From: Oligella urethralis DSM 7531 | Lineage (GTDB): Bacteria > Pseudomonadota > Gammaproteobacteria > Burkholderiales > Burkholderiaceae_B | Direction of reading: 5' to 3' | Assembly (NCBI RefSeq): GCF_000372065.1 | Contig: NZ_AQVB01000005.1 | Coordinates: 46,725-110,724, forward strand | DNA length: 64,000 nucleotides | Part shown: positions 1 through 64,000 of the stretch, one piece after another | Position numbering within the stretch: the first letter of the stretch is position 1 | How the letters are laid out: every line of letters starts with the position of its first letter | Notes under the pieces: generated by a model | Database searches by the model: none | Told to the model about the DNA's origin: nothing | Seen by the model: the letters and a program-made list of their open reading frames with translations, nothing else | Program-made: the position numbers and the translations under genes

Positions 1-2
1 GG

Positions 3-272
3 GAAGAGGAGCTGAGTGAGATGCGTTGCCGTATTCGTAGCATGCGCGAACAATTAGTTCAAAAGATCAAGGCGGCTGGCGTGAGCCAGGACTTTTCCTT
101 TATTTTGGCGCAAAATGGCATGTTCTCCTACTCTGGTCTCACCAAGAGTCAAGTCGAACGCTTGCGTGAGGAATTCGGCATTTATGCCGTGGATTCGGGT
201 CGTATTTGTGTCGCCGCATTAAACTCAAACAACATTGATTATGTCGCTAAGGCCATTGCAACTGTGCTTTAA
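3..272 (+). CDS. tyrB: Aromatic amino acid aminotransferase, C-terminal part (cut by window start)
   Basis: The reading frame is open from the left edge, so only the last 89 residues are seen. They match the C-terminus of class I aspartate/tyrosine aminotransferases (AspC/TyrB): an EMR-RI-SMR helix, the DFSFI...GMFSYSGLT segment, and DSGRICVAALN, whose Arg corresponds to the substrate-carboxylate-binding Arg386 of the family. The enzyme transfers amino groups between glutamate and aromatic 2-oxo acids (or aspartate) using PLP in the cytoplasm. The catalytic Lys lies outside the window. The gene is followed after about 50 nt by the lexA operator. Whether it is TyrB or AspC cannot be settled from this fragment. 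Confidence 0.85.
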   Translation, partial: EEELSEMRCRIRSMREQLVQKIKAAGVSQDFSFILAQNGMFSYSGLTKSQVERLREEFGIYAVDSGRICVAALNSNNIDYVAKAIATVL

Positions 273-328
273 TCAGAGGCTGTGGTCTAAATAGTGCTTG
301 CATTTATCTGCATTATGATAGAAAATGA

Positions 329-344
329 CTGTACAGATGTACAG
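329..344. promoter_or_regulatory. LexA (SOS) box of lexA
   Basis: CTGT-N8-ACAG is a perfect match to the gammaproteobacterial/betaproteobacterial LexA operator, 22 nt before the lexA start codon. It sits at the heart of a longer inverted repeat (321-352) with two perfect 15-bp arms around a central GA. The position implies autorepression of lexA. The long stem followed by a T-rich stretch may also terminate the upstream aminotransferase transcript; that second role is inference. Confidence 0.9.
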
Positions 345-366
345 TCATTTTCTATTTCGGAGTACC

Positions 367-1023
367 ATGAGCATCAAACTCACTGCCCGACAGCAGGAAG
401 TCTTTGACCTGATTCAAGCCAGCATTCGTCGCACTGGCTTTCCACCCACACGCGCCGAGATTGCTCAGAGCTTAGGCTTTCGCTCTGCTAATGCAGCCGA
501 GGATCATCTTAAGGCCCTAGCTAAAAAAGGCGCGATTATTTTGACACCTGGCACCTCTCGTGGCATACGACTAAACCCCGACTTAGAAGCTACGACTCCC
601 GCCACGGCAAGCGCTGCCGCAGCCGAATTAAGCGAGCGACTGACTACCCTACCCTTGATCGGTCGAGTTGCTGCGGGTAGCCCCATCTTGGCGCAAGCAC
701 ATATTGAAAAGGAGATTCCTGTCGATCCTGCCATGTTTGAAGATAAGGCCGACTATCTGCTGCGTGTACGCGGTGAGTCGATGATTGATATAGGAATTTA
801 TGATGGCGACTTACTAGCGGTTAAAAAGAGCCAATCCGCACATAATGGCCAAATTATCGTGGCCCGGATTAATGACGATGTGACGGTTAAGCGCTTTCAA
901 AAGGGTGCAAATCGCATCACGCTCATCGCCGAAAATCAGCATTTTGCGCCCATTATCGTCACTCCCCAAGATGAGTTTGCGATTGAGGGCTTAGCAGTAG
1001 GATTAATTAGAAGCCTAAACTAA
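367..1023 (+). CDS. lexA: LexA repressor (SOS regulator, S24 self-cleaving protease)
   Basis: Protein of 218 residues. The N-terminal winged helix-turn-helix ([25 protein letters not shown]) is followed by a linker and the S24 peptidase domain. Self-cleavage site Ala103-Gly104 lies in GRVAAGSPI, the nucleophile is Ser138 in RGESM, and the general base is Lys175 in VTVKR. The ATG at 367 is preferred because GGAG lies at 359-362 and the protein then begins MSIKLTARQ as in the family. The in-frame ATG at 325 lies inside the operator and is rejected. LexA represses DNA-damage genes and is cleaved when RecA filaments form. Its own operator lies directly upstream. Confidence 0.97.
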
Positions 1024-1040
1024 TTTTAATTTTTATAGCG

Positions 1041-1054
1041 GGTGAGCGCTCACC
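1041..1054. terminator. Palindrome between convergent lexA and copA
   Basis: A perfect 14-bp palindrome (GGTGAGCGCTCACC) lies in the 68-nt gap between the two convergent genes. It can form a short GC-rich hairpin, but no clear T-run follows on either side, so a bidirectional terminator is only a possible reading. Confidence 0.35.
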
Positions 1055-1091
1055 ATATGCATCATAAACTACGCTCCCCGGTACAACTAGC

Positions 1092-3392
1092 CTATAGAGG
1101 CGCTTTAAAGCTTTTTAAACGCAAGGCATTCGTCAGCACGAAGACGCTTGACAAAGCCATTGCCCCAGCAGCAAACATAGGCGACAACAAGATCCCCTTA
1201 AACGGATAGAGAATACCGGCCGCCACGGGTATTAGCGCTGTATTATAGACAAAGGCCCAAAATAAGTTCTGATGGATATTTTTTATGGTCGCCTGCGAAA
1301 GAGCAAGGGCATTAGGCACGCCATTTAGGCTACCCGACATCAGCACCACATCCGCCGCTTCCATTGCCACATCCGTACCGGTACCGATGGCAATACCCAC
1401 ATCGGCTTCAGCTAGTGCTGGTGCATCATTAATCCCATCACCCACAAAGGCAACCGCACCATATTGCTTACGTAAAGCGTTAATCTGCTCCAGTTTATCC
1501 TGCGGCAACACCTCTGCCACCACCTCATCAATACCAAGACGCTTAGCGATGGCTTCCGCAGTTTGTTGCTTATCCCCAGTAATCATCACTACCTTAAGAC
1601 CTAAGTCGTGCAAGGCCTGAACCGCTGCGGGGGTACTCTCCTTAATGGGATCGGAGACCGCAATAATGGCAGCCAATTTACCATCAATAGCTGCATACAT
1701 CGGCGACTGAGCCTCATTCGCTAAACGCAAGGCAGTCGCTTCAAACTGACTAGGATCTAAGCCTAAAGAGCGCATGAAGCGATCTGCGCCGATCGCAACG
1801 CTGCGACCCTCGACCTGCGCTCTTACCCCCATCCCGCTAATGGCTTCAAACTGAGTTAGTGTAGGAAGGCTCAGCCCTTCAGCCTCAGCCGCTGCCACAA
1901 TCGCATGCGCAATCGGATGCTCAGATTGCTGCTCTACTGCAGCGATTAAGGCTAATACCTCAGAGCGCTGAAAGCCCGCAGCAGTCTCGAGTGCCGTCAT
2001 GGTTGGACGCCCCAGGGTTAAGGTACCTGTTTTGTCGACTGCCACTACCTTAGCATCTTTAAGGCTTTGTAAGGCATCGCCTTTGCGAAATAACACACCC
2101 AACTCGGCACCGCGCCCGGTACCCACCATAATTGAAGTCGGTGTCGCCAAGCCCATCGCACATGGGCAAGCAATAATCAATACCGCCACGGCATTGACAA
2201 GCGCATAGCTTAAGGCTGGTTGCGGTCCTAATACCAACCATAGTACAAAGGTGATAAAGGCTAATAAGATGACCGCTGGCACAAAGAAATAGGTGACGCG
2301 ATTGACGACCGATTGAATTGGTAATTTAGCCGCTTGTGCCTGCTCTACCAAACTAATAATCTGCGACAAAACCGTCTTCTCTCCTACAGCACTTGCCTTA
2401 AAAGTAAAAGCACCCTGCTGATTAATGGTGCCGCCAATTAACTGACTACCCGGCACTTTTTCAACGGGAATCGGCTCACCGCTAATCATGGCCTCATCAA
2501 CAAAGCTCTGCCCCTCCAGCAAGATACCGTCTACCGCAATTCGTTCACCGGGACGCACTTGTAACACATCATCTAACTGCACCTCTGCGAGCGCTATTTG
2601 CTGCCATTCGCCGTTACGTAGTACCCGGGCCTCCTTGGGCTGGAGCCCAACTAAACGCTGAATTGCTGCTGAGGTACGACCTTTGGCTTTAGCCTCTAAA
2701 TAGCGACCGAATAAAATCAAGGTGACAATCACCGCTGCCGACTCATAATAGACATGGACTGAAGCCGCAGGCAACACAAAAGGGAAAAACGTGGCTACCA
2801 CTGAAAAACCATAAGCCGCTAGCGTACCGATAGCAACCAAGGAATTCATATCTGGTCCCATACGCAATAAGGCAGGAATACCGATTTGATAAAAGCGGCG
2901 ACCGGGAAAGCTTAATACCAAGCTGGTTAATAAAAATTGTAAATACCAGCTATTGTGCAAACCGATACGAGTTTCCACCCATTGCTGCATGGCGGGTATT
3001 AAATGCGCACCCATCTCCAAAATAAACACCGGTAGACTAAGCAGCAAGGCAACGATCAAATCCCTTTTTAAAAGCGCTTCTTCTCGATCTTTGCGTTGCG
3101 CTAACTGCTCCACCCATGAGCTGTCAACAGGCGAGCGTGCCTCGGACTCAGTCCCTGTCATCGAGGACTGGGGCAATACCGTTGCGCTAAAACCAGCTTT
3201 ATGAATCACCGCCTTAATCGCATCAATCTCGGCAGGCGCAGTGGCATCCAAAACAATATCCGCTCGCTCAGTGGCTAAATTGACATTAATTGCTGCTACG
3301 CCCTCCATACGTCCCACTAGCCGCTCTATGCGGGCTACACACGAGGCACATGTCATACCCTCAATGGTCATGCTTAGATGCGTATTAGACAT
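1092..3392 (-). CDS. copA: Copper-exporting P1B-type ATPase (CopA)
   Basis: Protein of 766 residues. One N-terminal heavy-metal-associated domain carries GMTCASC (Cys15 and Cys18). It is followed by eight expected membrane segments, the SGEP actuator motif, the ion-channel CPC motif at 409-411 ([13 protein letters not shown]), the phosphorylated Asp453 in DKTGTLT, the SEHP motif of the nucleotide domain, and the [10 protein letters not shown] hinge. YN in the seventh segment and MALSS near the C-terminus fit the Cu(I)-specific class IB-1. It pumps Cu(I) from the cytoplasm across the inner membrane. GGAGT lies 8 nt before the ATG. No CueR gene is adjacent and I see no convincing CueR box. Confidence 0.95.
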
Positions 3393-3598
3393 ACTGATTT
3401 ACTCCAAATAAATGCATTGTTCTGACACTACCCTTAAAACCAAGGCGCATTAGATTAGATACTATCGAAATCGTATATTTTAAGTCCTGATTGATATAGG
3501 CACTGCCGCTTATACGCTAAAGACCAGGACCGTTCCCCTATTATCATACGAAAAAACAACAGTTAATATTAAAAGCCATACTTTTTATAAAAAAACAC

Positions 3599-3627
3599 TT
3601 CACAAATACAAATAGGCACCATATAAT
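3599..3627 (+). promoter_or_regulatory. Sigma-70 promoter of tRNA-Arg
   Basis: TTCACA at 3599-3604, a 17-nt spacer, then a perfect TATAAT at 3622-3627. Transcription would start around 3634, only a few nucleotides before the mature tRNA 5' end. Confidence 0.7.
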
Positions 3628-3637
3628 TATGAATTCA

Positions 3638-3715
3638 GCGCCCGTAGCTCAGTTGGATTAGAGTGCTTGGCTACGAACCAAGAGGTCGTGGGTTCAATTC
3701 CTGCCGGGCGCGCCA
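3638..3715 (+). tRNA. tRNA-Arg (anticodon ACG), CCA encoded
   Basis: A cloverleaf folds cleanly. The 7-bp acceptor stem is GCGCCCG with CGGGCGC, the D stem is GCTC/GAGT, and the anticodon stem is CTTGG/CCAAG with loop CTACGAA (anticodon ACG, normally deaminated to ICG). The T arm is GTGGG-TTCAATT-CCTGC with two wobble pairs, the discriminator is G, and CCA is encoded at 3713-3715. It reads CGN arginine codons. A promoter lies directly upstream and a strong terminator starts 5 nt downstream, so it is a monocistronic unit. Confidence 0.97.
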
Positions 3716-3720
3716 GATTT

Positions 3721-3753
3721 AAAGGGTCACTTCAAATGAAGTGGCCCTTTTTC
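3721..3753 (+). terminator. Rho-independent terminator of tRNA-Arg
   Basis: An inverted repeat pairs AAAGGG-T-CACTTCA with TGAAGTG-G-CCCTTT around a two-base loop, followed by a T-run. Confidence 0.85.
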
Positions 3754-3960
3754 ATTATTGCACCAAGATAGTTTAGTTTAGGCTTAGCAATCCCCTCCTA
3801 GCCCTTTTCACATGCCTATATCCGTTTTTTCAGATAGCAAGGTCACTCTACCTAAGCGAATAATACGAAATACTATGGTTTTCCCTTAATTTAATAATCT
3901 AAGGGAAATTGCTATTTACATCGGTCGCTTTTTACGTTAATTTATTGCTATGCATCAATA

Positions 3961-4054
3961 AGTCTTATGTTTTATATAAGACTGCTTCTAACCTAGTATT
4001 ATCAAGGCATTAAGTCTTGTATAAGACCAAAAATAAGCAAATTTACTAGGTTAG
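3961..4054 (+). promoter_or_regulatory. aceA leader with nested inverted repeats
   Basis: Three symmetric elements lie in the 390 nt before aceA. AGTCTTAT-N7-ATAAGACT is at 3961-3983 and GTCTT-N4-AAGAC is at 4014-4027; both share the core GTCTT...AAGAC and look like two operators for one dimeric regulator. A perfect 11-bp inverted repeat, CTAACCTAGTA at 3988-3998 with TACTAGGTTAG at 4044-4054, surrounds the second site almost exactly concentrically. The GTCTT/AAGAC symmetry recalls GntR-family operators, but I cannot name the regulator. The rest of 3756-3960 is AT-rich and shows nothing else recognisable. Confidence 0.6.
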
Positions 4055-4101
4055 TACGCTACAACGCAACAAATTTTTTATTAATCAACAGGGAGAGTGT
4101 T

Positions 4102-5706
4102 ATGACTCAAAACTATCAAGCTGAAGTTCAAAAGGCTCAAGCAGAAATTAATCAAGCCGGCTCTGGTTGGAACGCTATCAATGCGGATGCTGTTGCACGT
4201 ATGCGTATTATGAACCGTTTCCAAAATGGTCTGGATATCGCACGTTACACTGCTGATATTATGCGTAAAGACATGGAAGAGTACGATGCTGATCCATCTA
4301 AATACACTCAGTCTTTGGGTTGTTGGCACGGTTTTATTGCTCAGCAAAAATTAATTTCTATCAAAAAGCACTTCAAAACCACGGATAAGAAGTATTTATA
4401 CTTATCCGGCTGGATGGTAGCTGCTTTACGCTCTAAGTTCGGTCCACTTCCGGATCAGTCAATGCACGAGAAAACTTCTGTTGCTGACTTGATCGAGGAG
4501 CTTTACACCTTCTTACGTCAAGCCGATGCACGTGAATTAGACTTACTCTTCACGGCCTTAGATGCTGCTCGTGAAGCTGGCGATAAAGCAAAAGAAGCTG
4601 AAATCATCGACCAAATCGACAATTTTGAAACCCATGTTGTGCCGATTATTGCGGATATTGACGCTGGTTTTGGTAACGAAGAGGCGACTTACTTACTTGC
4701 TAAGAAAATGATTGAGGCCGGTGCATGTGCGATTCAGATCGAGAACCAAGTATCGGATGAGAAGCAATGTGGTCACCAAGACGGTAAAGTAACTGTGCCA
4801 CACAACGATTTTTTATCCAAAATCAATGCCGTGCGCTACGCTTTCCTAGAGTTAGGTATTCCTAACGGCGTGATTGTGGCTCGTACCGACTCCTTAGGTG
4901 CTGGCTTAACTAAGCAAATCGCTATCACACATGAAGAAGGTGATTTAGGTGATCAGTACAATAGCTACTTAGACTGTGAGGAAATCTCTGCTGATCAATT
5001 AGCTAATGGCGATATTATCATCAAGCGTGAGGGTAAATTATTACGACCTAAGCGTTTAGCGAGCAATCTCTTCCAATTCCGTAAGGGCACTGGTGAGGAC
5101 CGCGTCGTACTTGACTGCATCACCTCACTGCAAAACGGTGCTGATATGATCTGGATTGAGACTGAGAAGCCTCATGTAGGTCAGATTAAAGCGATGGTGG
5201 ATCGTATTCGCGAGGTCGTGCCGAATGCGAAGCTAGTCTACAACAACAGCCCATCATTCAACTGGACACTTAACTTCCGTCAGCAGGTCTTCGACAAATG
5301 GCAGGAAGAAGGCAAAGACGTTTCTGCCTACAAACGTGATGCACTTATGAGCGCCGAGTATGATGGTACTGAGCTATGCGAAGAGGCTGATAAGCTAATT
5401 AGCAGCTTCCAAAAAGACGGTTCTGCTCAAGCTGGTATTTTCCACCACTTGATCACCCTACCAACGTACCACACCGCAGCCCTTTCAACCGATAACTTAG
5501 CCAAGGGCTACTTCTCGCCTGAAGAAGCGATGCTTGCCTATGTGAAAGGTGTTCAGCGTGAAGAAATTCGTCAGGGTATTGCTTGCGTTAAGCACCAAAA
5601 TATGGCGGGCTCTGATATCGGTGATAACCACAAAGAGTTCTTCTCAGGTGATGCGGCACTTAAAGCCTCTGGTAAAGACAACACAATGAACCAATTCAAC
5701 TTCTAA
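4102..5706 (+). CDS. aceA: Isocitrate lyase (long, Pseudomonas-type)
   Basis: Protein of 534 residues, about 100 longer than the E. coli enzyme and close to the length of the Pseudomonas/Acinetobacter form. The catalytic loop reads DEKQCGHQDGK (Cys223, His225), matching the KxCGH signature, and metal-binding segments such as DIDAGFGN and VARTDSLGAGLT are intact. It splits isocitrate into glyoxylate and succinate, the first step of the glyoxylate shunt used during growth on acetate or fatty acids. GGGAGAG lies 4 nt before the ATG. Malate synthase, the second shunt enzyme, follows as a separate transcription unit after a strong terminator. The leader carries paired inverted repeats that probably regulate it. 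Confidence 0.97.
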   Translation: MTQNYQAEVQKAQAEINQAGSGWNAINADAVARMRIMNRFQNGLDIARYTADIMRKDMEEYDADPSKYTQSLGCWHGFIAQQKLISIKKHFKTTDKKYLYLSGWMVAALRSKFGPLPDQSMHEKTSVADLIEELYTFLRQADARELDLLFTALDAAREAGDKAKEAEIIDQIDNFETHVVPIIADIDAGFGNEEATYLLAKKMIEAGACAIQIENQVSDEKQCGHQDGKVTVPHNDFLSKINAVRYAFLELGIPNGVIVARTDSLGAGLTKQIAITHEEGDLGDQYNSYLDCEEISADQLANGDIIIKREGKLLRPKRLASNLFQFRKGTGEDRVVLDCITSLQNGADMIWIETEKPHVGQIKAMVDRIREVVPNAKLVYNNSPSFNWTLNFRQQVFDKWQEEGKDVSAYKRDALMSAEYDGTELCEEADKLISSFQKDGSAQAGIFHHLITLPTYHTAALSTDNLAKGYFSPEEAMLAYVKGVQREEIRQGIACVKHQNMAGSDIGDNHKEFFSGDAALKASGKDNTMNQFNF

Positions 5707-5746
5707 ATCAAATTAGAAGCTTTATTATCGAATCGTTCTATGTCTT

Positions 5747-5780
5747 GAAATTGGCTTGCTACGGCAAGCCAATTTCGTTT
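5747..5780 (+). terminator. Terminator of aceA with UNCG tetraloop
   Basis: A perfect 13-bp stem (GAAATTGGCTTGC with GCAAGCCAATTTC) is closed by C-TACG-G, an exceptionally stable UNCG-type tetraloop. A short T-run follows. It lies 23 nt upstream of glcB, so glcB needs its own promoter or read-through. Confidence 0.85.
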
Positions 5781-5802
5781 AACACTTTTTCTGGATGATG
5801 TT

Positions 5803-7977
5803 ATGACTCAGTACAAGAAAATAGAATCTTTACAAGTTGAAGAGACACTTTTCAATTTGATTAATAATGATATCTTAGCCAATCACCCCCACAAGTTGGA
5901 CCGTGATGAGTTTTGGAAAAACTTTTCCGATCTGGTAAAAGCACTAGCACCAAAAAACAAGGCCTTACTTGAAAAGCGTGATGCCTTACAAGCAAAAATC
6001 GATCAATGGTATCAGCAGAATCCTGGCCCTATTCAAGATATGGAGGCTTACAAAGCCTTTTTAAAAGAAATTGGCTACTTAGTCGATGCACCGGCCGATT
6101 TTAAGATCAGCACAGAAAATGTTGACCGTGAAATCGCCGAACAAGCCGGTCCGCAACTCGTCGTACCCGCAACCAATGCCCGCTACTCCCTCAATGCAGC
6201 CAATGCACGCTGGGGCAGCCTGTACGATGCGCTTTACGGCACCGATGCCATTGATCAGGACGGTGAATTAGCGCCCACTGGCGAATATAATCCACAGCGC
6301 GGGGCTGAAGTCATCGCTTTCGGGCGTCGCTTCTTAGATGAGAGCATCCCGCTCGTTGAGGGTTCACACGCAGATGCCGTTGCTTACCGCATTGAAAATG
6401 GTGAGCTCAAAGTAAGACTAAACAATGACCATGAAACAACGCTAAAGCATAATGAGCTCTTCGTTGGTTTTAATGGCGATGCCGCGGCACCTAGCTCAAT
6501 GGTTTTCTTACATAACGGCTTACATTTCGATATTCTAGTCGATAAAAATCACCCCATCGGCCAGCAAGATCCCGCCGGGATTAAGGATATTGTAATGGAA
6601 GCGGCACTATCCACCATTATTGACTTTGAAGATTCGGTAGCTGCTGTTGACGGTCCTGATAAAGCCTTAATTTATCGTAATTGGTTAGGCCTAATGACCG
6701 GTGAACTAAGCGAAGAAATTGCTAAAGACGGTAAAGTCTTTGTCCGTCGTTTAAACGAAGATCGCGAGTACTTAAGTGCGAGCGAGCAAAAGCCTTTTAA
6801 ACTACCAGGCCGCTCCCTATTGTTCTGCCGCAATGTGGGTCATTTGATGTCTACCCCTGCCGTGTTGGACGAAGCAGGCAATATGATCCCTGAGGGCATT
6901 TTAGATGCCGTCGTCACCGCCATTATTGCGGGCTACGATCAGGCACGCGATAGCAATAAAAACAGCCGCAATGGCAGTGTGTATATAGTTAAGCCTAAAA
7001 TGCACGGCCCTGAGGAAGTGGCTTTTGCCAATGAGCTTTTTGCTGCGGCTGAGCGTGTAGCTAAGCTGCCTAAAAACACCCTCAAAATGGGGATTATGGA
7101 TGAGGAGCGTCGTACCTCGGTTAACCTTAAAGCATGTATTTACGAGGCAAAAGAGCGTTGCGTGTTTATTAATACCGGTTTCTTAGACCGCACCGGTGAC
7201 GAAATTCACACCTCAATGCTCGCTGGCCCAATGATCCGCAAAGGTGATATGAAAGCAACGCCATGGATCAAAGCCTATGAAGCCAATAACGTGCAGGTTG
7301 GTTTAGCATGTGGTCTGCAGGGCAAAGCACAAATCGGTAAGGGCATGTGGGCCATGCCTGATCTTATGAAAGCCATGCTAGCACAGAAAATCGCCCACCC
7401 ACAATCTGGCGCTACCACCGCTTGGGTACCCTCACCTACCGGTGCGACTATCCACAGCTTGCATTATCACCAAGTGAATGTATTCGATGTACAAGCCGAA
7501 AAAGCAAAAGACAAGACGGACTATCTGGACGATTTATTAACGATTCCGGTCGCTACGGATACCTCATGGTCTGATGCTGAAAAGCAAGAAGAGCTGGATA
7601 ACAACTGCCAAGGTATTTTAGGCTATGTGGTACGCTGGGTAGATCAGGGTGTAGGTTGCTCAAAAGTCCCTGATATTCACAACGTCGGCTTGATGGAGGA
7701 TCGTGCAACGCTACGCATCTCCAGTCAGCATATTTGCAACTGGTTAGCCCATGGCGTGGTCAGTGAAGCGGATGTGGACGCCGCACTTCGTCGCATGGCT
7801 AAAGTCGTTGACGAACAAAATGCTGGCGACCCTTTATACCGTCCAATGTCAGGCAATGAGCAAAGTTCCGCTGCCTTCAAAGCGGCGAGTGACCTAATCT
7901 TTAAAGGTAAAGAACAGCCTAACGGCTACACTGAGCCTTTACTGCATTACTGGCGCGCTGAAGTTAAAAAGGCTTAA
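5803..7977 (+). CDS. glcB: Malate synthase G
   Basis: Protein of 724 residues, the normal length for the monomeric G isoform (E. coli 723). It condenses glyoxylate with acetyl-CoA to malate, completing the glyoxylate shunt with the upstream isocitrate lyase. Seen in sequence: [13 protein letters not shown], the glyoxylate-binding Arg343 in [27 protein letters not shown], the substrate-pocket GCSKVPDI, and the catalytic-base Asp633 in [14 protein letters not shown]. The ribosome site before the ATG is weak (GGATGA). A strong terminator follows. Confidence 0.97.
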
Positions 7978-8014
7978 TCACAGCATCGTTTTAACTAAGC
8001 AAGTCAATTAGCTC

Positions 8015-8049
8015 AAGCCCATGTGCGCAACAATGCACATGGGCTTTTT
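8015..8049 (+). terminator. Terminator of glcB
   Basis: The stem AAGCCCATGTGC / GCACATGGGCTT has an 8-nt loop and is followed by a T-run. Confidence 0.9.
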
Positions 8050-8106
8050 GCTGTCTTTATATTCTCTATTGAAGCTCCCAATACACTTTTCCACCAGTAT
8101 CCGTTA

Positions 8107-8731
8107 TTAACCACAAAAGTTGTGGATAACTTTGTGTATTGCTTGATGAGTTCAAGCTATGTGATTGATTTATAAGCTTAAGTCACAATTGATTACATAC
8201 TAAGCATGCGTGCCGCTTGAGGCCGGTCGACAAGGCCAATGCAAGCCAGAGGTAAAAACAAAAAACCTTGATTAATCAATAAGCTAGCTATTTTTTGGAT
8301 AACATTAAGGTGTCTAGCTAGCGCGACTGTGATCGAAGCTACTAAAGTTTCAAATCACATATAAAGCGTCTAGCACGCCCTGATTTAATGAGCACAGATT
8401 AACCACAAAAGTTGTGGATAACTTTGTGTATTGCTTGATGACTTCAAGCTATGTGATTGATTTATAAGCTTAAGTCACACTTGATTACATACTAAGCATG
8501 CGTACCGCTTGAGGCCAGTCGACAAGGCCAATGCAAGCCAGAGGTAAAAACAAAAAATCGTGATTAATCAATAAGCTAGCTATTTTTTGGATAACATTAA
8601 GGTGTCTAGCTAGCGCGACTGTGGTCGAGGCTCCTAAGGTTTTAAACCACCTATAAAACGTCTAGCATGCCTTGATTTAATCACCATAGATTAACCACAA
8701 AAGTTGTGGATAAACTTTGTGTATTAACTGA
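8107..8731. repeat. 292-bp tandem repeat array with DnaA boxes (two full units plus partial third)
   Basis: Units start at 8107, 8399 and 8691, exactly 292 bp apart. The two full units differ at about 19 positions (about 93% identical), mostly in the last 90 bp; the third runs for about 40 bp before diverging. Each start carries TGTGGATAA, a perfect DnaA box on the minus strand (8121-8129, 8413-8421, 8705-8713), inside CCACAA-AAG-TTGTGG. Each full unit also has a near-match TTTGGATAA (8294-8302, 8586-8594) located between GCTAGCTA and TAGCTAGC arms, and a TTGATTAATCAA-like palindrome (intact in unit 1). No open frame of note is present. It fills most of the 990-nt gap between glcB and phoU. 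Confidence 0.9.
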
Positions 8732-8804
8732 TGAATGCGCTCTATCCCATTGATCTAGCAGCTGATATTAGCTTTGATAAGATTTGAAGCAACACCGCGT
8801 AACT

Positions 8805-8842
8805 TGCTAGCGGTGAGCATAAGTGCTAGCGGTGAGCATAAG
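8805..8842. repeat. Tandem duplication of a 19-bp unit
   Basis: TGCTAGCGGTGAGCATAAG occurs twice, head to tail and without a mismatch, at 8805-8823 and 8824-8842. It lies downstream of the 292-bp array and before the phoU terminator. The rest of 8732-8894 shows nothing recognisable. Confidence 0.9.
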
Positions 8843-8894
8843 ACATACGCCATGGGTGTGAACTAACTTACACTCACAAAGCACATTATTAACA

Positions 8895-8934
8895 GCAAAA
8901 AAAAGACCTGGCGAAAAATTCAGCACAGGTCTTT
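8895..8934 (-). terminator. Terminator of phoU
   Basis: On the minus strand AAAGACCTG pairs with CAGGTCTTT and is followed by a run of eight T residues, 35 nt past the phoU stop codon. Confidence 0.88.
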
Positions 8935-8968
8935 GAGACATCAATGGAGGCCGTACGATGACGACAAT

Positions 8969-9727
8969 TTAACTCTCAGCAGAGTCGCCCTCTTCCTCTT
9001 GCGTCTCATACGATGTATTAATACTGTCTCTACTAGCGACTTTCAGTACGTTTTTATTACCAGTGTGACGCACATCCTCACCCTGAACCGTATAAATCAC
9101 ACGCTCAGCCATGTTTTTAGCATGGTCGCCAATACGCTCTAAGGAACGTGCCATAAACATTAAATCGATAGCGGAGCTGATGGTACGTGGATCCTCAATC
9201 ATAAAGCTACTGGTTTCACGTAACACGCTGCGCCACTCTTTATTAATCTTTTTATCACGACGCACCACTTCAGCAGCGGCGATAGGATCGAAACGAGCAA
9301 ATGCATCCAGTACATCATGCAAGTTTTTGACCACCAGACTACCCATATAACTTAGGTCAACAATGGGCTCAAAACGAGCTTGTTGCTCGATCAGGCGTCT
9401 GGCCGTACGCGCCATTTTCTCGGACTCATCCCCAGAACGCTCCAAGTCGGTTAACATTTTAGTGACCGATAAAAGCAAACGTAAGTCAATCGCTGCCGGT
9501 TGTTGACGTGCAATCACCTGAGTAATCAAGGAGTCAATCTCGACTTCCAAGTTGTTTACTTCAATTTCATACTCCATGACGCGCTCAACTAATGCCGTGT
9601 TACCGGAGCTAAGCGTTTCAACTGCGTCATTAATCATGGACTCAACCAAGCCGCCCATGCGTAGAAACTGAGAACGAATTTGCTCTAAAGACTCGCCGTA
9701 ACGGGTACTTGTGTGCTGTTCAATCAT
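8969..9727 (-). CDS. phoU: Phosphate-specific transport system accessory protein PhoU
   Basis: Protein of 252 residues made of two repeated three-helix PhoU domains. The characteristic metal-cluster motifs E-x3-D-x3-E appear in LTDLERSGDESEKMA and SLERIGDHAKNMAE. PhoU restrains PhoR/PhoB signalling and the Pst phosphate transporter at the membrane. The ATG at 9727 is chosen over the in-frame ATG at 9739 because GGAG lies just after the latter and at good spacing before the former. No pst genes or phoBR are adjacent here; its upstream neighbour on the same strand is rpiA. Confidence 0.93.
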   Translation of the reverse strand: MIEQHTSTRYGESLEQIRSQFLRMGGLVESMINDAVETLSSGNTALVERVMEYEIEVNNLEVEIDSLITQVIARQQPAAIDLRLLLSVTKMLTDLERSGDESEKMARTARRLIEQQARFEPIVDLSYMGSLVVKNLHDVLDAFARFDPIAAAEVVRRDKKINKEWRSVLRETSSFMIEDPRTISSAIDLMFMARSLERIGDHAKNMAERVIYTVQGEDVRHTGNKNVLKVASRDSINTSYETQEEEGDSAES

Positions 9728-9748
9728 CTGACACTCCATATTGAAAAT

Positions 9749-9763
9749 TATTACATTGTAATA
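9749..9763. promoter_or_regulatory. Short palindrome upstream of phoU
   Basis: TATTACATTGTAATA is a perfect inverted repeat around one central base, in the 60 nt between rpiA and phoU. It could be an operator, though an AT-rich palindrome of this size may arise by chance. It does not resemble a Pho box. Confidence 0.3.
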
Positions 9764-9787
9764 GTAGATTATGACAACTCAATGACA

Positions 9788-10468
9788 TTAGGCCGTGATA
9801 ACTTTGACGCCCTGCGGTGCTGCCATTAAAACAACGCTGGCCGGACGCAGTGCAAATAAACCGCAAGTCACCACTCCCGGGATTTGATTAATCTGCTGCT
9901 CTAGTGCAGCTGCATCGGCTAATTGAAAGCCAGCCACATCTAAAATAGGATGGCCATTATCCGTAATGAAGCCGCTACGTTCTACCACCTCGCTCGCCCC
10001 CAAGGCTTTAAGCTGATTAGTAACGGCGTGCTTTGCCATCTGAATCACTTCTAGGGGAATCTTAAAACGACCTAAATGCGTAACCCACTTAGAATCATCT
10101 ACAATACAAACAAAACGCTCGGCCACTGAGGCAACGATTTTCTCACGCGTTAGGGCACCACCACCCCCCTTAATCATCTGCAATTTGGGATTCACCTCAT
10201 CCGCACCGTCCACATACACCGACATCGAATCGATCTCATTTAACTCAAAGACCTGGATACCATGCGCTTGTAAACGTGCTGCCGTACGTTCTGAACTGGC
10301 CACGGTGCCCTTAAACTGATCCTTGTATGGTGCTAAGGCATCGATAAACTTGTCTGCGGTGGAACCGGTGCCCACACCAATCACGGCATCGGCCGTAAAA
10401 AACTCACGAATATAGGCTACGGCAGCCTCTGCTACTTGCTGCTTTAATTGATCCTGACTTAAACTCAC
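9788..10468 (-). CDS. rpiA: Ribose-5-phosphate isomerase A
   Basis: Protein of 226 residues, normal for RpiA. It interconverts ribulose 5-phosphate and ribose 5-phosphate in the pentose phosphate pathway. Diagnostic motifs are GVGTGSTA (phosphate binding), YVDGADEV (catalytic Asp pair) and KGGGGALTREKI (active-site Lys and Glu). The start is GTG at 10468, which overlaps the stop of the upstream gene in a GTGA arrangement, with GGAG nearby. The two are therefore translationally coupled. Confidence 0.96.
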   Translation of the reverse strand: MSLSQDQLKQQVAEAAVAYIREFFTADAVIGVGTGSTADKFIDALAPYKDQFKGTVASSERTAARLQAHGIQVFELNEIDSMSVYVDGADEVNPKLQMIKGGGGALTREKIVASVAERFVCIVDDSKWVTHLGRFKIPLEVIQMAKHAVTNQLKALGASEVVERSGFITDNGHPILDVAGFQLADAAALEQQINQIPGVVTCGLFALRPASVVLMAAPQGVKVITA

Positions 10469-10812
10469 GCCACGAACTCCTGATAAGAGGCTTCTGAAAA
10501 GCCTAATTTAAAACCACCCGGATAAATCAGTAAAGGCCGCTTCATCACGCTGGGATGGGCTTGGATTAAGGCAATGTGATCCGCCTCGCTATTCAACACT
10601 TTAGCGCTATCGTCTAATTGACGCCATGTCTGCGAGGCCTTATTAATCAGTTTATCCCAACCTAAGGCGGCTGCCCAGGTTGTTAATTGTTCAGCACTCG
10701 GCACCTGCTCGCGCACATCAATCATAAGCACCTCATGCCCCTGGGCTTCAAGCCACTTTTTTGCCTTAACACAGGTGCTACAACGCTTTAAACCAACTAT
10801 TTGAAATGACAT
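10465..10812 (-). CDS. ArsC/Spx-family thioredoxin-fold reductase (YffB-like)
   Basis: Protein of 115 residues with the thioredoxin-like fold of the ArsC/Spx/YffB family. It has an N-terminal CSTC redox motif (LKRCSTCVKAKKWL), the MKRPLLI segment that supplies the conserved Arg and cis-Pro, and a C-terminal FSEASYQEF helix. YffB proteins are thought to be glutathione-dependent thiol reductases rather than true arsenate reductases. The extra Cys gives a CxxC pair. It overlaps rpiA by 4 nt, so the two form an operon; no arsenic genes are nearby. Confidence 0.85.
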   Translation of the reverse strand: MSFQIVGLKRCSTCVKAKKWLEAQGHEVLMIDVREQVPSAEQLTTWAAALGWDKLINKASQTWRQLDDSAKVLNSEADHIALIQAHPSVMKRPLLIYPGGFKLGFSEASYQEFVA

Positions 10813-10889
10813 TCATATACCCTTTACTGTTTCATCGAATTGCTGCGACTCAGACTATCTCGCTCAAACAATACGCTATGATCGCTAGT

Positions 10890-10928
10890 TAAACAAGTAA
10901 TTAGCGGCCTGAAACGGCCGCTAATTAC
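10890..10928 (-). terminator. Terminator of the potFGHI operon
   Basis: A perfect 13-bp stem (GTAATTAGCGGCC / GGCCGCTAATTAC) with a 6-nt loop lies 6 nt past the potI stop, followed on the minus strand by TTGTTT. Confidence 0.75.
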
Positions 10929-10934
10929 ATCAGT

Positions 10935-11735
10935 TTAACTGTCAGTCTTTTTAAACTGTAAACGATTACCAATGATCACGCAAACACCAACGATAAATAT
11001 CATGATCGTCGCCAAGGCATTGACCTCGGGTTTAATGCCTAAGCGCACACGGGAAAACACCTCGACTGGCAAGGTAGTGTAGCCTGGTCCATTAAGGAAG
11101 GAAGCAATCACCACATCGTCCATCGATAAAGTAAAGGCCAGTAACCAAGCAGCCACCATCGCCGGTGCAATTAGGGGTAGCACAATGCTAAAAAATACCT
11201 TTAGCGGGGTCGCACCCAAATCCATCGCCGCTTCCTCAAGCGAACGATCCAGCTCCCGAATACGTGAGGCAACCACCACCGACACATAGGCAACACACAG
11301 CACCACATGACCAACCCAAATGGTAAACATGCCATTTTCTGCGGGGAAACCGATAATAGATCTGAGCTCAATAATCATCAATAAAATTGACACACCCAAG
11401 ATCACCTCCGGAATCACCAACGGCGCATTTAACATACCGATAAAGAGTGGAAAACCTAAAAAAGGCCCTTTACGGACTAGGACATAAGCCGCCCAGGTAC
11501 CCACAATCACCGCTGCTGTGGCTGAAAGTACAGCAATTTTGATGGATAACCAAGCCGCTTTTAAAAGATTCGTATCACTCATCAGGCTTTGATACCAACG
11601 CAAAGAAAAGCCGGTCCAAGTCGATTGCAGTGCAGAGTCATTAAAGGAAAAAACCACTAAGGACAGAATCGGTAAATATAAAAACCCGAAACCGACGATA
11701 AACACAAAGTATTTAAACAAGGTACTTAGTCTCAT
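10935..11735 (-). CDS. potI: Putrescine/spermidine ABC transporter permease PotI
   Basis: Protein of 266 residues, an inner-membrane permease of the MalG/PotC/PotI type with about six transmembrane segments. The EAA loop reads EEAAMDLGATPLKVFFSIVLPL and contacts the ATPase PotG. With PotH it forms the membrane channel of the polyamine importer. Its ATG overlaps the last base of the potH stop codon (TGATG), and a terminator follows. Confidence 0.93.
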   Translation of the reverse strand: MRLSTLFKYFVFIVGFGFLYLPILSLVVFSFNDSALQSTWTGFSLRWYQSLMSDTNLLKAAWLSIKIAVLSATAAVIVGTWAAYVLVRKGPFLGFPLFIGMLNAPLVIPEVILGVSILLMIIELRSIIGFPAENGMFTIWVGHVVLCVAYVSVVVASRIRELDRSLEEAAMDLGATPLKVFFSIVLPLIAPAMVAAWLLAFTLSMDDVVIASFLNGPGYTTLPVEVFSRVRLGIKPEVNALATIMIFIVGVCVIIGNRLQFKKTDS

Positions 11736-12646
11736 CAGTTTTGCTCCTTCAATTGCTTAGCCTGGTTAATCTGGAACAATACCAAAGGAATCAATAAAAT
11801 CAATAGCATCACCACGGCAATGGCTGCTGCCATTGGCCAATTGGAGTTAGTAAAGTACTGATCCCACATCACTCGACCAATCATATAGGTATTGGTACCG
11901 CCTAATAACTCAGGAATCACATACTCACCTACTGAAGGAATAAAGACCAACATCGCACCCGCTATCACGCCAGAAATCGATAAAGGTAAGGTGATGGTAA
12001 TAAATGCTTTAATCGGTCGCGCGCCCAGATCATAGGCCGCATCAATTAAACGCTGATCATGCTTTAATAGATTGGTATAGAGTGGCAAAATAAAAAAGGG
12101 TAAATAGGTATAAACCAAACCGATATACACAGCAATATCCGTACGATAAAGCTCAATCGGCGTATCAATAACGCCAAGCCAAATTAAAAAGTTATTGAGC
12201 AAACCCTCATTGCGCAGAATGCCGGCCCATGCATAGACCCGCAACAGTAAGGAGGTCCAAAATGGCAAAATCACGCCCAGCAGTAATAAGTTCCGTGTTT
12301 TGGGATTGGCTTGGGCAATAAAATAAGCCATGGGATAGCCAATCAAAATACAACATAAGGTGGTGATTGCTGCCATTTTAATGGAGCGTATATACGCCTC
12401 TACAAAAATCGTATCAGTAAATAGCGTGATATAGCTTTCTAAATACAGCGAAAAGCGCAAAACAGCGGATTTATATTCAAATAATTGCGAATATGGCGGC
12501 TGCCCAAAAATAGACTCCGCAAAGCTGATTTTTAAGACAATTAAAAAAGGTATCAATAATGTCAAAATCAGCCAGACAAACGGCGGCACAATACTTAAGC
12601 GCTCCCGCGTCGGCAACCAAGAAAATAAAGCAGCTAATCTCGTCAT
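11735..12646 (-). CDS. potH: Putrescine/spermidine ABC transporter permease PotH
   Basis: Protein of 303 residues, the PotB/PotH-type inner-membrane subunit. It has an N-terminal membrane segment (FVWLILTLLIPFLIVLKISF), five further hydrophobic segments and the EAA-type loop IDAAYDLGARPIKAFITITL. It pairs with PotI to form the pore. Its start overlaps the potG stop by 4 nt (ATGA) and its stop overlaps potI by 1 nt, so potG, potH and potI are tightly coupled. Confidence 0.93.
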   Translation of the reverse strand: MTRLAALFSWLPTRERLSIVPPFVWLILTLLIPFLIVLKISFAESIFGQPPYSQLFEYKSAVLRFSLYLESYITLFTDTIFVEAYIRSIKMAAITTLCCILIGYPMAYFIAQANPKTRNLLLLGVILPFWTSLLLRVYAWAGILRNEGLLNNFLIWLGVIDTPIELYRTDIAVYIGLVYTYLPFFILPLYTNLLKHDQRLIDAAYDLGARPIKAFITITLPLSISGVIAGAMLVFIPSVGEYVIPELLGGTNTYMIGRVMWDQYFTNSNWPMAAAIAVVMLLILLIPLVLFQINQAKQLKEQN

Positions 12647-13764
12647 GATGCTAATACCGTCCCACTATCCGGCCCCCAGGTAATATACACCTCATCGTCA
12701 ATGCTGGGTGCATCCTCTAAGGCCATACGCGCTGGCATACTGGCATCCACCACCTTACCAGAATCCAACTCAATTTGATAAAGCATATAGCTACCCATCC
12801 ATGCTACGTGCGTCACCACACCATAGGCCACGTTAACCGAATCATCCGGTTCTTCTGTCAAGACACGAATTTGCTCAGGACGAATAGACACATAGACTTC
12901 CATCCCTAAAGGCTCATTGACCCCGTGGCTCACATAGAGCGGGCTTTCTAAATCATCGGATTCAATTAACACGTGATCCGGCTCATCCACCACAATTCGC
13001 CCTTTGAAAATATTGGTATTACCGATAAAGCTGGCAACAAAGCGCGAGTTAGGGAAGCTATACACATCCTTTGGTGTACCCTGCTGAATAATTTCACCGG
13101 CAGTCATCACGGCTAAGCGATTGGCCATGGTCATGGCCTCTTCCTGATCGTGGGTCACCATAATACACGTAACGCCCACTTGTTCAATAATTTTAGTCAG
13201 CTCAATCTGTGTTTTTTGACGGATTTGCTTATCTAAGGCCGACATCGGCTCATCTAATAACAGTAATTTAGGGCGCTTAACCAAGCTGCGCGCTAAGGCC
13301 ACACGCTGTTGCTGACCACCGGAGAGTTGCGATGGTTTACGACGCGCCATCCCGGCCATTTGCACTAAATCCAAAGCCTCAAACACACGCTGATGAATTT
13401 CTTGCTTATCGACGCCCTCTTGCTTTAGTCCGAAGGCGACATTAGCCTCTACCGTCATATGTGGAAATAAGGCATAGGACTGAAACATCATATTTACCGG
13501 GCGCTTATAGGCCGGCACATTGGCAATATCAACACCGTCAAGAAAAATCTGACCAGAGGTGGGCTTTTCAAAACCGGCTAACATCCTCAATAAGGTGGAC
13601 TTACCACAACCCGAGCTACCTAACAGTGCAAATATCTCATTGCGCTTAACAGTTAGATCCACCCCTTTAACTGCTACTACCTCACCATAAATCTTTTTTA
13701 AATTGACCAGTTTTAAAAACTCGTCATCAGTCGTTGCTGTCGTCGCTATGCGTCCATCAGTCAT
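12643..13764 (-). CDS. potG: Polyamine ABC transporter ATP-binding protein PotG
   Basis: Protein of 373 residues. The nucleotide-binding domain has Walker A (GSSGCGKST), Q-loop (FQSYALFP), signature LSGGQQQRVALARSL, Walker B (LLLLDEPMSAL) and the switch His in VTHDQEEA. A C-terminal TOBE domain (about 280-373) is typical of PotA/PotG. It energises putrescine or spermidine import through PotH and PotI. A hairpin lies between potF and potG. Confidence 0.94.
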   Translation of the reverse strand: MTDGRIATTATTDDEFLKLVNLKKIYGEVVAVKGVDLTVKRNEIFALLGSSGCGKSTLLRMLAGFEKPTSGQIFLDGVDIANVPAYKRPVNMMFQSYALFPHMTVEANVAFGLKQEGVDKQEIHQRVFEALDLVQMAGMARRKPSQLSGGQQQRVALARSLVKRPKLLLLDEPMSALDKQIRQKTQIELTKIIEQVGVTCIMVTHDQEEAMTMANRLAVMTAGEIIQQGTPKDVYSFPNSRFVASFIGNTNIFKGRIVVDEPDHVLIESDDLESPLYVSHGVNEPLGMEVYVSIRPEQIRVLTEEPDDSVNVAYGVVTHVAWMGSYMLYQIELDSGKVVDASMPARMALEDAPSIDDEVYITWGPDSGTVLAS

Positions 13765-13796
13765 AGTAATCTCAATTCCTCTTGCTAAAATTGATT

Positions 13797-13838
13797 AATG
13801 GCCCGTCAATTAAGAAAGTCTTAATCCTACGGGCCATT
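13797..13838 (-). terminator. Intercistronic hairpin between potF and potG
   Basis: AATGGCCCGT pairs with ACGGGCCATT (10 bp). The 22-nt loop itself contains TTAAGA...TCTTAA. There is no strong T-run. Such hairpins after binding-protein genes often protect the upstream message or attenuate read-through, giving excess PotF; that role is inference. Confidence 0.6.
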
Positions 13839-13870
13839 GATAAAAGCAAAGCTTATCGCTTGTTTAACAA

Positions 13871-14968
13871 CTAGCGTCCTGCTTTTAGCTCAGCCCATAA
13901 GCGGGTTTGTAAACGAAGAATATTCATCGGCTGAGGCTTAATCACAAAGAGTGTTTTAGCCTTTTCAGCGCTCGGGTATAACTCTTCATTTTCTGCTAGC
14001 TCAGGTAAAACATGTTCACGTGCGCTTTTATTCGCATTGGTAAAGAACATTTCATTGGTAATCGCCGCATGTACTTCGGGTGTTTCAATGTAGTTAATAA
14101 ACTTCATTGCATTATCAAAGTTAGGGGCATCTTTAGGTACTGCCATGGTATCAAACCATACTGGCGCACCGTCATTAGGCGTAAAGTAAGCGACCTCAAA
14201 GTCACGCTTCGCTTCTTTGGCTCGGTCAGCAGCAATCATCACATCACCATTAAAACCATAGACAAAGCATAAGTCGCCAGAAGCTAACTCATCGATATAA
14301 CCAGAGGAGCTGAACTGACGCACATAAGGACGAATCTTTTTCAAAACCTCTATCGCCTCACGGTAATCCGCCTCTTCAGAACTATTAGGATCCTTGCCTA
14401 AATAATGTAGAACGGCTGGGAAAACCTGTGCCGCCTCATCCAAAATAGACACACCACAACTGCGTAGCTTTTCTACCTTGGCAGGATCGAATAAATTAGA
14501 CCAGTCGCGAAAATCGTAGTCCTCACCCATGATTTCTTTGACCTTGGTCACGTTATAGCCCAGACCATTGGTGCCATAACCCCAAGGGATTAAGTATTCA
14601 TTGCCCGGATCGACTTGTGCCACCACGGCCATAATATCTGGATCCAAATGCTTCCAGTTAGGGATTTTGGATTTATCTAGCTTTTGTAGTAAACCGGCCT
14701 CAATCTGACGCGCTGCATAGTGAGTGGCTGGTACAACCACATCATAGCCAGACTTACCAGTTAATAACTTCGCTTGTAAAATATCATTGGTATCGTAGGT
14801 GTCGTAACGGACTTTGATGCCGGTTTCACGTTCAAAACCAGGAATTGTATCGGGTGCAGTATATTCAGCCCAGTTATAGACATTGACGACATTATCATCT
14901 TGTGCGGTAGCAGTGCCGGCAACAAGGGTGGAAAACATTAAAGCGAGACCAATTGACTTCAGTTTCAT
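13871..14968 (-). CDS. potF: Periplasmic putrescine/spermidine-binding protein PotF
   Basis: Protein of 365 residues with a cleavable signal peptide (hydrophobic core after KLKS, cleavage after TATA). The mature part begins with the family pattern VVNVYNWAEYTAP, whose Tyr-Asn-Trp lines the polyamine pocket, and includes YDVVVPATHYAARQI and the WFDTMAVPKDA region carrying ligand-contacting Trp and Asp. It delivers putrescine or spermidine to PotGHI. The ATG at 14968 has GGGGG 9 nt upstream and gives a proper signal peptide; the in-frame start at 14998 would add ten residues before it. Confidence 0.93.
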   Translation of the reverse strand: MKLKSIGLALMFSTLVAGTATAQDDNVVNVYNWAEYTAPDTIPGFERETGIKVRYDTYDTNDILQAKLLTGKSGYDVVVPATHYAARQIEAGLLQKLDKSKIPNWKHLDPDIMAVVAQVDPGNEYLIPWGYGTNGLGYNVTKVKEIMGEDYDFRDWSNLFDPAKVEKLRSCGVSILDEAAQVFPAVLHYLGKDPNSSEEADYREAIEVLKKIRPYVRQFSSSGYIDELASGDLCFVYGFNGDVMIAADRAKEAKRDFEVAYFTPNDGAPVWFDTMAVPKDAPNFDNAMKFINYIETPEVHAAITNEMFFTNANKSAREHVLPELAENEELYPSAEKAKTLFVIKPQPMNILRLQTRLWAELKAGR

Positions 14969-15032
14969 CTGAGCAAACCCCCTTATACAAAAAAACAAAA
15001 AACTAATGATATAGCTAATTTAGCTTAAAGGG

Positions 15033-15800
15033 CTAATTATTTTCAATTAATTGATAATATTTTGAAATTTGTTCCATAAATACAATACTTTGTTCCCCAC
15101 AAAGCTTGATTAAGGAGCGCTCTAAGCGAGCTAAATTCTGTTGTCGTTGACGCGGAGTCACGGTGATTTTTTTGGCCTTATCAAAATCAATGATATAAGC
15201 TTGCATTGGCTCACTACCACATAAAATATTATGGGCATTTAAATCTGCATGCCATACGCCTAAATCGTGCATTTGATGAATGCTTTTTGCCGTTGCTGCG
15301 GCGTAGGCGGCTGCCGTCTCTTCACTCAGCTTCTGCTGCAGATAGTGCTGACAAATCTCAGCCAGGCTTTGGCTATCCGCAATTAAACTGGTAATTAACG
15401 CCATTTCACAAAATAAACCCTGGCGCTGATAACATGCACCTAAGGCTTTGGGCACAGCGAGCCCTGCCTGCTGCAAATAAGTCAGTATGCTGAACTCCTG
15501 AAAGGCCCGACTTTGTTCAGGACCGGTAAAAAAATACTTTGATTGATTAAATTTACCAATCAAACCACCACGCCGATACTGTCTTAACACCGCTGGACCT
15601 ACTGCGGTCGGGACATACCAAGCCGCATTACGACCGCCACTACCCACCTTTACAGCCTCGCGCTGATAATGTGATGGCTGAAATATCGCTGGGCTAAAGC
15701 AAGCTTCTAAACTATGTCCACGACTGAGTATCGCAGCTTGCCACTCTGGATGAATTAACACTCCCCAATTCTTAGCTTGGACCGTTGCTGTGATTGCCAT
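15033..15800 (-). CDS. kdkA: 3-deoxy-D-manno-octulosonic acid (KDO) kinase
   Basis: Protein of 255 residues of the KdkA family, a small kinase-like fold (as in lipopolysaccharide kinases WaaP/KdkA). It phosphorylates the single KDO residue of the LPS inner core in organisms with a mono-KDO core. Seen: GRNAAWYVP, VLRQYRRGGLIGK, the SRAFQEF segment, and the catalytic loop VWHADLNAHNIL with the downstream metal-binding IIDFDKA. No other LPS genes are adjacent. It lies just upstream of potF on the same strand. Confidence 0.9.
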   Translation of the reverse strand: MAITATVQAKNWGVLIHPEWQAAILSRGHSLEACFSPAIFQPSHYQREAVKVGSGGRNAAWYVPTAVGPAVLRQYRRGGLIGKFNQSKYFFTGPEQSRAFQEFSILTYLQQAGLAVPKALGACYQRQGLFCEMALITSLIADSQSLAEICQHYLQQKLSEETAAAYAAATAKSIHQMHDLGVWHADLNAHNILCGSEPMQAYIIDFDKAKKITVTPRQRQQNLARLERSLIKLCGEQSIVFMEQISKYYQLIENN

Positions 15801-15871
15801 AGACCATTATCCTAAACATTTGAATTTGCTTTGCATTGTCAACGACTTCATCATTTTATCGCTGCAGGCAC

Positions 15872-16642
15872 TTATTTAAATAGCAGTAATAAAAAGGTCA
15901 GCAACAACACCAGCACAAAGAGCCTTTTTAAAAAGACTTCCGATAAATGCATCGCTAATCGGATCGCCTGTCGCACCATCAATACCCCACCAATAGCGAG
16001 CGGAATTCCAATAGACCAATCGGTATTACCATGCCAAGCATAGGTAATAAGTGCCATGGTCACGCCTGGCAAGACCAACGTTAAACCAATACCTTGGGCG
16101 ACTACCTGTCGATAACCGTAAATTAAGGTTAAGACAGGCACGGCGATTAAGGAACCACCCACACCGAAAAAGCCTCCTATCAAACCGGCAGCCAAGCCTA
16201 ACACCAGAAAGCCCACCGTACCCATTGCTCTATGCGGTGGGCGTGGCTTAGTTAAATCGACATTCTTACGAGGTAAAGTTTGCCATAAATATAAGCAAGC
16301 TAATAATAAGAGCAAAAAAGCAAAGCAGCGTCTTAACAATACGGGATCGATGTGTTGAGCCCAAGTTGATGAAAGATTGGTAAAAACAATATTCACCAGA
16401 ATCGCCAGGCTCACACCCTTAAAATCAATTTTATGATGCTTGTTATAACCGTACACTGCGAGCAAAACATTGCCCACAATCATCACCAGACCGGTGCCTT
16501 GAGCTAATTGCTGTGGCATATCAAAGACAATGGCTAACATTGGTATCGCCACAATACCACCGCCAATGCCGACTAAGGCACCTACAAAGCCAATGATCGC
16601 TCCGAGCGCCACAAACATGGCAAAATTTAAAACCAGTTCCAA
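15872..16642 (-). CDS. TauE/SafE-family sulfite/anion exporter
   Basis: Protein of 256 residues, highly hydrophobic with about seven to eight transmembrane segments in two homologous halves. Each half opens with the family's glycine-rich pattern (GFVGALVGIGGGIVAIP and GLIGGFFGVGGSLIAVP). Such proteins export sulfite, sulfoacetate or related anions; the substrate here is unknown. The apparent start is a TTG at 16642, with GAGAG inside the 3' end of radA 4 nt away. An ATG at 16618 is a possible alternative but would cut the first membrane segment. Last gene of the alr-radA unit. Confidence 0.85.
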   Translation of the reverse strand: MELVLNFAMFVALGAIIGFVGALVGIGGGIVAIPMLAIVFDMPQQLAQGTGLVMIVGNVLLAVYGYNKHHKIDFKGVSLAILVNIVFTNLSSTWAQHIDPVLLRRCFAFLLLLLACLYLWQTLPRKNVDLTKPRPPHRAMGTVGFLVLGLAAGLIGGFFGVGGSLIAVPVLTLIYGYRQVVAQGIGLTLVLPGVTMALITYAWHGNTDWSIGIPLAIGGVLMVRQAIRLAMHLSEVFLKRLFVLVLLLTFLLLLFK

Positions 16643-16646
16643 AGCG

Positions 16647-18017
16647 CTACTCTCTTCTTAAATAGTCAAAAATATCAACAAGACGAGAAACTGGCCAAAT
16701 AGTCAGTCCCGGCAGTGGCTGCTTCGGTGCATTATGCTTAGGGATCATGGCAATTTCAAAGCCTAATTTTGCGGCCTCTTTAAGGCGCTCCTGGCCACGG
16801 GTGGCGGGTCGAATTTCACCAGCTAAACCTACCTCACCAAAAGCAAAAAAGCCCTTGGGCAGTGGTTTATCACGCAAAGAAGAAATTAACGCCAAAATCA
16901 CCGGCAAGTCGGAAGCGGTTTCACTGATACGGACCCCGCCCACGGCATTAATAAACACATCCTGATTAAAGGTGGGGATACCGCCATGCCGATGTAAGAC
17001 CGCCAATAGCATAGCTAAACGTCCCCCATCCAAGCCTAGACTAAGACGTCGAGGATTAGGTACATGCGCAGTATCGGCCAAGGCCTGAATCTCCACCAAT
17101 AAGGGACGTGTACCCTCTTGTGTCGCCATCACACACGAACCTGCAATATCACTAGAATGCTGGGATAAGAAAATCGCCGAGGGATTATTAATACCTCGTA
17201 AGCCCTTATCCGTCATGGCAAAAACGCCTAATTCATTGACCGCGCCAAAACGGTTTTTAAAAGCACGAATCAAGCGATGCGAAGAATGACTATCGCCCTC
17301 AAAATATAACACCGTGTCAACAATATGCTCCAGCACACGCGGTCCAGCCAGACTGCCATCCTTGGTCACATGACCAATCATCACTAAGGCTATATCGTTT
17401 TGCTTTGCTAAACGCGTTAGTTGCGCAGCACATTCACGCACCTGTGAGACTGAACCGGGGGCTGCGGTCAGTTCCGAAGAAAACATGGTCTGAATTGAGT
17501 CAATCACAACCACTTTAGGACTTACCTCGGCCACCGCGCGTTGAATTGCTTCCAGTTGAATTTCCGCTAATAACTGTACTGACTCGGTATTTAATTCCAA
17601 GCGCTTGGCACGTAAGGCGACCTGCTGATCCGATTCCTCACCTGTAACATACAATACATTTTGGCTAAAGGATAAACTAGTTAATACTTGAAGTAACAGA
17701 GTCGATTTACCGATCCCTGGATCGCCACCAATGAGCACCACCGAACCAGCCACTAAGCCACCACCCAAAACACGGTCAAACTCAGTCAAGCCGGTACTCA
17801 TACGCGGCGTATCCTGCATCTGTACATCAGCCAAACGACGCACCGTGCTGCTAGCTGCCAAATGCTCAAAACGATTAGCCACAGCGGCTTTGCTAAGGGG
17901 CTGTTCACGCGTTTCCTCTAAGGTATTCCACTCTCGACAATGGGGACATTGCCCTTGCCATCTCAGCGTGGTACCACCACAGGATTGACAACTGTAGATT
18001 GTTCTTGCTTTTGCCAT
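16647..18017 (-). CDS. radA: DNA repair protein RadA
   Basis: Protein of 456 residues. N-terminal zinc finger CQSCG-x9-CPHC, RecA-like ATPase core with Walker A (GGDPGIGKST), the RadA-specific KNRFG motif (AFKNRFGAVNELG), and a C-terminal Lon-protease-like domain without the catalytic residues. RadA is a helicase acting on recombination intermediates, promoting branch migration with RecA. It lies between alr (7-nt gap) and the TauE-like gene (4-nt gap), so the three are cotranscribed. Confidence 0.96.
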   Translation of the reverse strand: MAKARTIYSCQSCGGTTLRWQGQCPHCREWNTLEETREQPLSKAAVANRFEHLAASSTVRRLADVQMQDTPRMSTGLTEFDRVLGGGLVAGSVVLIGGDPGIGKSTLLLQVLTSLSFSQNVLYVTGEESDQQVALRAKRLELNTESVQLLAEIQLEAIQRAVAEVSPKVVVIDSIQTMFSSELTAAPGSVSQVRECAAQLTRLAKQNDIALVMIGHVTKDGSLAGPRVLEHIVDTVLYFEGDSHSSHRLIRAFKNRFGAVNELGVFAMTDKGLRGINNPSAIFLSQHSSDIAGSCVMATQEGTRPLLVEIQALADTAHVPNPRRLSLGLDGGRLAMLLAVLHRHGGIPTFNQDVFINAVGGVRISETASDLPVILALISSLRDKPLPKGFFAFGEVGLAGEIRPATRGQERLKEAAKLGFEIAMIPKHNAPKQPLPGLTIWPVSRLVDIFDYLRRE

Positions 18018-18024
18018 TGACTTA

Positions 18025-19179
18025 CTAAATTATTTCCTTGGGTACGCGTAAATTTAAATGACAGAGCGTCTCATATGAACCCATCCGCGCACATTCCGTC
18101 ACCCGATCAATGGTAGGACCACCCTCACCCCAAAGGGTGACCCAATCGCCAAGCTTAGCGCTTGGCACCGGATTTAAATTAATGCTCATCATATCCATCG
18201 ACACCCGTCCAGCTAGGGTCGTTTCAATGCCATTTACCACGACTGGCGTTGAGGCATCAGCCCAGCGCGGATAACCGTCGGCATAACCACATGCCACAAT
18301 CGCAATACGGGTAGGCTCCTGAGCGGTAAAACGACTACCATAACCCACCGTCTCGCCTGCACGCACCTGCTGAATGGCAATAATCTGTGCCTTTAAGGTC
18401 ATGGCGGGTTTTAAATTAAAATCGATAGCAGCCTCATGTTCGGCATTGCCCATAGGTGAGGCACCATATAAACAAAGGCCCGGACGAATAATATTGCGAT
18501 AGCCTTCTAATAATAAATCATCGGCATAGCGTAAGCTGGCAGCTGAATTACATACACTTAAGGACTCAATCCGGAACTGCCTTAACTGCGCCTGTTGTAG
18601 CGCCTGCCGCATACGTGCCCAAGCATCATCCACGGAGTCACGATCAAAGGCATCAGCATCGGCAAAATGCATCATCATGATGACCTCTGAGACTTTAGCC
18701 TGTGACTGCAGCTGCGCCAATTGTGTCAACACCGACGACAACAGCTCTGGTCTGAAACCCAAGCGATTCATACCGGTATTCACTTTAAGCATCACCTTGA
18801 GTGCGGCACCGGCAGGCAATGAGCGCAACTCATCTAACTGCTCCTGACAATGAATGGCGGTGATGCTGCGAGTATGTTGTAAAAGCTCCAAATCTGCTTT
18901 TTCAAAAAATCCCTCAAGTAAGACTAGCTCCTTGTGCCAGCCTAATTCTCGCAGCCTTGCTAACATCTCGGTTTCGATCACTGCGATGCCGTCGGCTGCG
19001 GCAAAGCCCTGCACCGCAGCTTCAATGCCATGACCATAGCCATTCGCCTTAGCGACGGCAAATGTTTTAGTGCGCTCAAAGCGTGCCGCACCCACCTGCT
19101 GCGCAATATGCTGCTGTACCGTGCGCAAATTATGCGCCATATTAGAAGTAGAAATGGTTGCTAAAATTGGACGAGGCAA
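18025..19179 (-). CDS. alr: Alanine racemase
   Basis: Protein of 384 residues, a PLP-dependent fold-type III racemase that makes D-alanine for peptidoglycan. The PLP lysine is in VAKANGYGHG, the catalytic Tyr of the second subunit is in VGYGSRFTA, and VSMDMMSIN completes the active site. The start is an uncommon TTG at 19179: no in-frame ATG or GTG lies close upstream, the protein then begins PRPILATIS as in homologues, and GAGGG lies about 7 nt before it. Confidence 0.95.
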   Translation of the reverse strand: MPRPILATISTSNMAHNLRTVQQHIAQQVGAARFERTKTFAVAKANGYGHGIEAAVQGFAAADGIAVIETEMLARLRELGWHKELVLLEGFFEKADLELLQHTRSITAIHCQEQLDELRSLPAGAALKVMLKVNTGMNRLGFRPELLSSVLTQLAQLQSQAKVSEVIMMMHFADADAFDRDSVDDAWARMRQALQQAQLRQFRIESLSVCNSAASLRYADDLLLEGYRNIIRPGLCLYGASPMGNAEHEAAIDFNLKPAMTLKAQIIAIQQVRAGETVGYGSRFTAQEPTRIAIVACGYADGYPRWADASTPVVVNGIETTLAGRVSMDMMSINLNPVPSAKLGDWVTLWGEGGPTIDRVTECARMGSYETLCHLNLRVPKEII

Positions 19180-19345
19180 GTCAACACCCTCAAGAAAGTC
19201 TTAAAAAATTTAAGCTTAACGCATCACAAATTAAGCATAGGCTTTATTGTACGCCTTTTAATTTTTAGTGCAGCAGTAATTCCCCTAAAAAGTCATTAGC
19301 TAAACGAGCGATTGCGCGCTAAAAAACGCTTATCTCGCCAAGTCT

Positions 19346-19354
19346 TGTTAAAAT
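19346..19354 (+). promoter_or_regulatory. Extended -10 promoter (TGnTAAAAT)
   Basis: TGTTAAAAT lies 35 nt upstream of the gene at 19389, without a recognisable -35 hexamer. The same TGnTAAAAT pattern precedes three other genes in the window. Confidence 0.5.
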
Positions 19355-19388
19355 AGTCGCTGCTTGATTATTTATCTACACGCTTGCA

Positions 19389-20279
19389 ATGACACCTCAA
19401 GAATATTGTGCCACTAAAACAAATCGTCCGGCCAGCAGCATTTATTATGCGCTGCTCACCACAACGGTGGAGCAACGCCCACATCTGATCGCCCTACTGG
19501 CCTTACATAAAGAGATTAATGAGGTACTGAGCGAGTGTAAGGAAGCCTCTGTGGCGCGAATTAAATTAGCGTGGTGGCATGCAGAGATAGAACGTGCTTT
19601 GGCGGGTCAAGCGAGTCACCCCATTAGCCATGCCCTATCAGCCGAAGGGGCACTGCTGGCACCATCGGGTTCTGATCAAAGTCGCTTACAGCAACACCAT
19701 CAACTCCTATCAGCCATGATTAAAGCCACCGAGATGGATTTAGATCAGGGGCGCTACCTGGATTGGCCTAATCTAGAACAATATCTGCAACTAAATGCTG
19801 TCGCCTTAGCCAAATTACTTGCTTGGCAACTGCTTGGCAAGGACTACCAAGCAGCAAAACACGAGCAGCCAGTCACGTTAATCGCCAAAGGCATTGGCCT
19901 CAGCATGATCATTCGTGATGTGGGCCTACACAATATACAAGGTAGAATTTATATTCCCATGTCAGATCTGCGTCGCTTTAATGTGACCGCTCACCAAATT
20001 CAACAGCGACAGCCTGGGGATAATTTTAATGCCTTAATTGCCTTTGAAATTCAGCGTGCCAGGGATTTTTTTGAGGCCGCTAACCGTGAGCTTAAGCAAC
20101 TGCCTAAAGCGGATGTGCGGCGCCTACGTCCCCTGATAACGTTGGCCACCATGCATAAGCAATTACTACAAAAAATTGCTAAAGAACCGAGCCTTATTTT
20201 TAATCATCGTCTAAGCCTAAGCCCACTACGTAAGGCGTGGATCGCTCAAAAGCACCACTTTAGCGCTAATACTATCTAA
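19389..20279 (+). CDS. Squalene/phytoene synthase-fold protein with degenerate active site
   Basis: Protein of 296 residues belonging to the squalene/phytoene synthase superfamily (COG1562-like). Recognisable family blocks are ALHKEINEV at 38-46, LAWWHAEIERAL at 60-71, and RDVGLHNIQGRIYIP at 176-190. The enzymes need two Asp-rich motifs to bind Mg and prenyl diphosphates. Here the first has no Asp at all, and the second keeps only Asp177, with Leu180-His181 where Glu-Asp is normal. It therefore resembles the non-catalytic branch that includes the mitochondrial complex I assembly factor NDUFAF6. No carotenoid or hopanoid genes are nearby. Function unknown. Confidence 0.75.
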   Translation: MTPQEYCATKTNRPASSIYYALLTTTVEQRPHLIALLALHKEINEVLSECKEASVARIKLAWWHAEIERALAGQASHPISHALSAEGALLAPSGSDQSRLQQHHQLLSAMIKATEMDLDQGRYLDWPNLEQYLQLNAVALAKLLAWQLLGKDYQAAKHEQPVTLIAKGIGLSMIIRDVGLHNIQGRIYIPMSDLRRFNVTAHQIQQRQPGDNFNALIAFEIQRARDFFEAANRELKQLPKADVRRLRPLITLATMHKQLLQKIAKEPSLIFNHRLSLSPLRKAWIAQKHHFSANTI

Positions 20280-20287
20280 GCAGACAG

Positions 20288-20917
20288 CTAGCCTCTGCGC
20301 GGCCGTGACATACGAAATAAGGTATCCTCAGTGATTTCATAGTAATCGGCGGGTCCTCCGGCGCGCAGCACGCGACGCAAACGCTTGGCTTGAAATACAC
20401 CCGCCTCATCAATCAGCTCATGCTCAATATGTACACGCACCACCTGAGCCATGACCACCCAAGTCGGCCGCAAAACCCCATCCAGATCCCGCAACTGCTC
20501 ACAGGAGAGCACTTTACACTCCATGCTAATCGGGCTTTCCGCTACGCGCGGCGCCGCCACCACCTCACCAGTTAAGGGACTTAGCTTAGCAAAAGCAAAC
20601 TCATCCACCGGTTCCTCAATACAACTTAGGTTCATTTGCTCAGCGAGTTCACGAGTCACTATATTCCATGTAAACTCGCCCGTTTCGTGTACATTGACAA
20701 TGGTGTCTTTTTTTGAACCAACAGCTGAAAAAATCAAAACGGGTGGCTCATAACTAAACAAATTAAAAAAAGAAAAAGGGGCTAAATTTAAAATGCCGCT
20801 AGCACTACGCGTACCAACCCAGGCAATGGGTCGGGGACCCACTATTGCATTTAATGGATCATGGGCTAAACCATGGCCCTCGGCCGGTGTGTATGAGTGA
20901 AAACGCTGTGTCTTCAT
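20288..20917 (-). CDS. Flavin reductase-like FMN-binding protein
   Basis: Protein of 209 residues with the FMN-binding split-barrel fold of the flavin reductase-like family (DIM6/NTAB). The family pattern appears as VGPRPIAWVGT, NLAPFSFFN and the GSKKDTIVNV flavin-contact segment. Members bind FMN and reduce flavins or act as stand-alone flavoproteins; the substrate here is unknown. The ATG at 20917 is preferred to the TTG at 20920 because GGAGGG lies 9 nt before it. Upstream on the same strand is a small membrane protein. Confidence 0.85.
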   Translation of the reverse strand: MKTQRFHSYTPAEGHGLAHDPLNAIVGPRPIAWVGTRSASGILNLAPFSFFNLFSYEPPVLIFSAVGSKKDTIVNVHETGEFTWNIVTRELAEQMNLSCIEEPVDEFAFAKLSPLTGEVVAAPRVAESPISMECKVLSCEQLRDLDGVLRPTWVVMAQVVRVHIEHELIDEAGVFQAKRLRRVLRAGGPADYYEITEDTLFRMSRPRRG

Positions 20918-20947
20918 CAATGGATTCCCTCCCCCTCTGTGCCAACA

Positions 20948-21361
20948 TCACGTTGATTTACTTTCTGCACGCCAATTAAAAAACTCGCTTAATCCGATAA
21001 TCGCTAAAAAGAATAGCCAAAACAAATTCGGATAGTGCTCAGATAAACTTTTAAACTCCGGTGAAAGATGACGGATTAGCACCATATGATACAAAGCAAA
21101 TAGCGCAAAACTCAACACTGCCGCAATGATGCGCTGCTTATAAAAGTAGCGGTAAGCAAATGCCGCAATTAAAGCCGGTGCAGCATACAGCATCGTCATG
21201 GTGATCATGCCAAAAACGGCAAAACCGAAACTGCCCATCAGGCTTAACTGCCCACCATCACCCGTTGCAAAACCATAAAAACGACTGAAGCTAAAGACAA
21301 AGCTTAGCAGTAACATCGCTTTAATCAGTTGCAAAAAATAAAATAAATAGCTTTGCTGCAT
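20948..21361 (-). CDS. Small four-helix membrane protein of unknown function
   Basis: Protein of 137 residues with about four hydrophobic segments (near residues 8-26, 45-62, 72-92 and 112-129) and a short charged C-terminus. I do not recognise the family. The ATG at 21361 is chosen because GAGGTG lies about 4 nt upstream; a TTG start at 21382 is possible. It lies between thrC (terminated) and the flavin reductase-like gene, 30 nt from the latter, suggesting cotranscription. Confidence 0.65.
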   Translation of the reverse strand: MQQSYLFYFLQLIKAMLLLSFVFSFSRFYGFATGDGGQLSLMGSFGFAVFGMITMTMLYAAPALIAAFAYRYFYKQRIIAAVLSFALFALYHMVLIRHLSPEFKSLSEHYPNLFWLFFLAIIGLSEFFNWRAESKST

Positions 21362-21377
21362 TCGCCACCTCACATAA

Positions 21378-21415
21378 AACAAAGGGGTTTGCTAGCAAAG
21401 CTTACAGCAAACCCC
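21378..21415 (-). terminator. Terminator of the alaC-hom-thrC operon
   Basis: On the minus strand GGGGTTTGCT pairs with AGCAAACCCC around a 12-nt loop, followed by TTTGTTTT, 24 nt past the thrC stop. It overlaps the leader of the following membrane protein gene. Confidence 0.85.
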
Positions 21416-21439
21416 CAATCCTAATCGCTCACACAATCA

Positions 21440-22858
21440 CTACTTATCATCAGCTTGAATATGCGCTTGCAAATAAGCGCGTACCTGCGCTACATCATTA
21501 TCCATCACGGTCAGATGCTGTGGCAACTCCATCAACTCGGACAAATGCTCAGGTAATGCCAGCTCCACCCCAATCGCTTCCTTAATCGTATCAGCAAATT
21601 TTAAGGGTAAGGCAGTTTCCAATACCAACATTGGCACGCCCTCATGCAGATTTTCCAGAGCAACCTTAACACCATCAGCCGTATGCGGATCAATGATAAT
21701 GCCACTTTCTTCATACACCGCCTTAATCGTATTTAAGCGATCCTGATGATTGCTGGTGCCAGAGAGAAAACCGAACTCTGGCTCAAAACGATGCTTTTCC
21801 TCGGATAAATCAAAATAACCCTTATCAGCCAACTCATCCCATAGGGCTTTGACCTTGGCGCCATCCTGATGCATCAAGTCATACACAAAACGCTCGAAAT
21901 TAGAAGCCTTGGAAATGTCCATCGAAGGGCTGGAGGTTTTATAAGTTTGCTCGGCACCACGTGGACGATAAATACCCGTACGGAAGAACTCCTCGAGTAC
22001 ATTATTTTCATTGGTCGCTAACACCAAACGCTTAATCGGCAAGCCCATTTGGCGGGCAATATGGCCTGCTAGAATATTACCAAAGTTACCCGTTGGTACC
22101 GTAATCGAAATACGCTGCGCACCGTCCTTGGTGGCTCTTAGCCAAGCCCAGAAGTAATACACCACTTGCGCCACAATGCGAGCAAAGTTAATCGAATTTA
22201 CCGCACCGAGGTGATATTTTTCCTTGAAGGCTAGATCATTGGCCAAGGCCTTAACAATATCCTGACAGTCATCAAAAACCCCCTTAACCGAGAGATTATG
22301 AATATTCTGATCAGCCAGAGAAAACATCTGCGCCCGCTGAAAATCACTCATGCGCCCATAGGGTGAGAGCATAAAGACCTGCACCCCTTTTTTGCCACGT
22401 AAAGCGTACTCTGCTGCCGAACCCGTATCACCGGAAGTGGCACCAAGGATGTTTAAGCTCGTGTTGCGTTTAGCCAGCACATACTCAAAGATATTGCCAA
22501 GAAACTGCATGGCCATATCCTTAAACGCGAGCGTAGGTCCCTCTGACAAACCCACAAGGCTGATTTTGTCATTAATTTTTTTAAGGGGCACAATTTCTTC
22601 AGAGTTAAAATTAGCCGAGTTGTACGTCTTTTCACATAGTGCACGTATATCACTCTTAGGAATATCGCTAATAAATAGACTTAAAATCTCAGTGGCTAAC
22701 TCTGCATAGCTAAGGCGCCGCCAAACTTCCAAGGTGGCGCTATCAATGCGTGGCAGAATCGAAGGCATACTAAGACCACCATCAGGCGCCAAGCCCTCTA
22801 ATAAGATATCGCTAAACTCAGTCGGAGTTAAACCACCACGGGTTGAAACGTATTTCAT
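21440..22858 (-). CDS. thrC: Threonine synthase
   Basis: Protein of 472 residues, the long bacterial/fungal-type threonine synthase. It converts O-phosphohomoserine to threonine with PLP. PLP-binding Lys lies in TLAFKDMAMQF, the phosphate loop in GATSGDTGSAAE, and the N-terminal YVSTRGG motif is intact. Its ATG overlaps the hom stop in an ATGA arrangement, so synthesis is coupled to homoserine dehydrogenase. A terminator follows. Confidence 0.97.
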   Translation of the reverse strand: MKYVSTRGGLTPTEFSDILLEGLAPDGGLSMPSILPRIDSATLEVWRRLSYAELATEILSLFISDIPKSDIRALCEKTYNSANFNSEEIVPLKKINDKISLVGLSEGPTLAFKDMAMQFLGNIFEYVLAKRNTSLNILGATSGDTGSAAEYALRGKKGVQVFMLSPYGRMSDFQRAQMFSLADQNIHNLSVKGVFDDCQDIVKALANDLAFKEKYHLGAVNSINFARIVAQVVYYFWAWLRATKDGAQRISITVPTGNFGNILAGHIARQMGLPIKRLVLATNENNVLEEFFRTGIYRPRGAEQTYKTSSPSMDISKASNFERFVYDLMHQDGAKVKALWDELADKGYFDLSEEKHRFEPEFGFLSGTSNHQDRLNTIKAVYEESGIIIDPHTADGVKVALENLHEGVPMLVLETALPLKFADTIKEAIGVELALPEHLSELMELPQHLTVMDNDVAQVRAYLQAHIQADDK

Positions 22859-24180
22859 TTCTCTAGTTGCTCCAAACGGATGCGGGTCACTTTAGAATGT
22901 ACAAAAGGCAATTGCTCAATCAGGCCGATCGCTTTGTCAATATCGCCCTCTCGACTCTTATGCGTTAAGAAAATAATCGTGGCTTTGCCGTCATTTACCT
23001 GCTCTTGCACCATGGAGTCAATGGAAATATTATCCTCCGCTAAGACACGTGTAATCTCAGCCATCACACCCGCACGGTCATCGACTAAGAGACGTAAATA
23101 GTAGGAAGTCTCCACCTCATCAATGGATAAAATTGGATATTCCGCCAAGGCATCGGCTTGGAAAGCCAAATGAGGAACGCGATTTTCAGGATCCGTATGA
23201 TGCATGCGCGTCACATCGACTAGGTCCGCCACCACCGCGGAAGCCGTCGGTTCAGAGCCTGCGCCAGGACCGTAGTAAAGCGTCTCGCCCACCGCATCAC
23301 CACGCACTAAAACAGCGTTCATCGAACCTTCGACATTAGCAATTAACTCATTGCGCTTAACAAAGGCTGGATGCACTCGCAACTCAATCCCCTCTTTACG
23401 GTGCTTGGCCACAGCGAGCAACTTGATACGGTAGCCTAGATTCTGTGCATGTACAAAATCCTCTTGCGCTAAATGGCTAATTCCCTCAACATACACCTTA
23501 TCGAATTGAATCTGGATACCAAAGGCAATCGCCGCCAGCAGCGCCAGTTTATGCGCAGCATCCACCCCCTCAATATCAAAGGTCGGATCGGCTTCGGCAT
23601 AACCAAAGTCCTGTGCCTCCTGGAGGGCAGTCGCAAAATCTAAATTACGACGACGCATCTCCGACAGAATGAAGTTCGTGGTGCCATTAATAATGCCTGC
23701 AAGCCACTGTATGCGGTTAGCCGTCAAACCCTCACGAATGGATTTAATAATCGGAATACCACCCGCCACCGCCGCTTCAAAGGCTACCATCACACCCTTG
23801 GCGCTAGCTTTTTCAAAGATTTCATTGCCATGCAGTGCTAATAAGGCTTTATTGGCCGTAACCACATGCTTACCCTCGTCAATCGCCGCTAGAATCAGCT
23901 CACGTGCTAGGGTTGAACCACCAATTAATTCAACCACAATATCAATCTCAGGGTCACGCACCAAGGCCATCAAGTCATCATCTACCTGAACCTGACCTGG
24001 CACACCACTCACTTTAGAGGGATTGCGTGTGGCAATACGGACAATCTCAATGCGGCAACCGGCACGACGAGCAATCTCGTCGGCATTGCGGTTAAGCACT
24101 GTCCACGTGCCGCTACCAACGACGCCGAAACCTAGCAAACCTACCTTAATCGGTTTTAAATCATTCACTGAATGCACCAT
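22855..24180 (-). CDS. hom: Homoserine dehydrogenase (with ACT domain)
   Basis: About 441 residues. The N-terminal Rossmann domain has [12 protein letters not shown]; the catalytic region includes [21 protein letters not shown] and [11 protein letters not shown], with EGVDAAHKL bearing the catalytic Lys. A C-terminal ACT domain ([20 protein letters not shown]) points to threonine feedback inhibition. It reduces aspartate semialdehyde to homoserine. The start overlaps the end of alaC; ATG 24180 is used, but GTG 24168 is also possible and the ribosome site (AAAGG) sits very close to the ATG. Shares an operon with alaC and thrC. Confidence 0.95.
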
Positions 24181-25351
24181 CCTTTTTAAACATATCTCTA
24201 ATGCCTCTGACCGCTTGGCGAATACGCTGCTCATTTTCAATTAAGGCAAAGCGTACGTAGTTATCACCGTGCTCACCAAAACCGATACCCGGGGATACGG
24301 CCACCTTGGCTTCAGCTAATAGCTTTTTAGAAAACTCCAAGGAACCCAATGATTTATAGAAATCTGGGATCTCTGCCCAGATATACATGGATGCCTTAGG
24401 TATCTCAACCATCCAGCCAATCTCATGTAAGCCCTTGGCTAACACATCACGACGCTTTTGATAAATCGCCACCTGCTCGGCCACCGAATCCTGTGGGCCA
24501 TCAAGTGCAGCAATCGCTGCCACCTGAATCGGCGTAAACATACCGTAGTCGTGATAGCTCTTGATGCGGGCTAGGGCATTAACCACCTCTTCATTACCCA
24601 CCATAAAGCCTACACGCCAACCGGCCATATTATAACTTTTACTGAGGGTAAAAAACTCGACTGCCACCTCTTTTGCGCCTGCTACTTGCATAATAGAAGG
24701 CGCAACGTAGCCATCAAAATTCATATCGGCATAGGCTAAATCATGCACCACAATCATATTGTGCGTCTTGGCCAGCGCCACAATACGCTCAAAGAACTCC
24801 AGCTCCACGCACTGCGCCGTCGGATTACTAGGGAAGCCAATAATCAACATTTTAGGCTTAGGAATGCATTCACTTACTGCCTTTTCAATCTCGGCAAAAA
24901 AGTCACCGCCCGGAATCATCGGCACGGAGCGAACATTTGCCCCCGCAATCACCGCACCATAGATATGAATAGGATAACTAGGATTTGGTACTAAAACCGT
25001 ATCGCCCTCGGCTAAGGTAGCCAACATCAAATGCGCCAAGCCCTCTTTGGAGCCGATGGTAACAATGGTTTCCGTCTCTGGGTTTAATTGCACTTGATAA
25101 CGTCGCTCATACCAATCCGCAATGGATTTTCTCAGTCTTAAAATCCCCTTGGAGACGGAATAGCCATGCGTGTGTGGCTTTTGCGCTGACTCAATAAGCT
25201 TATCCACAATATGCTGTGGTGTCGGCCCATCCGGATTACCCATTGACAGATCGATAATATCCTCACCTCGCCGACGCGCCGCCATCTTAAGCTCGCCAGT
25301 GATATTAAATACATAAGGGGGTAAACGCTCGATACGCGGAAAAGATCTCAT
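24161..25351 (-). CDS. alaC: Alanine transaminase AlaC-like PLP aminotransferase
   Basis: Protein of 396 residues of aminotransferase class I/II. It begins with the AlaC pattern [11 protein letters not shown] and [12 protein letters not shown], has the PLP Lys in [12 protein letters not shown], and the substrate Arg in [10 protein letters not shown]. It makes alanine from pyruvate and glutamate. The ATG at 25351 gives the family's usual N-terminus; GTG 25369 would add six residues. It opens the alaC-hom-thrC operon common in Burkholderiales. Confidence 0.93.
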
Positions 25352-25538
25352 AGCTCCACCAGTGATCACTCATTTTAATAAAGTATTGACAAACTCTTTA
25401 ATCTATCCTATCTGTGATAACTGAGCAATTCATTTGGCAAAAATATCAAATTTTCCGGCGCCAAGGTGTGGTATGGACGATTTAGATTCATTAACATGTC
25501 ACAATTGAACTCTAAGATTGAAATAAAAAGGAGCCATA

Positions 25539-25985
25539 GTGGAACTTCAGCTGCAATCAAGAACCCCTGCTAATACCGTCACCGCCTATGGTGATGATTA
25601 TATTGAAATTAATGAGCAGAAATTTCATCATGCTATTTTCTTCCGCCCTGAGGGCCCTATCAGTCAATGGCAGGTGACTAGCTTAAAGGATGTCACCACA
25701 GAAGCCTTGATTGAGGCCGCCGGCTTAATTAAAAAAGAGCAAGACCCCTTTGCTTTTTTAGATGACAATGGCAATCGCCCCCACTATGATAATGCGCCTG
25801 AACTCATCATCATCGGCACCGGTCAAAAGCAACGCTTTCTCTCGCCAGCGATTTTACAACCACTACTCGCCCAGGGAATCGGTGTTGAGTGCATGGATAC
25901 CCGAGCCGCTGCACGCACCTACAATGTATTGATGAATGAAAATCGCATCGTGGTGGCAGCACTCTTATTAGATGGCTTAGATTAA
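25539..25985 (+). CDS. Mth938-like domain protein (DUF498/COG3737)
   Basis: Protein of 148 residues covering one Mth938-like domain. Hallmarks are the central PELIIIGTGQKQRFL strand-loop and GIGVECMDTRAAARTYNVLMNE. Members are widespread, and the human relative NDUFAF3 is a complex I assembly factor; the bacterial function is not established. The start is GTG at 25539 with AAGGAG 5 nt upstream. bcp follows in the same direction after 57 nt. Confidence 0.88.
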   Translation: MELQLQSRTPANTVTAYGDDYIEINEQKFHHAIFFRPEGPISQWQVTSLKDVTTEALIEAAGLIKKEQDPFAFLDDNGNRPHYDNAPELIIIGTGQKQRFLSPAILQPLLAQGIGVECMDTRAAARTYNVLMNENRIVVAALLLDGLD

Positions 25986-26042
25986 CCCTGCTTAAGCAAG
26001 CATTGCTATCTCAGCAGATAACTATGTAAGGAGATTAATACG

Positions 26043-26513
26043 ATGAGCAACACCGTTGAACTCGATAAAAAGGTCAGCGACTTTAGTGCAGAAACCAATG
26101 AAGGCACGATTCATCTCAAGGACTTTGCCGGTAAGTACTTGGTGCTTTATTTTTACCCTAAAGACAATACACCAGGCTGCACCAATGAATCCAAAGATTT
26201 TCGTGATCATTACGACGCCTTTACAGCGCTTAATGCCGAGATCGTTGGCGTTTCTCGCGACTCGTTAAAATCGCACCAAAATTTTATTGATAAGCATAAT
26301 TTGCCTTTTGAATTAATTGCGGACACTGAAGAAACGCTCTGCCAGCAATTTGATGTAATTAAAGAAAAAAATATGTTCGGCAAGATTGGACGCGGGATTG
26401 AACGCAGCACCTTCTTAATTAACCCTAAGGGCGTCTTAATTGCCGAATGGCGCAAGGTCAAAGTAGCTGGTCATGTGGCCGAGGTGCTACAAACCTTAAA
26501 AGCATCACAATAA
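26043..26513 (+). CDS. bcp: Thiol peroxidase Bcp/PrxQ (thioredoxin-dependent peroxiredoxin)
   Basis: Protein of 156 residues. Peroxidatic Cys46 is in DNTPGCTNES, within the peroxiredoxin FYPKD-x2-TPGCT block, and it reduces H2O2 and organic hydroperoxides. The resolving Cys that many Bcp proteins have five residues later is absent. The only other Cys is Cys100, so the enzyme may act as a 1-Cys or alternative 2-Cys form. AAGGAG lies 9 nt before the ATG. Confidence 0.94.
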   Translation: MSNTVELDKKVSDFSAETNEGTIHLKDFAGKYLVLYFYPKDNTPGCTNESKDFRDHYDAFTALNAEIVGVSRDSLKSHQNFIDKHNLPFELIADTEETLCQQFDVIKEKNMFGKIGRGIERSTFLINPKGVLIAEWRKVKVAGHVAEVLQTLKASQ

Positions 26514-26565
26514 GCTCGCGCTGAGTCCTGTGCCCTTTTATTATTAATTTTTTGGTAGATAAACT

Positions 26566-28278
26566 ATGGCCCTTCCTAAACCACCCCTAAAACCTGCTAC
26601 TCGTTTAGATATGAGTGATATTCCAACGCCCAAAGTTCGTCGTGCGACAAAAAAAGCAGCGAAGAAAGCGGCCCCTGTCGCCACAGAAACAACGGTCGAT
26701 CAGGCTTTAATTAGGGAGGATCATAGCTCGATCACCAAAGCGGCCGAGATGGTTAAGGCCGATAGCGCCAGCAGTTCACACAAAAAAGCAAGTACGGAGG
26801 CAACAACGCCCGTCCCGACAAAAGTCGCCGTTAGAAAGGCCTCCCGCAGTGTCGCTCAAAAGCAAAGCAAAACAGCTACCAAGCAGAAAAGCGAGGGGCA
26901 TAAGCTCTTTATTTTAGATACCAATGTGCTACTCCATGATCCGACCTGCTTATTCCGCTTTGAGGAACATGATATTTTCTTGCCGATGATGGCGCTAGAG
27001 GAGCTTGATCACAATAAAAAGGGCTTAACCGAGGTCGCCCGTAATGCCCGCCAAGTGAGCCGTACACTGGATTCCTTGGTTGCTGATCATGAAGATCTCA
27101 ATCAAGGCATTCCACTCAATAGCCTTGGCAATAAGGAGGCCACTGGACAACTCTTTTTTGAAACGCAGAAGTTTGAGCAATTACATCAGCAAGAATTAGC
27201 CGCCGATAAGCCGGACAATATTATTCTGAATGTGGTGCAAAGTCTTAAACAAACTGAAACCCAACGTGAAGTGATTTTAGTTTCTAAAGACATCAATATG
27301 CGCCTCAAAGCCAAAGCACTGGGTCTGGCTTCCGAGGATTATCTAAACGATCATTCGCTTGAGGACTCAGACTTAGTCTATGACGGCGTATTACAACTAC
27401 CAAATGATTTTTGGCAACGCCACGGCAAGGATATGGAGTCATGGATACAGGGCGGCACCACCTTTTATAAAATCAAAGGGCCGCTATGTGCTGAGTTTTT
27501 GGTCAATCAATTTGTGTATCTGGAGGGTGATTCACCGCTTTATGCGCAGGTTAAGGAAGTTACTGGCAAAACCGCAGTCCTTGCCACGGTGCGCGACTAT
27601 ACTCACAAGAAAAACAATGTGTGGGGCGTGACAGCACGTAATCGCGAACAAAACTTCGCACTTAATCTCTTAATGAGTCCAGAGGTAGACTTTGTCTCCC
27701 TACTCGGTCAAGCCGGAACCGGTAAAACACTATTGGCCTTGGCGGCAGGGCTCACGCAAGTGTTAGAAACCAAGCGCTACACCGAAATCATTATGACCCG
27801 CGTAACGGTACCAGTGGGTGAGGATATCGGCTTTTTACCCGGTACCGAAGAGGAAAAAATGCAACCCTGGATGGGTGCCTTAGAGGATAATCTCGAATTC
27901 TTGCATTCTGGCAATAATAGTGAGAATCTCCAGGAGTGGGATCGCAGTGCCAGCAAGGAACTTATCCACTCGCATATCAAGGTACGTTCATTAAACTTTA
28001 TGCGCGGACGCACCTTTTTAAATAAATTCGTGATCATTGATGAGGCCCAAAACCTCACCCCTAAACAAATGAAAACCCTCATCACCCGGGCCGGTCCAGG
28101 TACCAAAATTATTTGTTTGGGTAATATCGCACAGATTGATACACCCTACCTCACGGAGGGTAGCTCAGGTCTCACCTATGTGGTGGATCGCTTTAAGCAC
28201 TGGCCACACTCAGGCCATGTGACCTTACAAAAGGGTGAGCGTTCAAGACTGGCGGATTACGCTTCGGATGTACTGTAA
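26566..28278 (+). CDS. PIN domain-PhoH family ATPase (YlaK-type)
   Basis: Protein of 570 residues. An unusual basic, Ala/Lys-rich N-terminal tail (about 1-110, with KKAAKKAA-like stretches) precedes a PIN nuclease domain (FILDTNVLLHDP with following acidic residues, about 112-250). A PhoH ATPase domain follows, with Walker A GQAGTGKT and Walker B FVIIDEAQNLTP. PIN-PhoH proteins are proposed RNA helicase/RNases. The ribosome site is weak (GGTAG). It follows bcp in the same direction. Confidence 0.92.
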   Translation: MALPKPPLKPATRLDMSDIPTPKVRRATKKAAKKAAPVATETTVDQALIREDHSSITKAAEMVKADSASSSHKKASTEATTPVPTKVAVRKASRSVAQKQSKTATKQKSEGHKLFILDTNVLLHDPTCLFRFEEHDIFLPMMALEELDHNKKGLTEVARNARQVSRTLDSLVADHEDLNQGIPLNSLGNKEATGQLFFETQKFEQLHQQELAADKPDNIILNVVQSLKQTETQREVILVSKDINMRLKAKALGLASEDYLNDHSLEDSDLVYDGVLQLPNDFWQRHGKDMESWIQGGTTFYKIKGPLCAEFLVNQFVYLEGDSPLYAQVKEVTGKTAVLATVRDYTHKKNNVWGVTARNREQNFALNLLMSPEVDFVSLLGQAGTGKTLLALAAGLTQVLETKRYTEIIMTRVTVPVGEDIGFLPGTEEEKMQPWMGALEDNLEFLHSGNNSENLQEWDRSASKELIHSHIKVRSLNFMRGRTFLNKFVIIDEAQNLTPKQMKTLITRAGPGTKIICLGNIAQIDTPYLTEGSSGLTYVVDRFKHWPHSGHVTLQKGERSRLADYASDVL

Positions 28279-28346
28279 AAGCGAATCTAAGGCGCTAAGA
28301 AAATGCTAAGCTATAGGATCCTAATTAATAAGCAAATCCTAGCGCC

Positions 28347-29351
28347 ATGAATTTTAACTTTAAACGCTTAGTCCCTGATCAGTTCACCGTCTTATTGACC
28401 CTCTTTGTGATTATTGCGACTATCTTACCCGCTCATGGGCAGGGTGAGATAGCCGTTGATTGGCTTAGCAAACTCGCCATTGGACTACTGTTTTTCTTGC
28501 ATGGTGCCCGTCTCTCACGGCAAGCAATTTATCAAGGCATCATGCATTGGCGCATCCATATCGTGATTTTCTGCATCACCTTTGTGGTCTTTCCACTGAT
28601 TGGCATCGTCCTGCGACCGCTGCTCGAACCCTTAATGACACCCACCCTCTACTTGGGCTTCTTATACCTCTGCATGCTGCCTGGCACAGTGCAATCGGCC
28701 ATTGCCTTTACCTCCATGGCGCGCGGTAACTTGGCTGCTGCCATTTGTAATGCCTCTGCTTCTAGTATTGTGGGCATTTTTGTGACGCCCATGTTAGTAG
28801 CCTTGATCTTGACGGATTTTAGCGATCAGGTACCGAGCATTCACTTCATGTCGGTCGTTAAAATCATTTTCCAATTATTTGTGCCCTTTGCTATAGGTCA
28901 CTTTTTGAGACCCTATTTAGGTGAGTTTTTACTGAGAAATAAGCGCTTAGTTAAAGTAGTCGATCAGGGTTCAATCTTATTGGTGGTATATGCTGCTTTC
29001 TCACACGCAGTCAATGAGGGCTTATGGCATCAAACACCGATTTCAGCGCTGATTGCAGTGTTGCTTGTGAGTGCCTTGATCTTAGCCTTAAGTTTGGGCG
29101 CCAGTCACTTGATCGGCAAAAGCTTAGGGTTTAATTTAGCCGACCGTATTACCATCCTATTTTGCGGTTCTAAAAAGAGTCTTGCCAGTGGATTGCCCAT
29201 GGCACAAATTATTTTTGCCGGGATGCCGATTGGCGCCATTGTTTTACCATTGATGATATTTCACCAACTACAGTTGATGGTGTGTGCCGTGATTGCAAAC
29301 CGACTGGGTAAACGACCACTCAGCCCAGAGGAGCAAATGAACGAGGCATAA
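28347..29351 (+). CDS. Bile acid:sodium symporter family transporter (SBF-like, YfeH-type)
   Basis: Protein of 334 residues with about nine to ten membrane segments, matching SBF-like/COG0385 carriers. Seen: FLHGARLSRQAI after the second segment, the MLPGTVQSAIAFTSMARGN motif, and FCGSKKSLASGLPMA near the C-terminus. The substrate is unknown; family members move organic anions with sodium. No linked catabolic genes give a clue. Confidence 0.87.
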   Translation: MNFNFKRLVPDQFTVLLTLFVIIATILPAHGQGEIAVDWLSKLAIGLLFFLHGARLSRQAIYQGIMHWRIHIVIFCITFVVFPLIGIVLRPLLEPLMTPTLYLGFLYLCMLPGTVQSAIAFTSMARGNLAAAICNASASSIVGIFVTPMLVALILTDFSDQVPSIHFMSVVKIIFQLFVPFAIGHFLRPYLGEFLLRNKRLVKVVDQGSILLVVYAAFSHAVNEGLWHQTPISALIAVLLVSALILALSLGASHLIGKSLGFNLADRITILFCGSKKSLASGLPMAQIIFAGMPIGAIVLPLMIFHQLQLMVCAVIANRLGKRPLSPEEQMNEA

Positions 29352-29369
29352 GCTGCTTTTTTAAGTAAC

Positions 29370-29389
29370 AAGGGGCCTTAGCGCCCCTT
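29370..29389. terminator. Hairpin between convergent genes
   Basis: AAGGGGC pairs with GCCCCTT around a 6-nt loop between the converging SBF-like and YpfH-like genes. The T-run is weak on both sides. Confidence 0.5.
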
Positions 29390-29413
29390 AATCAGTTAAT
29401 AACAAGTCACACC

Positions 29414-30079
29414 CTATGCACCGGTGGCGGCCTGTATTTCTTTTAAAATCCTTAAGGGGATGCAGGTTTCAAGACGTACTCGCAGCTGTGTAATGAGCGC
29501 AGGGTCAAGCGAATCCTCAATGCCCTGCAACACATCCAGGGTTGAGTCAGCTGCCAGGTTTTGAATGGCCAGGTGCGCAATCTGACTATGCTTAGCAGCT
29601 ACCTCGGCATCGTTAGCCGCATGTAATAAATGTAGGGTTTGAGCCAGTGAAAGCGGTTGCTCAGGTAAGCGAATAAAGCGCGCACCAAAACTGATCAAAC
29701 GACCAGCGACTGGCTGCTCAAGCTTGGCCAATTCTAACACCAAGGCGCCTAAGGTACCCACGCCCACAATGGCTGTTGCCGCAGGCTCAACGCCATATTG
29801 ACGCTGCTGCTCAGCAATAAACCTCAACCACTCTGGCTGTATATGCTCTAACCAAGCACCTTCTTCGGCTTCAGATAGCCCAGGTGGCAAGGCATCAGCG
29901 TCACTCAAGCTAATACTTAATAACACAGCCGATGGAAAGCGTGCCGATAACACCTTTAACACCCCATCAGCCGCCGCAATATCCTCTGCTTGGGCTGAAC
30001 GTGTCAAAACCATAAATAATTGCGCTACATCCGTCTGCGCCTTAGGTATGTAGCTCTTCTGAATAATAAATGCTGCCAT
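29414..30079 (-). CDS. YpfH-like alpha/beta hydrolase that lacks the catalytic Ser and His
   Basis: Protein of 221 residues that aligns along its length with the E. coli YpfH-type phospholipase/carboxylesterase family (ATAIVGVGTLGALVLE against ATALIGFSQGAIMALE, without gaps). The nucleophile elbow GxSxG is replaced by Gly106-Val-Gly108-Thr-Leu. The catalytic His position (LGHA in YpfH) reads Glu-Asp189-Ser, and only the Asp157 region is kept. The frame is intact with no frameshift, so the protein is probably made but not an active esterase. No operon partner. Confidence 0.65.
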   Translation of the reverse strand: MAAFIIQKSYIPKAQTDVAQLFMVLTRSAQAEDIAAADGVLKVLSARFPSAVLLSISLSDADALPPGLSEAEEGAWLEHIQPEWLRFIAEQQRQYGVEPAATAIVGVGTLGALVLELAKLEQPVAGRLISFGARFIRLPEQPLSLAQTLHLLHAANDAEVAAKHSQIAHLAIQNLAADSTLDVLQGIEDSLDPALITQLRVRLETCIPLRILKEIQAATGA

Positions 30080-30180
30080 TCGCTTAAACTCAATTCCTAC
30101 GTGATTCTATTTTTCTAGCATAAGCGTAATATAATCTAAAGGCATTCAAACAAAATTCAACCAATGATTTAGGATAAATA

Positions 30181-30642
30181 ATGTCTCTAAGCTTAAAAGA
30201 TCAAATTTCCAGCGCCACTAAAGATGCGATGCGAGCCCGTGATAGCGCACGCCTAGGTACTTTACGTTTATTACAGGCAGCCATCAAGCAACGTGAGGTG
30301 GATGAACGTATTGAGTTGACTGACGACGATATTATCAGCATTATCGATAAGCAGATTAAGCAGCGTCGCGAATCCATTCAGGCCTATGAAAAAGCAGGTC
30401 GTACCGATACAGCGGCCGCCGAGCAGGCAGAAATTGATGTATTAAGTGAGTTTATGCCAGCTCAAGCAGATGCCGCAGAAATCAATGCCTTAATTGATGA
30501 GGTTTTAGCTCAGTTACAGGCTGAGGGTGTGAGCGGGGGTGCTGCCATGGGTAAAGCCATGGCTCTGATTAAACCGAAGCTTGCCGGACGTGCCGATATG
30601 TCTGAGGTTTCTAAAAACCTTCGCCAAAAGCTAAACCCATAA
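30181..30642 (+). CDS. yqeY: GatB/YqeY domain protein
   Basis: Protein of 153 residues, a complete YqeY: an N-terminal helical part (ATKDAMRARDSARLGTLRLL) and a C-terminal GatB-like tail domain (AAMGKAMALIKPKLAGRADM). It may bind tRNA or assist amidotransferases; the function is not firmly known. It usually sits by rpsU and dnaG in betaproteobacteria, but here it stands alone, ending 4 nt from convergent dinB. Confidence 0.92.
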   Translation: MSLSLKDQISSATKDAMRARDSARLGTLRLLQAAIKQREVDERIELTDDDIISIIDKQIKQRRESIQAYEKAGRTDTAAAEQAEIDVLSEFMPAQADAAEINALIDEVLAQLQAEGVSGGAAMGKAMALIKPKLAGRADMSEVSKNLRQKLNP

Positions 30643-30646
30643 GCAT

Positions 30647-31708
30647 TTAAAATAAACTCAGCTGAGATTCTACTGCTTCCCTGCTTAGGAATTGGCTCAT
30701 GCCAATTCCTGCTAAGCGATAGCGTTGTGCTTTCTCTTCGGGGCTTAACTGCTCTAATAAATGCAAGGCTTGCTGCAAAATTTCATCCGCTTGATGCAAC
30801 ACATGGGAAAGCGTGATGGAGCGGGTCATCACTCTGAAATCAGCGGTTTTTAGGCGTAGGGTCACGCAATAGCCAAACTGCCCCTTACGTTGTGCGACTG
30901 CTGCTACTTTTTCTGCAATTGGCGCCAGCGCTTCGGCAATCTCCGCCACCTGTAAATCACGCATAAAGGTATTTTCTGCGGATATTTGTTTTGGTTCACG
31001 CTGAGCCTTCACTGGACGACGATCAATGCCTTTAGCGAGTTGATACAAGCGATAGCCATAACTACCAAAATGATGCACTAATTCACCCAAGCTAAAAGCG
31101 CTCATATCCTCCACCGTATAAATTTTAAGACGATGCATTTTTGCTAGGGTCACCCGTCCCACCCCAGGAATTTTCTGCACCGGTAAGGGCAATAGGAATT
31201 CCATCATCCTTTGCGGTGAAACCACCTTGATCCCGTTCGGCTTATTCCAATCGGAAGCAATTTTTGCAATAAATTTATTTGGGGCCACACCTGCTGAAGC
31301 AGTTAAACCCGTTGTTTCAAAAATATCACGACGAATCAACTGCGCTATCTCCGTGGCAATGGGGATATTCAACTTATTCTCAGTCACATCCAAATACGCT
31401 TCATCCAGTGAAATGGGCTCAATTAAATCCGTATGCTGCCTGAAAATCGCATGAATTTGCTGAGACACGGCACGATACTTTGAAAAATCAGGACTAATGT
31501 AAATCGCTTGTGGACAGAGCTGCTTTGCCCGCGCCACCGACATAGCAGAATGCACGCCATACTGTCTAACCTCATAAGAAGCCGCACACACCACCGAACG
31601 CGCGCCATCCCAAGCCACTATCACCGGCTGCCCCCGAAGCTCCGGTCTATCGCGCAACTCAACGGACACATAAAATGCATCCATATCAATATGAATAATT
31701 TTGCGCAT
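30647..31708 (-). CDS. dinB: DNA polymerase IV (DinB, translesion Y-family)
   Basis: Protein of 353 residues. Catalytic motifs are IHIDMDAFYVSVE and ISLDEAYLDVT, with the steric and fingers motif AASYEVRQYGV. The helix-hairpin-helix IPGVGRVT comes next, and the C-terminal QLSLF is a textbook beta-clamp-binding motif. It copies damaged templates with low fidelity. The ATG at 31708 gives MRKIIHIDMD; a TTG at 31717 with nearer GAGG is an alternative. No LexA box is present upstream. Confidence 0.95.
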   Translation of the reverse strand: MRKIIHIDMDAFYVSVELRDRPELRGQPVIVAWDGARSVVCAASYEVRQYGVHSAMSVARAKQLCPQAIYISPDFSKYRAVSQQIHAIFRQHTDLIEPISLDEAYLDVTENKLNIPIATEIAQLIRRDIFETTGLTASAGVAPNKFIAKIASDWNKPNGIKVVSPQRMMEFLLPLPVQKIPGVGRVTLAKMHRLKIYTVEDMSAFSLGELVHHFGSYGYRLYQLAKGIDRRPVKAQREPKQISAENTFMRDLQVAEIAEALAPIAEKVAAVAQRKGQFGYCVTLRLKTADFRVMTRSITLSHVLHQADEILQQALHLLEQLSPEEKAQRYRLAGIGMSQFLSREAVESQLSLF

Positions 31709-31787
31709 TACGTACAATAGACCTCGACAGTGAAATGGATTAAAAAATACACTACAATAAATGATTAACTACGTTGGAGCACAGCAT

Positions 31788-31931
31788 ATGGATAAAATCA
31801 AAAAACTACTGTTTATTTTAACAGCTTCAAGCTTTTTAGCGGCGTGTGCCCAACATCCCGCTTCTTACCAAGGACCTGCTGCGCCTAAACCCCAAGATTT
31901 ACCGCCACCGACCAATCTCATGACTGAGTAG
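31788..31931 (+). CDS. Small lipoprotein (47 aa)
   Basis: A short frame reads MDKIKKLLFILTASSFLAAC..., a signal peptide with lipobox LAAC (lipidated Cys20), then a Pro-rich mature tail of 28 residues ending PPPTNLMTE. GGAG precedes the ATG by about 10 nt. Probably an outer-membrane or inner-membrane lipoprotein of unknown role. Confidence 0.7.
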   Translation: MDKIKKLLFILTASSFLAACAQHPASYQGPAAPKPQDLPPPTNLMTE

Positions 31932-31955
31932 TGACTAGAGCACAGCGACTAGATT

Positions 31956-32315
31956 ATGCAAGACTATTTAAGCACAACATTCCATCGTCATATCAGTGCC
32001 CACCAGGGCGACACGCTTGAGGATATCGGCCTAGAGTTACGAGCCAATGTTGAGGGCAGCCAGCTCTTTTTATGCTTTGTGATCGCTGCTACTGATTATG
32101 AGCTGATCACTCAGATACTGCCGGAGGAGCGATTTGAAATGGGCTCTGTACATGTGGCTGAGCTACATGAACTAAACGATCCCGAGGATGAGATCAGCAG
32201 CATACTGGATAATGCAAATGACGGGGATACGCTGGTGTTTTTCTGCGCCTCTAGCGAGATACTCGCAGCGGCCTTAGCGGCACTCGCCTACAACGAAGAG
32301 TCATCAGCATTTTAA
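31956..32315 (+). CDS. Hypothetical acidic protein
   Basis: Protein of 119 residues, strongly acidic (for example LNDPEDEISSILDNANDGD), with two hydrophobic strands (LFLCFVIAA and DTLVFFCASSEIL) suggesting a small alpha/beta domain. I do not recognise the family. It starts 24 nt after the small lipoprotein gene, and the ribosome site is poor. It is followed by convergent djlA. Confidence 0.55.
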   Translation: MQDYLSTTFHRHISAHQGDTLEDIGLELRANVEGSQLFLCFVIAATDYELITQILPEERFEMGSVHVAELHELNDPEDEISSILDNANDGDTLVFFCASSEILAAALAALAYNEESSAF

Positions 32316-32376
32316 TCCAAAGCCACCTGATTAGCTGTCGCTGAGGCAATTTTAGCAGCGACGAGTACATACTGCC

Positions 32377-33342
32377 TTAACGCGACCAGCCCTTATACTC
32401 CATAATGTAGTTATAGGATGAGATAATCTGCTGCGTTTTTTCCTTGGCCATCTCAACTAAGCCCTCAGGTAAGTTTTGACCAGCCAATTTATCTGGATGA
32501 TATTGATTAATTAAGCGACGATACACACGCTTTAATTCATCCTGCTGCACATCTTCCGTCACCCCTAAGGTTGCCAAGGCCTCTGCCAATTTTGATTTGG
32601 TCGCACGCCCCCAACCTTGGTCCTGTGATGAGCGACCCTGTGATTGCCCATGATCGCCATAGCCTGTATGAGCACGCTCTTGACCAAAGGCTGCGCCTTG
32701 TTCAAACTGCCCAATAAAATCATCAAACAGCTCCGGACGCGCCCCGGTTAAAGGGAATAAATCTCGAATAATGCTTTTTTCCGAAGCGATGATACGCCCA
32801 TCCAAAATCGCCGCACTCAAACAAATATCAAAAAACATACGTTGGAAGTTTGGAAAAGCAATAAACTGCTTTTTTACCTCCAGCACCAGATCCGAGACGG
32901 AAAAACTTGAGCCCTTACCCTGATTAAAATACTTTCTGGCCTCACTCCGCAAAGCCTCAGGTAAGCGCAATTGGTTCATCACCCGATTGGCTAAATCAAT
33001 ATCCCTTTCGTGTACTACCCCTTTTGCCTTAGCAATACGTCCTAAACACAAAAACAAAGCAGCCACATAAAATGAAATTGGCGTAAATACCTCGTTTGGG
33101 AAAATAGCTGAACGTATATGACCCCGACCAAAATCATAGGAGGTAGCGCCTCGTGTGGACTGCTTACCCCATGTATTTTCACCCCAAGAGCGAGCACCTG
33201 CTGTTGACTCAGAGGCTTGCATACGATTTTTTAAGTAGCGCCAACCATAAGCTGCGCCAATAGCGGCTATTAGGCCGATAAAAAAGCTGTCATAGTTACT
33301 AGAAAAATAGACAAAAATGAGAAAATAAATAATAAATCGCAT
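32377..33342 (-). CDS. djlA: Co-chaperone DjlA (membrane-anchored TerB and J-domain protein)
   Basis: Protein of 321 residues: an N-terminal membrane anchor (about 1-35), a TerB-like domain (about 85-220, including a DICLSAAILDGRI segment), a low-complexity Gly/Gln/His-rich linker, and a C-terminal J domain with the HPD tripeptide in INQYHPDKLAGQ. DjlA stimulates DnaK at the inner membrane. The order of domains matches the family; the ribosome site is weak. Confidence 0.88.
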   Translation of the reverse strand: MRFIIYFLIFVYFSSNYDSFFIGLIAAIGAAYGWRYLKNRMQASESTAGARSWGENTWGKQSTRGATSYDFGRGHIRSAIFPNEVFTPISFYVAALFLCLGRIAKAKGVVHERDIDLANRVMNQLRLPEALRSEARKYFNQGKGSSFSVSDLVLEVKKQFIAFPNFQRMFFDICLSAAILDGRIIASEKSIIRDLFPLTGARPELFDDFIGQFEQGAAFGQERAHTGYGDHGQSQGRSSQDQGWGRATKSKLAEALATLGVTEDVQQDELKRVYRRLINQYHPDKLAGQNLPEGLVEMAKEKTQQIISSYNYIMEYKGWSR

Positions 33343-33380
33343 GGCAGAGAAGCGGCTCCAAAAGAAGTATGGGCTCTATT

Positions 33381-35447
33381 TTACCTAACTTTGAAAATAT
33401 TAAGCCGCTGCCATGCCTTTTTTTGAGGCTTTTTAAGTAATCCTGCTTGCTGCATTAACTCTTTTAAGTGTAAAACAGGATAATCTCTTTTGAGCTCCTC
33501 AATAAACACCGAGGCATTATCCTCATCATAAATTAAATAAACCTGCTCTCTTGCTCTGGTCAAAGCAACATAAAATAAGCGCCGTTCCTCTGCATAAGGA
33601 AAGTCCTCAGGCGGAGGCAAATGGTACTCAACTAATGCATCGCTCTGCTTTGTCGAAGGAAAACCAAACTCCCCCTGATTCATCGCTAATAACACCACGT
33701 AATCCGCTTCATTGCCCTTGACCCCGTGCACCGTGCCCTGCAACAACGCCAACTTGGGGAATTGCCGCGACCACGCTTGCATGGTCTTGGCGGCGGGTAA
33801 AAAATGATGAAAACGTGATAACAATAACACCGTGGAGCGCTCTTGGGCACCCCCAGTTAAACGCCCCGCCGCATCCCGTTGAATCAACTCAAAAATCGTT
33901 GCTAGCAAAGCCCCCTCAGTCAGTTCCTTGGTGCAACATAAGACCAAGGGCTGCTGATGCCCTGCTTGCCCATATAAGGCCTTACGACTTTGGAGCGGAT
34001 TCTGTAGCACAAAACGGCTGGACTCTCGACTTAAACACTCACCAAAGCGAAAGGTCTGACTTAGCGCATAGCGTTGCACCTGACCGAAATAATGCTCAAA
34101 GTCGGTGGTAAAGCGTAAGTTTGAGCCAGCAAAGCGGTAAATTGCTTGCCAATCATCACCCACGCAAAATAAGCGCAGCGAGGGCTTTTGCTCACGCATG
34201 GCTTGAATTAACGCAGCCCGCTCAGCCGAAATATCTTGAAACTCGTCAATCATCACCTCACTCCAAGGTACCTTAAAAGCCCCTGAGCGCACATAATCGC
34301 TCGCCAAGATAATCATTCTTTCATAATCAATCGTGCCAGTGTCAGCTAAATGAGCTTGATAACGCTGCCATAAGGGTGCCAATAAGGCATTTAATAAATG
34401 CCCATCAGCTAATGGACTTTGACTCAAATCTGGCCAACTCTGCTGATGCTTAAACAAAGGCAACCAACGACAGAGCTGCGCCACTAAGTGCTCATAATGA
34501 TAAGCTGAACGACCCAGTCGTAATGACTTAGCTCGTGGCCTGCGTTGGTGCCTGGCAGGCTTTTTAAGAAGACTCAGTAGCCTTAGGCAATGCGCATAAA
34601 AATCTGCTAAGGACTCATCCACGAACAATTCAATTAGGGTGCTGCCTTGGGCTGCATGAAGCGTACTCACCCGCTGGCGATGGGCTAGCTGCAATGCACT
34701 AAGCGCCTGCTCCGCCACCTCATAGACCTCAAGATAAATACCCTCATTGACTAAATAAAAGCTCGGCCGATAGCATTGATACTTGGTCCAGTGATGGGGA
34801 CGGGCATACAGTGGCTGATAAAAATAGTCGATATTTAATTGATAAAGCACATTGGCGCATATCCACTCACCGCGATGACGTGTGTATTCATCATTCAGCG
34901 TACGCAATGACTGAGCGGCAAGATTATCAAGACTGGATAGATTAAGCCACTTGTAATATGCCTTTAAATACGCTGAGTCCCTTGCACATAGCTCAAAAAA
35001 ACCTTGACGAATAAAGTGTGACATCGCATCTGCCTCGCTTAGCTCAGTTAAGCGTGGCATACGCCCTGTGACCCTGGCTACGATTTGCAAGCCTAAACTG
35101 TGAAAGGTACTCACATCGACTGCCTCACTCACGCTGGGAAGCAACTGCTCAATGCGCTCCGCCATCTCTTGTGCGGCTTTTTTAGCAAAGGCTAACATCA
35201 AGACCCTTGCCTCATTAAAATAGCCAATGCTATGCAAATAGCCTAAGCGAGCAATTAAGGTACGTGTCTTGCCAGTACCTGCACCAGCCAACACCAGCGT
35301 AGCAGCAGCCTCACTGGTCGCAGCTACATACTGCTCCTCGCTCAGCTCGTGGAGCAGCTCAAGATGCGCACTCTCGCCCTGCTGCGCAGCGCTATCGGTG
35401 GCTACACTTTCTGTCATAGCATCAACTACCGCTCTTTGCCTCAACAT
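33381..35447 (-). CDS. UvrD/Rep-superfamily helicase, HelD (helicase IV)-like, with inserted nuclease-like domain
   Basis: Protein of 688 residues. Superfamily 1 motifs: Walker A at 53-61 (AGAGTGKT), Ia (LAFAKKAAQEMAERI), TFHSLG, Walker B near 400 (VMIDEFQDIS), GDDWQAIYRFAGS, the TFRF motif, and VALTRAR near the end. These match E. coli DNA helicase IV closely, but its 190-residue N-terminal domain is missing. A segment at about 190-275 inserted between motifs resembles the PD-(D/E)xK-type domain found in some HelD relatives, with Pro228-Ser229 where Pro-Asp is expected. Likely a 3'-5' DNA helicase. The start is uncertain; 35417 is possible. Confidence 0.85.
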   Translation of the reverse strand: MLRQRAVVDAMTESVATDSAAQQGESAHLELLHELSEEQYVAATSEAAATLVLAGAGTGKTRTLIARLGYLHSIGYFNEARVLMLAFAKKAAQEMAERIEQLLPSVSEAVDVSTFHSLGLQIVARVTGRMPRLTELSEADAMSHFIRQGFFELCARDSAYLKAYYKWLNLSSLDNLAAQSLRTLNDEYTRHRGEWICANVLYQLNIDYFYQPLYARPHHWTKYQCYRPSFYLVNEGIYLEVYEVAEQALSALQLAHRQRVSTLHAAQGSTLIELFVDESLADFYAHCLRLLSLLKKPARHQRRPRAKSLRLGRSAYHYEHLVAQLCRWLPLFKHQQSWPDLSQSPLADGHLLNALLAPLWQRYQAHLADTGTIDYERMIILASDYVRSGAFKVPWSEVMIDEFQDISAERAALIQAMREQKPSLRLFCVGDDWQAIYRFAGSNLRFTTDFEHYFGQVQRYALSQTFRFGECLSRESSRFVLQNPLQSRKALYGQAGHQQPLVLCCTKELTEGALLATIFELIQRDAAGRLTGGAQERSTVLLLSRFHHFLPAAKTMQAWSRQFPKLALLQGTVHGVKGNEADYVVLLAMNQGEFGFPSTKQSDALVEYHLPPPEDFPYAEERRLFYVALTRAREQVYLIYDEDNASVFIEELKRDYPVLHLKELMQQAGLLKKPQKKAWQRLNIFKVR

Positions 35448-35482
35448 GAGGAGTTTAGCTTATGCGCAGAGTAATATGCGAA

Positions 35483-35504
35483 GGCTGGCTAATTTTAGCC
35501 AGCC
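35483..35504. other. Perfect hairpin in the helicase leader
   Basis: GGCTGGCT and AGCCAGCC form an 8-bp stem with an AATTTT loop, 36 nt upstream of the helicase start and downstream of the neighbouring terminator. No T-run follows on the minus strand. It could structure the 5' leader of the helicase message. Confidence 0.55.
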
Positions 35505-35536
35505 ACAAAAAAGCCTGTTGATCATATCAACAGGCT
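35505..35536 (-). terminator. Terminator of the exported-protein gene at 35573
   Basis: On the minus strand an 11-bp perfect stem (AGCCTGTTGAT / ATCAACAGGCT) with a 3-nt loop is followed by six T residues. Confidence 0.92.
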
Positions 35537-35572
35537 CCGTGTGGCTATGGCTGCGACTTAGTTGCTTAAGAC

Positions 35573-35965
35573 CTATTTAACCTGTCTAGATAAGTCCTCT
35601 ACCGGCGCACCCTGTTGCTGCATAGGCGTAACGGCAGGCTCAACCACTGCAGGCGCAGCTACACCGCTCGCAGGCTCCGTTTTTTGTCCAACAACCTGAC
35701 CATCGGGATTAACCACGGTGGTCGTGCTTTGCGCAGTCGCCGTACCCGCAGGTACTTCACGCACATTTAAATTTTGTTGAGCTGCTTGCTCAGCCGTCAC
35801 AGGAATTGTGGTTTCCGTAATACGTAGCGTAGGCTCAACATACATATCTTGAGATTTGGCCCAAGCAGAGCGATTATCAGGACCCTCATCCTGAGCCACA
35901 GCCTGAGCCACAGCAACACCACTTAACATCAAGGCAGATAAAACTGGGAGTAATACTTTCTTCAT
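35573..35965 (-). CDS. Exported protein of unknown function
   Basis: Protein of 130 residues with a classical signal peptide (MKKVLLPVLSALMLSG, probable cleavage after AVAQ or AVA). The mature part has no cysteines, is rich in Thr, Val, Pro and Gln, and looks largely unstructured. I do not recognise it. The ATG at 35965 is preferred because GGAG lies 7 nt upstream. It forms a monocistronic unit with its own strong terminator. Confidence 0.7.
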   Translation of the reverse strand: MKKVLLPVLSALMLSGVAVAQAVAQDEGPDNRSAWAKSQDMYVEPTLRITETTIPVTAEQAAQQNLNVREVPAGTATAQSTTTVVNPDGQVVGQKTEPASGVAAPAVVEPAVTPMQQQGAPVEDLSRQVK

Positions 35966-36148
35966 CAGATAGCTCCTTAAAAGGATAAGAAAAGATAACA
36001 ACAATTTATTGTATAGTTTATCTTAGCAGTGATTCAGCAACAGATTAGCAAGCAAATGTAACCTCTTCTTGCGAGTGCCATCAGCCCAATGGTAAAAAGG
36101 CTTATTCGGCGCTTTCAGCGTGTATCACTAGGATTTGAGCTAAACTAT

Positions 36149-36157
36149 TGATAAAAT
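36149..36157 (+). promoter_or_regulatory. Extended -10 promoter (TGnTAAAAT)
   Basis: TGATAAAAT lies 39 nt upstream of the lipoprotein start at 36196, in the same form as the other extended -10 elements of this window. Confidence 0.5.
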
Positions 36158-36195
36158 CCAATTGTTTAGAAAAGAAGAGGCTCGGAGTTTTACTT

Positions 36196-36453
36196 ATGAA
36201 ATTAAAAAAATTACTCTTAATCGCGGTCCCTGTCATATTATCAGCCTGCGCCAGCAAAATCGATTTGAGCGATAATAACTCTTATGGTCTTCAATGCTCA
36301 GATAATGCGACCTCAGCACCGGACTGGGCCACCTGCCAAAGCAATGCAAATCGTGTATGCTCCCCACTACAAGCGACCAATATTCAGCAGCACGCACCGA
36401 CCGGTTCTGGCTCAGTGGGTGATGCCTACTACATTAGCTTTAAGTGTCAATAG
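36196..36453 (+). CDS. Small cysteine-containing lipoprotein
   Basis: Protein of 85 residues. The signal peptide ends in lipobox LSAC (lipidated Cys18). The mature part contains four more Cys (QC, TC, VC, KC contexts), which could form two disulfides in the periplasm. The family is unknown. The ATG at 36196 has CGGAG 8 nt upstream; an earlier ATG at 36148 would spoil the signal peptide. Confidence 0.72.
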   Translation: MKLKKLLLIAVPVILSACASKIDLSDNNSYGLQCSDNATSAPDWATCQSNANRVCSPLQATNIQQHAPTGSGSVGDAYYISFKCQ

Positions 36454-36482
36454 TCTGAGTTTGTTCTTTTAAAGCATCAGAT

Positions 36483-36522
36483 GATTAAGGCGGTGCTTGC
36501 TTCATCAGCACCGCCTTTAATC
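36483..36522. terminator. Bidirectional terminator
   Basis: GATTAAGGCGGTGCT pairs with AGCACCGCCTTTAATC (one bulged T), between the lipoprotein gene and the convergent MCE operon. Confidence 0.75.
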
Positions 36523-36560
36523 TGTTGCCACAGGGTATCCCGCGCCATCATTCGACTAAC

Positions 36561-37175
36561 TTATCTGGCGCTTGGTTGACTGCTTAACCAATCAATGATC
36601 TGCGTCTGAATTTGCTGATTCGCATCAGCAAAGGCTTCAATCACCGCTTCATCCGATGCCGCCGCTAAAGCTGCACGCGCAGTAAAACTGCGGGTATTCG
36701 TCGGCTCGTTCGGGTTTTTAAGATTAGTCAGATTGACATCCAAGCTAATCACGACGGTCGCCGGTTGCACGCTATGGTCTACCTGAAAATCTTGCAAATC
36801 ACTACGCAATGCATAATCCCCTGAGGGCGTATCATCATTAATCACCGCTCGATAAATACCTGCACTGCGAAGGGCGCGAATTAAACTATCTCTAAAGACA
36901 ATAGGCCCTAAATCCTCCCAACGAATACCGTCCATCACAGCCATATGATGTTCAGGCGTCACCGCTACAATACGCGAGGTATCTAAGTAGTTACGGCTAT
37001 AAGGAATGGCCACACGCAATACCTTATTAAGCGTTGTTGATGATTGAACTGCCTGCGCCCGTTGCGGCAATTGATACACCGTGAGCTTCGGACTTTTAGG
37101 AATAATTGAACAAGCCGAGACTAAGGTCGCCAAGGCACCTAACAACATGATTCGACCTATTGATTGTTTTACCAT
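36561..37175 (-). CDS. ABC transporter auxiliary lipoprotein (PqiC/ABC_trans_aux type) of the MCE system
   Basis: Protein of 204 residues. The signal peptide carries lipobox VSAC, so it is a lipoprotein. The body matches the ABC-type transport auxiliary component family (relatives: PqiC, YmbA): LTVYQLP, RDSLIRALRSAGIYRAV, and the YALRSDLQDFQVD strand. Such lipoproteins sit at the outer membrane and dock the MCE bridge. Its start overlaps the MCE gene stop by 7 nt. Last gene of the operon. Confidence 0.85.
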   Translation of the reverse strand: MVKQSIGRIMLLGALATLVSACSIIPKSPKLTVYQLPQRAQAVQSSTTLNKVLRVAIPYSRNYLDTSRIVAVTPEHHMAVMDGIRWEDLGPIVFRDSLIRALRSAGIYRAVINDDTPSGDYALRSDLQDFQVDHSVQPATVVISLDVNLTNLKNPNEPTNTRSFTARAALAAASDEAVIEAFADANQQIQTQIIDWLSSQPSAR

Positions 37176-38107
37176 GGTTTGTACTCCTTAAGCTGTTCGC
37201 CCTCTAGAATAAAGCGACCCGGACTTTCTGAAAAATCTCTTAATAAATTATTAAAGGTACTCATACCACGCTTAAACTCATTTAGAGCCGGGCCGACCTG
37301 CTCTAAACCCTCTAAGCTATTGGATAGTTTGCCTTGTGAGTTAATCACTAACTTTTTAATATTTTCCGAGGCTTGCTTCACAGAATCAATGGCTGTGGTC
37401 ATTGACTCCATCGCCTTAGCACCCTGTTCATTTAATAGATGATTTACACTTGAATTAAACTCTTTAAATAAAGCCACTGCTTCATTAGCATTAGCCATGA
37501 GCTCATCTGCCTCACGAATTGCTGATTGCAGCGAATCCCCTTCTGCGGCAAGCGAACCCGTAAAACTCTCCACATTCGCCAAAATACCTGCAAAGTGATT
37601 GATATTATCATCACTTAATAACTTCTTGAAGCGAATCAAGCTTTCACTTAAGCTAGAAGCTAAACCCTCACCACTGGAAAAGAGCTTAGACAGCGGTGAT
37701 GGTGTCGCATAGAGAATCGGACGATCATCACGATCACCCTCTAACAGCATGCCCTCAGGGCTACCGCCGGACATTGAAATCACCGACTGACCCGTCACCC
37801 CCACGAGCGATAACATCACCACCACATCGGAGCGTACCTTAACGTCCTCGTTTAATTTGACATAGGCATTCACCAGATTAGGATTAGCCTGTAGCTCCAG
37901 TCGTTCTACCTCGCCGATTTTAAGACCGCTATATTCAACGGCACTGCCGTTAGACAGACCGCTCACACTTTCATTGAACTGGATAATAAAATACTGCCAC
38001 TTCTGAGAAGTGGTGATTTTACCTAAGATAGAAACCGCAGTCACAATACCCACGGTAATCAGTACGGTGAAAAAACCGATTAAAATATGCCTTGCTTTTG
38101 GCTCCAT
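37169..38107 (-). CDS. MlaD-family (MCE domain) lipid-transport protein
   Basis: Protein of 312 residues. One N-terminal transmembrane helix (about 8-28) is followed by one MCE domain with VSGLSNGSAVEYSGLKIGEVE, and a long helical tail (about 130-310) that could extend across the periplasm. MCE proteins form hexameric rings that carry phospholipids between the membranes. Lies 18 nt after the ATPase gene and overlaps the lipoprotein gene. Confidence 0.88.
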   Translation of the reverse strand: MEPKARHILIGFFTVLITVGIVTAVSILGKITTSQKWQYFIIQFNESVSGLSNGSAVEYSGLKIGEVERLELQANPNLVNAYVKLNEDVKVRSDVVVMLSLVGVTGQSVISMSGGSPEGMLLEGDRDDRPILYATPSPLSKLFSSGEGLASSLSESLIRFKKLLSDDNINHFAGILANVESFTGSLAAEGDSLQSAIREADELMANANEAVALFKEFNSSVNHLLNEQGAKAMESMTTAIDSVKQASENIKKLVINSQGKLSNSLEGLEQVGPALNEFKRGMSTFNNLLRDFSESPGRFILEGEQLKEYKPW

Positions 38108-38125
38108 AGCTTACCTTTAAAAAAA

Positions 38126-38950
38126 CTATTCTTCTTGCTGATGAGATGAGTAGGCGGCACGACCACGCGGGCCGTTAAAGTACTCCTGAATCCACTCATT
38201 ATCAACTTTTTTTACTTCTTCAATGGGTGCAGAAATTAACACTTTCTTGTCTGAGAGTACGGCAATCTTATCGCATGCCGTATACAAAGTATCCATATCA
38301 TGTGTCACTAAAAAGATGGTTAAACCAAGCGCATCTCTAAGTGTCATGATCAATTCATCAAAATTAGCGGCACTAATAGGATCTAAACCGGCCGTCGGCT
38401 CATCTAAAAACAAGATGGCCGGATCCAAGGCTAATGAGCGAGCCAAAGCCGCTCGTTTAATCATACCGCCCGATAACTCCGAGGGGTAGCGATCGGCAGC
38501 TACCGCTGATAGACCCACTAAAAAAATCTTCATCAAGGCCAAATCCTCAGCCTCAGGGCGTGACATACCTAACTGCTCAATTAAGGGAAAGGCAATATTT
38601 TCCTTGACCGTTAAGGAGGAGTAAAGGGCGCCTTGTTGAAACAGTACACCCATCTGTCGATCAACGCTATCACGCTCTTTATCCGAGAGCTCACTTAAGG
38701 TTTTACCAAAGACCGTGACCTCACCGGCAGCCGGTGTGATTAGGCCGACAATGGAGCGCAGCAACACTGATTTACCCGTACCGGATCCTCCCACCACGCC
38801 AAGAATATCGCCCTTGTAAACGTCTAAATCCAAGTTATCGTGAACCACATGTGAACCAAATTGATTGCGTAAACCGCGCACCCTAATGACGATCTCGGGC
38901 TCATCATTAGACTGCTTAGGGTCTGGCTTGGGTACTTGAGACTGCTGCAT
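38126..38950 (-). CDS. MlaF-like ABC transporter ATP-binding protein of the MCE system
   Basis: Protein of 274 residues. Walker A (GGSGTGKSV), Q-loop (FQQGALYSSL), signature ELSGGMIKRAALARSLAL, Walker B (ILFLDEPTAGLDP) and switch His (VTHDMDTL) are all present. The LSGGM and RNQFG features match MlaF. The ATG at 38950 has GGGG upstream and overlaps the permease stop region; GTG starts slightly upstream are possible. It powers the fused permease encoded upstream. Confidence 0.9.
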   Translation of the reverse strand: MQQSQVPKPDPKQSNDEPEIVIRVRGLRNQFGSHVVHDNLDLDVYKGDILGVVGGSGTGKSVLLRSIVGLITPAAGEVTVFGKTLSELSDKERDSVDRQMGVLFQQGALYSSLTVKENIAFPLIEQLGMSRPEAEDLALMKIFLVGLSAVAADRYPSELSGGMIKRAALARSLALDPAILFLDEPTAGLDPISAANFDELIMTLRDALGLTIFLVTHDMDTLYTACDKIAVLSDKKVLISAPIEEVKKVDNEWIQEYFNGPRGRAAYSSHQQEE

Positions 38951-38952
38951 CA

Positions 38953-40083
38953 CTACCACCCCATTTCCATAAAGAACATCGCCATTAAGGCATCAATCAA
39001 GATCACCAGGAAAATACACTTAACCACGCTATTGGTTGTTTGTCGACCTAAGGACTCAGCACTACCCCTAACCTTAAAGCCCTCTAAACAACCGGTGGTG
39101 GCAATCACTAAGGCAAAGATAGGGGCTTTGGACATACCCACTAAAAAATGCCTTAAACCGACTTTATCAACCAAAATCTCAACAAATAAGGTGGGTGAAA
39201 TACCGAGCATAAAGATGGATACTGTCATCCCGCCTAAAATACCTGCACCAATCGCAATAAAGGTCAATAAAGGCAGACTCACCAATAAGGCAGTTACTCT
39301 CGGCAATACCAACACATGAATAGGATTCACCCCACTGACTTTGAGCGCATCAATTTCCTCGTGTAAGCGCATCGAACCGATATGTGCAGTAAAGGCACTA
39401 GCGGTCCGTCCGGCCATTAAAATGGCAGTTAAGAGCACGCCAAATTCACGCATAAAGGCAAAGCCAACCAAATGTACGGTAAAAATCGTCGCCCCAAACT
39501 GCTCCAACACGGTGGCGCCCAAAAAAGCCACCACCGCACCAATCAAATAATTCAATAGAAAAATAATCGGTACCGCTTGATAGCCACTGGCATCAATATG
39601 AGCGATGACCGAGGTCAAACGCCACTTATGAGGCTGTAAAAAGTTAAGGCACATACCCTCTAGCACCATGCCAAAAAAAGCGAACCAACGTACCGCCTCG
39701 TTCTTAGCATCAAGGGTGCGTCGACCCATACGATCTAACCATAAAGCAATGGCACTGTGCTGTTTGAGTTCGGGCTGGTGCTCGCCTGCCTCAGTGATAC
39801 TTTGCTGAACCACCGCTAATAAAGCGCGAAATGCCGGCGCAAGTGAAGCATCATCCAACGCGCTTTCGATACGCTCTGCGCCTAAATACTTCACCAGTAA
39901 ATAGGCACCATTGGTATCCAAGTGCTGCAGCTCGGAAAAATCGATGGTCTCAGCGCCGTCCAAGGCCTGACTCAGCTCCGACTTTAACTGCTTTAGCTCG
40001 CCGAAATTTGCCAATACCCATTCACCAGTAATTGACAAATGCCCTTGAGCGGTTTGCTTAAAATATGAAGAAACTGTATCCAA
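38953..40083 (-). CDS. MlaE-family permease with N-terminal STAS domain (MlaB-MlaE fusion)
   Basis: Protein of 376 residues. Residues about 1-100 look like a STAS domain (ETIDFSELQHLDTNGAYLLVKYL), the fold of the separate MlaB subunit. Residues about 125-376 form an MlaE permease with five to six membrane segments, including the conserved REFGVLLTAILMAGRTASAFTA region and EEIDALKVSGVNP. The two Mla subunits are thus fused in one chain. First gene of a four-gene operon (permease, ATPase, MCE protein, lipoprotein). No MlaC periplasmic carrier is present, so this is a second MCE type rather than the classical mla operon. Confidence 0.88.
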   Translation of the reverse strand: MDTVSSYFKQTAQGHLSITGEWVLANFGELKQLKSELSQALDGAETIDFSELQHLDTNGAYLLVKYLGAERIESALDDASLAPAFRALLAVVQQSITEAGEHQPELKQHSAIALWLDRMGRRTLDAKNEAVRWFAFFGMVLEGMCLNFLQPHKWRLTSVIAHIDASGYQAVPIIFLLNYLIGAVVAFLGATVLEQFGATIFTVHLVGFAFMREFGVLLTAILMAGRTASAFTAHIGSMRLHEEIDALKVSGVNPIHVLVLPRVTALLVSLPLLTFIAIGAGILGGMTVSIFMLGISPTLFVEILVDKVGLRHFLVGMSKAPIFALVIATTGCLEGFKVRGSAESLGRQTTNSVVKCIFLVILIDALMAMFFMEMGW

Positions 40084-40263
40084 TCCCTTATCGCCTTAAT
40101 AATTTAATAGCTCATTTTATATTAAAACCCGTGCATTAAAAATGCTTTAAGCGGCGCATTACAAAATAGATGCCTATGCAGTCAATTGAGCTAAAGGGAT
40201 GGGCGATGACTAACAATACCTAGATAATCGATTGCAAGCAGACGACATGCTAAGTCTGTGCTA

Positions 40264-40303
40264 CATAAAAAAGCACTTGGACAGCAAAACCACCCAAGTG
40301 CCT
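40264..40303 (-). terminator. Terminator of the LivK-like gene
   Basis: On the minus strand GCACTTGG pairs with CCAAGTGC and is followed by a run of T residues, 30 nt past the stop codon. The stretch 40084-40263 shows nothing recognisable. Confidence 0.85.
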
Positions 40304-40333
40304 TGATACTACTATATGCTGCGTTTTAATTAA

Positions 40334-41455
40334 TTACTTTGCTAAAGACTTAGAACCGTCAGCATGCCATTTAAACACATCGAACACGAACTCCGTTAAG
40401 TCACCCTGCTCGTTCCAGCTAATATCACCTAATACAGTAGATACCTTGTTGGCGTGTAACCAATCAGCGACTTTCTCAGGATCAGTGGATTTAGTTTCTT
40501 CGATACCCTTAAGAATAGCTTGGGTAGCCGCATAAGCAGTCAACTGGAAAGCGCCAGAAGGATTACGGTTTTTGGCTTTGAAAGCCTCAACAATCTCAGC
40601 GTTTTCAGGGCGAGCCGAGTAGTCTGCTGGTAAGGTTAAGAGCATACCCTCAACCGCATCACCGGCGATCGCATTTACGTCAGGGTTACCTACACCCTCA
40701 GGACCCATAAACGGTGCCTCAAAGCCAAGCTCTTTGGCCTGACGAAGTAATAAACCCATCTCAGGATGATAACCACCGAAATACACAAAATCAACGTCAT
40801 TTGAACGCATACTGGTTAAGATTGCAGAGTAATCAGACTCACCGGCATTAATACCCTCAAACATCACCACATTAATGCCTGCATTTTTTGCTTCATCACG
40901 CACAGAAGCGGCAATACCCTGACCATAAGACTGCTTATCGTGCAATACCGCTAAACGCTGAGGCTTAGCAACATTGATGATGTATTCGGCCGCCGCAGGA
41001 CCCTGTTGGTCATCACGACCGATGGAACGGAAAATAAAGTGGAAATTCTTGTCATCGGTAATCACTGGACCCGTACCGGATGGTGTAATTGTAACCACGC
41101 CCTGCTCATCTAAAATGCTCGCCGCAGCAACGGTGGCACCGGTACACACTGGACCAACCACAAAACCAATTTTTTGGTTGATGATGTTATTCGCTGCGAT
41201 TGGACCTTGTTTAGGCTCACATGCGTCATCTACCCGCACGATTTCGAAAGTATTACCATTAATACCGCCAGCATCATTCACTGCCTCAATCGCAGTATTC
41301 ATACCCTCAAGTACCATATCACCATATTGCGTCAAAGGACCAGTGATAGGACCTACAAAGCCGATTTTGACCACTTCAGCATGAGCGGAAGCGGCCAAAC
41401 CGAATGATAAAGCGGTCGCTGCAAAAAGTGCTGATAAACGGAAAGGTTTCTTCAT
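40334..41455 (-). CDS. Branched-chain amino acid ABC transporter substrate-binding protein (LivK/LivJ-type)
   Basis: Protein of 373 residues with a signal peptide (MKKPFRLSALFAATALSFG, cleavage near ASAHA). The mature part is a periplasmic binding protein type I: VVKIGFVGPITGPLTQYG, DDACEPKQ, GPVCTGATVAAASIL, and IFRSIGRDDQQGPAAA. These match LivJ/LivK for leucine, isoleucine and valine. It is an orphan: no permease or ATPase genes of the Liv type adjoin it. Confidence 0.9.
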   Translation of the reverse strand: MKKPFRLSALFAATALSFGLAASAHAEVVKIGFVGPITGPLTQYGDMVLEGMNTAIEAVNDAGGINGNTFEIVRVDDACEPKQGPIAANNIINQKIGFVVGPVCTGATVAAASILDEQGVVTITPSGTGPVITDDKNFHFIFRSIGRDDQQGPAAAEYIINVAKPQRLAVLHDKQSYGQGIAASVRDEAKNAGINVVMFEGINAGESDYSAILTSMRSNDVDFVYFGGYHPEMGLLLRQAKELGFEAPFMGPEGVGNPDVNAIAGDAVEGMLLTLPADYSARPENAEIVEAFKAKNRNPSGAFQLTAYAATQAILKGIEETKSTDPEKVADWLHANKVSTVLGDISWNEQGDLTEFVFDVFKWHADGSKSLAK

Positions 41456-41572
41456 AATATGTCGTCCTCCAACAAAACTACTTAAGATCTAAACTATAGA
41501 TTATTAAAATAACTTGTAGCATAACGACAAATTAGAAAAAATGCAGTCAGTAATTACCATTAAAGGCTACGC

Positions 41573-42166
41573 TTAATTCCCTGAGCCAGTCCACAGCGTC
41601 GTAAAGTCCTGATAGTTTGGACGCTCTTTTTGAGGAATCCCCATTTTGGGGGTACCAATCGCAATAAAGCCCATAAAGCGATAGTCCAAGGGATCAAAAC
41701 CAATCGCTGTCTGAAAATCCTCGATATAGGTCGCAATACCCGTACTCCAAAAGGCGCCATAGCCTAGGAAATGACACGCATTAAGAATTTGTGTCATGGC
41801 CGCCCCTGTCGCCAATAATTGCTCCGTTTCGTCGATTTTCTCAATGACTTGATGATTAATTTGGGCCGCAACGGCAATGATCAAAGGCACATCAGCAAGC
41901 CAAGCTTTACTTGAAGCTAATTTCTCTTCAGTAAAAGGCATCGCTGAGGCTTGACGATGCTTAAAAGAAAGCTCTGCAAACTGCTGCACCACTTCCTCAC
42001 CGCGAATCACTTTAAAACGCCACGGACGCAAGGCCCCATGATCAGGGGCCGTCATGGCGGCCTGCAGGATCGTCGCCAGTTCCTCGTCCGAAGGGCCCGG
42101 CGCCTGCACTAACTTCATCGAATTGCGCTTAAGTAGCAAATCAATGGCTGCTTTCTGATCGACCAT
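41573..42166 (-). CDS. Nitroreductase family protein (YdjA-like)
   Basis: Protein of 197 residues, FMN-dependent nitroreductase fold of the minimal YdjA type. Signature RNSMKL...PGPSDEEL, MTAPDHGALRPWRFKVIRG and the C-terminal IAIGTPKMGIPQKERP. It probably reduces nitro compounds or quinones with NAD(P)H; the physiological substrate is unknown. It sits downstream of pdxJ with an 18-nt gap, probably cotranscribed. Confidence 0.9.
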   Translation of the reverse strand: MVDQKAAIDLLLKRNSMKLVQAPGPSDEELATILQAAMTAPDHGALRPWRFKVIRGEEVVQQFAELSFKHRQASAMPFTEEKLASSKAWLADVPLIIAVAAQINHQVIEKIDETEQLLATGAAMTQILNACHFLGYGAFWSTGIATYIEDFQTAIGFDPLDYRFMGFIAIGTPKMGIPQKERPNYQDFTTLWTGSGN

Positions 42167-42184
42167 CTTAATCTCCCTATCAAA

Positions 42185-42943
42185 TTAAACACAGGCCGTG
42201 CTTCTAAGTAACGCCTTCATATCGCGCACGGCCTTTTCCCACCCATCAAAAATGGCTTGAGCAACAATGGCGTGACCAATATTTAATTCATTAAAACCAC
42301 CCAAGGCAACGATATTCTGCACATTGCTATAGTGTAAGCCATGACCGGCATTTACCTTAAGACCCAAGCCCAGACCTGCTACCATTCCCAGACGTACACG
42401 CTCTAATTCCTTGGCAACGATCTCATCCTTAGCCGCCGCCTGCGCACTCTCGGCAGGAATTTCCGTGGCTTGTGAATAATTGCCGGTATGAATTTCAATC
42501 ACAGTCGCACCAGTACGGGCCGCCGCTTCAATTTGGCGCTCCTCTGGATCGATAAAGAGTGACACACGAATACCGGCATCCTGTAGGCGTGCAACCGCAT
42601 GCTTTACCTCATCAAAACGAGTCACCACATCCAAGCCACCCTCAGTGGTTAACTCCTCTGCTCGTTCAGGCACTAAGCACACATCATGCGGCCTTACGTC
42701 AAGCGCAATATCCAACATCTCATCGGTAATAGCACATTCTAAATTCATGCGCGTACGCAGTAATGGACGCATTTTATATAAATCCGCATCTTGAATATGA
42801 CGACGGTCAAAGCGCAAATGCAGCGTAATGGCATCGGCGCCAGCCTCTTCGGCTAATAAGGCTGCTCGAATCGGATCGGGATAAGCGACATTGCGCTGTT
42901 GACGAAGTGTCGCAACGTGATCAATATTAACACCTAAATCCAT
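42185..42943 (-). CDS. pdxJ: Pyridoxine 5'-phosphate synthase
   Basis: Protein of 252 residues. PdxJ condenses 1-deoxy-xylulose 5-phosphate with 3-amino-2-oxopropyl phosphate to give pyridoxine 5'-phosphate (vitamin B6). Seen: [51 protein letters not shown], and [12 protein letters not shown]. The ATG at 42943 has GGAG 5 nt upstream and gives the usual start MDLGVNIDH; an upstream start at 42973 is rejected. Confidence 0.96.
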
Positions 42944-42974
42944 GAAGACTCCACAATAGTTATAACCACTCAAA

Positions 42975-43006
42975 GGCTAAATCCAAACACATGCTTGGAT
43001 TTAGCC
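42975..43006 (-). terminator. Hairpin terminator downstream of the RND operon
   Basis: A perfect 12-bp stem (GGCTAAATCCAA / TTGGATTTAGCC) with an 8-nt loop lies between the efflux operon and pdxJ. The T-run is short, so it may be a terminator or a leader structure of pdxJ. Confidence 0.6.
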
Positions 43007-43052
43007 AGTTATTTTAGACATTAAAAACGCACTTTTTTTAATGCGCCGGCTT

Positions 43053-44492
43053 TTACTCAGCCTCAGCCGTCGGCACTGCTAAGCTAGTAACCGTAGTAGC
43101 AGTCCAACCACCACCCAAGGCCTTATATAGCTCTAAACGATTCATCAATGAAGCCAAACCAAGCTGTAAAAAGTTCTGTTGCGTATTAAATAGCGTAATT
43201 TGCGCTTGTTGCACCTGTAAAAAGCTATCCACACCGGCTTGGTAGCGTTGCTCAGATAAATTCAGACTCTGATAAGCTGCCGCTTGCTGCTCTCGCAAGG
43301 CATCCAACTGCTCTTTATAAGTGGCTTCACCTGCTAGTGCATCAGAGACCTCACGAAAGGCGTTTTGAATGGCTTTTTCATAATTGAGAATGGCAATTTC
43401 TTTGCGCACCTCGGCTAAGTTTAAATTATTGCGTAATGCGCCAGCGGTGAAAATGGGTAAATTAATACTCGGATTAAATGACCAAGTCTCAGTTTGGCGA
43501 TCAAACAGCCCACTTAGCTGCGGACTAATGGTGCCTAATAAACCGGTTAAGGAAATGCTAGGAAAAAACGCTGCCCGTGCTGCACCAATTTGAGCATTCG
43601 CTGCTTTTAGGTGATGCTCGGCGGCAATAATATCAGGACGTCTTATTAAGAGAGTGGAAGACACGCCTGCCGGAATCTCAGCAATTAAATTATCCGCAGC
43701 AAAAGGCACCGCTGCCGGTAGGCCAGCTGGCTGCGGCTGTCCAATCAAGAGATCGAGGGCATTTGACGCCACTTGCACCTGACGATTAGCAGCGGCTAGG
43801 GCAGCTTTGGCAGCTTGCAAGGTAGTGAGCGCCTGATTTCTTTCTAAACCAGAAGCCACCCCTGCCTTAAAGCGACGATTCACCAAATCATAACTCGCTT
43901 GATAGGCATCAATGGTACGACGCGCTAGATCCTGCTGACTTTGCGCAGTGCGCCAAGTAAAATAGGTAGAGGCAACTTGAGAAATCAGACTCAACTGCAC
44001 ATTTTTTCTCGCCTCATCAGTCGCTAAATACTGCTCAAAGGCCGACTCACTTAAACTACGCTTTCTACCCCAAAAATCCAGCTCAAAGGCGGTGATTCCC
44101 AAACCCGCGCTATAGCTACGACTAATACTATCCTGTCCAGGCATACGCATATCTGGGGGCAGACGCTGCGCGCTTTCTTGAGCGGTTGCACCAATGTGCG
44201 GCAGCAAGTCACTACGCTGAACACCATACAGCGCACGCGCCTCCTCAACCCGTTGAATCGCAATCAACATATCACGATTATTTGCCAGCGCCAATTCAAT
44301 CAATGCCCGCAAACGAGGCTCACGGATGACTTCTTGCCAGCCCAGATCGGCACCACTAAGCATACCAGCCGGCAGCGCCGCCGAGGCGCCAGGATACGCT
44401 GATGGAACGGGTGCCTGCGGTTGCTCATACTTAGGATTCAATGAGCAAGCTGCCAACATCAGACTGACACTGAGTATTGATAATTTTTTCAC
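43053..44492 (-). CDS. RND efflux outer-membrane factor (NodT/OprM family)
   Basis: Protein of 479 residues. A signal peptide ends in lipobox LAAC, so the protein is lipidated. Two outer-membrane efflux (OEP) repeats follow, with the recurrent ALANNRDMLIAIQRVEEARA, RFKAGVASGLERNQA and RYQAGVDSFLQVQQAQ segments of the trimeric TolC-like channel. It is the exit duct for the adjoining RND pump. Its start is 3 nt past the pump stop codon. OprM is the nearest named relative. Confidence 0.93.
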   Translation of the reverse strand: MKKLSILSVSLMLAACSLNPKYEQPQAPVPSAYPGASAALPAGMLSGADLGWQEVIREPRLRALIELALANNRDMLIAIQRVEEARALYGVQRSDLLPHIGATAQESAQRLPPDMRMPGQDSISRSYSAGLGITAFELDFWGRKRSLSESAFEQYLATDEARKNVQLSLISQVASTYFTWRTAQSQQDLARRTIDAYQASYDLVNRRFKAGVASGLERNQALTTLQAAKAALAAANRQVQVASNALDLLIGQPQPAGLPAAVPFAADNLIAEIPAGVSSTLLIRRPDIIAAEHHLKAANAQIGAARAAFFPSISLTGLLGTISPQLSGLFDRQTETWSFNPSINLPIFTAGALRNNLNLAEVRKEIAILNYEKAIQNAFREVSDALAGEATYKEQLDALREQQAAAYQSLNLSEQRYQAGVDSFLQVQQAQITLFNTQQNFLQLGLASLMNRLELYKALGGGWTATTVTSLAVPTAEAE

Positions 44493-44495
44493 AAA

Positions 44496-47400
44496 CTATT
44501 CCTCACGCGTTTGATTCGTGTCATCACCAGGCTTAGCACCATCACTCTTTGAATGATTAGTATCGTCGGATCCGACACGATAAGGATCTAACTCAGGATA
44601 GGCCTCGGAGTAAATAAAATCTTTTTCCTCGCGACTCTGCATCTCGCTTTGCTGCTCAACCACTTGCGCACCTAAAAGCTTAGGTTTAGTTTTAAAGATC
44701 TTCAAGACCACCGAGAAGAAAATCGGTACCATGAAAATCGAGAACACAGTCGCAGCAATCATACCACCCACAACCCCAGTACCTAAGGTTCTTTGACCTG
44801 CAGCACCGGCACCTGTTGCGATCATTAATGGGGTCACACCTAAAATAAAGGCAAATGAGGTCATCAAAATCGGTCGCAAACGTAGACGAGCGGCACGCAC
44901 TGTTGACTCAAATAACGGTTGACCCGTAGCCACGGCATCCTTAGCAAACTCAACAATTAGAATGGCGTTTTTCGTTGCTAAACCAATCACCGTCACTACC
45001 CCAACTTGGAAGTAAATATCATTGGACAGGTTAAAGAGATACGCAAACGCAACCGAGCCCAACAAACCTAAGGGCACAATCATCACCGCCGATAGTGGGA
45101 TACTCCAACTCTCATAAAGCGCAGCCAGCACCAAGAATACCACGAACAGCGACAGTATCATCAAAATCGAGCCTTGGTTACCCGCCTCAATCTCTTGATA
45201 CGATAAACCAGTCCATTCAAAACCGATATCGGCCGAAAGATTATCCCTAATCAGACGCTCCATCTCTGCCATGGCCTCACCATTCGCCACACCAGGCGCT
45301 GCGGAACCACTGATATTAACCGCAAAATAGCTGTTATAGCGTTGTACTAAGCTTTGTGCCAGGCTCCAGCGCACCTCAATAAAGTTGGATAATTCCACTA
45401 AATCACCTGTGGCATTACGCACTTTTAGACGTAATAAATCATCCGGTGAACGGCGATAAGGATTATCTGCCTGTACCCAAATATCCTGCATCCGACCCAT
45501 ATTTGGGAACTTACCTAAATAGGCACCACCGAGCGAAGAGGAGAGTACTTGCGCCAAATCCGGGAAGCTAACCCCATAAGTCATTGCTTTAGCGCGATCA
45601 ATCTTAATCTCCAAGGATGGACCAGCACCTAGGCTAGCAATACGCACACTATTAAGTTTAGGGTTCTGTGAAGCCAAAGCAACTAATTGATCGGCCTGAG
45701 CGCGTAGCTCATTAACACCTAAGGTCCCACGGTCTTGTAAATACATATCAAAACCTGAGGCATTACCTAAAGAAGGAATCGGTGGCGGCATCACACTAAA
45801 CATCGTGGCATCAGGCACCCCGAATAATAAGGCACCGGTGGCGCGACCAGCAATTTCCTGCGCTGTTGCGGTACGATCCTTAAAGTCCTTAAGCGGAGTA
45901 AAGATAATACCGGCATTAATCCCTGTACCATTAAAACTAAAACCACGAATGGATACCACGTGCTCCACCGCCTCTTCTTTTTCAAAAAATGCACGCGCCT
46001 GGTCAAGCACCGCTTCTGTACGCTCTGCCGTCGAACCCGAAGCTAACTCCACGTTCGTAATAACCACCCCTTGATCCTCATCCGGCATAAAGGAGCCTGG
46101 CATCCGCACAAAAAACCATAAGGCACCGATGGTTAAAGCCAGATAAATAAACATCATCCGACCACCACGTTTAACTAGCTTGGCAACCCACGAGGTATAA
46201 CCCTCAGTCATGCGATCGAAATTACGGTTAAACCAACCAAAGAAACCGCGACGCTCATGCGCACCAACGGTAACCGGTTTCAGGAAAGTGGCGCAAAGTG
46301 CCGGCGTAAAGGTCAAGGCAAAAAAGCCTGAGAACGCAATAGACACCGCCATAGCCACAGCAAACTGGCGGTAAATCACACCCGAGGAGCCGCTCATAAA
46401 GGCCAATGGGAAGAACACGGTCACCAACACCAGCGTAATACCGACAATCGCTCCACCAATTTGTGGCATGGCTTTAATGGTGGCTTGGAGCGGCGGAATC
46501 CGCTCTTCCATCATGATCCGCTCCACGTTTTCCACTACCACAATGGCATCATCCACCAGAATACCAATGGAAAGTACCATTGCGAACATGGTCATGGTAT
46601 TAACCGACATACCGACCATCCAGAGGATCGCGAGCGTACCCAATAAGGCAATAGGCACGACTAGCGCAGGAATCACGGTATAACGGACATTTTGTAAAAA
46701 CAAAAACATCACAACAAATACCAACACCACCGCTTCAAGCAAGGTATGCACTACCTTCAGAATGGATTCCTTAACATAGGGCGCCGTATCATAAGGAATG
46801 GCATAGCTGATACCATCTGGGAAATACTGTGACAGTGACTCCATCTCTGCGCGCACCAATGCAGCAGTTTCCAAGGCATTGGCACCGGCCGCCAGATTGA
46901 TGGCAAAGGTAGCAACTGGTCTACCGTCCAATTTACCATTAAAGCTATAGGAGCTTAAACCGACTTCAACCCGAGCCACGTCCTGAACTCTGACTAATGA
47001 GCCATCAGCATTGGCACGTAAAACTACGTTTTTAAATTCGTCGATATTCGTCAATTCACCATTAACTGAGGTAATGGCTGTTGTCATCAAGTCAGCATCA
47101 GTCGGTGGACCACCTAAAATACCTGCTGCGACGGGGATATTTTGTGAGCGCAAGGCGGCCGTTACATCCGTCATGGTTAAACCATAGCCACTCAACTTCT
47201 CAGGATCGACCCAGATACGCATTGCCCGCGGTGCGGAGAAAAGCTGAAAATTACCCACCCCATCCAAACGGGAAATACTGTTTTTAACGTTACGAGTGAT
47301 GTAGTCAGCCACACTTGCCGCATCAATATCCGGATTATCCGAATACATTGATACAATCATCAAGAAACTGGTTAAGCCCTTAGAGTAGCGTACTCCCTGC

Positions 47401-47771
47401 TCCAACACGGCTTGCGGCAAGGAGGATTGAATATTAGAAACGCGGTTTTGTACGTCCACCTGCGCTAAATCCTGATCGGTCCCTGGCTCGAAGGTGACGA
47501 CAATACTGGCACGACCACTCGCATCAGCGGTTGAAGAATAATACAGTAGCCCATCGGCACCATTGAGCTCATCTTCAATCAAACTGACCACCGAACGTGA
47601 CACCTCCTCGGCAGAAGCGCCAGGATAGGTTGCACTAATGGTAATGGCGGGCGGTGCCACATCAGGATACTGCTCCACCGACATATTTGGGATCGCCAGC
47701 AAACCAGCAAAGGAGATAAGAATAGCCAGCACCCAGGCAAAAATCGGGCGATGAATAAAGAAATTAGACAT
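44496..47771 (-). CDS. RND multidrug efflux pump, inner-membrane transporter (AcrB/MexB-type)
   Basis: Protein of 1091 residues. HAE-1 family proton-driven exporter: N-terminal SNFFIHRPIFAWVLAI, proton-relay Asp-Asp in GILVDDAIVVVENVERIM, Lys in ATKNAILIVEFAKD, twelve expected membrane helices, and two large periplasmic porter domains. A hydrophilic C-terminal tail of about 45 residues rich in Asp, Glu and Ser extends past the usual end. It forms the complex with the adaptor upstream (11-nt gap) and the outer-membrane factor downstream (3-nt gap). Confidence 0.95.
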   Translation of the reverse strand: MSNFFIHRPIFAWVLAILISFAGLLAIPNMSVEQYPDVAPPAITISATYPGASAEEVSRSVVSLIEDELNGADGLLYYSSTADASGRASIVVTFEPGTDQDLAQVDVQNRVSNIQSSLPQAVLEQGVRYSKGLTSFLMIVSMYSDNPDIDAASVADYITRNVKNSISRLDGVGNFQLFSAPRAMRIWVDPEKLSGYGLTMTDVTAALRSQNIPVAAGILGGPPTDADLMTTAITSVNGELTNIDEFKNVVLRANADGSLVRVQDVARVEVGLSSYSFNGKLDGRPVATFAINLAAGANALETAALVRAEMESLSQYFPDGISYAIPYDTAPYVKESILKVVHTLLEAVVLVFVVMFLFLQNVRYTVIPALVVPIALLGTLAILWMVGMSVNTMTMFAMVLSIGILVDDAIVVVENVERIMMEERIPPLQATIKAMPQIGGAIVGITLVLVTVFFPLAFMSGSSGVIYRQFAVAMAVSIAFSGFFALTFTPALCATFLKPVTVGAHERRGFFGWFNRNFDRMTEGYTSWVAKLVKRGGRMMFIYLALTIGALWFFVRMPGSFMPDEDQGVVITNVELASGSTAERTEAVLDQARAFFEKEEAVEHVVSIRGFSFNGTGINAGIIFTPLKDFKDRTATAQEIAGRATGALLFGVPDATMFSVMPPPIPSLGNASGFDMYLQDRGTLGVNELRAQADQLVALASQNPKLNSVRIASLGAGPSLEIKIDRAKAMTYGVSFPDLAQVLSSSLGGAYLGKFPNMGRMQDIWVQADNPYRRSPDDLLRLKVRNATGDLVELSNFIEVRWSLAQSLVQRYNSYFAVNISGSAAPGVANGEAMAEMERLIRDNLSADIGFEWTGLSYQEIEAGNQGSILMILSLFVVFLVLAALYESWSIPLSAVMIVPLGLLGSVAFAYLFNLSNDIYFQVGVVTVIGLATKNAILIVEFAKDAVATGQPLFESTVRAARLRLRPILMTSFAFILGVTPLMIATGAGAAGQRTLGTGVVGGMIAATVFSIFMVPIFFSVVLKIFKTKPKLLGAQVVEQQSEMQSREEKDFIYSEAYPELDPYRVGSDDTNHSKSDGAKPGDDTNQTREE

Positions 47772-47782
47772 TAATCAAGCTC

Positions 47783-49045
47783 CTACTGCGCTACTGCAGC
47801 CGCTTCAGTATCGGCACCCTGTTCAGACTGCTCGGCAGGGGCCTGACTTGCCGCTGTTTCAGCCGGTTGAGCCTGCTGCTCTTGTTGAGCTTGTTGGGCA
47901 GCGCCTTTAAGCTGTGGTCTTACCGTTTGACCAGTACGGATCTTAGTAAAGCCTTCCGTAATTACCTTATCACCGACCTTGACACCGCTTAATACTAGGG
48001 TACGCCCGCCAAACTCCTGACCTAATACCACTGGGCTGTCACGTACCACATTTTCCTCATCAACCAACATCACTTTACTACCGCCTTCAGAGGTACGCTG
48101 AATGGCTTGATTAGGGACAAAAATCGCATCATCTACCGAAGCCCGCGCTAAACGCACTTGCAAATACATCCCTGGTAAAAGGTAATGATCAGGGTTTGGA
48201 AAGGTGGCGCGCAACTGAACCTGACCCGTGCCGGGATTGACCTGCACGCCGGTAAATAAGAGCTGACCCTTGTTTGGATAGAGGCTGCCGTCATCCATCA
48301 CCAACTCAACTTCAGCCACCCCGTCGCCTAGGGTTTTGAGCTTACCCTCACTTAGATCGCGACGTAATTGGCTCAGCTCATTAACGGTCTGATTAAAATC
48401 GACATACACCTTATCAAGCTGCTGTACGATAGCTAATGGACTGCCGCTGCTCTCACTGACCAATGCCCCTTCCGTCACCAATGCGGGGCCTACAATACCA
48501 TCGATTGGTGATTCAACCTTGGTATAGCCGAGTTTAATTTCTGCATTATTTAAGGCTGCCTGAGCCTGCTCAACAGAAGCATTAGCCAGACCGGCTTTAG
48601 CCATCGCATCATCATATTCCTGGCGGCTAATGGCTGATGAGTTTACTAAACCGCGGTAACGCTTGGCTAAGGCATTCGCACTACGGGCCGTCGCTTGCGC
48701 CTGCTTTAAGCTCGCCGCTGCTTGATTATAAGCCGCCTGATAAGGTTTAGGATCGATCTTAAATAGCAGTTGCCCCGCACTCACGCGGCCACCCTGTTCA
48801 AACTCAATGGATTCAATATTACCGGTAACACGTGCCAAAATCTGCGCATCTTTCAGTGCATTGACTCGAGCCGGCAAGGTAGTATAAACCTTAGTAGATT
48901 CAGTTTTAGCCTCAACCACACTAACAGCCATGGGCGGCGGTGCTTGCTGCTCTGAAGCATCCTCTGAGCAGGCGCTCAACGTCAAAAATGCAGTGTAGCT
49001 TAATGCCACCATAAGGCCACGTGTGGCAGCTTGATTTATCTTCAT
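47783..49045 (-). CDS. RND efflux periplasmic adaptor (AcrA/MexA-type membrane fusion protein)
   Basis: Protein of 420 residues. Signal peptide with lipobox LSAC, then lipoyl-like segment (LARVTGNIESIEFEQGGRVSAGQLLFKIDP), coiled hairpin, beta-barrel and membrane-proximal domains. The C-terminus is an unusual Gln/Ala-rich tail (about 365-420). It bridges the RND pump and outer-membrane factor. First gene of the three-gene efflux operon; an operator-like palindrome lies about 120 nt upstream. No TetR regulator gene adjoins it. Confidence 0.93.
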   Translation of the reverse strand: MKINQAATRGLMVALSYTAFLTLSACSEDASEQQAPPPMAVSVVEAKTESTKVYTTLPARVNALKDAQILARVTGNIESIEFEQGGRVSAGQLLFKIDPKPYQAAYNQAAASLKQAQATARSANALAKRYRGLVNSSAISRQEYDDAMAKAGLANASVEQAQAALNNAEIKLGYTKVESPIDGIVGPALVTEGALVSESSGSPLAIVQQLDKVYVDFNQTVNELSQLRRDLSEGKLKTLGDGVAEVELVMDDGSLYPNKGQLLFTGVQVNPGTGQVQLRATFPNPDHYLLPGMYLQVRLARASVDDAIFVPNQAIQRTSEGGSKVMLVDEENVVRDSPVVLGQEFGGRTLVLSGVKVGDKVITEGFTKIRTGQTVRPQLKGAAQQAQQEQQAQPAETAASQAPAEQSEQGADTEAAAVAQ

Positions 49046-49160
49046 GAATGACCTATTTACTTATCTATATGCTCTCAACTCGGCGCTAGCCAATAGCTCA
49101 CCGAGTAGCAGTCTGGAAAGAATAATTAAACAATGAGATGGGGTGTATTCGGAGCGCCGA

Positions 49161-49179
49161 AGCTAATCATTGATTAGCT
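49161..49179. promoter_or_regulatory. Palindromic operator candidate of the RND operon
   Basis: AGCTAATCA-T-TGATTAGCT has perfect 9-bp arms around one base. It lies in the 366-nt gap upstream of the efflux adaptor gene, 116 nt before its start codon. The form is typical of TetR/AcrR operators. The rest of 49046-49344 contains no gene I can support. Confidence 0.6.
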
Positions 49180-49344
49180 CCTAACAACCACGCACTCACC
49201 ACAGTTACAACTATTTTATGAGAATTATGTGCTTCGACACCGAATTACTCATGTAAAAAAGCAAAAAAACATTATATCGCAAATCTAATTGCCTAGGCAA
49301 TCATTTTTGTATTTTTTAAGCTTATCGAATATCATTCTCAACCA

Positions 49345-49386
49345 TAAATAAAACAAAAGCCCTAAAGCACGCAATCACTTTAGGCC
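49345..49386 (-). terminator. Terminator of the TrpX-type ABC operon
   Basis: On the minus strand CCTAAAG pairs with CTTTAGG around a 10-nt loop, followed by TTTTGTTTT. Confidence 0.8.
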
Positions 49387-49411
49387 AATTGACATAAACG
49401 AACTTACTCGC

Positions 49412-50206
49412 TTAATCGAGTAACAAGGCATCGTCTTCGACCACCTCACCTCGCACCTTTTCAAACATTTCCAATAAGTCGCTCACATTCATTTGGGCGC
49501 GCTTTTCACCACTCACATCCAACACAACTTTACCCTGATGCAACATCACCGTACGATCACCATGCTCCAAGGCCTGCTTCATACTATGGGTTACCATCAT
49601 CGTGGTTAGCCCCTGCTCTTCGACAATCTTCTCGGTCAAGCCCAGAATAAAAGCGGCCGTACGCGGATCGAGGGCAGCGGTATGCTCATCCAATAACAAA
49701 ATCCGACTAGGCTGCAAGGTCGCCATTAATAAACTAATGGCCTGACGCTGTCCGCCAGACAATAAACCGATACGATCACTTAAACGATGCTCCAGTCCTA
49801 ATCCTAAAATGGCCAAGCGCTCTTGGAAAAACTCACGCATTGCTGGCTTAATGGCCGCTCTTAAGCCCCGTTTTTGACCTCGGCTGTAGGCTAGCGCCAA
49901 ATTCTCCTCAATCGTCAAATCCTCACAGGTACCCGCCATCGGATCCTGAAACACTCGTGCCACCTGCTTGGCCCGGTCCCATACGGGCAAACGAGTCACA
50001 TCCTTTTGATTAACTAAGATTTGCCCTTTATCCACCCGCAGCTCACCAGCCACTGCATTTAATAAGGTACTTTTACCTGCACCATTTGAACCGATCACCG
50101 AGACAAATTCACCCTCGGCAATCGCAAGCGAGGCACCGCGTAAGGCTTTAGTTTCAATTGGCGTGTTTGGATTAAACGTAATATGAATATTTTTAATATC
50201 AAGCAT
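49412..50206 (-). CDS. ABC transporter ATP-binding protein of the TrpX-type system
   Basis: About 264 residues. Walker A (GSNGAGKSTLLNA), Q-loop (FQDPMAGTCEDL), signature LLSGGQRQAISLLMATL, Walker B (ILLLDEHTAALDP) and switch His (VTHSMKQAL) are seen. DEHTAAL rather than DEPTAGL is typical of this ATPase subfamily, which pairs with a LivH-like permease and an ABC_sub_bind (TrpX/DUF534) protein. The start is ATG 50206 or GTG 50209. Confidence 0.9.
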   Translation of the reverse strand: MLDIKNIHITFNPNTPIETKALRGASLAIAEGEFVSVIGSNGAGKSTLLNAVAGELRVDKGQILVNQKDVTRLPVWDRAKQVARVFQDPMAGTCEDLTIEENLALAYSRGQKRGLRAAIKPAMREFFQERLAILGLGLEHRLSDRIGLLSGGQRQAISLLMATLQPSRILLLDEHTAALDPRTAAFILGLTEKIVEEQGLTTMMVTHSMKQALEHGDRTVMLHQGKVVLDVSGEKRAQMNVSDLLEMFEKVRGEVVEDDALLLD

Positions 50207-50213
50207 CACGCAC

Positions 50214-51095
50214 TCACTTTTTGAGCAATAGTTTTTTAAGTTTAGGCAAAATCAACGCAATGGTAACTAACAAGGCCGTCACTAAATTCAAGTCTTGCGC
50301 TTTTAAGCCGATGACATCACTATTTAGGGCAAAGGCGATAAAGAATCGATAAACAATCGCACCAAAAATCACCGATAGCAACACAAACAAAAAACGACGC
50401 GCGTGAATCACGCTCTGACCTAAAATAACCGCCGCTAAACCAATCACGATGGTACCGATACCCATTGAAATATCCGACCCACCCTGGGATTGTGCAAATA
50501 AGGCACCCGCCAACGCAACCATGGCATTAGACAACGCCATACCGCCGATAATGGAGCGGTCAGTTGCAACGCCCTGTGAACGCGCCATCCGCAAATTAGC
50601 ACCCGTAGCCCGCATGGCCAAACCAGAACGAGTGGAGAAATATAGATTTAAGAATAACAAAACGCTAATTAAAATCAAGGTCAACAAAATAGGACGCCAT
50701 AGATAATCACTGATTGCGGCTGGCACGGTGCTAGTAAACACAGTCTCATCAAAAATCAATGGAATATTCGGTCCACCCATAATGCGCAAATTAATCGAAT
50801 AAAGTGCCGTCATCATCAAAATACTGGCGAGCAAATCCATAATGCCCAACTTGGTATTTAACCAACCGGTAATGGAACCGGCCACGGCACCCGCCAAGGC
50901 CGCACAAAGCGACACCATAAAAGGCTCATAGCCTTGACTAATCATCAAGGCAGCAACCGCACCACCCGTAGCAAAGGTACCATCAACCGTTAAATCAGGG
51001 AAACGCAGAATTCTGAACGAAATAAAAACGCCCAGAGCAACAAGGCTATAAATTAAACCTAGCTCTAAAGCGCCTAATGAAGCTAATAAGGACAT
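50214..51095 (-). CDS. ABC transporter permease of the TrpX-type system
   Basis: Protein of 293 residues with about eight membrane segments, of the LivH/BPD_transp_2-like fold. Family blocks are ISFRILRFPDLTVDGTFATGGAVAA, MDLLASILMMTALYSINLRIMG and MARSQGVATDRSIIGGMALSNA. It forms the membrane channel for the binding protein and ATPase next to it. The substrate class in relatives includes tryptophan or other small molecules. Confidence 0.88.
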   Translation of the reverse strand: MSLLASLGALELGLIYSLVALGVFISFRILRFPDLTVDGTFATGGAVAALMISQGYEPFMVSLCAALAGAVAGSITGWLNTKLGIMDLLASILMMTALYSINLRIMGGPNIPLIFDETVFTSTVPAAISDYLWRPILLTLILISVLLFLNLYFSTRSGLAMRATGANLRMARSQGVATDRSIIGGMALSNAMVALAGALFAQSQGGSDISMGIGTIVIGLAAVILGQSVIHARRFLFVLLSVIFGAIVYRFFIAFALNSDVIGLKAQDLNLVTALLVTIALILPKLKKLLLKK

Positions 51096-51213
51096 GGCTA
51101 AAAAACCTAATCAGGCAATTCCGAAGTCATATAAAAATAAGCGCTAAGTAATCAATGACTGCCATCGAGACAATATTGATTCACTTAGCGCATAAATTAT
51201 AACCAATTGTAAA

Positions 51214-52194
51214 TTACTCGATCACTTTCTCAGCAGATTTTAGTAATTCATCACTCAACTTAACGCCGATTTGATCAGCCATTTTTTTATTTAAATGAAT
51301 CGCAAGCTCATTTGAGGTTTCCCAACTGATATCACCTGGCTTTTCACCATTTAAGATACGCGCCACCATATGACCAGTTTGTACACCCAACTGCTTATAA
51401 TTCAGACCTAAAGCTGCAATCGCACCGCGCGGTACGCTATCGGTATCCGATGCAATTAACGGTATTTTTGAATCTAAAGAAACCTTGGTCAAGGATTCAT
51501 AAGTGGCTATCACGTTATTATCCGTGGTGGAGAAAATCAGATCTGCCTTGGATACTAAGCTACGCGCTGCTGAGCCAACATCTACCGTACGTGGGGCGGA
51601 AGCTTCAACCAAGCTCAGGCCATGCTGAGGCATCAATTCCTTTAAGCGATCAACCACAATTTTAGAGTTAACCTCACCAGGGTTATACACCATACCTACG
51701 CGTTTAGCCTCAGGCAGGGCCTTTTTGATCAACTCAATCGAAGACTCCAACGGTAATTCATCCGACATACCAGTCACATTGGTGCCGGAGGGTCCGCGCT
51801 CCTTAACCAACTGGGCCGCAATCGGATCCGTGATCGCACCGAACACGACTGGAATGCTCTTGGTAGCTGCCACTACCGCCTGCGCAGAAGGTGTGCCAAT
51901 CGCCACAATCACGTCTGGGTTTTCACCTACGTATTGACGAGCAATTTGAGCCGCTGTGCCGGTATTACCCTGAGCAGTCTGGAACTTAACACGGAGATTA
52001 TCGCCCTCTTTAAAGCCCTCAGCACCTAAGCCCTCGACCACACCGTCCTTAAACGCATCTAGGGCCGGATGCTCAACGATGGAGGTAATGGCAACGAACT
52101 TATCCTTGGCCATCACTGCTGTGGGTGCAGCTAATCCCAAACCTAAACTAAGACCTAATACCAGACCTAGGTGCTTTTTATTAAAACGACTCAT
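51214..52194 (-). CDS. ABC transporter substrate-binding protein (TrpX/ABC_sub_bind family)
   Basis: Protein of 326 residues with a signal peptide (hydrophobic LGLVLGLSLGLGL, cleavage near VMAK). The mature part matches the ABC_sub_bind family: VAITSIVEHPALDAFKDGV, DVIVAIGTPSAQA, SIPVVFGAITDP, and RVGMVYNPGEVNS. The ATG at 52194 has AAAGGAGAGG upstream; an earlier start at 52224 is rejected. Substrate unknown; TrpX of streptococci binds tryptophan. First gene of the operon with the permease and ATPase. Confidence 0.9.
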   Translation of the reverse strand: MSRFNKKHLGLVLGLSLGLGLAAPTAVMAKDKFVAITSIVEHPALDAFKDGVVEGLGAEGFKEGDNLRVKFQTAQGNTGTAAQIARQYVGENPDVIVAIGTPSAQAVVAATKSIPVVFGAITDPIAAQLVKERGPSGTNVTGMSDELPLESSIELIKKALPEAKRVGMVYNPGEVNSKIVVDRLKELMPQHGLSLVEASAPRTVDVGSAARSLVSKADLIFSTTDNNVIATYESLTKVSLDSKIPLIASDTDSVPRGAIAALGLNYKQLGVQTGHMVARILNGEKPGDISWETSNELAIHLNKKMADQIGVKLSDELLKSAEKVIE

Positions 52195-52230
52195 TAATGC
52201 CTCTCCTTTTATGAGAATATTCAAGAAATA

Positions 52231-53022
52231 CTAAATAATAATTTTATTATCGCGAATCACAAAATGATTTGCAGGCTCTTGTAACAAACTATCTAAAAAC
52301 TCCGCACCCGGCAAACCGTAAATCAGCTGCATATGTTGTGCCCTCAGCGCTAGCTCCTCACGACGATAGACCCTGTTCGCCCCCTTAAAGGCTAGCACCA
52401 CGCGATTACCATCCACCGTTTCGGGAAACATCATCACACGCCCATCAAAGGCAGCACGAATATTAGCCAAATTCTTAGGGAAACTTGGATGATGCCCAAA
52501 AAGATTAAAACTCGCAATCCCGTCTTTCCCTAAGATATTGGCGCAACCCTTATAAAACTTTTTGGAGCTACAAACTGGTCCCTCGGCTGTGTAATCATAG
52601 AGATCCACCATTAAAAAACGATATTGCCCCTGCACTGAGGTCTCATGCACCCACTTTTCTGCATTCGCCTCCACGATCTGACAGCGTTCATCTGTTGCCA
52701 CGTGAAAATGGTCCTCCACACACATAATCACCAGTTCATTCCACTCCACCGCCAACACGGGTGAGTTCGTATGCTTTTGTAAAAAGCGAAAATGACTCCC
52801 CGCCCCCAAGCCCAACAAAGCAATCGCTGACTCACTATCGGCCGCTTCAAACAGCAGCCAAGCGCACATTTGCTGCGTATATAAAAACACCAATGAGTTC
52901 GGATCTGACAACGACATCGCCCCTTGCGCCCAAGGACTGTCAAAATGCAAATACAGCACATCACCTTGTTCAACCATCATGGGTACATCAAATTCAGGAT
53001 CGGGAGCATGCTTAGTGCGCAT
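52231..53022 (-). CDS. Spermidine synthase-like SAM-binding-fold protein
   Basis: Protein of 263 residues with a Rossmann-like methyltransferase fold of the spermidine synthase superfamily. It has ALLGLGAGSHFRFL (nucleotide-binding glycine loop), VLAVEWNELV (acidic end of strand 2), ANAEKWVHE, and FLMVDLYDYTAEGP with the family's Asp. It may be a polyamine aminopropyltransferase or a methyltransferase-fold protein of other function; active-site details are not decisive. It lies downstream of the divergent xthA and shares the strand of the ABC operon. Confidence 0.7.
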   Translation of the reverse strand: MRTKHAPDPEFDVPMMVEQGDVLYLHFDSPWAQGAMSLSDPNSLVFLYTQQMCAWLLFEAADSESAIALLGLGAGSHFRFLQKHTNSPVLAVEWNELVIMCVEDHFHVATDERCQIVEANAEKWVHETSVQGQYRFLMVDLYDYTAEGPVCSSKKFYKGCANILGKDGIASFNLFGHHPSFPKNLANIRAAFDGRVMMFPETVDGNRVVLAFKGANRVYRREELALRAQHMQLIYGLPGAEFLDSLLQEPANHFVIRDNKIII

Positions 53023-53162
53023 TAATTACCCCTAAAAATCGATTAAAAATAACTCTATCTTAGTGAAGTTTGGGAGTAATTTGCGCTGTTATGACGACAA
53101 ATAGCAAAATTGCTGCCTTGATTGTTAATATAGAGAGTCTTTGAATTTAAGTTAAAAAAACG

Positions 53163-53945
53163 ATGATTGCCACTTGGAATGTCAATTCTTTAAAAATACG
53201 TCTACCCCAAGTTATTGACTGGTTAAAAGCAAACCCTATCGATATCTTGTGTTTACAGGAATTAAAACAGGATAATGAGTTCTTTGACTTAGCCGCTTTT
53301 GAGGAGATAGGCTATCAGGCCTGTTGGTCAGGTCAAAAAACCTATAACGGGGTAGCGATTATCAGTCGCCATAAAGGCCATGATGTTGTGCGCAACAACC
53401 CCTATTATGAAGATACTCAGCAACGCTTAATTGCTGCCACCTTTGATTCGGCGCAGGGTCCAATCCGTATTATCAATGTCTATTGCCCTAATGGTAGCGC
53501 CGTCGGTAGCGATAAATATGAGTATAAACTCGCTTGGTTTGAGCAACTGCACCGCTTCCTCGAGGAGGAAATGGCTAGCTATCAACAACTCCTCATTACC
53601 GGCGACTTTAATATTGCTCCCGAAGATCGGGATGTACACGATGGCTACAAAGGTGACATCTTAATTTCAGCACCAGAGCGTGCTGCCTTACAAAAGCTGA
53701 TGGACTTAGGCCTGAATGATGCCTTTAGGCTATTTGAACAAGAGGAAAAAAGCTTTTCCTGGTGGGATTATCGCATGATGGGCTTTAGACGCAATGCCGG
53801 TCTACGTATTGATCATATTCTGATTAGCGATGCCCTCAAAGCGCTCTGCAAGGCCTGCTGGATTGACAAGGAGCCGCGTCGTTTAGAACGTCCCTCCGAT
53901 CACGCCCCAGTGGTCGCAGATATTCAATGGCAGCTAATTAAATAG
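53163..53945 (+). CDS. xthA: Exodeoxyribonuclease III (AP endonuclease)
   Basis: Protein of 260 residues, EEP-superfamily nuclease. Motifs: ATWNVNSLKIRLP, CLQELKQDN (metal Glu), ITGDFNIAPEDRDVHD (catalytic Asp and Asn), LRIDHILISDAL, and the catalytic His in RPSDHAPVVADI. It cuts at abasic sites and trims 3' ends in base-excision repair. The start has only a weak ribosome site. Confidence 0.95.
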   Translation: MIATWNVNSLKIRLPQVIDWLKANPIDILCLQELKQDNEFFDLAAFEEIGYQACWSGQKTYNGVAIISRHKGHDVVRNNPYYEDTQQRLIAATFDSAQGPIRIINVYCPNGSAVGSDKYEYKLAWFEQLHRFLEEEMASYQQLLITGDFNIAPEDRDVHDGYKGDILISAPERAALQKLMDLGLNDAFRLFEQEEKSFSWWDYRMMGFRRNAGLRIDHILISDALKALCKACWIDKEPRRLERPSDHAPVVADIQWQLIK

Positions 53946-53962
53946 CTAGTTACCACGCTGAA

Positions 53963-53996
53963 GCCCTTAAGACTCAACGTAGCTGAGCTTAAGGGC
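53963..53996. terminator. Hairpin between convergent xthA and the transglycosylase
   Basis: GCCCTTAAG pairs with CTTAAGGGC around a 16-nt loop. The second arm contains the stop codon of the transglycosylase gene. No T-run is present. Confidence 0.45.
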
Positions 53997-54603
53997 GACA
54001 TTGGGCATATTGGGCACCATAACGCTCACTTCTGTCTTGTACTATACGCGCCACTCGCAATAACCAGCCTTTATTTTTATAAGTGCCACGTCTATAACCG
54101 CCCCACCCCTCATGATAATTTAGATAAAGCGCATAAGGGTCCCATTTAGAAACGCCATTCAGTTGCTGGGCTTTATCAGCATACCAACCAATAAAGTCCA
54201 AGGCGTCGCTCATATTAGAGCGGCTAGCAAAGGCACTATTTTCACGCTTATAATCGCCCCACACCTCATCTTTAGCCTGTGGATAGCCATAAGCGGAACT
54301 AGCTCTAGTGCCGGGAATAATACCCAAAAACCACCGTCTAGGAGGTCGTGCATCATGCCTATAACCCGACTCCTGATACACAATCGCCATTAAAATTTGC
54401 GGTGGCACACGCCACTTTTGATGACTTTTGATAGCAGCACGATGCCAATCCGGCTTTTCATTAAAAATGGCACAGATATTTTCAGGTTGCGAGGGCGGTG
54501 TCTTATTCGTTGCACAGGCTGATAGCAGTAGACAGACACCCACCAACATCAGATACTTAAGTAATACATTATTACTTCTAAATTTAAAGCTTTGTTTTAA
54601 CAT
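53989..54603 (-). CDS. Lipoprotein transglycosylase SLT-domain protein
   Basis: About 204 residues. A hydrophobic N-terminus with lipobox LSAC indicates a lipoprotein. The catalytic-type segment ILMAIVYQESGYRHDARPPRR contains the conserved Glu of lytic transglycosylases, followed by SSAYGYPQAKDEVW and LYLNYHEGWGGYRRGTY. It probably cleaves peptidoglycan glycan strands. The ATG at 54603 is one of several in-frame starts; the true start is uncertain, but the lipobox is shared by all. Confidence 0.8.
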   Translation of the reverse strand: MLKQSFKFRSNNVLLKYLMLVGVCLLLSACATNKTPPSQPENICAIFNEKPDWHRAAIKSHQKWRVPPQILMAIVYQESGYRHDARPPRRWFLGIIPGTRASSAYGYPQAKDEVWGDYKRENSAFASRSNMSDALDFIGWYADKAQQLNGVSKWDPYALYLNYHEGWGGYRRGTYKNKGWLLRVARIVQDRSERYGAQYAQCRP

Positions 54604-54731
54604 ACAGCAATCCCAATGACTAAAGTAGTAATGCGCAATCAAGCTAAGCGGCATCACTGGCTGAAATACAGCTCTGCGCAATCGCTATTTTCAGCATTTT
54701 TGTGATTAAATTCCAGCCATCACGCAATTGA

Positions 54732-54758
54732 TGAATAGCATATATAATAAGCTATTCA
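54732..54758. promoter_or_regulatory. Inverted repeat around a -10 box upstream of the PerM-like gene
   Basis: TGAATAGC at 54732-54739 and GCTATTCA at 54751-54758 are perfect 8-bp arms flanking TATAAT at 54743-54748. A dimeric repressor bound here would block the promoter. The start codon follows 25 nt later. Confidence 0.55.
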
Positions 54759-54782
54759 ACGCAAGCAATCCGAGGAGATTTG

Positions 54783-55907
54783 ATGTCTACAGCTAAAGCC
54801 AATCTCAGCTTTTTTGTTTTGTTACTGATTCTGGTAACCATTGGCTTTATTGCCACTATTATGCCTTGGTTCGGCTCAATTTTTTGGGCAGTGATTTTTG
54901 CCGTTATTTTTTGGCCGCTGCACACCTGGATTCATCGCAAAATGCCACGATTCCGTAACTTAGCGGCATTAATCACGCTCATTTTATGGATTTTTTTGGC
55001 ACTGATTCCCTTATTACTGATTACTGGCGCCTTGATAAGAGAGATTAATGTCTTCTACGAGTTGGTGCGCGACGGTAAATTTAACATCGTCACCTACTCT
55101 AATGCCATTCTTGAGCGTATGCCCTCATGGCTAGATAATGCCTTGGGTTATTTTGAAATCACCGATTTAGCTGATATCCAGACAAAAATACAGGCCTCAC
55201 TTGCCAACATCAGCCGCACTGCAGCCAACCAAGCCGTCTCTGTTGGGCAGAACACGCTTTGGTTCTTTGCGGCCCTCGGTGTGATGCTGTATGCCATGTT
55301 CTTTTTCTTTAGAGATGGGCCAAAATTAGTTGATCGAATTAAATACACCATCCCTTTAACCAACGAATATCGCAATGCCTTATTTGAGCGCTTTACCACG
55401 GTAATTAAAGCCACGGTTAAGGGCAATATCTTGGTTGCCATAGTACAGGGGACCTTGGGTGGTATTATTTTTGCCTTTTTAGGGGTGCAGGGGGCGATTC
55501 TTTGGGGCGTTATCATGGCTTTCTTATCGCTCTTACCGGCGGTAGGCAGCGCCTTAATCTGGTTCCCGGTGGCTGTCTATTTTCTTGCCAGCGCTGCGAT
55601 TTTTAAAGGGGTAGTGCTGTTACTCTTTGGCTTTTTTGTGATTGGCTTAACGGATAATGTACTCCGCCCTATCTTAGTAGGTAAGTCCACCAAACTACCA
55701 GACTGGTTGATTTTAATTTCTACCTTGGGCGGTTTAAGTGTGTTTGGGATTAATGGCTTTGTGATTGGCCCTCTTCTCACCGCTTTATTTATTGTGTCTT
55801 GGCAACTCTTTGCTGAGACCATGATTGAGCATGATGCTAATATGCTCAGGCTCAAGAAAACAGAGGCTTTAGAAAAGCTTAAAGGCCCTAAAGCCACTGG
55901 CAAATAG
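54783..55907 (+). CDS. AI-2E/PerM family permease
   Basis: Protein of 374 residues with about eight membrane segments, matching the AI-2E (PerM/YhhT) family. Typical features are the MPWFGSIFWAVIFAVIFWPLH opening pair, FFFRDGPKLVDRI, and LTDNVLRPILVGKSTKLPDWLILIS. TqsA of E. coli exports autoinducer-2, while other members have sodium/proton antiport roles; the substrate here is unknown. ATG 54783 has GAGGAG 5 nt upstream; TTG 54780 is the alternative. Confidence 0.88.
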   Translation: MSTAKANLSFFVLLLILVTIGFIATIMPWFGSIFWAVIFAVIFWPLHTWIHRKMPRFRNLAALITLILWIFLALIPLLLITGALIREINVFYELVRDGKFNIVTYSNAILERMPSWLDNALGYFEITDLADIQTKIQASLANISRTAANQAVSVGQNTLWFFAALGVMLYAMFFFFRDGPKLVDRIKYTIPLTNEYRNALFERFTTVIKATVKGNILVAIVQGTLGGIIFAFLGVQGAILWGVIMAFLSLLPAVGSALIWFPVAVYFLASAAIFKGVVLLLFGFFVIGLTDNVLRPILVGKSTKLPDWLILISTLGGLSVFGINGFVIGPLLTALFIVSWQLFAETMIEHDANMLRLKKTEALEKLKGPKATGK

Positions 55908-55978
55908 CTTCTTAGTGTCGCTTTTTTGCAGCAATTGTAGGGGCAAATTGCTTACAATAACAAAAGCGAGAAAAACAC

Positions 55979-56007
55979 TTGACGTGGTAGCGTTTATCCC
56001 CTATAAT
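55979..56007 (+). promoter_or_regulatory. Sigma-70 promoter of tRNA-Leu
   Basis: TTGACG at 55979-55984, a 17-nt spacer and a perfect TATAAT at 56002-56007, about 60 nt upstream of the tRNA. Confidence 0.85.
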
Positions 56008-56069
56008 TTAATGCTTAGTTAGTCGAATACGTGATGATATCTCAAATCACACTAACTACTCAACTAAGT

Positions 56070-56154
56070 GCGAGCGTGGCGGAATTGGTAGACGCACTGG
56101 ATTTAGGTTCCAGCGCCGTGAGGTGTGAGAGTTCAAGTCTCTCCGCTCGCACCA
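56070..56154 (+). tRNA. tRNA-Leu (anticodon UAG), CCA encoded
   Basis: The acceptor stem is GCGAGCG with CGCTCGC, with encoded CCA at 56152-56154. The anticodon stem is CTGGA/TCCAG with loop TTTAGGT, giving anticodon TAG, which reads CUN leucine codons. A long variable arm (GCCGTGAGGTGT) marks it as class II. It has a strong promoter upstream but no clear terminator right after it. Confidence 0.97.
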
Positions 56155-56597
56155 CAAAAAGCATGAATCATGCACCTCTTAAGAGATTGTGAGTAATTTA
56201 AAATTACAACGAGCAATCCAAAATTCTTTCATCATCAAGCTTTATACTTCAAGTATCGGCCAATTTCGGCATCTGTGAAACGACATTCTGAGTAGCTTTC
56301 TCTAACCTGTGCTTCGCTTTCAGCGAAAGTAACTGTTTTTTATCTTCTAGCATAATGACGGGCTTGATTAAAGTAGCTAATTAGCAGCTACAAATTAGGT
56401 TAAACCTAAAATGATCGGACAACGAGTGTGACATAGGGGCTACATAACTAATTATCACTCCATAACTAAAGCGCCAAGTCATTGGCCACCATTACACCCT
56501 GCTTTTCACTAATCACTCCATTCATTCGCCACTCAGGATTGATAGCTGTGATTTTGCATTGCAAAAATCAAACTTCCTTTCAGTCCTAGGCTCCGCT
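56155..56597. other. Non-coding stretch after tRNA-Leu with no recognised gene
   Basis: About 440 nt without an open frame of interest. A weak hairpin (TTCGCT with AGCGAA near 56313-56327) followed downstream by a T-run (near 56335) could terminate the tRNA transcript. I see no repeat of the tRNA 3' end that would mark an attachment site. Confidence 0.5.
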
Positions 56598-56603
56598 CTT
56601 TGA

Positions 56604-56612
56604 TGCTAAAAT
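56604..56612 (+). promoter_or_regulatory. Extended -10 promoter of prmB (TGnTAAAAT)
   Basis: TGCTAAAAT within the 16-mer CTTTGATGCTAAAATA (56598-56613), 61 nt upstream of the prmB start. The identical 16-mer stands upstream of the ABC-F gene at 57741-57756. Confidence 0.55.
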
Positions 56613-56673
56613 AGCTTTTTTTCAAATGTACTAAATTCGACTAGGCGCCTTATCTGCAGAGGTATTTTTTACG

Positions 56674-57594
56674 ATGAGCACCAAAAGCTATAAAGAACTT
56701 AAAACAATTCGTGACTTAATTCGCTATGCCGTATCATCTTTTAATCAAGCAGACTTAAGCTTCGGTCATGGTAATGACAATGCCTGGGATGAAGCGGTTT
56801 ATTTGGTGCTAGAGCGCTTGAATTTACCACTGGATCAATTGGAGCCCTATATTGATGCGCGCATACTTGAAAGTGAAAAAAAATTAATATTAGACCTGAT
56901 TCATCAGCGCGTCACCACCCGCATGCCCTTAGCGCATCTTACCGGTGTAGCTTGGCTGCAAGGACATCGCTTTTTAACCGATAAGCGCGTGATCGTCCCC
57001 CGTTCCCCGATTGCCGAGCTGATTGTACAAGATGAGTTAGCACCATGGGTAGAAGACGTTGAAAAGCCCATGAGCATGCTGGATATGTGCACCGGCTCAG
57101 CTTGTTTAGCCATCTTACTAGCACTGACTTTCCCTAATAGTACAGTCGATGCGGCTGATATTTCCGAATATGCGATTTTATTAGCGCAGCGCAACGTAAA
57201 CATGTACAAACTCGAGGATCGAGTGCGTATTATTGAAAGTGATTTATTTAAATCACTCGATAGTAATCATAAGTACGATGTGATTATCTGCAACCCGCCC
57301 TATGTGACAACACAAAGCATGCGTAGATTACCGGATGAGTATCGACATGAGCCGGTATTGGCACTGCATGGGGGCGATGATGGCATGGATGTGGTGCGTA
57401 AATTCCTCAAGCAAGCCCCTAAATACTTAAATGAAGATGGCTTTGTGGTCTTAGAAATCGGCTTTAATATGGAGCATTTTTATCGTGCCTTCCCGCAGTT
57501 AGAGCCTATCTTTTTAGAAACTGAATTTGACCCAAGTATTATCTTAATGTTAACTAAAACTGAGTTACTCAAGTTAAGCGATAGTACTAAATAG
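56674..57594 (+). CDS. prmB: Ribosomal protein L3 glutamine methyltransferase PrmB
   Basis: Protein of 306 residues, SAM-dependent N5-glutamine methyltransferase. A helical N-terminal domain (DNAWDEAVYLVLERLNLPL) precedes the Rossmann domain with LDMCTGSACLAI and catalytic NPPY in VIICNPPYV. Length and IVPRSPIAELI match PrmB, which methylates a Gln of ribosomal protein L3, rather than PrmC for release factors. GAGG lies upstream of the ATG. Monocistronic, with its own terminator. Confidence 0.93.
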   Translation: MSTKSYKELKTIRDLIRYAVSSFNQADLSFGHGNDNAWDEAVYLVLERLNLPLDQLEPYIDARILESEKKLILDLIHQRVTTRMPLAHLTGVAWLQGHRFLTDKRVIVPRSPIAELIVQDELAPWVEDVEKPMSMLDMCTGSACLAILLALTFPNSTVDAADISEYAILLAQRNVNMYKLEDRVRIIESDLFKSLDSNHKYDVIICNPPYVTTQSMRRLPDEYRHEPVLALHGGDDGMDVVRKFLKQAPKYLNEDGFVVLEIGFNMEHFYRAFPQLEPIFLETEFDPSIILMLTKTELLKLSDSTK

Positions 57595-57617
57595 TATTGA
57601 TAACACTTACCTTATTC

Positions 57618-57650
57618 AAGCCTCGGCACCGACCGAGGCTTTTGCTTTTA
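57618..57650 (+). terminator. Terminator of prmB
   Basis: AAGCCTCGG pairs with CCGAGGCTT around a 6-nt loop, followed by TTGCTTTT. Confidence 0.88.
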
Positions 57651-57746
57651 CACTCACAGTCTCTGATAAATAAAGCGCTTAAGCGGACACTTCAAAAGTT
57701 CAGACTACAGCAAATTTGACTAGCGGATTTTGGGCTGCTGCTTTGA

Positions 57747-57755
57747 TGCTAAAAT
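57747..57755 (+). promoter_or_regulatory. Extended -10 promoter of the ABC-F gene (TGnTAAAAT)
   Basis: TGCTAAAAT inside the second copy of CTTTGATGCTAAAATA, 54 nt before the start codon. Confidence 0.55.
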
Positions 57756-57809
57756 AAATACCCATCAATTCACTCGCATCTCAAACATCATAAAGGACTT
57801 TGCAAAGCA

Positions 57810-59744
57810 ATGATCAAAGCCCAAGGCTTAACCCTTCGTCGTGGCACCAAACTGTTATTAGATGAGGCAGAATTCACTATCAACCCCGGTGAGCGCGTCG
57901 GTATTGTCGGTAAAAACGGTGCCGGCAAATCCACCCTGTTCGCCTTAATTCAAGGACATATCGAACAGGATGCAGGCACCTTAACGATCCCACAAGGCTG
58001 GGAAATTGCTGCTGTTAGTCAGGACGTGTACGGTCAGGAAAAAATTGCTAGAGACTTTGTCATTGATGGCGACAGCCGTTTACGCGCTTTACAAAAAGCA
58101 CGAGCCGAGGTGTCAGAAGATGACGGTATGGCCATTGCCGAATTAGAAACCGCCTTAAGCGATGCTGGTCATTGGTCTGCTGAGTCGCGTGCAGAACAGC
58201 TGTTAGCAGGTTTAGGCTTTGCACCTGAGACATGGGATAAAGCCGTCAGTGAGTTTTCCGGAGGTTGGCAGGTCAGACTGTCGATTGCTCGTGCGTTGAT
58301 GAAGCCCTCCGATTTACTACTCTTGGATGAGCCGACCAACCACTTGGACTTAGATGCCATGGCTTGGTTGGAGCAATGGCTTGCCGCCTATCAGGGCACG
58401 GTACTGCTAATCTCCCACGATACCGAGTTTTTAAATAATGTGGCGCGTGTTATTTTGCATTTTGAACAGCATAAATTGCAACGCTACCGCGGCAATTATG
58501 AGTCCTTTATTGAGCAGCAGGCTGAACGCATGGCTCAGCATGAGCAGGCGTATGAAAAGCAGCAAAAAGAGATTCAACATATGCAGTCTTTTATTGACCG
58601 CTTTAAAGCCAAGGCGACAAAGGCCAAACAAGCACAAAGCCGAGTAAAGGCTCTTAATCGCATGCAAAAGCTCGCACCGCTGCAACTAAGCTCAGGGATT
58701 AGTTTTAGCCTTCCACAGCCCGAACAAATGCCCGATCCGCTAATTATCATTGATAAAATAGACCTTGGATATGAGCCCACTCAGCCAATTTTAAAAAACG
58801 TCAGCATGATGATTAGAGCGGGAGCTCGTATTGGCATGCTAGGGGTCAACGGTGCAGGAAAATCTACTTTTATTAAATCGCTTGTGGGTGAATTAGAACC
58901 ATTAAGTGGCACCATCAAGACTGCCAAAGGCGTTAATATCGCCTATTTTGCTCAGCAGCAACTGGACATGCTGGACCCACAAGCCACTCCCCTGTTGCAT
59001 ATGATTCGCATTGCTCCCAATGAACGCGAGCAAAGCTTACGCGACTACCTCGGTGGCTTTGGCTTTATTGGTGAGCAAGCCCTCGCTAAGGTCGAACCTT
59101 TTTCCGGTGGTGAAAAAGCTCGTTTAGCCCTTGCTCTTCTGGTTTGGAAAAAGCCCAACCTCCTACTACTCGATGAACCGAGCAACCACTTGGATGTTGA
59201 TATGCGTGAAGCCTTAGCAAGGGCACTAACCCAATTTGAAGGCAGCATCCTACTTGTATCACATGATCGGCACTTACTCCGTAGCACCACTGATGAGTTG
59301 ATGATCGTCGCCGATGGCAGCATCAGCGAGTTTGATGGCGACTTAGATGATTATCAGCAATGGCTTACGGACAAAAAGGCGACTGAACGCCAAGAATCAA
59401 CCCTTGCCAAGCAACAAGATCGTTTAGCCACCACAGACGAGATTACACCTCTCGACCGCCGAGCCCGAAGACGCCAAGAAGCTGAAGAAAGACAACGTTT
59501 AGGTATTCTCAAAAAGCCGCTGATTCAGGAACTGAAGCAGATTGAAAGCAAACTGGAGAAAGCGTTAGAAAGACTTGAAGAACTGCAAAAGGCTATGAGT
59601 GATGAAAACTTCTATAGCGATGAGAATCGAGACAATCGCATAGCGCAATTAAGTGAGCATGGGCAATTGGAAGCGCAGAAAAACCAACTGGAAGAACGCT
59701 GGCTCGAACTCACTGAAGCAATCGAACAAATCGATAAAAGCTAA
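57810..59744 (+). CDS. ABC-F family ATPase, YheS-type
   Basis: Protein of 644 residues with two ABC domains in tandem and no membrane segments. Walker A motifs GKNGAGKST and GVNGAGKST, signatures EFSGGWQVRLSIA and PFSGGEKARLALA, Walker B motifs LLLLDEPTNHLDL and LLLLDEPSNHLDV are all present. The interdomain linker (HMQSFIDRFKAKATKAKQAQ) is a YheS-type P-site tRNA interaction motif. A C-terminal coiled coil (about 530-640) is charged. It probably acts on stalled ribosomes. Confidence 0.92.
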   Translation: MIKAQGLTLRRGTKLLLDEAEFTINPGERVGIVGKNGAGKSTLFALIQGHIEQDAGTLTIPQGWEIAAVSQDVYGQEKIARDFVIDGDSRLRALQKARAEVSEDDGMAIAELETALSDAGHWSAESRAEQLLAGLGFAPETWDKAVSEFSGGWQVRLSIARALMKPSDLLLLDEPTNHLDLDAMAWLEQWLAAYQGTVLLISHDTEFLNNVARVILHFEQHKLQRYRGNYESFIEQQAERMAQHEQAYEKQQKEIQHMQSFIDRFKAKATKAKQAQSRVKALNRMQKLAPLQLSSGISFSLPQPEQMPDPLIIIDKIDLGYEPTQPILKNVSMMIRAGARIGMLGVNGAGKSTFIKSLVGELEPLSGTIKTAKGVNIAYFAQQQLDMLDPQATPLLHMIRIAPNEREQSLRDYLGGFGFIGEQALAKVEPFSGGEKARLALALLVWKKPNLLLLDEPSNHLDVDMREALARALTQFEGSILLVSHDRHLLRSTTDELMIVADGSISEFDGDLDDYQQWLTDKKATERQESTLAKQQDRLATTDEITPLDRRARRRQEAEERQRLGILKKPLIQELKQIESKLEKALERLEELQKAMSDENFYSDENRDNRIAQLSEHGQLEAQKNQLEERWLELTEAIEQIDKS

Positions 59745-60031
59745 CAAAAACACTTCATATTGCATAAAAACACCTTTAATAAAACACGCACTCAAGATGA
59801 TTTGAAAATTTTTGTTTTACAAACCCAGTAAATATGGTATCGTTCATGTGAATAAAGTATTTAAGATTAAAGGTTAGCAAATCAATCTTTCATCCTTTTA
59901 TTTTTAGCTGACAGCCGTTTTTCTAAAAAACGTTGTAAAAGCTGATAAATACTAACTAGTGAAAGTCATAATAGCCAAAGTGCTCAACGCTTGGTAAATT
60001 AACATGACTTATATTTTTGGAGGAAACCCTT

Positions 60032-60976
60032 ATGTATAAAAAACTTCTACTTACAGCGACATTAGCCGTGTCTTCCATATTTGCCACAGCGCAAGCAGAA
60101 AACCCTAAGTTTTTAAGTATGTTAACCGGTGGTACAGGCGGCACCTATTATCCCTTAGGTGGTGCAATCGCTAAGATTATTAGCGACGAAACCGGCATCA
60201 AAACCGATGCTTTGTCTTCTAACGCTTCTGCGGATAACATCATTGCTGTAAATAACGGCGAAGCTGAAATCGCTTTCACACAGACTGACGTAGCAGCTTA
60301 TGCGATTGATGGTGTAAATAACTTTGAAGGTAAGAAAGTCGAAGGCATCCAAGCTCTTGGCTCTCTTTACCCGGAAACCGTTCAAATCGTTACAACGGAT
60401 AAGTCCGGCATTAAAACAGTCAATGACTTAAAAGGTAAAAAGGTCTCTGTGGGTGCGCCGGGTTCCGGTACCTATGTGAGTGCAGAGCAAATTCTTGAGG
60501 TTTACGGCCTAAACATGAATGATATCCGAGCACAGCACTTAGATTTCGGTGAGTCTGTGGGTGGTATTCAAGATGGCAATATTGATGCAGCCTTTATTAC
60601 TGCAGGTACACCAACCGGTGCCGTTGAGCAATTAACAGCCACTGCAAAAGTCAATGTACTACCTATCGACGGCGAAGAAGCTAAGAAGCTTATCGATAAG
60701 TACCCTTTCTATGGTGTTAATACGATCAAACAAGGTACTTATGGTCTAGCCAACGACGTTAACACTGTTGCCGTGTTAGCGATGTTAGTAGTAAAAAAAG
60801 ATCTTCCTGAAGATGCTGTCTACAACATCACTAAAGCAATTTATGAAAACGTAGATAAAATTTCACATGCTAAAGCAAAAGAAATTTCTTTAAACAAAGC
60901 ATTAGATGGTGTTGGTTTCGACTTACATCCCGGTGCTAAAAAGTATTATGAAGAAAAAGGTTTAGAAGTTAAATAA
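60032..60976 (+). CDS. TAXI-family TRAP transporter solute-binding protein
   Basis: Protein of 314 residues with a signal peptide (MYKKLLLTATLAVSSI, cleavage near AQA). The mature part has the TAXI opening LTGGTGGTYYPLGGAIAKII, followed by SNASADNI and VGAPGSGTYVSAEQIL. It captures an unknown substrate (glutamate and related acids in some relatives) and passes it to the fused permease two genes downstream. GGAGG lies 9 nt before the ATG at 60032. A terminator-like hairpin follows. The stretch 59745-60031 is AT-rich with nothing else recognised. Confidence 0.93.
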   Translation: MYKKLLLTATLAVSSIFATAQAENPKFLSMLTGGTGGTYYPLGGAIAKIISDETGIKTDALSSNASADNIIAVNNGEAEIAFTQTDVAAYAIDGVNNFEGKKVEGIQALGSLYPETVQIVTTDKSGIKTVNDLKGKKVSVGAPGSGTYVSAEQILEVYGLNMNDIRAQHLDFGESVGGIQDGNIDAAFITAGTPTGAVEQLTATAKVNVLPIDGEEAKKLIDKYPFYGVNTIKQGTYGLANDVNTVAVLAMLVVKKDLPEDAVYNITKAIYENVDKISHAKAKEISLNKALDGVGFDLHPGAKKYYEEKGLEVK

Positions 60977-60995
60977 TAAAACATCTATTCCAATT

Positions 60996-61027
60996 AAAAA
61001 GTCGATAACATTAGTTATCGACTTTTT
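60996..61027 (+). terminator. Intercistronic terminator after the TAXI binding protein
   Basis: A perfect 14-bp stem (AAAAAGTCGATAAC / GTTATCGACTTTTT) with an ATTA loop and T-run sits 8 nt before the DUF1850 start. Partial read-through would give more binding protein than permease. Confidence 0.88.
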
Positions 61028-61035
61028 TAAATACT

Positions 61036-61617
61036 ATGCAACAAATCGTTTTTAGAAAAAAACAAACTTTTATCGGGATAGTAATTATCCTACTTGTTAT
61101 TTTTACTGCATTAGTAATAATAAGAGCATTATCTCACCAACTCGTCTTAGTTTTTTCAGACCGCAAGACACAAAAAATAGAAGCTCTTTTACCTATTGAA
61201 CCGGGCAATCGATTCAGTATTATTTTTGTTCATTCGATACACCATAAAGATGTTGTTGAAATATACCGCGTCAATGAACAAAATGAGATTGAACAAACAG
61301 ACATTATTTTTGAAGAGTTTGGCATAGGCATGCCGTCAAATGCACCACCCGGTGCGCTATTTGTCACTGAAAATGGCAAATACCACATCAAAAACCTAAA
61401 CTTAATAATGCCTTCTATGATTATCCGAAACGGCAAAACAGTATCTAAGCATCGTCTTTTGTGGTTCGATAAAAATGACAAAGCGCACCAAGTATATTTT
61501 AATCAATACTTTAAACCCGGCGCTTGGTTAGAAATCAAGGTTAAAAACTTACCACGTTATTATTTATGGAAGGAGCCATTAATTCATGACTCAAAAGTAT
61601 CCAAACAAACCCACTGA
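61036..61617 (+). CDS. DUF1850 domain protein of the TRAP-TAXI system
   Basis: Protein of 193 residues: one N-terminal membrane anchor (about 13-31) and an extracytoplasmic beta-rich domain with the DUF1850 pattern FVHSIHHKDVVEIYRV and FEEFGIGMPSNA. DUF1850 genes recur beside TAXI-type TRAP transporters, but their role is not known. The end overlaps the start of the permease gene by 32 nt in another frame. Confidence 0.88.
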   Translation: MQQIVFRKKQTFIGIVIILLVIFTALVIIRALSHQLVLVFSDRKTQKIEALLPIEPGNRFSIIFVHSIHHKDVVEIYRVNEQNEIEQTDIIFEEFGIGMPSNAPPGALFVTENGKYHIKNLNLIMPSMIIRNGKTVSKHRLLWFDKNDKAHQVYFNQYFKPGAWLEIKVKNLPRYYLWKEPLIHDSKVSKQTH

Positions 61618-63631
61618 TCCTGATAAGGCACGAGACGTTGACATTGCTGAAGAGAAAGAGTTAACCCCTGAAGAGCATGCAGCGTTATTAGAGAAGTTTG
61701 ATGTCGAATCACGTACCCGCCACCTAACCGGAATCATGGCAAGTATTGTCTTTGTCGCGTTAATCAGCTTCTCATTATTCCAAATTTACACTGGCGTCTT
61801 TGGGCAGTTTACAGCATACATCCAACGTACAGTGCATTTAGGCTTTGCATTATCGCTCATTTTCTTCTTGTTCCCGGCCAAACGCGGGACAGCAAAAAAT
61901 CACGTCCCTTGGTACGATTTAATTTTAATTTTACTGGCGATTTTGGTTTGTGGCTATTGGCCAATGTACTACGAGACACTCGTTCGACACGTCGGCACCA
62001 TTACAGGCGCACAGCTTGTGATTGGTTCGCTGGCTATTTTGCTGACACTCGAAGCCACCCGCCGTGCCGTAGGACTGCCTATTGTCATTATTTCAGTTGC
62101 GTTCTTGTTATATGCCTACTTCGGTCAATCGATGCCCAGCATGTTTGCCCACCGTGGTCTAACAGAGCACCAATTGGTTAAAGCCATGTTCTTTACCACA
62201 GAAGGTATTTTAGGCACCCCGTTACAAGTATCCTCTACCTACATCTTCTTATTCTTACTCTTCGGATCATTTTTAGTGCAGACCGGGGTAGGAAATTACT
62301 TTAACGACTTAGCAGTGGCTATTGCAGGTAAGCGAGTTGGTGGACCAGCAAAAGTCGCCGTATTCTCGAGCGCCTTACAAGGTACTATATCAGGTAGTTC
62401 GGTCGCTAACGTAGTCACTACAGGTTCCTACACCATACCTATGATGAAAAAGCTTGGGTATAACAAAAACTTTGCAGGTGCAGTCGAGGCTGCAGCGTCT
62501 ACCGGTGGACAAATTATGCCACCTATTATGGGGGCAGCTGCATTCCTGATGATCGAGTTTGCCGGCGTTCCCTATTGGGATATTGCTAAGGCAGCCACTA
62601 TTCCGGCCATACTATATTTTTCAGGGATTTGGATCATGACCCACCTCGAGGCAAAACGTACCGGGTTACTTGGACTTCCTGACGATCAGATCCCTAAAAT
62701 GAAGTTCGTTTTAAAACGCCTGCATTTACTTTTCCCGATCCTTATTATTGTCCTACTGCTTTTTAAAGGCTTTAGTATTGAAAGAACGGCATTGTTAGGG
62801 ATTGTTTCGGCGATTGTTGTCTCTTTATTCCTCAAAGACACACGCATTACTCTTCCGAAAATCATTGAAGCACTCACCTCCGGAGCCCGTACAGCACTGG
62901 GTGTAGCGGCTGCGTGTGCGTGCGCGGGGATCATTGTCGGTGTCGTCACAAAAACAGGCTTGGGCTTAAAAATGGGTAATGGCTTGCTGGATATGGCCGG
63001 CGCACTGGCATCCGGCAATTTGCAGCTGCAAATTTTACTCACCCTAATGTTTACGATGGTGACGTCTTTAATTATCGGGATGGGTTCACCCACAACGGCT
63101 AACTATATCATTACATCAACCATTGCCTTACCTGCCGTTGTTGCCATTAATCATATATTGCCTGCTAACGAAGCAGTTCCTATTTTAGCGGCGCATATGT
63201 TTGTATTTTATTTCGGTATTGTCGCAGATATTACACCACCTGTGGCTTTGGCAGCATTCGCCTCGACAGGGGTTTCAGGCGGTGCTCCTATTCGCACAGC
63301 GGTTAACGCGACCAAACTGGCGATTGCGGCATTTATTATTCCGTACATGTTCGTCTTCCAACCACAGCTATTATTAATTGACACTAACTTTGTTGAAGTG
63401 ATCATCATGTTAATAACAGCGATTACGGGAATGATTGCCATCGGTGCCGGATTAATCGGTTATTGGTTTTTTAAATTGAATCCAATCCTGCGACTTATTT
63501 CTTTGGTTACCGGTATTTGCTTAATGTATCCCGGTGGTAATACAGATATTATTGGCGCAATTATCTTTGTGATGCTGGTTGCTTATCAACTGGTACGCAT
63601 CAAGGCTAATCCGGCACTTAAAAACAGTTAG
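61586..63631 (+). CDS. TRAP transporter fused permease (DctQM-type, TAXI system)
   Basis: Protein of 681 residues. A cytoplasmic N-terminal region with DctQ-like segments is joined to a DctM part with many membrane helices. The DctM signatures appear as SGSSVANVVTTGSYTIPMMK, AAASTGGQIMPPIMGAAAFL, and MGSPTTANYIITSTIALPA. It carries the substrate delivered by the TAXI protein, driven by an ion gradient. GGAG lies upstream of the ATG, which is within the DUF1850 gene. A very strong terminator follows. Confidence 0.94.
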   Translation: MTQKYPNKPTDPDKARDVDIAEEKELTPEEHAALLEKFDVESRTRHLTGIMASIVFVALISFSLFQIYTGVFGQFTAYIQRTVHLGFALSLIFFLFPAKRGTAKNHVPWYDLILILLAILVCGYWPMYYETLVRHVGTITGAQLVIGSLAILLTLEATRRAVGLPIVIISVAFLLYAYFGQSMPSMFAHRGLTEHQLVKAMFFTTEGILGTPLQVSSTYIFLFLLFGSFLVQTGVGNYFNDLAVAIAGKRVGGPAKVAVFSSALQGTISGSSVANVVTTGSYTIPMMKKLGYNKNFAGAVEAAASTGGQIMPPIMGAAAFLMIEFAGVPYWDIAKAATIPAILYFSGIWIMTHLEAKRTGLLGLPDDQIPKMKFVLKRLHLLFPILIIVLLLFKGFSIERTALLGIVSAIVVSLFLKDTRITLPKIIEALTSGARTALGVAAACACAGIIVGVVTKTGLGLKMGNGLLDMAGALASGNLQLQILLTLMFTMVTSLIIGMGSPTTANYIITSTIALPAVVAINHILPANEAVPILAAHMFVFYFGIVADITPPVALAAFASTGVSGGAPIRTAVNATKLAIAAFIIPYMFVFQPQLLLIDTNFVEVIIMLITAITGMIAIGAGLIGYWFFKLNPILRLISLVTGICLMYPGGNTDIIGAIIFVMLVAYQLVRIKANPALKNS

Positions 63632-63660
63632 AAATCATTTAATAACTTAGCTACGCTCTA

Positions 63661-63706
63661 CATAAAATAACCCCCGGAAAATTAACTTTCCGGGGGTTAT
63701 TTTATG
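63661..63706 (+). terminator. Terminator of the TRAP-TAXI operon
   Basis: A perfect 20-bp stem (CATAAAATAACCCCCGGAAA with its complement) encloses a 6-nt loop, with an A-rich left arm and T-rich right arm, so it can act in both orientations. Confidence 0.93.
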
Positions 63707-63735
63707 CAGAAAAACGACCGCGTTAAGATCAGACT

Positions 63736-64000
63736 GAGACTTTTGCATAAAAACGGTTAAATAGCGCTTTTTTGTTCTACTTGGAAATTTTTTTGATTTT
63801 TTGATTTTTTAGGAAATTTTCGACAAATTTCACCCCGCTTTTATCGATAAATGCCTGTTTTTTAGACATTTATCTGCCTAATTCTGCCTTTTAGGCAAAA
63901 TTAGGCGCAACTATCCTAAGCTTATTGGCAGCTTTTAAACAATTGATGCAAATCGCTTTCAAAAGCGACTGCGCATGCACCTTGACGAGACCAAAATAGC
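63736..64000 (-). mobile_element. End of an insertion sequence (IS5-like), running off the window
   Basis: A transposase C-terminus on the minus strand (63891-64000) is followed by about 150 bp of AT-rich DNA up to GAGACTTTTGCATAA at 63736, which resembles the terminal inverted repeat of IS5-family elements related to neisserial IS1106. The other end lies outside the window, so the repeat and target duplication cannot be verified. Confidence 0.5.
63891..63998 (-). CDS. IS5-family transposase, C-terminal fragment (cut by window end)
   Basis: The last 35 residues on the minus strand read YFGLVKVHAQSLLKAI..., with LKAANKLRIV near the end, in the style of IS5-family transposase C-termini. The stop is TAA at 63891-63893. 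It is the only mobile-element sequence I recognise in the window. The frame runs off the right edge, so intactness is unknown. Confidence 0.55.
   Translation of the reverse strand, partial: YFGLVKVHAQSLLKAICINCLKAANKLRIVAPNFA

Follow-up and report, generated by a model that had tools for sequence, protein, structure and literature searches.

DARS (DnaA-reactivating sequences) are known from Escherichia coli, where they recharge DnaA, the initiator protein of chromosome replication. DARS1 and DARS2 have a common spacing of DnaA boxes in which box I is opposite to boxes II and III, as described in the excerpted part of a review (PMC5742627). The head-to-head arrangement of boxes I and II is presented as characteristic and functionally essential for DARS in passages of another review (PMC10380432). 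DARS2 moreover requires its own IHF and Fis sites, its two IHF sites being 'separated by only 3 bp' according to the accessible part of PMC4245941, and the spacing of its core, IHF and Fis sites was described as conserved (excerpts of PMC5742627). The same excerpts report that datA also depends on IHF. Beta-proteobacterial DARS2-like sites have already been mentioned in print, since both reviews (PMC10380432, PMC5742627), in the parts consulted, place DARS- or DARS2-like sites in other proteobacteria, beta included. On the contrary, the core sequence of DARS2 was reported in passages of PMC4245941 to be conserved specifically among E. coli-related gamma-proteobacteria.

The E. coli K-12 stretches of DARS1, DARS2, datA and oriC were scanned for box triplets with free gaps. 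The triplet TTATCCACT-5-TGTGGATAA-3-TGTGTATTA was recovered at DARS1 and TTATTCACC-5-TGTGGATAG-3-TGTGAAGAA at DARS2 (the figures are gaps in bp), and both stretches also gave a small number of less strict triplets whose gaps differ. No I-5-II-3-III triplet was found in the oriC stretch or in the datA stretch, in which datA lies at what we take to be its place. Offsets here and below take the first base of box II as zero. In DARS2, IHF-type matches lie at +79 and +95 and are 3 bp apart, fitting the spacing given in the excerpts of PMC4245941. DARS1 has no IHF-like match at one mismatch or fewer between -60 and +260. Reading of the mutH region also showed another cluster resembling a triplet, TTATCCCAG-5-TGTGGATAA-3-GGTGTAAGA, some 300 bp away from the DARS2 core (at about 5450-5486 of L124).

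Organization of the array

The locus described here lies in the window, i.e. the whole 64,000-nucleotide stretch that was analysed, which belongs to a 2.3-Mb genome assembly in 46 contigs (G000). A tandem repeat with a period of 292 bp and 2.1 copies was detected at 8106..8725 (TRF), in agreement with the initial annotation, which had described a 292-bp repeat in a 1-kb gene-free gap. The array lies in this gap, which is flanked by the convergent genes glcB and phoU, and the features of the region are as follows.

5803..7977, plus strand: glcB, malate synthase G, conserved left neighbour
8106..8725, no strand: tandem array, 292-bp period (TRF)
8107..8115, plus strand: unit 1 DnaA box I, TTAACCACA
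8121..8129, minus strand: unit 1 DnaA box II, TGTGGATAA on the plus strand, head-to-head with box I, gap 5 bp
8133..8141, minus strand: unit 1 DnaA box III-like sequence, TGTGTATTG, gap 3 bp
8158..8170, minus strand: unit 1 candidate IHF site at +37, 1 mismatch to WATCAANNNNTTR
8191..8205, no strand: unit 1 candidate Fis site at +70, exact to the loose consensus GNNYANNNNNTRNNC
8294..8302, minus strand: unit 1 near-match DnaA box at +173
8399..8407, plus strand: unit 2 DnaA box I
8413..8421, minus strand: unit 2 DnaA box II
8425..8433, minus strand: unit 2 DnaA box III-like sequence
8450..8462, minus strand: unit 2 candidate IHF site at +37, 1 mismatch
8483..8497, no strand: unit 2 candidate Fis site at +70, exact to the loose consensus
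8586..8594, minus strand: unit 2 near-match DnaA box
8691..8699, plus strand: unit 3 DnaA box I
8705..8713, minus strand: unit 3 DnaA box II
8718..8726, minus strand: unit 3 DnaA box III-like sequence, II-III gap of 4 and not 3 (extra A)
8743..8755, minus strand: unit 3 degenerate IHF element at +38, 2 mismatches by reading
8969..9739, minus strand: phoU, immediate right neighbour in the window genome

Units 1 and 2 open as TTAACCACA-AAAGT-TGTGGATAA-CTT-TGTGTATTG, i.e. box I forward, 5 bp, box II reverse, 3 bp and box III reverse. The three perfect and two near-match boxes that had been annotated initially are all present, the former (TTATCCACA, minus strand) at 8121, 8413 and 8705 and the latter (TTATCCAAA, minus strand) at 8294 and 8586. 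This inventory nevertheless missed the third box-like sequence, TGTGTATTG, located 3 bp behind box II. In the same way, the CCACAA/TTGTGG inverted repeat described around the perfect boxes does exist but is in fact box I, TTAACCACA, a DnaA box placed head-to-head with box II. Compared with the consensus TTWTNCACA, box II is perfect, box I has one mismatch and box III has two, as weak boxes would. This general pattern occurs 7 times across the window for 7.2 expected and is thus not enriched, so that the case rests on the clustering and the geometry of the boxes. The composite pattern CACN6TGTGGATAN4TGTG, with up to two mismatches allowed, has two sites in the window for 0.07 expected, both of them in the array and with no mismatch.

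Units 1 and 2 are equal at 273 of 292 positions (93.5%), an identity that points to a recent duplication or conversion. Identity per third is 98, 96 and 87%, and the first two thirds are indeed better conserved, as had been noticed. The partial third unit is also real, but an extra base between its boxes II and III and the degeneracy of its IHF element had been overlooked. Its 26-base core variant was found by the free-gap scan (G000:C5:55420), and it has no IHF match at one mismatch or fewer. Units 1 and 2 have the spacing of DARS, with box I opposite to boxes II and III and gaps of 5 and 3; unit 3, with a II-III gap of 4 bp, falls outside the canonical DARS geometry.

At 8013-8050, 3' of glcB, reading of the sequence showed a strong hairpin with T residues behind it. 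It is probably the glcB terminator, in which case the array would fall outside the glcB transcript. Directly right of the array, a perfect 19-bp tandem duplication, TGCTAGCGGTGAGCATAAG, was observed at 8805-8842. An Rfam search returned two sub-threshold matches only. A mobile origin was considered and rejected, as a 641-bp query had no good match in plasmids or phages but only one weak match in each, covering 11% and 5%.

GC skew along the 150-kb contig is negative in 30 of 30 full 5-kb bins, near zero (-0.009) in the bin of the array and positive in the last 210 bases only. An origin or terminus by GC skew was rejected since there is no sign switch at the array. As annotated initially, neither dnaA nor gidA adjoins the array: dnaA was located on contig C16 and mnmG/gidA on contig C32.

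Comparison with DARS1, DARS2 and datA

Like DARS1, which lies between bioD and uvrB, the array has cores reading I-5-II-3-III with an identical box II, and box III is TGTGTATTA there and TGTGTATTG here. DARS1 has one core, whereas the window has two to three, the two good ones each with an adjoining IHF consensus (one mismatch). With DARS2, found by mutH, the array shares the core geometry, and in both the IHF and Fis sites, which are candidates in the window, lie on the side of box III (for Fis in DARS2, see the accessible part of PMC4245941). It differs from DARS2 in the place of the IHF match, at +79 and +95 there and at +37 in the window, and DARS in print have one core per locus. Finally, the array is an intergenic, non-origin cluster of DnaA boxes with candidate IHF sites and in this resembles datA, whose boxes, IHF and intergenic, non-origin place are taken from the reviews. 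Unlike in the array, no I-5-II-3-III triplet was found in the E. coli datA stretch.

Conservation of the array in the genus

Units of the array were found just downstream of glcB in 7 of the 8 genomes of the genus. Counting of the unit in these relatives, which had been suggested initially, gave 20 copies: three in G000, two in G001, four in G002, three in G003, two in G005, two in G006 and four in G007. G004 has no array, and its GlcB is just 64% identical. Such a shared location supports the initial proposal that the box-bearing part is under selection in a DnaA locus other than oriC. Two findings that would have spoken against this proposal, boxes lost in relatives or a commonly dispersed unit, were not encountered: the boxes are conserved in relatives, and the unit is single in its own genome, with elsewhere just core matches of 33-35 bp at one other locus.

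A full triplet, defined by gaps of 5 and 3, at most two mismatches in box I, at most one in box II and TGTG in box III, is kept in 18 of the 20 copies. The failures are unit 3 of the window (gap of 4) and G003_1, which has no recognisable box I. The search pattern is fitted exactly by 12 of the 20 copies, and six others, besides these two, are off by one base in box I or II. Among the 19 copies whose II-III gap is canonical, TTA of box I, GTGG of box II, TGTG of box III, the IHF core TTGAT and the bases T69, G70, T72, C84 and A85 are each invariant (19/19). The ten bases preceding box I are unconserved in the same 19 copies.

Over positions -14 to +90, two of these canonical-gap copies have a mean identity of 0.68 when they come from one genome (19 pairs) and of 0.66 when they come from different genomes (152 pairs). 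Moreover, several copies pair across species by position, for instance G001_1/G005_1/G006_1 and G003_2/G007_2. A divergence within genomes similar to that between genomes, together with the positional pairing, indicates that the multi-copy arrays are old. From their sequences, recent duplication or conversion is apparent in G000 (0.98) and G002 (0.91).

The spacing of the canonical-gap copies is 292 bp in G000, 179 in G001, 179/233/221 in G002, 293/287 in G003, 179 in G005, 180 in G006 and 295/295/303 in G007. A helical phasing of these 12 spacings was looked for (R = 0.60-0.71) and is not claimed, the spacings being related by descent and the helical repeat having been varied. The far neighbour differs between genomes: it is phoU in G000; in G007 a usp-like gene, assigned by reading, follows TRAP-type genes; and G001, G005 and G006 have a nuoE/nuoF-like operon there (a family call made for G001 only and below cut-off). 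Wherever phoU and the array could both be located in a genus mate, the distance between them is greater than in the window genome.

The near-match box at +173 was absent at that place in the 15 copies examined from other genomes, a comparison made without the two G005 copies and unit 3 of the window. It was rejected as a functional part because its place is not kept in other genomes.

Candidate IHF and Fis sites

The IHF consensus WATCAANNNNTTR, in reverse orientation and at one mismatch or fewer, starts at +37 in 19 of the 20 array copies, the miss being unit 3 of the window. This match is perfect in one copy of the 20 and has one mismatch in the window, as in most. In parallel, a Fis-type 15-mer was observed at +70, exact in 3 of the 20 copies and within one mismatch of a very loose consensus in 15. 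Independent shuffles gave at most 4 Fis-type matches per offset; array copies are of common ancestry, so that the counts per offset are not independent and carry no probability. The genome encodes IHF-alpha, which scores above its cut-off, as well as a Fis homologue with 40% identity, of which the scanned 78-residue stretch scores under both NCBIfam Fis cut-offs.

A third kind of locus was found in G001 and G005, in which the IHF consensus is also located at +37 in 5 of 5 copies, four of them perfect. Triplets at these loci (L169, L170, L171) adjoin unrelated genes. Two of the copies, on contigs C33 and C37 of G001, are near-identical, one lies near a contig end, and they may be one dispersed repeat.

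The triplet across Burkholderiales

The composite pattern was present in 152 of 200 genomes of the family and in 185 of 250 genomes of the order, and a reversed-pattern control was found in none of the same 200 and 250. When the gaps were left free (0-15 and 0-12), a match was obtained in 109 of 150 order genomes, and the control matched twice. Among the matches listed in this free-gap search, 150 rows, there are 139 distinct sites, of which 126 have gaps of exactly 5 and 3.

Locus context was assigned by tblastn. Of 30 loci from the scan of 200 family genomes, 29 adjoin xseA and 29 have exbB, exbD or lpxK close by; the protein resembling ExbB scores under the TolQ/ExbB family cut-offs. Another 33 family loci (L203-L235) were hand-picked to cover genera, favouring the xseA-like variant where a genome has two sites; xseA was found at 31 of these and exbB/lpxK only at one further. 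At the order level, 27 new loci comprised 15 at xseA, 7 at priA, one at comM (by reading), one at a MobF relaxase gene, the window itself and two that were unplaced. None of ten second sites (L158-L166, L168) lies at xseA. The family-wide site was rejected as an oriC for most of the fetched loci, given their location at xseA, the exception being L231, which adjoins dnaA.

Outside the genus, 69 of 79 xseA-linked sites have an IHF consensus whose start falls at +100 to +111, in a set that leaves out L252 with its four cores and includes L212, where only exbB/lpxK was found. In a wider set of 83 sites, IHF matches peak at +106 (36 sites) and +105 (20 sites), for at most 4 in 100 shuffles. The xseA copies of the window genus, two per genome and about 435 bp apart in six genomes, have the IHF consensus at +107 or +108 in 12 of 12 cases, nine of them perfect, and a box-like 9-mer at +199 to +201. 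No xseA site was obtained from G002, in which xseA is cut by a contig end, or from G004, whose XseA is 44% identical.

The exbB/lpxK-xseA site thus has the triplet of the array but differs from it by its IHF consensus, mostly at +104 to +107 and on the other strand. Judging from the offsets (+37 in the array, +79 and +95 in E. coli DARS2 and about +105 at xseA), the xseA site resembles a DARS2 with IHF about one helical turn farther, and in the glcB array the IHF consensus lies much closer.

Several other settings of the triplet were noted. It adjoins priA, encoding the replication restart helicase, at seven order loci (L251, L255-L260), with hemE also present at five, and this is a second recurrent chromosomal site besides xseA. 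In Burkholderiaceae, triplets were found beside a MobF-family conjugative relaxase gene (L158-L163, from G020, G023, G063, G128, G122 and G159), mostly just upstream of it; the relaxase match of L163 is short, and L244 is the same locus as L158. These could be mobile elements with a possible DnaA-binding or DnaA-recharging site. Finally, four triplets were found in about 940 bp beside xseA in another Burkholderiales genome (L252, G253 C1:249540-250477). A TTGATTT element lies near +38 of some of them, and this array may have a separate origin.

Proposed function and alternative explanations

Taken on its sequence, the array is probably a multi-core locus of the DARS type. The box geometry, the conserved place, the IHF consensus at a fixed offset and the genes for IHF-alpha and a Fis homologue are all observed features that are consistent with it. 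By analogy with the steps known from E. coli, ADP-DnaA would bind to each intact unit: boxes I and II would hold two DnaA molecules in a head-to-head pair, and a third molecule at box III would strengthen the complex. IHF at +37 and possibly Fis at +70 would bind and bend the DNA, aiding assembly. ADP would then leave and apo-DnaA would be freed to reload with ATP, and the resulting increase in ATP-DnaA would promote timely initiation at the distant oriC. The two good units, the third being probably weak, would act additively and multiply the effect.

Another explanation is a datA-like locus, in which DnaA-bound ATP is hydrolysed in an IHF-dependent manner, or a plain titration of DnaA by strong boxes. 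It is unlikely, even if several boxes lie within 600 bp together with an IHF consensus and datA needs IHF (excerpts of PMC5742627). The likeness to datA that had been put forward initially is not borne out by the triplet geometry, which both DARS1 and DARS2 showed but which was not detected in the E. coli datA stretch. As for titration, any cluster of consensus boxes binds away some DnaA, which makes it an unavoidable side effect of such a locus, and conceivably its main role. Nevertheless, pure titration would need no exact 5-bp head-to-head arrangement, and gaps of 5 and 3 were found in 126 of the 139 listed sites.

A DnaA-controlled promoter or terminator region for the adjoining genes is clearly less probable again. 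In G001, G005 and G006 the array is flanked by glcB and by an operon with a nuoF-like gene that runs in the same direction, and the xseA and priA sites sit upstream of genes, but the right-hand neighbour of the array varies while the array persists. Moreover, no promoter is expected between the convergent flanks of the window (glcB/phoU) and of G007 (glcB/usp-like gene). A promoter role is thus unlikely in these two genomes and possible in G001, G005 and G006.

Slightly more improbable still is a neutral tandem duplication of a fragment from another DnaA-box region that has no function of its own. It would suit the close identity of units 1 and 2 and the degeneracy of unit 3, but the orthologous copies in seven genomes keep the boxes and the IHF core and not the stretch that precedes box I.

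A secondary origin or origin remnant, another role suggested initially, is scarcely credible: DnaA boxes in a gene-free gap and the near-zero skew in the 5-kb bin of the array might be expected of it, but the skew does not change sign from one side of the array to the other over the 150-kb contig, dnaA-dnaN and mnmG, each with DnaA boxes nearby, are on other contigs, and the array, at odds with an oriC, neither adjoins dnaA/rpmH or mnmG nor lies at a switch of GC skew.

Significance

No paper on a tandem DARS array or on an xseA-linked site was found among the titles and opening lines of abstracts of the open-access papers surveyed, and the tandem arrangement appears to be new by its anatomy. 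Beyond the DARS-type reading, it is conceivable, though doubtful for now, that the glcB array represents a new architectural class. It would be built from a compact and self-contained module roughly 100 bp long (core, IHF at +37 and Fis at +70), repeated head-to-tail in two to four copies, mostly at a spacing of about 179 or 292 bp. The number and the spacing of the copies vary by species and may set the strength of DnaA recharging, and the site at xseA would be an older, DARS2-like and Burkholderiales-wide one.

DnaA recharging was worked out in E. coli, and the present analysis brings candidate recharging sites across Burkholderiales, with an exact geometry and a conserved placement of IHF, as well as a tandem array of them in one genus. 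It makes two questions testable, namely how broadly the DARS cycle is used and whether added cores may tune the timing of initiation.
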